Of a stretch of 21,038 nucleotides of DNA, positions 1 through 21,038 are shown one piece after another. The position numbers and the translations under genes were made by a program. Source of the DNA: a virus. How positions within the stretch are numbered: position 1 is the first letter of the stretch; each line of letters starts with the position of its first letter. The stretch is taken from IMG/VR virus record IMGVR_UViG_3300049893_001388, positions 1-21,038 of that record. One strand, written 5' to 3'. The notes under the pieces are model-generated. The model ran no database searches. It had not been told where the DNA came from and saw only the letters and a list, made by a program, of their open reading frames with translations.

Positions 1-73
1 TGCGGCAGCTTGCGCCGGCCTGGGTCCACCACCAGACGGTGACCAGCTGCTCCCGAGCCTCTGCCGCGTCCAT
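1..73 (-). CDS. Partial 5' end of an unknown minus-strand gene running off the left edge
   Basis: An ATG at 73 (minus strand) opens a frame without stops to the window edge, giving about 24 residues that begin MDAAEAREQLVTVWWW. The frame is too short to assign a function. It is supported by position: a copy of the window's start-associated motif (GGCAACCTG, minus strand, 100-92) lies 18 nt before this ATG, the same spacing seen at the well-supported genes. It would be transcribed divergently from the basic-protein gene that starts at 130. Without the sequence to the left it could still be a chance frame. Confidence 0.4.
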   Translation of the reverse strand, partial: MDAAEAREQLVTVWWWTQAGASCR

Positions 74-82
74 GGCCCTGTG

Positions 83-110
83 TGGTTGCCACAGGTTGCC
101 GGGAAACCTA
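83..110. promoter_or_regulatory. Back-to-back start-associated motifs in a divergent gap
   Basis: Positions 93-110 read AGGTTGCC then GGGAAACCTA, an imperfect inverted repeat. The plus-strand half (GGAAACCTA, 102-110) lies 19 nt before the ATG at 130. The minus-strand half (GGCAACCTG, 100-92) lies 18 nt before the ATG at 73. A third, weaker GGTTGCC copy sits exactly 10 bp further left (84-90). The arrangement suits a bidirectional promoter or regulatory site. The function is inferred from position and repetition across the window. Confidence 0.6.
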
Positions 111-129
111 TGGGACAGGCGGGCGGTTG

Positions 130-849
130 ATGGCCAGGGGCAAGGGCAGAACCAGAAATCAGCCACGGGATGCCCGTGGGCGGTTCTCCAGCACCGGAGC
201 CACCGCACGCGGCGGGCGGATCGCCAAGGCCAGCGGCAGGCGGGCCACGGTGACGGCCAAGGCCAAGGGGCAGGCTTCTGCGGGCACCATCGGCAAACGC
301 CGGGGCAAGCCGTCAGCGCCCGCTCAGCCTGGAGCCCGCAACGGCATCCGCCCCACCGGCCGCCCCGGCCCGCGCAACAACGTCCGCCGCTACAACCCTG
401 CCACCGCTGACGGCAAGCTCGGCCAGATTGATCGGCAGATTGACTCCACCATGAAGGGCATGGTGGACGAGATGAAGGGCATCCGCGACCGGGCCAGAAA
501 GGCCAAGCCCGAAATCGACAGGATGTCCCGATGGCTGGAGCGCACCAATGCCAGAGCCATCACCGACCGAGGCAAGAAGGGAATCAGCGGGGAGATTGCG
601 CGGATTGAGATTGGCACCGTTGGAACTGGCCCCGGCATGAAGGCCATCCGCCGCAGGGCAGAGCGTGCCTCACAGGCCGCCGCACGGGGCAGCAAGCCGG
701 CCAAGCGTGCCCAGCAGATCTATGCCAATCAGATGGCGTTCACTGGGCCAGGCAAACCCAAGGCCGGCCGCAACAACGTCAAGCCAGGCCCACGGAACAC
801 GTCAGGCCCGCCGAAGCGCACCCGCAAACCACGCAAGCCCCGCAAATGA
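130..849 (+). CDS. Very basic (Arg/Lys-rich) protein of unknown function, possibly nucleic-acid binding
   Basis: The product is 239 residues if the ATG at 130 is used. I chose this start because the shared 9-bp motif lies 19 nt upstream, and starting at 82 would put that motif inside the gene. About 63 of 239 residues are Lys or Arg against roughly 14 acidic ones. The N-terminus (MARGKGRTRNQPRDARGRF) has a style common in small phage structural proteins. A PGPRN/RNNV element occurs twice (about residues 79-85 and 215-223), flanking a more helical middle with mixed charge (about 95-200). The C-terminus is a run of KPRK units. No catalytic motif is visible. A DNA-binding or condensing role, or a minor virion protein, is possible but unproven. 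The downstream 58-residue gene overlaps its stop by ATGA, so the two are probably co-translated. Confidence 0.65.
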   Translation: MARGKGRTRNQPRDARGRFSSTGATARGGRIAKASGRRATVTAKAKGQASAGTIGKRRGKPSAPAQPGARNGIRPTGRPGPRNNVRRYNPATADGKLGQIDRQIDSTMKGMVDEMKGIRDRARKAKPEIDRMSRWLERTNARAITDRGKKGISGEIARIEIGTVGTGPGMKAIRRRAERASQAAARGSKPAKRAQQIYANQMAFTGPGKPKAGRNNVKPGPRNTSGPPKRTRKPRKPRK

Positions 850-1022
850 TCGTTGAGGCCCCGACCATTGAAGTCGTCAACCAGGGCGGCGAACCCGTCT
901 GGCGCGTCAGTGGCCTTGGCATGACCGTCTGCGACCGCTGCGGTGCCCGTGCGCGGGAACTCTGGCTGCAGATGGCCGTGGCCCGTGGCTACGACGGGCC
1001 GGAGCCGGCCAGCGCTGCCTGA
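846..1022 (+). CDS. Small 58-residue protein with one CxxC motif
   Basis: The ATG at 846 overlaps the TGA of the preceding basic-protein gene (ATGA), a usual sign of translational coupling. The frame runs 58 codons to a TGA at 1020-1022. The N-terminal half looks like a short beta-rich stretch (MIVEAPTIEVVNQGGEPVWR). A CDRC pair follows near residues 35-38, then a hydrophobic helix. One CxxC could be half of a zinc site or a redox pair, and I cannot say which. No family is recognised. Its 3' end overlaps the 3' end of the minus-strand gene 989-1216 by 34 nt. Confidence 0.6.
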   Translation: MIVEAPTIEVVNQGGEPVWRVSGLGMTVCDRCGARARELWLQMAVARGYDGPEPASAA

Positions 1023-1216
1023 GCCTCCAGCTCGGCGATGTGCTTTGTAGCGCCTCTTATCACCTGATCCTGGTGAATGGTCAGGCGCCATAACTTCATG
1101 GCCATCGCCAGCACATCCGCCGGGCTGCCAGCCTCTAGCGCCCGTTTGCCGCGCTCAAGCTCAAGCTCATGATGCGGCTGGAACTCGGGGCACATCCACG
1201 ATCCCCAATGAGGCAT
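989..1216 (-). CDS. Small unknown protein, largely helical, 75 residues
   Basis: The start chosen is the ATG at 1216, preceded by AAGGGAAC, which gives a Shine-Dalgarno at good spacing. A TTG at 1237 in the same frame lacks one. The sequence has a Trp/Cys-containing N-terminus (MPHWGSWMC) followed by helices with a regular charge pattern (ELELERGKRALEAG, HIAELEAQAALAG). No domain is recognised. A partial copy of the start-associated motif (GGCAACCTT, 1261-1253) lies about 36 nt upstream, which is outside the usual 18-24 nt spacing. The gene converges on the 58-residue gene with a 34-nt overlap. It could be a small phage accessory protein. Confidence 0.5.
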   Translation of the reverse strand: MPHWGSWMCPEFQPHHELELERGKRALEAGSPADVLAMAMKLWRLTIHQDQVIRGATKHIAELEAQAALAGSGPS

Positions 1217-1348
1217 GTTCCCTTGGGACACGGGCAACGGTGCAGTTTTCTGAAGGTTGCCCCTTCAATTCCCAAAGACAAGTAAGATAGGGGTGTCCCG
1301 GCGGGTTGCAGCCCCCGAGACGTGACCAACTCACTGGAGGGTGAGCCG

Positions 1349-1978
1349 ATGGGAGTCATCGTAGACCGGACCGGCCAGCGTTTCGGCAGGCTGGTCGTGC
1401 TAAGCAGAGGCGAGAACCAAATCACCGCAGGCGGCGGCATCAAAACCAGTTGGTTCTGCCGTTGTGACTGCGGCAACGAACTGGTTGTCAGAGGCAACTC
1501 CTTGGCAACTGGCAACACTAAAAGCTGCGGATGCTACAACCGCCAAAGGTCCGCTGATCGGCAGTTTATTCACGGCATGAAGGGCAGCCCAGAACACAAA
1601 ATCTGGATGGCTATGCGGAAACGATGCCGCGACACGGGTGACATGCTTTACGGAGGCAGAGGGATCACTGTCGCTCCTGAGTGGGAAGATTTCAGGGTGT
1701 TTTATGCCGACATGGGGCCGCGTCCGTCTTCCCGGCACAGCATTGACAGGATCAACGGAGACCTTGGCTACGGACCCAACAACTGCCGATGGGCCACGCC
1801 ACAGATGCAATGCCGAAACACTCGCAGCAACGTAATCGTCTTGCATCAAGACCGTTACATGACGCTGGCAGAGGCTGCCGAAGTTAGCGGCTTGTCATAC
1901 ACGACGCTGCGAGCAAGGAAGCGGCTCGGATGGCCTGATGACAGACTGTTTCAGCCCATCAGGCCAATGCGTCAGTAG
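1349..1978 (+). CDS. HNH endonuclease with N-terminal zinc ribbon-like motif and C-terminal helix-turn-helix (putative homing endonuclease)
   Basis: The 209-residue product starts at the ATG preceded by GGAGGGTGAGCCG. A GTG further up (1322) is less likely. It shares the opening VDRxGQRxGRLVVL with the second HNH gene at the right end. Cysteines at 37, 39, 41, 60 and 62 form a CxCxCG...SCGC pattern typical of phage HNH proteins of this type. The nuclease core is H130-SIDRIN with NCRWAT at 145-150. Residues 171-195 (MTLAEAAEVSGLSYTTLRAR) form a helix-turn-helix of the kind found at the end of homing endonucleases. The gene reads against the tail module, overlaps the endolysin gene tail-to-tail by 7 nt, and has no copy of the start-associated motif. 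This fits a freestanding, self-spreading endonuclease gene. Confidence 0.9.
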   Translation: MGVIVDRTGQRFGRLVVLSRGENQITAGGGIKTSWFCRCDCGNELVVRGNSLATGNTKSCGCYNRQRSADRQFIHGMKGSPEHKIWMAMRKRCRDTGDMLYGGRGITVAPEWEDFRVFYADMGPRPSSRHSIDRINGDLGYGPNNCRWATPQMQCRNTRSNVIVLHQDRYMTLAEAAEVSGLSYTTLRARKRLGWPDDRLFQPIRPMRQ

Positions 1979-3123
1979 TCCCAGCGCACCCGTGGACCGC
2001 CCTTGCGCTTCCCAATGTGGATGAAGCCCTTGGGTGCCCCGTAGCCGAGGCTGTAGGGCCATGCACGGTCCGCCCAGTCCTGCAGCTCCTTCACGGGCAC
2101 GCCTTCTAGGTAAAAGTCCACCGCTCCCACGCCGGGGGCGTCGTACAGGTGCTCTGATTGGCTGGCACCACCAACCGACTTGTTCACGGCTGGGGGCCTG
2201 TAACCACTGGTGATAATCGCCGGTTTTCCCCCAAAGGCTGCCCGCGCCTTTTCGATGAACTGGCACAGCTCTAAGGCCGTGTCGCACTGGTGCTGCGCTG
2301 TGAAGCGGCGGGCTTCTTCCCCTAAAGCCAGTTCTCCGTAGGTGACGTGAGGCGTGATTTTTGACGAGAACGGCGAGGCAGGGGTGAACTTCGGCGTCGT
2401 GGTTTTGGCTGCCGGCTGCTGGGCCGGCAGCCTCAGCTGTGGCAGCGTGCGGCCAGCAAGGCCAGCACGGGCAGCCTTGAGCGCAGACTGCACCTTGGCC
2501 ACCTTGGCCGTGGCCTTGTTGCCGGCGCTGTCACCGTCGTAGACACCCCGCCCCTCAGCCGTGGGGATGCTGGCCCATTCCTTGGCCAGATCAAGCTGCG
2601 CGGCCTCAATGGTGACGTTCTTGCCTTGGAGGTAGTCCCGCAGTGCCGGCCGCTTGCCGCCCAGCAGCAGGGCCACGGCCAGCCAATCCTGCGTTTCCGG
2701 GCTGAACAGGTCAGACGCTCGGAACCCGGCTGCGGCTACAGCCATCCGCAAGGTTTCGGGGATGAACTGGTAACGGCCGACAGCGAACAGGGTCCGGTCG
2801 CTCTGCAGCTTCTGCACCGCCCCAATGGTGAGCCGATCCAGGCCAGGCCAGCCTGCAGGCGTGTCACCGGCTTTGCCACGGTTGACGCTGGTGTAGTCGC
2901 CCTCTCCTGCGGCAATCAGATCCAGCAGGGGCTTTACCGCAGCGAAGGGATTGGGGGCGGGCTCTGCTGGGCTTCCTTGCGCCCGCCATGCGTCGGTGAA
3001 CAGTTCCCGCTGTTCATCCGTCAATGCCTGATCTAATGCCGACAGAGCGGCCAGCTGGTGGGGCGTGAGCTTGCCTTTCTTGGCAGCTTCTTCGGCTGCC
3101 CCGCGCACGGTTGCGAACGTCAT
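1972..3123 (-). CDS. Two-domain endolysin: lysozyme-like domain plus M15-type peptidase
   Basis: The 383-residue protein should cut cell-wall peptidoglycan at lysis. After an N-terminal helical stretch (1-60), residues 63-200 look like a phage lysozyme-like domain: GEGDY with candidate catalytic Glu74, then AVGRYQFIPETL at 114-125, a signature of this fold. A Pro/Ala/Thr linker (about 225-255) leads to a peptidase of the M15 (D-Ala-D-Ala carboxypeptidase-like) type. There SGYRPP (306-311), SEHL (H325), GAVDF (D336) and FIHI (H369) supply the expected zinc ligands. The start overlaps the preceding gene's stop as TGATG. Two enzymes in one protein would cut both glycan and peptide. The assignment of the two domains is by motif, not search. 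Confidence 0.88.
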   Translation of the reverse strand: MTFATVRGAAEEAAKKGKLTPHQLAALSALDQALTDEQRELFTDAWRAQGSPAEPAPNPFAAVKPLLDLIAAGEGDYTSVNRGKAGDTPAGWPGLDRLTIGAVQKLQSDRTLFAVGRYQFIPETLRMAVAAAGFRASDLFSPETQDWLAVALLLGGKRPALRDYLQGKNVTIEAAQLDLAKEWASIPTAEGRGVYDGDSAGNKATAKVAKVQSALKAARAGLAGRTLPQLRLPAQQPAAKTTTPKFTPASPFSSKITPHVTYGELALGEEARRFTAQHQCDTALELCQFIEKARAAFGGKPAIITSGYRPPAVNKSVGGASQSEHLYDAPGVGAVDFYLEGVPVKELQDWADRAWPYSLGYGAPKGFIHIGKRKGGPRVRWDY

Positions 3124-3398
3124 CAGCGCTTGTGGATAGGAACAGCGGCGGCGATGGGGTTGTAGAGCCGGGCCACGGCCTCGATCTGCCCCACGGTTGC
3201 CGGTTTGCCGATGGCATCAGCGATGGCACTAGCGATCAAGCCTTCTACGATCACGGGCGGGACGTGGTTGCGCTGCACCATCGGCAGCTCTACATCCAGC
3301 CGCGCAAACACGTTGGGCAGCACGGCACGCAACGCACGGTCAACAGCAAACGCGGCAAGCCTGGTGGCCAGACGGCCAAGGATGGGGCGCAATCTCAC
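3123..3398 (-). CDS. Small unknown protein upstream of the endolysin
   Basis: This gene encodes 91 residues from a GTG at 3398. The start-associated motif lies 19 nt upstream with a second partial copy 11 nt upstream, which supports this start. The N-terminus is Arg-rich and amphipathic (MRLRPILGRLATRLAAFAVD). Later helices contain no clear transmembrane segment. Its stop overlaps the endolysin start (TGATG), so translation is probably coupled. Position suggests a lysis-related role, but no holin, spanin or anti-holin signature is visible. Confidence 0.6.
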   Translation of the reverse strand: MRLRPILGRLATRLAAFAVDRALRAVLPNVFARLDVELPMVQRNHVPPVIVEGLIASAIADAIGKPATVGQIEAVARLYNPIAAAVPIHKR

Positions 3399-3409
3399 GG
3401 GGAGCCTGC

Positions 3410-3426
3410 AGGTTTCCTAGGTTTCC
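3410..3426 (-). promoter_or_regulatory. Tandem start-associated motif before the endolysin unit
   Basis: On the minus strand GGAAACCTA (3426-3418) is followed directly by GGAAACCT (3417-3410), a head-to-tail duplication. The first copy ends 19 nt before the GTG at 3398. The TAG of the first copy is also the stop codon of the upstream gene 3417-3722. This is the only tandem duplication of the motif in the window. Confidence 0.6.
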
Positions 3427-3722
3427 CTGCCCAAGAACCGCCCATCAGGCCCACGCTTCGGCCCCTGCTGCTGCCGCCGCTTGTGGCCCGACAGGTATGC
3501 CGCCACGGGAGATTGTGCCAGCAGCCCGCCGATCCCCAGCCCCGAGGCCCGCAGGTCTGCCGTCAGGCTGTCCCATGCTGGTTGGCACTGGTCCGGCCCT
3601 GATGCCCGCAGTTCACACAGCCCCACCCGGACAGCACCGGAAGCAGCTAGCGACACCGCAGCGCCAACGATCATCAGACCGATGGGCGTGAAGCCCTTAA
3701 ACGTAGGGGAAACGCTCAACAT
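3417..3722 (-). CDS. Small single-pass membrane protein of the lysis region (holin- or spanin-like candidate)
   Basis: The product is 101 residues from the ATG at 3722, which overlaps the upstream stop as TGATG. A GTG one codon earlier is less likely. Residues 12-30 (TPIGLMIVGAAVSLAASGA) form a convincing membrane helix near the N-terminus. They are followed by two cysteines (about 36 and 46), a second weakly hydrophobic stretch (60-76) and a basic C-terminal tail (SGHKRRQQQGPKR). The adjacent membrane protein and the nearby endolysin suggest a holin, anti-holin or spanin-type role. No family-specific signature decides among these. Confidence 0.65.
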   Translation of the reverse strand: MLSVSPTFKGFTPIGLMIVGAAVSLAASGAVRVGLCELRASGPDQCQPAWDSLTADLRASGLGIGGLLAQSPVAAYLSGHKRRQQQGPKRGPDGRFLGRET

Positions 3723-4015
3723 CACCGCACCTCCGTCTCTTGTCGCCGCATCCGCACCTCCAGATCACGGATTGAAGTCTTGAACTCCTGCAGCTCCGTG
3801 CGGAAGTTGTCTTGATTGGTCAGCACCCGATCTAGCCGAATCGGCATCTGGACGGCCAGCCAACCAACCCCACCGACACCGCAGATGATCAGCCAGCTGA
3901 CCACGTGCCGTCTCACCTCATCCCAGAAAGGGTCAGGAGTGCCGTTCACTAAAACCTCAAGGCTATGGCCAACCGCGTGCGCCGCCCGTGATGCTTCCAT
4001 GCCTGCAATCGTCAT
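3722..4015 (-). CDS. Membrane-anchored coiled-coil protein, possible lysis or holin-associated factor
   Basis: This 97-residue protein has a soluble N-terminus, one strong membrane segment at about 38-57 (VVSWLIICGVGGVGWLAVQM), then a charged coiled coil (60-95, with LDRVLTNQDNFRTELQEF and REVRM-like heptads). The layout is the mirror of XhlA-type hemolysin or holin helpers, which place the coil first. The ATG at 4015 is chosen because the start-associated motif ends 20 nt upstream. No Shine-Dalgarno is present. The gene is coupled to the next small membrane protein by TGATG, so the two probably work together. Confidence 0.65.
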   Translation of the reverse strand: MTIAGMEASRAAHAVGHSLEVLVNGTPDPFWDEVRRHVVSWLIICGVGGVGWLAVQMPIRLDRVLTNQDNFRTELQEFKTSIRDLEVRMRRQETEVR

Positions 4016-4035
4016 ACCGGGCAGCGTTCACGGGC

Positions 4036-4044
4036 TAGGTTGCC
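4036..4044 (-). promoter_or_regulatory. Start-associated motif GGCAACCTA before the small membrane protein pair
   Basis: The minus strand reads GGCAACCTA followed by G, ending 20 nt before the ATG at 4015. It lies just after the TAG stop of the 20-repeat protein, in a 30-nt gap, and no Shine-Dalgarno separates it from the start. It is identical to the copies at 11335-11343 and 18409-18417. Confidence 0.65.
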
Positions 4045-4045
4045 T

Positions 4046-5419
4046 CTAGAAAATCAGGACACGGCGGCGCCTTCCGGTGCTCGCCAATGCTGAGCCAGTG
4101 AGCGCAAAGGAGACAATTGAGTTCCCGGCAACGATCAGCGCTCCGGCCGCTGAGCCCTGCAGATCAAATGAGGCGGCGCTGATCCCTGCAACTGCAACAT
4201 CACCAACGGCTGTGCCGCCAAGGGTCAGCGTTTGACTGCTGGAGCCTTGTACCGCCCCTGCGGCGACCGTACCAGTTGCCGTCCCGCCAAGATTGAGAGT
4301 GCTGGAGCTGGAACCAGCTACAGCCACTGAGCCAGCGGCGCTGCCGGGCAGCGCCAGGGACTGGCTGGAGGCCCCTGCGATTCCGACCGCACCAGCCGCC
4401 GTGCCGCTGAGCGCTAGGGACTGGCTACTGGCGCCCTGGATCAGCCCACTGCTGACCGTGCCGGTCGCTGTGCCGCTGAGGCTGAGGGAGGCCGAACTGG
4501 AACCGACCACGGCCACCGCGCCGGCTGCGCTGCTAGTCAGGCCAAGGGCCTGGTTGCTGGTGCCGCTGACGTCAACTGCCCCGGTGGCGGTGCCGCCCAG
4601 GCTGAGCGTGCTGGAACTGGCTCCGGCCACGGCAACAGCGCCAGCCGCCGAGCCGGACAGCGCGAGCGTGGCGGTGCTGGAGCCAGTCACGGCCACAGCC
4701 CCAGCCGCGCTGCCGTTCAGGGTTAGAGCCTGGCTGCTGGCGCCACTGACTCGAACCGTGCCGGCGGCTGTGCCCGTCAGTGCCAGCGTTTGATCGCTCG
4801 CGCCGTTGACAGTGACAGCGGCCGTTGCCGTGCCGGTGATTGCCAGGGTCTGGGTACTGGCACCCACCAGCGCCACTGCACCAGCCGCGGTGCCGCCCAG
4901 AGCGAGGGCCCCGGTACTGGCGCCGGAAACGGACACGGTGCCCGCCGCCGTGCCGGCCAAGGCCAGCGTGGCCGCACTGGTGCCGCTGACGGCCACGGTG
5001 CCGGCTGCTGAGCCGGCCAGGGCCAGGGCGCCCGAGCTGGCGCCAACCACGGCCACGCCGCCGGCCGCGCTACCGCCTAGGGCGAGCGTGCCCGCGCTGG
5101 CTCCGGCGACTGCCACATCGCCGTCCGCTGAGCCGCCCAGCCCGAATGTCGCGGAACTGGTGCCTGCTACAGAGACATTGCCGGCCGCGTCACCGCTCAG
5201 CGCGAGGGTGGCCGAGCTGGTGCCAGTGATGGCGCCCAGTCCACCAACCGTGCCATCGGCAGAGCCGCTGATCGAGAGCGTGGCCGAACTGGTGCCGACA
5301 ACCGGCGGGACGCCGATCAGGCCGTCGAACGCGATTGCCCGCAGGATGCTGCTGCGGCGGGCGCTCAGTGCCGCCGAGATCGAGGACGTCTTACCCCAGC
5401 GGAATACGCGACGTGCCAC
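4046..5419 (-). CDS. Protein built of 20 tandem 20-residue repeats, probable tail or fibre adhesin
   Basis: The 457-residue protein has a short basic N-terminus (1-35), about 20 repeats from residue 42 to 446, and a basic C-terminus ending GRRRRVLIF. Each repeat follows G-(A/T/S)-S-x-x-x-L-x-L-x-G-x-A-x-G-x-V-x-V-x. Most units are exactly 20 residues. The first is 24, two others are 23, and the last is shorter. Alternating small and hydrophobic residues suggest a beta-solenoid or other stacked-strand rod. No charged or aromatic residues occupy the core, and Cys is absent. It starts at GTG 5419, 3 nt after the previous gene, and is last in its unit. A receptor-binding or decorating fibre is likely from the setting, but no known family was recognised. 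Confidence 0.8.
   Translation of the reverse strand: MARRVFRWGKTSSISAALSARRSSILRAIAFDGLIGVPPVVGTSSATLSISGSADGTVGGLGAITGTSSATLALSGDAAGNVSVAGTSSATFGLGGSADGDVAVAGASAGTLALGGSAAGGVAVVGASSGALALAGSAAGTVAVSGTSAATLALAGTAAGTVSVSGASTGALALGGTAAGAVALVGASTQTLAITGTATAAVTVNGASDQTLALTGTAAGTVRVSGASSQALTLNGSAAGAVAVTGSSTATLALSGSAAGAVAVAGASSSTLSLGGTATGAVDVSGTSNQALGLTSSAAGAVAVVGSSSASLSLSGTATGTVSSGLIQGASSQSLALSGTAAGAVGIAGASSQSLALPGSAAGSVAVAGSSSSTLNLGGTATGTVAAGAVQGSSSQTLTLGGTAVGDVAVAGISAASFDLQGSAAGALIVAGNSIVSFALTGSALASTGRRRRVLIF
4082..5296 (-). repeat. 60-bp coding tandem repeat, about 20 units
   Basis: The repeat array within the gene above shows a 60-bp period, with insertions of 9-12 bp in three units. Units are similar but not identical at the DNA level, and differ most in the third codon position and at residues 3-6. 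The skewed codon composition also leaves long open frames on the opposite strand (for example about 4293-4793 and 4806-5426), which are shadows. Confidence 0.85.
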
Positions 5420-5422
5420 GGG

Positions 5423-6238
5423 CTAGCCCTCCGCTATCTCAGCCATCAGGTTGATGGTGTGGTTGGTTGCGAGCGATCCAAAGAAGCCCGCCAGCATCAA
5501 GGCCGAGGTGTCGAATACCCGGGGTAGTCCGGTGAGTTCAGGCCCGAAGATCGTGGGCGTTTTCGCCTCCACCCGAGCGCCCCAGATGCGCCGCAAGAAC
5601 ATGGGCGTCACCTGGCCGCCGGGGTTGCCGCCCGCGCTGACCGTATAGCCGTCCATCAACCGGGCGCCATAGTCCCCGGCGTTCCAGGGCACCCGGAGCA
5701 GCTGGCCTGCGTTGCTGTTCGGCACGGTTACAGCGGCGCTGGTTTCCGCGGCGTTGTTGTCCTGGTCCCGGTAGTTGATCGTCACGCTGCCGGTGGCGAC
5801 CGTGGCGCTGTTCTGCCAGACCCACATCTCGACCTCCTCCCAGGCCGGCGTGACACCATCCGAGCGCAATGGCAGGCGGCCGGAGAAGTCCGGTTGCGAG
5901 CCAAGCGTTACCGGCGTTGAGCTTGCATTGGGAATCGCTGTAGCGCCAGCCCAGAACAGCACATCGAACAGCACCAGTGACACGGGCAGGTCTGACATTG
6001 CCTCGACCCGCGAGAGGTAGCCCCTGTTCGAGCCCTGAAAGGCGTCGATCGCAGGGAACCCCGTGGTGGCATCCGTTGGTACAACTCCGGTGGTGGTGTT
6101 GCCAGGCGGTGCCCCCGCGGCAGGGAACCCCGCGATGGCGAGGCTTGTAGAGAGCGTGCCGGGCGGGCTGACCACCTTGCTGAACTGGATCGGATGCTTC
6201 CGTGCTCCGATCAGTTTCTCGAAGCTGGTGATCGCCAC
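5423..6238 (-). CDS. Phage structural protein, second of two tandem paralogues
   Basis: The 271-residue product starts at a GTG (MAITSFEKLIGARKH), 3 nt after its paralogue. The two proteins share the N-terminus, a PxNTTTGVVPTDxTTGFP segment (about 45-62), a nearly identical block around residues 119-142, and YRDQDNNAAE plus RVPWNAGDYGA further on. They also end alike (EIAEG). The composition is beta-rich with few charges, as in virion proteins. No enzyme motif is seen. They follow a small tail-type protein and precede the repeat fibre, so an exposed tail, baseplate or decoration role is likely. The exact role is unknown. Confidence 0.75.
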   Translation of the reverse strand: MAITSFEKLIGARKHPIQFSKVVSPPGTLSTSLAIAGFPAAGAPPGNTTTGVVPTDATTGFPAIDAFQGSNRGYLSRVEAMSDLPVSLVLFDVLFWAGATAIPNASSTPVTLGSQPDFSGRLPLRSDGVTPAWEEVEMWVWQNSATVATGSVTINYRDQDNNAAETSAAVTVPNSNAGQLLRVPWNAGDYGARLMDGYTVSAGGNPGGQVTPMFLRRIWGARVEAKTPTIFGPELTGLPRVFDTSALMLAGFFGSLATNHTINLMAEIAEG

Positions 6239-6241
6239 GGC

Positions 6242-7066
6242 TCAGCCCTCCGCAATCTCGATCACAAGGCTGGGAGTGGACGTGGACGTTGATTCAGGCA
6301 GGCACATCAGCATCAGCGCCGAGCTGTCGAACACCTGGGCCAGGCCGGTCATGTCCGGCCCCCAGGTCTTGTAGGTGTTGGCCTCTACCCTTCCGGCCCA
6401 CAGCCGCCGCAGGAACATAGCCGTCACGGCGCCCGTTGCAGAGGCCACGCCGTTGACCAGATACCCATTCATCAGCTGGGCGCCATAATCGCCCGCGTTC
6501 CAGGGTACCCGCAGAACCCTGTTGACGGCCACGCCGTTGGTAGAAACAGTGGCGCTACTTTCGGCCGCATTGTTATCCTGGTCCCGATAGCTCATCTGGA
6601 AGCTGTGGGCCTGGGCGCCGCCGGCCGTGGACAGCCAGACCCACATCTCGACTTCCTCCCAGGCCGGAGTGACGCCATCGCTGCGCAGCGGCAGGCGACC
6701 CGAGAAGCTGGGCTGCGAGCCGAGGGTGATCGTGGTGGTGCCGGCCGTTGGGATGGTGGTCGGACCAGCCCAGAACAGCAGGTCGAACAGGGCCAGGGTC
6801 TGGTTGACCGGCGAGAACGCCTCCACCCGCGACAGGTAGCCCTTGTTGCTGCCCTGGAACGACTGGATCACCGGAAAGCCCGTTGTCAGGTCCGTGGGAA
6901 CAACGCCCGTGGTGGTATTGGCCGGCGCCGCCCCGGCGCCGGGGAATCCTGCCGCGGCAAACGTCGTGGCCCAGTTGCCGGCCGTGGTGGTCACGGCCGC
7001 CGTTTTGGCGATCTGGACGTGCTGTTTGCTCGCCCCGATCAGCTGCTCAAAGCTGGTGATCGCCAT
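6242..7066 (-). CDS. Phage structural protein, first of two tandem paralogues
   Basis: The 274-residue protein starts at ATG 7066, 4 nt after the stop of the preceding gene. It matches its neighbour over the full length. The longest shared block surrounds SGRLPLRSDGVTPAWEEVEM. The two differ most near residues 20-40, 150-175 and at the C-terminal end, where this copy has a Ser/Thr-rich stretch. This looks like a gene duplication followed by divergence. The likely place is the virion surface or tail tip. No homologous family can be named from sequence alone. Confidence 0.75.
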   Translation of the reverse strand: MAITSFEQLIGASKQHVQIAKTAAVTTTAGNWATTFAAAGFPGAGAAPANTTTGVVPTDLTTGFPVIQSFQGSNKGYLSRVEAFSPVNQTLALFDLLFWAGPTTIPTAGTTTITLGSQPSFSGRLPLRSDGVTPAWEEVEMWVWLSTAGGAQAHSFQMSYRDQDNNAAESSATVSTNGVAVNRVLRVPWNAGDYGAQLMNGYLVNGVASATGAVTAMFLRRLWAGRVEANTYKTWGPDMTGLAQVFDSSALMLMCLPESTSTSTPSLVIEIAEG

Positions 7067-7070
7067 GGGG

Positions 7071-7460
7071 TCAGGCCGCCGGCATGGTGCGGGTCCAGCT
7101 GGTCACGGTCACGGTCTGGCCTGAGGCGATGCTCACGTTGTCGAGGGTCAGGTCGCCGCCGCCTCCCGTGGCGGTGATGGTCCCCTCCTCAATGTCGGTG
7201 CCGTTCGTCAGCCGGTAGTGGCCGGCGGTGCCGGTGCCGGATGCCGCAACGGTCCAGCTGCCGTTCAGCGTCACCTGGCCGGAACCGCTGGTGAGCGGGG
7301 TTGTGGGCAGCGTGATCGTCGCCAGGGCGCTGCCACCAGCGGCACCACCCACGCCAGCGGGGGAACCGGTGCGGATCACCAGGGAGGCGCTGGCCGGAAA
7401 CGCCGCCACGTAGGCATCACGGAATCGGTTACGGGTTGCAGTAGAAAGCTGGATTGCCAC
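7071..7460 (-). CDS. Small phage structural protein (tail or fibre type)
   Basis: The product is 129 residues from a GTG at 7460. It begins MAIQLSTATRNRFRDAYVAAF, then becomes a Gly/Thr-rich beta sandwich-like chain with ATITLP, GTAGHYRLTNG and DLTLDNVSIASGQTVTVTSW. This order is familiar from a widespread phage virion protein family whose members begin with LSTAVRN and contain TAGHFR and LDN segments. Its precise role in virions is not established to my knowledge. It heads a four-gene unit (7460 to 4046), with the start-associated motif 24 nt before its GTG. Confidence 0.7.
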   Translation of the reverse strand: MAIQLSTATRNRFRDAYVAAFPASASLVIRTGSPAGVGGAAGGSALATITLPTTPLTSGSGQVTLNGSWTVAASGTGTAGHYRLTNGTDIEEGTITATGGGGDLTLDNVSIASGQTVTVTSWTRTMPAA

Positions 7461-7483
7461 GGCTTGCCGAGGTCTGGGATTCT

Positions 7484-8233
7484 CTAGGTTTCCAGCGTCA
7501 CGCTCAGCTCATCCACCGTGCCGCTGACCGCGCTGATCTCCAGCCACACAAAGCTGTCCGCCGGGATCGGCATTTGATCCAGCGCAACGCTGGTGCCCGT
7601 GGTGGTGCTTGTCACCGTGGTCGGCACTGTTGCGGCGGTGCCGCCGCTAGTGCGGTCGGGCGCGTACTTGATGACAAAGCTCACGCTGGGGGAACTGGTG
7701 CCCTGCAGCACGGCCACCACCGCCGTGAGCGTCACGTCCGTATCAGCACGGAACAGGGTGAAGTCGTCCCCAGCAACCGGCGCCGTGATGCTGATGCTCT
7801 TGGGCAGCTCCAAGTTTGCCAACCCGCTCGGAGGCGTGTAGTTGAGGATCCCTGCCCCGCTCGGAATCCTCAACAGCATCTGGTTTTTAGGCCCCACCCT
7901 TTCGGGCACATTGATCCGGTTCACCGTGGAGCCAGAGAACGTGTAGAGGAGGATGCCGGCCACGGTGTTGAGGTTGGCATCTCCTGCCCAGTCGGTGAGG
8001 TACACCGTCCATTCCCGCAACGCTCCCTGCCCTTGGTATTGCTTGACGGGGGTCAGGTCCGGCTCAACGAGGATCACGCACTCCAACCCGCTGACCCTGC
8101 TACCTGGTGCCAAGCCCTCCCCTGCAGACCTGACGGCAATAGACGGTGTGGTGACCCCGTTGGCCAGCGTGTAGAGCCCCAGAAACGGGCTCAGCACCGT
8201 CGCAAGCTGGCCTCTGAGGGTAAGCACGTCCAT
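7484..8233 (-). CDS. Phage structural protein of unknown role
   Basis: The 249-residue protein starts at ATG 8233, 3 nt after the stop of the frameshift product. The N-terminal third (MDVLTLRGQLATVLSPFLG, then ECVILVEPD and REWTVYLTDW) resembles small tail-completion or terminator-type proteins in pattern. The C-terminal two-thirds are Thr/Ser-rich beta strands (ISITAPVAGDDFTLFRADTD) suited to a virion surface domain. I cannot name a family. It ends its transcription unit, and its TAG stop lies within the motif that heads the next unit. Confidence 0.65.
   Translation of the reverse strand: MDVLTLRGQLATVLSPFLGLYTLANGVTTPSIAVRSAGEGLAPGSRVSGLECVILVEPDLTPVKQYQGQGALREWTVYLTDWAGDANLNTVAGILLYTFSGSTVNRINVPERVGPKNQMLLRIPSGAGILNYTPPSGLANLELPKSISITAPVAGDDFTLFRADTDVTLTAVVAVLQGTSSPSVSFVIKYAPDRTSGGTAATVPTTVTSTTTGTSVALDQMPIPADSFVWLEISAVSGTVDELSVTLET
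7485..7493 (-). promoter_or_regulatory. Start-associated motif GGAAACCTA before the 7460-4046 unit
   Basis: The minus strand reads GGAAACCTA then GAG, 24 nt before the GTG at 7460. The TAG inside the motif is the stop codon of the upstream gene 7484-8233. It uses the A variant at position 3, like the copies at 102-110 and 3418-3426. Confidence 0.6.
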
Positions 8234-8236
8234 GCC

Positions 8237-8887
8237 TCAGCTTGCCATCAACAGCAGGTCTCCCTCCAGCCAGGCCGCCGCGTAGCGGTTTGGCAGGGTC
8301 AGGTCGTAGGTCAGCAGCGGCCGGTCCATGTCCCGCAGCCTGACGGGGCCATGGCACGGCTTGCCCACGCACACCAGGCCACCGCGGACGTTCCTGCCCT
8401 CTAGCTTCGGCGCCAGCACCCACACCACGCCATCGTCCGAACGCAGGCACCGCAGTTTGGGCGGCTGCACGTCCGGCTTCAGCGCCTTCAGTACCTCCGG
8501 CCAGGCCGCCAGCAGGATTGGGGGAGCCTGCCCCTCCCGCTGCAGGCTCAGGGCCACGGCAGCCACCTGAGGCGACAGACCCTCGCTGCTGCTGGCCTTC
8601 TGCTCACGCTGGAACAGGGCCACGTCGGCAGGCATGAACGGCTCCCGCCGCTTCTTCTCGTCCCTGTTGAGGTTCAGGGTCGTGGAATGGAGGTAGGCAA
8701 TCGGCAGTTCTGCCATCGCCGCCGCGTCAACCTTCATCCGCTGTAGGTGCCCCCACGCACGGATCACCACCGCCCGCAGTTCATCGCCAAACGACTGCCG
8801 ATGAAACTGCCCCGGGAAGGCTGCGATCAGGCCCCAGAAAATTTCTTCCCAGTCCCACGTTTCGGGCTGCCACCGCCCGCTGGCGGC
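8237..8887 (-). CDS. T-like extension of the tail assembly chaperone, read by -1 frameshift
   Basis: This frame is open from the slippery site at 8887 to a TGA at 8237, giving 216 codons. It has no ATG, GTG or TTG before 8770, although the part upstream of 8770 reads like real protein (PETWDWEEIFWGLIAAF then HRQSFGDELRAVVIRAW). It is therefore probably made as the C-terminal part of a fusion: 174 residues of the upstream gene plus 216, for 390 in all. It contains aromatic- and basic-rich helices (NRDEKKRREPF) and a C-terminal LLLMAS. In phages such as lambda the shifted product links tape measure and tail tube during assembly. A separate start at GTG 8770 is possible but lacks a good ribosome site. 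Confidence 0.75.
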   Translation of the reverse strand, partial: AASGRWQPETWDWEEIFWGLIAAFPGQFHRQSFGDELRAVVIRAWGHLQRMKVDAAAMAELPIAYLHSTTLNLNRDEKKRREPFMPADVALFQREQKASSSEGLSPQVAAVALSLQREGQAPPILLAAWPEVLKALKPDVQPPKLRCLRSDDGVVWVLAPKLEGRNVRGGLVCVGKPCHGPVRLRDMDRPLLTYDLTLPNRYAAAWLEGDLLLMAS

Positions 8888-9408
8888 TTTCCCAGCTCCT
8901 CCTCCGTCCGCTGACGGGTGGGCAGGCTTTCCGCCGCCTGTTCCTCCTCGGCCAACAGGTACAGGTCGCTGAACAGCTTCCTGTGTAGACCCTGCGTATC
9001 TGCCACGCCCCAGTCCGGCAGGTTCAGCCGGTGCCGAATCAGGGCCGTCACGGTGGCCTGTTGTGTCCGCTGGCCTGCCGCCCGGAACACTTTGCCCACC
9101 TCCTCAATCCGCGCCGCATGGCGCAGCTTCATCGCCTTGGCGTCAGGCTCTAGCTCCCGGCCGCTAACTGCCGCCTCCACCAGCTCAAACGCCTCGGTGA
9201 GCGTGATGCCCTCAGCTTTGGCAATCGCATCAGCTGCCTGCGCACCACGGACAAAAGCGTTCTGATCCTGTGCCAGCAGATCCTGGATCGTGGCGCTCTC
9301 AGCCACCGTCAGACCACCCAACACGGGCACACTCAGCGTCCCGCTGGCCTCATTGCCCACCACTCGATGCTCAGTCTTGGCTGGTGCCTGCAGGAATGGC
9401 AGCGTCAT
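8827..9408 (-). CDS. Probable tail assembly chaperone (lambda G-like)
   Basis: The unshifted product is 193 residues from an ATG at 9408 that overlaps the previous stop (ATGA). It begins MTLPFLQAPAKTEHRVVGNE, then a small domain with PVLGGLTVAESATIQDLLA, followed by mainly helical sequence, and ends in a flexible Gly/Pro/Lys tail (GGGSPKRGTGKKFSGA). Codons 173-174 (GGA AAG) form the in-frame heptamer GGGAAAG, the lambda G/GT slippery sequence, and the -1 frame stays open for 216 codons. That arrangement, with a shared N-terminus and an extended C-terminus, is the hallmark of siphophage tail chaperones. The function is inferred from it rather than from sequence similarity. The usual location just before the tape measure gene is not kept. 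Confidence 0.7.
   Translation of the reverse strand: MTLPFLQAPAKTEHRVVGNEASGTLSVPVLGGLTVAESATIQDLLAQDQNAFVRGAQAADAIAKAEGITLTEAFELVEAAVSGRELEPDAKAMKLRHAARIEEVGKVFRAAGQRTQQATVTALIRHRLNLPDWGVADTQGLHRKLFSDLYLLAEEEQAAESLPTRQRTEEELGKPPAGGGSPKRGTGKKFSGA
8863..8893 (-). promoter_or_regulatory. Programmed -1 ribosomal frameshift site with downstream stem-loop
   Basis: On the minus strand GGGAAAG occupies 8893-8887, read in frame as G GGA AAG. A 7-nt spacer (CCGCCAG) leads to CGGGC, a 7-nt loop and GCCCG (8879-8863), a perfect 5-bp stem. After slippage the frame reads GGG AAA GCC GCC. Slippery heptamer, spacer length and stem match the standard bacterial -1 frameshift design. Confidence 0.78.
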
Positions 9409-9533
9409 TTGGTAGGTGCGTCCACAATCTGTTTCACTAGCCTACGATCAATCTCACGCTGCACCAATGCCAGCCGGTTAGCAGCCGCCTGGGCCTGGAT
9501 GCGCTGAATCAGGGCTCGGTTGTCGGTGGTCAT
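9405..9533 (-). CDS. Small 42-residue helical protein between two coupled genes
   Basis: The ATG at 9533 overlaps the TGA of the upstream 460-residue gene (ATGA). The stop at 9405-9407 overlaps the ATG of the chaperone gene in the same way. The 42 residues (MTTDNRALIQRIQAQAAANR, then LALVQREIDRRLVKQIVDAP) are nearly all helical with an amphipathic charge pattern. The two exact overlaps make chance unlikely. The peptide may mainly couple translation, or be a small assembly factor. No function can be assigned. Confidence 0.65.
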   Translation of the reverse strand: MTTDNRALIQRIQAQAAANRLALVQREIDRRLVKQIVDAPTK

Positions 9534-10912
9534 GGCACTAGGTCAGAGGGGCTGAAGCCGAGGGCTAGGAGCTGCTGGCGGCAGTAGGAGGGGTTGCCCC
9601 AGTCCCAAGAGACAAACCGATCCCCTACCGACCAGCCATCAGGAAGATCTGTAGGCGGCTTCCCCTTGTAGCGCTCTTTTGCCCTGCGATACACCCACTC
9701 CGAGTCAGGGTCATACACCCCGCTGTACGCAGCTGGGACACTCCCGCTGGCCGCATACTCGTAGCGTTCGGCCCCAACGTCGCAAACCGCAGGGCCAACG
9801 CACGGGAACAGCCATCGAGATGGGAAGGGTGCTGTCTCGCCGTATGCCGTCAGGTCCTCGGCTGGCGTTTGAGATGTTGCCGTTGGGTTGGCAATGGCGC
9901 TGTAAACGCCAGGGGTTCCGACCTGCCCGGGGCCGCCAATAGGCCACATGCCGTATCGGTTGACATCATTAAGCGATCGCTCTGGCGCCTCGGGTACTCC
10001 GCTATAAGTCAGAACAGCGCTCACCGCTTCTGGGCTGATTCCGCCGATCCATCCTGTCAACGGATGCGTAAATAAAATGGCACTAGACGCAACTGTCCTG
10101 GTGCCTGTTGCCTCTGGCACGACATAGCGCATGTAATCCAGCAATGCGGACGGCGGTGAAATGCGACGAACCGCCCGATGGCTTACAACAAAACAGTGCT
10201 CTTCGTTGATGATCGGATAGGTCAGGACACTGCCTAGCCCTGTCCGCTTAAACGCAAACGCGGGCGGGGCCCATGCGATTGTTTGCACGCCCCACCCAAT
10301 GGTTCTAACATGGTTCTCATGCCTGCGCCGAACGTAGATAAAAACATCCTCAGTGACTGGCAAAACCAGTGACTCACTTCTGTTGATGCCCATGTAGGGG
10401 CTGCTGCCGGGCAGGCCTCCAAAGTATCCGGTCCGCTTGATCTTGAACGGGACTATCCGAGATGTGGAGCCAAGGTCTGGGTTATCAATGTTGAAAACCC
10501 ATGAGAACACGTCTCCCTCACCGCCAGCTGGCACAGGCGGACCAGCGTTGGGGAAGTCGGAGTTACTGGGCTCTAGACGGGCCGGTTCCGTCCATTCGAC
10601 AAAAGACTTCCCATTGCCGCTGTAAATCCTGAAGCCAATCTCGCCGGGAGTGGCAAAGCGATTGGCAACGCAGCCAAACCCAAGGAACTTGCGATTACGG
10701 TACGCCGCCGGATCTTCCTTCTTCTCGCTTTCAGGCACAGCACCGGGCCAAGGCTTGGCATCCTCCACGGGCTTCCTGAGCCGCTCGGCCTCAGCCTGCA
10801 CCCGCTGCCGGCGCTCTTTGTTCAGCTGGCTTTGCCGATTGGCCTCAGCCCATGCCTTTGCCAGACTGCGAAGGCTGTTGGTGACAATCTGGATGTTGAT
10901 TTGCTCTGACAT
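9530..10912 (-). CDS. Large phage structural protein of unknown function
   Basis: The product has 460 residues from ATG 10912, which forms TGATG with the upstream stop (a TTG one codon earlier is less likely). It begins with a charged helical region (about 15-55, QLNKERRQRVQAEAERLRK). The rest is rich in aromatics, Gly and Pro with beta-strand patterns (FGCVANRFATPGEIGFRIYS, DVFIYVRRRHENH, HPLTGWIGGISPEAV). The C-terminus contains many Trp and Tyr residues (DPDSEWVYRRAKERYKG, FVSWDWGNPSYCRQQLLALG). Such a protein would fit a tail-tip or fibre part. No hydrolase or lectin signature was recognised. It is the second gene of the unit starting at 11316. Confidence 0.7.
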   Translation of the reverse strand: MSEQINIQIVTNSLRSLAKAWAEANRQSQLNKERRQRVQAEAERLRKPVEDAKPWPGAVPESEKKEDPAAYRNRKFLGFGCVANRFATPGEIGFRIYSGNGKSFVEWTEPARLEPSNSDFPNAGPPVPAGGEGDVFSWVFNIDNPDLGSTSRIVPFKIKRTGYFGGLPGSSPYMGINRSESLVLPVTEDVFIYVRRRHENHVRTIGWGVQTIAWAPPAFAFKRTGLGSVLTYPIINEEHCFVVSHRAVRRISPPSALLDYMRYVVPEATGTRTVASSAILFTHPLTGWIGGISPEAVSAVLTYSGVPEAPERSLNDVNRYGMWPIGGPGQVGTPGVYSAIANPTATSQTPAEDLTAYGETAPFPSRWLFPCVGPAVCDVGAERYEYAASGSVPAAYSGVYDPDSEWVYRRAKERYKGKPPTDLPDGWSVGDRFVSWDWGNPSYCRQQLLALGFSPSDLVP

Positions 10913-11316
10913 CAATCATCCGTGGTCAGCGTGATGCGGTAGGTCTGGCCCTGGCCCGCTGCCAGAGTGATGGGAGTAGATTCAACGATGATGCTGTGAA
11001 TGTACGTCTCCCCGTTGATGTAGACCACCACCGTGTCATAGGTGTAGGTGCCCGACGTGCAGGTAAAGGCCGCATCCACATACGGCACCTCATAGCGCAG
11101 ATCCGTGGCATCCCACGCCCCTGTCCCCAGCGTGGCAGTGAACCGCGCGTAACCGGTGCCCGTGCTTTCGACGCTTTGCCAGTTGGCCACCGTGCTTTCA
11201 GCCGTGTAACCAGACGATCCGACCGAGCACAGCATCACCTTGAGGGTCTTCCCCTCATACGCCAACCCCGCAACGCGCTTCAGCTCCTTCTGGGAGATGG
11301 TGGTGGTGAGTGCCAT
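10912..11316 (-). CDS. Small phage tail-type structural protein
   Basis: The 134-residue product starts at ATG 11316 (MALTTTISQKELKRVAGLAYEG). It is rich in beta strands with ESTGTGYARFTA, RYEVPYVDAAFTC and DTVVVYINGETYIH. The layout recalls small phage virion proteins that pair a short helical start with a beta-sandwich carrying a GY-R motif. It is the first gene of its unit. The start-associated motif ends 18 nt before the ATG with no Shine-Dalgarno between. Confidence 0.65.
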   Translation of the reverse strand: MALTTTISQKELKRVAGLAYEGKTLKVMLCSVGSSGYTAESTVANWQSVESTGTGYARFTATLGTGAWDATDLRYEVPYVDAAFTCTSGTYTYDTVVVYINGETYIHSIIVESTPITLAAGQGQTYRITLTTDD

Positions 11317-11334
11317 GCTCTAGGCCGTTTGGTC

Positions 11335-11343
11335 TAGGTTGCC
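11335..11343 (-). promoter_or_regulatory. Start-associated motif GGCAACCTA before the 11316-7484 unit
   Basis: The minus strand reads GGCAACCTA then GACC, ending 18 nt before the ATG at 11316, inside a 31-nt gap. A second CCTAGAG lies 4-10 nt before the ATG, giving a short direct repeat of CCTAGA in the leader. Confidence 0.65.
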
Positions 11344-11347
11344 TTCA

Positions 11348-12343
11348 TCACGGCGCCGACGTTTTGTAGGGATGATCAGAGGGCAGATCAGCGGTGCGGC
11401 CCCACTTGTGCGCCGCATAGCCTTCTAGCTTCTGCCTGTCGGTGGTCCCTACGGCAGTGTTTAAAATCACGATTTCTGCCAGATCCATCTCAAGGAAGAA
11501 GTTTGCAAACAGGTTGCGGCCGACATCAAGCCCGAACGTCAAATCAAGCGTTGAGCCACTGGATGCCGTGGCAAGCGTGCCGCCGTTCCGTGTCATCCCA
11601 ATGCTGCCGGAGCCATGGGTGAACACGGCAATGGACCAAGCATTATCGGCGCCAATGGTCTGGATAACGTTGTCGTCGCTGCCATCCCAGTTGTAACCCA
11701 TGATCCTTGTGGAAGAAGTGCCAGACGGCGCATTAACAAACAGGCCAAAATACGCTTCCTGATCGCTGATGACGGCTTTGTTATCGTAGGTATTGGCGCC
11801 CGTCGTGGTTGCCCCTCTCTGCCTGAACACAGCCATCACCGTATGACTAGCGGCTGTGATGCAGTTATTCAACGTTGTGCCACTCAAGAAGTCGTTAGTG
11901 CCGTCAAACGTGACGAGGTTGAGAGAGTTGAGTGTGGCCGAGGCATACGCTGGTCGGCTGCCGGCGGTTCCTTGCGTTAGGTGTCGAGCGTTGCCGCTGC
12001 GGTCATTCCACTGGCTGACGGTGCCAGAGATAAGCGTGAAGTCGCTTGATTGACTGGCGTCGTACCAAGCAGTCGGCGACAGTGCGCTCGGGGTCCAGCT
12101 GCCGGGACTGACCAGGGTGGATGAAACGGCTAAGCGGCAGAACACCGTGATAGGAACTTGAGCAATAGACGGCTGCGCCGTTACCCTGACTTTTGTTGCC
12201 AGTGACACAGAAGTAGAGAGATTCAGCAGGTACGGGAAGCTCTGAATCTCTGCGGCAGTCCGCAACCGCAGCGTCTTGCGTACAGCCTCATTGAACGGCG
12301 GAATCACCACCGTTGGCGTCATCGTCGGGGGCGTCAGCGGCAT
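11348..12343 (-). CDS. LamG/concanavalin-like domain protein, probable receptor-binding or tail fibre protein
   Basis: The product has 331 residues from ATG 12343, which overlaps the hub gene's stop as TGATG. An in-frame ATG 63 nt earlier would lie inside the hub gene. The N-terminal quarter is a Pro/Thr and Val-rich stretch (MPLTPPTMTPTVVIPPFNEA). From about residue 85 the sequence shows features of a laminin-G-like carbohydrate-binding fold used in phage fibres: AWYDASQSSDFTLISGTVSQ, WNDRSGNARHL, LVTFDGTNDFL, TVMAVFRQRG and near the end DLAEIVILNT then KLEGYAAHKWG. It ends the tape-measure-to-fibre unit. Host-surface binding is inferred from the domain. Confidence 0.72.
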   Translation of the reverse strand: MPLTPPTMTPTVVIPPFNEAVRKTLRLRTAAEIQSFPYLLNLSTSVSLATKVRVTAQPSIAQVPITVFCRLAVSSTLVSPGSWTPSALSPTAWYDASQSSDFTLISGTVSQWNDRSGNARHLTQGTAGSRPAYASATLNSLNLVTFDGTNDFLSGTTLNNCITAASHTVMAVFRQRGATTTGANTYDNKAVISDQEAYFGLFVNAPSGTSSTRIMGYNWDGSDDNVIQTIGADNAWSIAVFTHGSGSIGMTRNGGTLATASSGSTLDLTFGLDVGRNLFANFFLEMDLAEIVILNTAVGTTDRQKLEGYAAHKWGRTADLPSDHPYKTSAP

Positions 12344-14436
12344 CAGTCCGGGGCAGGAGTGGCAGGCAGTTGGGAGGCGGTCATGCCGGGGGGCAGTGGC
12401 ACCCATGACGTGGTGGTGCCGGGGTCCGCACCAACGGCGCCCCAGTACAGGGCATCCGTGGAGGCGATCACGCCGTCGCCGGTCATCGCCCAGCTGCAGC
12501 CGTTAAGCCGAAACTGGCCGGTGATGCCGGCGGCCTGAACGTAGATGGGGTCAAACGGTGCATCAGGGAGGCGCATGGGATCGAGCTGGAGGGCCAGGGC
12601 GACACGGTTGCCCAGCAGCAGGCGGTTTTGGATGCGGCCGTAGTTGCGGGCCTTTTCCTCGGCATCGCTGGGGGTCAGGGTGAACCCACCGCCCACGGTC
12701 CAGCTGATGACATCATCCGGCGCATAGGGCAGGCTGAACTCCTGCGTTGCTTCGGTTTCCACGCTCCCCACGGCCCAGACCGTTTGCGTCACGCTTTCGC
12801 CCGGTTCCTCGGTTGAGTTGGCAGTGTTGTTGCGTTCCTCCTGGCTGGGGCGGCGCTTCAGGCCGTACTCCCGCTCAGTCCTGATGTTGGTTTCGGCGCC
12901 GATATAGGACAGTTCCTTGGCCCTGGCTAGCAGCTGGTCAAGGGACTCCCGGGCTGTTGTGGCGTCGGTGGTGTCATACACGTAGTCAGCTGACGACGCT
13001 AGGCCCTGCTGCCCGCCGATGGTCTTGGCCGCCAGTCCATAGGTGTCGGTGACGGTCTGGGTGATACCCGAGGCAATGTCCTTGTTAAAAGTCACGACGG
13101 ACACGGACGACAAAATGTAGGCGCCTCCGTCAAGATCCATGATCGCGCCGTCGGCGCTCTTGAACGTGTCCACGCCTAGCGATCCAGCGACCTCCATCTC
13201 GCTGATGAAAGTTTTGGTGACGGTCTTGATGACCTCGGAGGATCCCGCCGGCCGGCCACTGGAACCGCTCACCACACACGTTGAAGCCGGGTCGGTGTCA
13301 GCTGTCAGCCGGTCGCGCATGGCGACCTTTAGCTCCTCTGTGGTCAGCGTTTGAGCAGCCGTCAGGAGGGACGCACCGCTAGGCAGCCCCTCTCCGTCTT
13401 TAACGTATCTGTAGGTACTCTTTTCGTGGGTGACGCGGTACACGTCCTGGACAAAGGACGCCCCAACGCTGGCCCTGTCGCTGGCCCATGTGCCGTTCAC
13501 GTCGGCCGCTGCACTCTTGGAGATGCTGACGGTTTCTATTAGGCGGTCCCAGCCGTCATAGAGCGAAAACGACGCGCTGTAGGGCGCGTAATAGCCGGTG
13601 ACGCTTTGTGTGACCCCGCTGCTGTCCTGATAGTTGACCGTGATCGGTGTTAGGGCGCCGATTGTTTCGGTGTGCTCCCAGTTGCGCTTGGGATCCCATC
13701 CGGGGTCGCCGCCAGTGCCGACCAGGGCATTGTCCGGGGCCTTGAGCTTGCGGGTGGTGTATTTGACCCGCGCCGAGTCACCGGCAAGCGTGCCTACGCC
13801 AACGGGGCCCAAGTCGATCACGTCGGCATCCGTGATGATCGGCCCGGTCATGGCCGGAGCATCAAAGCTGAAGATTTCCAGCACGGCGCCATCGCGCACG
13901 ATGCCGAAGAAGTTCTCTGACACCAGCAGGTCGCTCATCACCTGGACGTAGCCGGGGCTCAGATCGAACTCCTCAACGCTGAATTTGTTGGTGAGGGGGT
14001 TAGACGACAGGGTGAGGCCGAGGGCATCCGCGCACTGCTGCAGCACGTAGCTTGCGCTAATCGGCAGCGTGGCGTAGTTGTAGACGTAGCAAGGGATGGT
14101 GGCGTTCTCTTCCTTGCTGTTGGGGTTGGTAGTCGGCGGCTTGCGGTTGGCAAAGAAGGTCAGCGGGCACCCCAGCTCCACCTTGGTGGTCTTGCGGTAA
14201 GGGTCCACCGTGGCCGACAGCACCCGCAGCGACCGGGGGATGGTGTCACCACTGCCGCCGGCCTTGGTGTAGGTAAACGTCACCGTGGTGCCGATGGCGG
14301 GCAGGCTGCTGCCCTTGAGTTCAGCGCTCCCCCGCGTCTTGATGAGCCCGCTGCCTTGCAGGTAGTCGTCTGCGATGTTGGCCTGTATGACAGGCCCCAA
14401 GCCGCAGGTGACCGTGGCGCGAATGTCAATGGCCAT
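12343..14436 (-). CDS. Tail hub or baseplate-like protein
   Basis: The 697-residue protein begins MAIDIRATVTCGLGPVIQAN and soon shows the pattern of a tail-hub entry domain: a beta domain with GTTVTFTYTKAGGSGDTIPR, then RVLSATVDPYRKTTKVELGC (about 70-90), where a change in variable and a tabulated set of positions are typical. The middle and C-terminal parts are long beta-rich stretches with coiled segments (RESLDQLLARAKEL). The gene lies after the distal-tail-like protein and overlaps it by TGATG, the usual order of distal tail then hub in siphophages. The assignment rests on gene order and pattern, and a search or structure prediction would settle it. Confidence 0.62.
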   Translation of the reverse strand: MAIDIRATVTCGLGPVIQANIADDYLQGSGLIKTRGSAELKGSSLPAIGTTVTFTYTKAGGSGDTIPRSLRVLSATVDPYRKTTKVELGCPLTFFANRKPPTTNPNSKEENATIPCYVYNYATLPISASYVLQQCADALGLTLSSNPLTNKFSVEEFDLSPGYVQVMSDLLVSENFFGIVRDGAVLEIFSFDAPAMTGPIITDADVIDLGPVGVGTLAGDSARVKYTTRKLKAPDNALVGTGGDPGWDPKRNWEHTETIGALTPITVNYQDSSGVTQSVTGYYAPYSASFSLYDGWDRLIETVSISKSAAADVNGTWASDRASVGASFVQDVYRVTHEKSTYRYVKDGEGLPSGASLLTAAQTLTTEELKVAMRDRLTADTDPASTCVVSGSSGRPAGSSEVIKTVTKTFISEMEVAGSLGVDTFKSADGAIMDLDGGAYILSSVSVVTFNKDIASGITQTVTDTYGLAAKTIGGQQGLASSADYVYDTTDATTARESLDQLLARAKELSYIGAETNIRTEREYGLKRRPSQEERNNTANSTEEPGESVTQTVWAVGSVETEATQEFSLPYAPDDVISWTVGGGFTLTPSDAEEKARNYGRIQNRLLLGNRVALALQLDPMRLPDAPFDPIYVQAAGITGQFRLNGCSWAMTGDGVIASTDALYWGAVGADPGTTTSWVPLPPGMTASQLPATPAPD

Positions 14437-16127
14437 CAGACGAGTTTGGCGACCTCAGCCGAAACGGTGTAGCGGGTAGTCTTGACGCCAGCGACTAGGA
14501 CGCTTTCAGCGCCCGTGATGGTGGGCGGCCTGGTGGGGAACCATGTCCCGGCACCGCCCGCGGCGGCGATGGCGCTGTCGTACCAGCTCATCAGGCCCGA
14601 GACTGAGCCGCTTGTGATGTACCCCTCGATGCTCTTGGCCTCCAGTGCCACCAGCGGCCCTTGAATCAGGCTGAAGCCGCCGGCGGTGGTGCTCACCGTG
14701 GGGCCATTGCTGCGGCTGACAACAGGCTTGCTCAGCTTGATCGACACGCCCCCGAGAGACTCGGTGCCGAGGTCGGGCAAGTCTTCAGAGAGGTACTTGT
14801 CGATCAGCGCCTGAAAGCTGCGGAGCGTCTTGAGGCTGTCCAGCCCGCCGGCCGCAAAGATCGCCTGCCTTGCCGTCAGGTCCGCAATCTCGATGGCCAC
14901 CTCGGCCGTCTTGAGATCCTCGGCATAGGCGCCGTAAACGCCGGCCTTGGCCTCAGCGCTCTGGAGTTCCAGCTGCAGGTCAAGCTCCGCCAGATCACCA
15001 GCTGATCCAGCCCGGGCGGCCAAGTCTGCCGTCTTGTTCAGCACCTCCCGGGCAACGCTGATCGTGGCCAGGTCATCGGCACGGGTGGCCAGGGCATCCA
15101 GCTCGGCCTGCTGGGCTGCGATGTTGCGGTCTGCATCCACCACGGCCAAGGCAGCCGCATTGGCCTGGAATGCCGTCAGTTCGGCCGACTTGCTGACCAG
15201 CTCCCGGTCCGAATCCAGCTCGGCCAGGGCGTCAGCGTTGGCGGTATAGGCGGTCAGCTCTGCGCCCTTTGACACCACCTCACGGTTTGAGTCAATCGTG
15301 GCCAGCGCTGCCGCGTTGGCGGTGTAGGCCGTGGCCTCCGCGCCCTTGGCGACCACCTCTCGATCAGAGGCCAGATCAGCCAGGGCTGCCGCGTTGGCCG
15401 TGAAGGAGGTCAGCTCTGCACCCTTGGCAACAAGCTCCCGGTCAAACTCCAGGTCCGTCAGCGCCGCGGCGTTGGTGGTGTAGGCGGTCAGCTCCGCCCC
15501 CTTGGCCACCAGCTCACGGCTGGAGTCCAGCACAGCCAAGGCTGCTGCGTTGCTGGTGTAAGGCCCCAGCTCGGCCGTTCTGGTCAGCAGCTCTTTGGTC
15601 GCGTTCTGCTCTGCAAAGTCATCGGCCAAGCCCCCGCTCAGTGCCGCGATCTCGCAGTCCGTCTCGTCCTTCTGCCGCTGCAGGTTCGCGGCAATGACCG
15701 CGCAGTCCACCGCGTTGGCATCTGCCTGCTCCTGTTGCTTGTCCAGCTCCCGCTGCCGCAGCAGCACCGCCAACGCCTGTGCGGCATCAACCAGGATGGC
15801 GCTCACCTGGACGTAGGGGCCAGCCTGTTCACCGGAGGGGGCCTCAGCGAACCAGCACGCCAGCCCGCTCACGGCAATCCCGTTGGCGCTGCCTACGGTC
15901 AGGCTGATCGTGGTGCCAACCGTCTCGCTGAGCAGCGTGTCTTGATCGTTGATCCGGGCATTGCGCCAGGTGTTGTACTCGCTCAGCAGCGCTTGCCATT
16001 GGGAGGCCGACAACAGACCGCTGACCCTGAACGTACGGGCCGTCAGGCCACGCCGCGCCTCGCCCTCATAGCCGTAGGGCTGAGCGGTGAGGTAGTTGCA
16101 CGTGAAGCTGCCGATTGTGATGGCCAT
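14436..16127 (-). CDS. Distal-tail-like protein carrying a large inserted repeat region
   Basis: The 563 residues start at ATG 16127, 3 nt after the tape measure stop. Residues 1-115 form a compact beta domain (RRGLTARTFRVSGLLSASQW, then SEYNTWRNARI and GLACWFAEAPSGEQAGPYVQ), as expected after a tape measure gene. Residues 470-563 look like its completion (WYDSAIAAAGG, TWFPTRPPTITG, TTRYTVSAEVAKL). Between them lies a helical insert of about 300 residues. It contains eight units of exactly 26 residues beginning at 178, 204, 230, 256, 282, 308, 334 and 360, most reading REL-V-KGAELTAYT-NAAALA-L. Gene position suggests a distal tail or adaptor role. The insert probably projects as a helical arm, by inference. 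Confidence 0.66.
   Translation of the reverse strand: MAITIGSFTCNYLTAQPYGYEGEARRGLTARTFRVSGLLSASQWQALLSEYNTWRNARINDQDTLLSETVGTTISLTVGSANGIAVSGLACWFAEAPSGEQAGPYVQVSAILVDAAQALAVLLRQRELDKQQEQADANAVDCAVIAANLQRQKDETDCEIAALSGGLADDFAEQNATKELLTRTAELGPYTSNAAALAVLDSSRELVAKGAELTAYTTNAAALTDLEFDRELVAKGAELTSFTANAAALADLASDREVVAKGAEATAYTANAAALATIDSNREVVSKGAELTAYTANADALAELDSDRELVSKSAELTAFQANAAALAVVDADRNIAAQQAELDALATRADDLATISVAREVLNKTADLAARAGSAGDLAELDLQLELQSAEAKAGVYGAYAEDLKTAEVAIEIADLTARQAIFAAGGLDSLKTLRSFQALIDKYLSEDLPDLGTESLGGVSIKLSKPVVSRSNGPTVSTTAGGFSLIQGPLVALEAKSIEGYITSGSVSGLMSWYDSAIAAAGGAGTWFPTRPPTITGAESVLVAGVKTTRYTVSAEVAKLV
14973..15596 (-). repeat. 78-bp coding tandem repeat, eight units
   Basis: Eight consecutive 26-codon units make up the central insert of the distal-tail-like protein. 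The inner six are most alike, while the first and last two have drifted. The exact 26-residue period, with no length change, suggests expansion by in-frame duplication under a structural constraint. Confidence 0.85.
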
Positions 16128-16130
16128 GGG

Positions 16131-18389
16131 TCAGGGGAGCGCGGCGGCCTGGTTGATGAAGGTTTGCCCGGTGTCAGCGTTGACAGTGACCGTGATGGTG
16201 CGGCTTGCGTTGGCGTTTTCGTTTAGCGCGGCCACCAGGTTGGGGATGGCGCTATCAGCGAGGTTGCCAATGCTCTTGGTGACGAGTGCCCCGGTGCTGG
16301 CAAAGTCCTGAGCCAGCTGTGCCTGCGCGTCGGCCACAGAGCGCTGGGTCACGTTGAAGGATCCCACCGCGTCAGCAATGGCCGCAGCTTGCTGGCCAAA
16401 GGCAATGAACGCCTGGGCATTGGTCTGGCTGGGGATCAGCGTGGGGTCCACCAGCCCGGTCTGCACGCCACGGGTGATGTTGGCCTGAGCCTGCTCCAGG
16501 ACGCGCTGTTTGCCGATCTGGGTAAGGATGGCAAAGTTGCTGCTGAGCGTGTCGTTGAGGCGGCGCGTGGCCTCGTTGAGCTGATCCTTGAGGGCACGGC
16601 CGCCGTTGACCAGGGCCAGCTCCAGCTCACCACCGGCTGCGCTGAGCTGGGCAATGGTGCTGCGGATGTTCTCGGTGCTGTCGCCCTTGGCCGCTTGGTT
16701 CTGCAGCTGCAGGAACAGCTCAGCCTGCTTTTGCCGCGCCTGGTTGATTGACTCCAGCACGGACTGCGCGGCAGCCACCTGCGCCCGTTGCGCCTGATCT
16801 TCGATCCCGGCTAGTTGCTTGGCCTTGGCAATGCGATCATCCAGCGCCTGCGCCTGCAGCCTGAACTGAGCCACAAACGACGTGGTGTCGGCAGCGGCAT
16901 CGCTCAGGAGCTTGGAGCCCTCCGCCAGGTTGATTTTTACCGTATCACTCGCCGCCGCGAGGCGCAGTGCAGCTTCCTTTGCTGCGGTGTTCTTGTCTTG
17001 GCTAGTCCCACCAGCAGCGTCAGCGGCTGCCCTTGCCTTTGCGTATTCACCTTGCAGGCGCTTCTCTTCTGTGATTGATTTCTGAATCTTGAACTGACTT
17101 TCAGCCAGCTTCAGATCAGTGCCGCTCAGATTGATGGTCTGCTGGAGCAGATCAAGACGCTCCTTGGTTTCCTGCGATGCCTTGACTACCGTTGCAGACG
17201 GCGTAGGGCTTGGCTTTGGCAACTGTGGCGGGGCCCCGCCACCTCCGGCGCCTTGAGACAGATCCTTAATCAGGTCGGCCAGGATCGCTTTTGTGATCTC
17301 GTTTTTGACGCCTGTTGCCGTGCCCGAGTAGGTCTTGCCGTTGTACTGAACAGACACCCCGCCAAAGAAGCCTGAGCCGCCAAAAGGCCCAATCTTTGCT
17401 TGGACAAGATCGCCGGCCTGCTTGTCGGCCCGCGCCGCGAGCTGCGGGTACTGATTAGCCAGGTTGGCCTGCCTGATGGCGCCTGCCAGCTCCTTAAAGG
17501 CGCGAGTCAGGCCGCCAACCACCGCCAACGCAGCGGGGCCAAAGGCTGTGGACAGCTCCTTTTGAAAGTTTTGGGATTCAATGCTGAGTGCCTTGAGCTT
17601 CTCCTGGCTTGTGTTGAGGCTTTTGCTCAGCGATCCGAGTTCGTCGGATTTGAGCCGCTCTAGGGCTTTGATGATGATGTCGGTGCTGATCTTGCCTTCG
17701 CTGCCCAGCTGCTTTAGGGCGCCAACAGGGACGTTGAGTTCCTTGGCAATGGCTTGAGACAGCGGCGGCAGCTGCTCCAGAACAGAGCGCAGCTCATCGC
17801 CTTGCAGGCGACCAGACGACAGGCCCTGTGTCAACTGGATCAGGGCATTGTTGACGCTCTCTGCGCTGAGCCCTGTGTTTTTAGCAGCAGCAGTGACACC
17901 AACAAAAATAGTCTGGATTTGCTCAAGGCTAACGCCAGTTGGCCGCAGCGATGCGTAAAGCTGTGCAAAGCCGTTGGCGGCTTCGGCTTGACTCAGGTTT
18001 AGTAGCTTGGCTGCCTCGGCCGCTGCAAACTGCGCTTGGGTCGTTTCACCGAATCTGCCAGACAGCGCATTAAGCCGCACGTTTGCGGACTCAGCAGCAA
18101 TCCCAACGTCTGCGATCTGCTTTGCGACCGCAGCCACGCCAAGGGTTGCGAGCCCATTACGGAGCAGTCCAACACTGCCGGCTAGGCCATCAAACGCAGT
18201 TCCGGCGTTTTCAACTTCCGACTGGATCGACGTAACAACACGGCTTTGGCCAAACCCCTGGATTGACAGGGACTTGCTGATTGATTCCCCCCGCTGCTTT
18301 GCAATCCGCTCTGCCCGCTCCAGCCCAGCATTGAACGCATCTAGGTCAACGCCAAGCACTAGCGATGCGCTGCCCAGTCTCTCCTCCAC
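16131..18389 (-). CDS. Tail tape measure protein
   Basis: The 752-residue protein sets tail length and forms the core of the tail. It starts at GTG 18389 (MEERLGSASLVLGVDLDAF). Residues 85-245 contain the tape-measure domain (TIGR02675-like), including the recognisable LQGDELRSVLEQLPPLSQAI and LGSEGKISTDIIIKALE. This is followed by long Ala/Gln-rich helical sequence, hydrophobic patches (about 285-300) and an N/T-rich C-terminus. Using the usual relation of about 0.15 nm per residue, it would specify a tail of about 110 nm. It heads a four-gene unit with the start-associated motif 19 nt upstream, and it is divergent from the plus-strand neck-type pair. Confidence 0.93.
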   Translation of the reverse strand: MEERLGSASLVLGVDLDAFNAGLERAERIAKQRGESISKSLSIQGFGQSRVVTSIQSEVENAGTAFDGLAGSVGLLRNGLATLGVAAVAKQIADVGIAAESANVRLNALSGRFGETTQAQFAAAEAAKLLNLSQAEAANGFAQLYASLRPTGVSLEQIQTIFVGVTAAAKNTGLSAESVNNALIQLTQGLSSGRLQGDELRSVLEQLPPLSQAIAKELNVPVGALKQLGSEGKISTDIIIKALERLKSDELGSLSKSLNTSQEKLKALSIESQNFQKELSTAFGPAALAVVGGLTRAFKELAGAIRQANLANQYPQLAARADKQAGDLVQAKIGPFGGSGFFGGVSVQYNGKTYSGTATGVKNEITKAILADLIKDLSQGAGGGGAPPQLPKPSPTPSATVVKASQETKERLDLLQQTINLSGTDLKLAESQFKIQKSITEEKRLQGEYAKARAAADAAGGTSQDKNTAAKEAALRLAAASDTVKINLAEGSKLLSDAAADTTSFVAQFRLQAQALDDRIAKAKQLAGIEDQAQRAQVAAAQSVLESINQARQKQAELFLQLQNQAAKGDSTENIRSTIAQLSAAGGELELALVNGGRALKDQLNEATRRLNDTLSSNFAILTQIGKQRVLEQAQANITRGVQTGLVDPTLIPSQTNAQAFIAFGQQAAAIADAVGSFNVTQRSVADAQAQLAQDFASTGALVTKSIGNLADSAIPNLVAALNENANASRTITVTVNADTGQTFINQAAALP

Positions 18390-18408
18390 ACCATCCCAGT
18401 CGCTCCCA

Positions 18409-18425
18409 TAGGTTGCCGGGAAACT
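18409..18425. promoter_or_regulatory. Back-to-back start-associated motifs between tape measure and neck-type genes
   Basis: The 41-nt divergent gap contains minus-strand GGCAACCTA (18417-18409), 19 nt before the GTG at 18389. Adjoining it on the plus strand is GGGAAACTA (18417-18425), a copy with one C missing. The plus-strand copy lies only 5 nt before the ATG at 18431, unlike the regular 18-24 nt, so its activity for that direction is doubtful. Confidence 0.55.
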
Positions 18426-18430
18426 AGGCC

Positions 18431-18835
18431 ATGAGCAGCGCCCTCGCCTTCCTGGCCAATGCCACGGCCACCTTTGACGTGCCCACCGCTGGGACCGTCA
18501 CCGACCCGACCACAGGCAACGTGGTGCCCAATACGGAATCAGTCACGGTGACGCTGTACTTGCGTGGCACGGGTGGCGCTGCACCGTCGCTGGCTGAGTT
18601 CCCCGGTGTAGGTGTTGAGGATGACGTGCTGGAAGGCTACGCCGTGAGCCCCCAGGCCCTCGATGCGCGGATCGTGCCCGGTGTGCGGGGATCCCTGGCC
18701 TTCGGCAGTGATGACCCGGTGCCCTGTGAGGTGGCAGCAGCCCGCTACCCGTTTGGCAGCACCGGGTTTCTCGGGGAGACGCAGCAGGGCATCCTGGGCG
18801 ACAAAATCCGCATCAGCAGGTACAGCCAGCGATGA
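18431..18835 (+). CDS. Neck or head-tail connector-like protein
   Basis: The 134-residue protein begins MSSALAFLANATATFDVPTA and contains VTVTLYLRGTGGA, GVEDDVLEGYAVSPQALDAR and GDKIRISRYSQR. This is the beta-barrel style typical of small head-closure or head-tail joining proteins, with an ending in which a beta strand follows a short helix. The role is inferred from this style and from the next gene, which looks like a tail-completion protein and overlaps it by ATGA. Both are on the plus strand, against all neighbouring tail genes. Confidence 0.55.
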   Translation: MSSALAFLANATATFDVPTAGTVTDPTTGNVVPNTESVTVTLYLRGTGGAAPSLAEFPGVGVEDDVLEGYAVSPQALDARIVPGVRGSLAFGSDDPVPCEVAAARYPFGSTGFLGETQQGILGDKIRISRYSQR

Positions 18836-19257
18836 CGACCGTTCGCGCCAGCTATCGCCTACAGGGGTGGAACGCTACTCAGCTGAAGCTGCGTGTGCCT
18901 GCCATCCTTACGGCCTACGGCAAAGCAGTCGGAGACGAGTTCCAGCAGCAAATCAAGCTGGTGCAATACGACTGGCCCCGCCGCACCTACCGGAAGAACG
19001 GCACCATCGAAGGCAGCCCGCGCGACATCGTGGACCTCGGCGGCTTCCTGCGCTCCCAACGCCGGGACAGGGTGGACGCTACGACCCTGCGCTTCAGCTG
19101 GAACGTGCCCTATGCCTCGCTGATCTTCAACGGATACACCACCAGCAAAGGCAACGTCTGCCCGCCGAGGAACTGGATCAAGCCGGCCCTAGAAGCGCAG
19201 CCCCTAGACCGCTTCTTTGTTGATCAGTGGAAGGCTCTGGCCAGGCGGTCGCTCTGA
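18832..19257 (+). CDS. Tail-completion or neck protein-like (HK97 gp10 type pattern)
   Basis: The 141-residue product starts at an ATG that overlaps the upstream stop (ATGA). It contains a long basic amphipathic helix (LKLRVPAILTAYGKAVGDEF), then WPRRTYRKNG, GSPRDIVDLGGFLRSQR and a C-terminal segment with NWIKPALEAQPLDRFF. A helix that reaches YDWP, followed by a region where residues form NVPYASLIFNGY, is the usual layout of HK97 gp10-type tail-completion proteins. The pair probably forms part of the head-tail junction. No start-associated motif lies at the usual spacing, so it may be expressed from the divergent gap or elsewhere. Confidence 0.62.
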   Translation: MTTVRASYRLQGWNATQLKLRVPAILTAYGKAVGDEFQQQIKLVQYDWPRRTYRKNGTIEGSPRDIVDLGGFLRSQRRDRVDATTLRFSWNVPYASLIFNGYTTSKGNVCPPRNWIKPALEAQPLDRFFVDQWKALARRSL

Positions 19258-19260
19258 CAC

Positions 19261-19284
19261 AGAAAAGCCCTGCCGAAGCAGGGC
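19261..19284 (-). terminator. Intrinsic terminator after the tail tube gene
   Basis: Read on the minus strand, GCCCTGC, TTCG and GCAGGGC form a 7-bp stem closed by the very stable C(UUCG)G tetraloop, followed by TTTTCT. It lies about 30 nt after the tail tube stop. The plus strand has an A-run before the stem and no T-run after it, so it serves minus-strand transcription. It separates the tail tube from the tape measure unit. Confidence 0.85.
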
Positions 19285-19304
19285 CGGTGTCCCACTGGTC
19301 GGGA

Positions 19305-19313
19305 TAGCTTGCC
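19305..19313 (-). promoter_or_regulatory. Second GGCAAGCTA motif copy just after the tail tube stop
   Basis: GGCAAGCTA on the minus strand, identical to the copy at 20097-20089, follows the tail tube TGA by 2 nt and precedes the terminator stem by 20 nt. If the motif starts transcription, the product would be a very short RNA ending at the terminator. It may instead be a leftover of duplication. Confidence 0.4.
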
Positions 19314-19315
19314 GA

Positions 19316-20068
19316 TCAGCTCACAGTTGCAACGGTGAACACAGGCGGTGTGCCCGCGCCGCCCACATCTCCAATCGCAACGGTGAGGGTATCGCCCACC
19401 TTGAAGTTGGTCCCGCCCGCCGCGATCGTCGGCGCAGAGGTCACAGTGCCACCGCCAGCCACGACGATGTTGGCCGTCGCGCCCTTGCCCGAGCCCACGC
19501 CAGAGGCAGGGTTGACAGGCACCAGGGCCTTGCCGCTGTAGGTGGCGGCGGTCATGCCGCTGCCGGCAGTGGTGATGCTCAGGGTGGCGATGGGGTTGCC
19601 CTGCGGGTACCAGAGCAGTTGGCCGTACCCTCTCAGCGTGAAGCTAATAGTGGCAACATCACCGGCCTGGATGCTCTCTTGGAAGCCCTCAACAAAGGCA
19701 ATGCCGCTGTGAATTTCGGCGTCATCACCGCTGCCATCCTTGACGGGGGACACGCGGTAGAACTTGAGGGCGGTGCCGGCAGCACCGTTGAGCCATGCCT
19801 GCTTCAACAGCCGGTAACCCGCATCCCCCAAAGACATGTTCATGGCAGCGGGGATAGACCATCCCACGTTGGTCATGAGGGGATTCTTCCAGCCATACTC
19901 CGAGGAATAGTCAATCGGAGCATCAGTGGAGTCCGTGCTTCCGTCGATGCTGGCATTAGTCAGCGACAGAATCTCGGTCAGCCCAGCGGTAGATGTTGGG
20001 GGCGTCGATGCGGTGGTTCCCAGCCCAACGTAGAGCTGAAAATCTAGCGCGTTGAAATAAGAAGGCAT
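19316..20068 (-). CDS. Tail tube protein with a Gly/Thr-rich C-terminal extension
   Basis: The 250-residue product begins MPSYFNALDFQLYVGLGTTA. Its first 165 residues fit a siphophage tail tube: a beta domain with EILSLTNASIDGSTDSTDAP, a central GWSIPAAMNMSLGDAGYRLL, then AIHSGIAFVEGFQES-like strands and TISFTLRGYGQL. Residues 180-250 add a domain with GSGKGATANIVVAGGGTVTS and GGTNFKVGDTLTVAIGD, an element seen fused to many phage virion proteins. The gene has its own motif 20 nt before the ATG and its own terminator, so it is probably transcribed alone, as suits a highly copied protein. Its neighbours are an HNH endonuclease upstream and, past the terminator, plus-strand neck-type genes. Confidence 0.78.
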   Translation of the reverse strand: MPSYFNALDFQLYVGLGTTASTPPTSTAGLTEILSLTNASIDGSTDSTDAPIDYSSEYGWKNPLMTNVGWSIPAAMNMSLGDAGYRLLKQAWLNGAAGTALKFYRVSPVKDGSGDDAEIHSGIAFVEGFQESIQAGDVATISFTLRGYGQLLWYPQGNPIATLSITTAGSGMTAATYSGKALVPVNPASGVGSGKGATANIVVAGGGTVTSAPTIAAGGTNFKVGDTLTVAIGDVGGAGTPPVFTVATVS

Positions 20069-20086
20069 GGCCGGCGCTTGTTTGAC

Positions 20087-20587
20087 CTAGCTTGCCGGCC
20101 GTTTCCTCCAGCGCCTCGGGTTCCTGTTGTTGTTCTGCTCCTTCATGGTCGCCCACCGGCAGTTCCCCGGCTCGTAGTGCCCGTTGGGATCAATGCGGTC
20201 AATGGTGAGGCCAGGCGGGCAATCCCCCATGTCTTCCACAAAAGCCTCAAAACTGTGCCAACGGTCGCAGACCTTGATGCCTTTGCCGTAGTAATACTCC
20301 GCATAGCTCAGGTTTGGGTTGCTGCACCGCATCCGCATGTTCTGCCAAATGCCGTAGGTGCGGTCTTTCTTGCCGCTCCTGCCATGCGTGCGGACACGCT
20401 TCACCAGCATCTCGGTCCTGATGCAGCCACAGCTCATGCTGCCCTTGCCGAGGTTTCCGCCGTTGATCACCTTCTGCCTGCCGCAGTCGCACTGACAGAG
20501 CCAGTGCCACTTGTCGGTCTTGTGTGCCCTAGCCAAGACGACCAGCCGGCCGTAACGCTGGCCAACGCGGTCTACCATTGCTGTCAT
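20087..20587 (-). CDS. HNH endonuclease (putative homing endonuclease), related to the one at 1349-1978
   Basis: The 166-residue protein starts at the ATG at 20587 (MTAMVDRVGQRYGRLVVLAR), aligned with the start of the other HNH gene. It contains CQCDCG (31-36) and MSCGC (51-55) as a zinc-binding pattern, then a helical region and the HNH core IDRIDPNGHYEPGNCRWAT, with Asp130 and Asn142. Its first H position is Thr, as in many members of this family. It lacks the C-terminal helix-turn-helix of its relative. The 25 nt before the ATG match the leader of the other gene (TGACCAACTCA and TGAGC). It sits between the unit head of the tail tube and a right-end gene, with no start-associated motif of its own, which suits a mobile endonuclease insertion. 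Confidence 0.88.
   Translation of the reverse strand: MTAMVDRVGQRYGRLVVLARAHKTDKWHWLCQCDCGRQKVINGGNLGKGSMSCGCIRTEMLVKRVRTHGRSGKKDRTYGIWQNMRMRCSNPNLSYAEYYYGKGIKVCDRWHSFEAFVEDMGDCPPGLTIDRIDPNGHYEPGNCRWATMKEQNNNRNPRRWRKRPAS
20089..20097 (-). promoter_or_regulatory. Start-associated motif GGCAAGCTA before the tail tube gene
   Basis: The minus strand reads GGCAAGCTA then GGTC, ending 20 nt before the ATG at 20068. It differs from the main form by G at position 6. The TAG in the motif is the stop codon of the HNH endonuclease gene upstream, so the endonuclease gene ends inside this site. Confidence 0.6.
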
Positions 20588-20675
20588 CAGCTCAGTTCCG
20601 TTGAGTTGGTCAAGGGGCAGGGTGTTAGCGCACCGCTGCCTCATTCATTCTACGGCCTTGGCTTTGGGAAGCGGA

Positions 20676-21038
20676 TCAGCTCGCCGCCGCCAATTCCCGC
20701 TCCTCCTCAGCCTCCAGCCATTCCATGGGCGACGGCCGTTGGTCCGTGTGCAGCTCCCAGTCCTGCACGTCATGCCCGATGCCCGAGGTGGCCAGGAGAC
20801 ACTCCTGCAGATCCTGCATGGTGATGCCGAGGGCTGCGGCAACCTGCGCCGGGGCCATGCCTGAAGCGGCCAGCTTGCGTGCCCTGCTGCCGCGCTCCCT
20901 GACCACGGGAGGCGCTGCGATCTGGAAGCCGTGGTCCCTCAAATAGTGCATGACCTCCCCCTCCACGAAGCGGCCTAGGAGGGTGCTCAGCTTGTACGGC
21001 TCGCCGTTCGCCGGGTTGAGCTTGGTGGGGTCGTAGGC
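20676..21038 (-). CDS. Partial gene of unknown function, 3' end, with a helix-turn-helix-like segment
   Basis: The frame is open from 21038 to a stop at 20676. Because the part before the GTG at 20966 also reads as protein (AYDPTKLNPANGEPYKLSTL, then LGRFVEGEVMHYLRDHGF), the gene starts beyond the right edge. The visible 120 residues include ARKLAASGMAPAQVAAALGI, a helix-turn-helix-like stretch, then GIGHDVQDWELHTDQRPSPM and an acidic end. The position before the tail tube gene would suit a neck or connector gene, and a helix-turn-helix is also found in packaging-related proteins. Neither is shown. Confidence 0.6.
   Translation of the reverse strand, partial: AYDPTKLNPANGEPYKLSTLLGRFVEGEVMHYLRDHGFQIAAPPVVRERGSRARKLAASGMAPAQVAAALGITMQDLQECLLATSGIGHDVQDWELHTDQRPSPMEWLEAEEERELAAAS

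Follow-up and report, generated by a model that had tools for sequence, protein, structure and literature searches.

We have identified a probable tail assembly chaperone gene of the phage lambda G/GT type, very likely expressed by programmed −1 ribosomal frameshifting, at positions 8237 to 9408 of the minus strand of the window (the complete 21,038-nucleotide stretch of viral DNA that was analyzed). This is the best reading in view of the similarity of its relatives to PF06223, its location in a tail module, and a junction heptamer, GGGAAAG, that is identical to that of lambda. The mechanism itself is already well known from lambda, and is unannotated in these phages.

Results

The frameshift site and its predicted products

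The zero-frame ORF extends from an ATG at 9408 to 8827 on the minus strand. It encodes a gpG-like short product of 193 amino acids for which 47 homologues were found, and which continues past K174 as a low-complexity tail rich in lysine, serine and glycine. The slippery heptamer G_GGA_AAG lies at 8887 to 8893 and is read in the zero frame as CTG GGA AAG; it is the single occurrence of GGGAAAG on the minus strand of the window. In-phase heptamers of the form X_XXY_YYZ (where YYY is AAA or TTT) are found in only four of the 15 minus-strand genes. The G/GT gene is the one of these four that was examined, and its heptamer leads into a conserved long −1 frame.

After a slip of one base the −1 frame (8237 to 8887) remains open for 216 codons before a stop codon at 8237 to 8239, so that 174 + 216 codons would give a product of 390 residues with a mass of about 43 kDa. 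This extension encodes a gpT-like domain with an NRDxKK..PF motif. Its translation begins AASGRWQPETWDWEEIFWGLIAAFPGQF, and the predicted junction peptide of the fusion is LGK/AASGR (the slash marking the junction). The first ATG, GTG or TTG of the −1 frame is a GTG at 8770, 123 nt past the start of the heptamer; none lies upstream of it within the open −1 frame of the window. A first-pass annotation of this DNA had described the in-frame heptamer, the 216-codon frame with no start before 8770 and the 390-residue fusion, and all its coordinates prove correct. Its statement that the heptamer matches that of lambda was checked at the lambda G/T junction, which indeed reads GGGAAAG.

The same layout in cyanophages

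The same layout occurs in named phages. Synechococcus phages S-CBS2 (gp015/016) and S-CRES1 (gp72/73) carry A_AAA_AAG, while Synechococcus phage S-CRES3 (gp79/80) and cyanophage PSS2 (gp064/065) carry G_GGA_AAG, in each case in phase and followed by an open −1 frame. Both the G and T parts are homologous to those of the window, with an identity of about 30%. In the GenBank records of these four phages the locus appears as two separate ORFs, the second given an internal start, with no frameshift. The chromosome of Calothrix sp. PCC 7716 also contains such a unit (L076:8998-10298), with the peptide TEEELGK encoded on G_GGA_AAA and an open −1 frame. Since the cyanophages and the Calothrix chromosomal locus share this layout, the phage of the window likely has a cyanobacterial host. 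A literature search, mainly of openly available papers, found no described frameshift in these cyanophages, and the PSS2 paper text consulted (PMC2784084) makes no mention of one.

Identity of the proteins

The T domain was compared with known families through its relatives. Of the 25 T-domain relatives, 20 have a hit to PF06223 (the minor tail protein T of lambda, gpT), with a best E value of 6e-6, and 17 match phrog_337, annotated as 'tail protein'. The frameshift region of PSS2 matches PF06223 with E = 6e-4. For those members shown individually the PF06223 scores are 18.4 to 25.7 bits, where the curated cut-off is 25.9. The window's own G and T proteins gave no match in Pfam, PF06223 included, and none directly in PHROG or NCBIfam other than phrog_34388, a family of unknown function. 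Alignment of the T family with five lambda-type T sequences by hhalign was not significant. The relatives that lie near the PF06223 cut-off suggest that the T domain may be related to lambda gpT.

Comparison of the G part with known gpG and TAC families revealed nothing significant (a single member reached E = 0.17 to phrog_313), and a search of the PDB for folds resembling a model of G gave no significant match. A viral fold search returned unnamed entries only, two of which share the lengths of S-CBS2 gp015 and PSS2 gp065. At the DNA level, a search among known phages found no match.

Position of the pair within the tail module

The presumed client of the chaperone is the tape measure protein of 752 amino acids encoded at 16131 to 18389 (minus strand; PF20155, 4e-32; phrog_3336, 1.3e-32; TIGR02675, 1.4e-19), which is transcriptionally upstream of the G/GT pair by about 7 kb. 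Further upstream on the same strand, at 19316 to 20068, is the gene for the major tail (tube) protein of 250 amino acids (phrog_38654, 4.5e-10; NF047353, 5.9e-8). In the window and seven mapped relatives the order is tube, a gene pair on the opposite strand, tape measure or, at the same position, a divergent gene, then five genes and finally G/GT; the five are p563, p697, p352, p134b and p461, not all of which were detected in every relative. In the comparison genomes lambda, N15, phi80, Tritos and HY01 the chaperone pair lies between the tube and tape measure genes, a placement that is typical of this type but that the mechanism does not demand. The minus strand of that gap in the window contains no −1 frameshift pair. 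The slot is instead occupied by the opposite-strand genes (18431 to 19257, plus strand; 134 and 141 amino acids). These are coupled, with overlapping start and stop, and run against the tail operon; at least one is present in all seven mapped relatives, and both in six.

The displacement takes other forms elsewhere. The pair precedes the tape measure gene by about 3 kb in S-CBS2, about 19 kb in PSS2 and about 11 kb in Calothrix (the tape measure gene there lying in a 2808-codon frame); in S-CBS2 and the S-CRES phages it is upstream of both the tube and the tape measure genes. As the pair and the tape measure gene lie apart in the window, its relatives, S-CBS2, PSS2 and Calothrix, this G/GT family has become separated from the gene of its presumed client. 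A milder precedent is found in some cluster O mycobacteriophages, where an HNH gene parts the chaperone from the tape measure genes (PMC4351075).

This arrangement bears on an alternative that accepts the frameshift and assigns the protein pair some virion-assembly function other than that of a tape measure chaperone. Such a function would fit a gene placed among the later tail genes, as it is in the window and similarly in relatives where the tape measure gene was seen, or ahead of the tape measure gene, as it is in S-CBS2, PSS2 and Calothrix; it would also fit a G part with no detectable similarity to gpG. We consider it unlikely. The T domain resembles PF06223 and the phrog_337 tail proteins, no other frameshift pair is present in the gap between tube and tape measure genes, and the architecture of short and long products and the heptamers are the same as in lambda. 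The earlier description of the product as a chaperone fusion stands as regards the fusion, for which the frameshift is supported; a chaperone role is suggested by the gpT similarity of the relatives and the tail-module context, while the gene position expected from lambda is absent.

Several other features of the module were observed. Adjacent minus-strand genes at 5423 to 6238 and 6242 to 7066 match the same single gene in relatives, with 57% and 80-83% identity, and are probably a tail gene duplicated in tandem. The tail module is flanked by two related genes for HNH endonucleases (phrog_374), at 1322 to 1978 (plus strand) and 20090 to 20644 (minus strand), and an M15-peptidase endolysin (PF08291, phrog_28234) is encoded at 1972 to 3123 (minus strand), at the downstream end of the operon. 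The 106.7 kb contig IMGVR_UViG_3300027151_000002 contains one G/GT unit and two tape measure genes, at positions 34959 and 82404, one of them in an 1811-codon frame; the contig may come from one large phage or from two phages, or may be an assembly joined from separate pieces.

The −1 frame evolves as protein before its first possible start

About 38 conserved residues (beginning WDWEEIFWGLIAAFPGQF) precede GTG 8770 in the −1 frame. This start-less segment is conserved in relatives, and a helix is predicted within it. From the zero-frame stop to the earliest possible −1 start, substitutions at −1 codon positions 1, 2 and 3 number 10, 19 and 67 in the clade of the window, and 217, 229 and 712 in another clade. 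Where the two frames overlap, the counts in the window's clade are 12, 0 and 40; this is the pattern that the −1 frame predicts, and most of the changes are non-synonymous in the zero frame. The start-less segment thus evolves as coding sequence under purifying selection. The suggestion that the first part of the −1 frame reads as genuine protein is borne out, as is the consequent revision of the gene model, which would otherwise have placed an unrelated gene at 8237 to 8770.

Could these nevertheless be two separate genes, with the second ORF initiating independently at GTG 8770 or at a non-canonical start, through coupling or reinitiation? In relatives the first start codon is likewise a GTG (or TTG or ATG), some 114 to 129 nt past the heptamer, and GenBank annotators have set starts inside the second ORF. 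However, initiation at 8770 would leave untranslated a segment that is conserved as protein, and this counts against an independent start. No in-frame start exists upstream in the window, and the conservation and switching of the heptamer (see below) would be left unexplained. We regard independent initiation as very improbable.

Conservation of the slippery heptamer

The first-pass annotation had proposed examining homologues, among which a lack of the slippery sequence would speak against frameshifting. When viral contigs were searched with the upstream protein, 47 relatives with 43-95% identity were recovered. All 47 contain GGGAAAG in the correct phase, with the distance from the heptamer to the zero-frame stop ranging from 55 to 112 nt. 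One query pattern of this search covered the peptide TEEELGKP, and we therefore repeated the test from the downstream side using only motifs of the T domain (NxNRDxK and SDDxx[VI]W), which are blind to the heptamer. This gave 80 loci, comprising 58 distinct sequences. At the junction each of the 80 carries an X_XXY_YYZ heptamer in phase, GGGAAAG in 48 and AAAAAAG in 32. Homologues without a slippery sequence were thus found in neither set, and this conservation lifts the frameshift observation far beyond chance.

The residues encoded at the site vary among the 80 loci, LGK versus LKK, yet slipperiness is kept, indicating that it is the nucleotides and not the peptide that are conserved. In a phylogeny of 84 T domains, calculated with the junction columns left out, the heptamer type changes 10 times, with at least six changes forced by well-supported branches. 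Each change leads to another slippery site, and there is no loss. Codon usage was also informative. No glycine codon is scarcer in the gene than GGA, which accounts for 17 of the 582 other glycine codons (3%) and yet occupies the slippery site in each of the 48 sequences of the first, upstream-protein set.

The fusion might in principle arise by transcriptional slippage rather than on the ribosome, and the run of six A in AAAAAAG (32 relatives) could permit slippage by the polymerase. In the window and most relatives the site is GGGAAAG, in which the longest run is three bases, and what is conserved is X_XXY_YYZ in the reading phase and not a homopolymer; this explanation is extremely improbable. 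That a sequencing error or a recent disabling frameshift has split one ordinary long gene, as might be supposed from the two frames together reading as one continuous protein, is refuted by the homologues and has a negligible probability: an identical break occurs in both sets of homologues, of 47 and of 80 independently assembled loci, as well as in isolates that have been sequenced, and in every case it coincides with a slippery heptamer.

A lineage-specific hairpin downstream of the heptamer

A candidate stimulatory hairpin is located at 8863 to 8879 (minus strand), 7 nt past the heptamer, in which CGGGC (8879-8875) pairs with GCCCG (8867-8863) across a 7-nt loop. Taken in the window alone this 5-bp stem is unremarkable, being matched by 8.8% of shuffled sequences, and the RNAfold optimum is a rival CCGCC/GGCGG hairpin that abuts the heptamer. 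The relatives are more informative. A strong stem starting 5 to 7 nt past the heptamer is found in 22 of 37 distinct GGGAAAG sequences, compared with 5% of shuffles, and compensated changes occur among the stems of these relatives (GCGGCG/CGCCGC, CCGGCG/CGCCGG and GCCGGTC/GACCGGC). Among AAAAAAG relatives a strong stem is present in three of 20. We conclude that the hairpin exists, but that it is restricted to certain lineages and of secondary importance. The stem and 7-nt spacer of the first-pass annotation are present in the window as described; they are not general, as several GGGAAAG lineages and most AAAAAAG lineages lack a stem.

The raw counts of 22/37 and 3/20 are striking, and suggest a stimulator that is needed mainly by the weaker site GGGAAAG. 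When kinship is allowed for, a trade-off between heptamer strength and hairpin is unsupported (six independent pairs, median p = 1). With so few independent pairs we do not claim it.

Discussion

For the products made in vivo, and the efficiency of the frameshift, we infer the following scheme. The majority of ribosomes would terminate at the zero-frame stop of the ORF at 9408 to 8827, giving the 193-amino acid protein. In a minority, the tRNAs reading GGA and AAG in the P and A sites would slip back by one base on G_GGA_AAG to pair with GGG and AAA, and these ribosomes would continue in the −1 frame to give the 390-amino acid product, comprising a G part of 174 residues and a T part of 216. 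If these parts act as they do in lambda, coating of the tape measure protein would fall to the G part, and recruitment of tail tube subunits to the less abundant T part.

Among the closest known systems are the G/GT tail assembly chaperones of lambda (Levin et al., 1993; Xu et al., 2004; as cited in PMC5009743). The heptamer G_GGA_AAG is reported to be highly shift-prone in E. coli (PMC5009743). The lambda system and that of the window share the junction heptamer, the short and long products, a −1 extension without its own start and a location in a tail gene cluster. They differ in that the T part is 216 amino acids here and about 140 in lambda, the G part is not recognizably related, many relatives of the window's gene have a hairpin, and the pair is distant from the tape measure gene. 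Frameshift genes of the g-t kind are also described in the HCTV-type haloarchaeal viruses, whose hosts are archaea (PMC5009743).

More tentatively, we may be observing a widespread and probably cyanobacterial siphovirus lineage in which G/GT has become uncoupled from the tape measure gene, an opposite-strand pair fills the vacated slot, and two heptamers are interchanged, the weaker GGGAAAG perhaps being compensated by a hairpin that is mostly absent from AAAAAAG phages. We think this broader picture possible, rather than probable.

The results correct gene models in many environmental phages and in S-CBS2, PSS2 and the S-CRES phages, where the second ORF has been truncated and left unlinked to the first. 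They indicate that a frameshifted chaperone pair need not adjoin the gene of its presumed tape measure client. They also provide a naturally occurring series in which two slippery heptamers have replaced one another independently at least six times while the frameshift site has persisted, and such a series would allow the relation between the strength of the site and its stimulatory hairpin to be measured.
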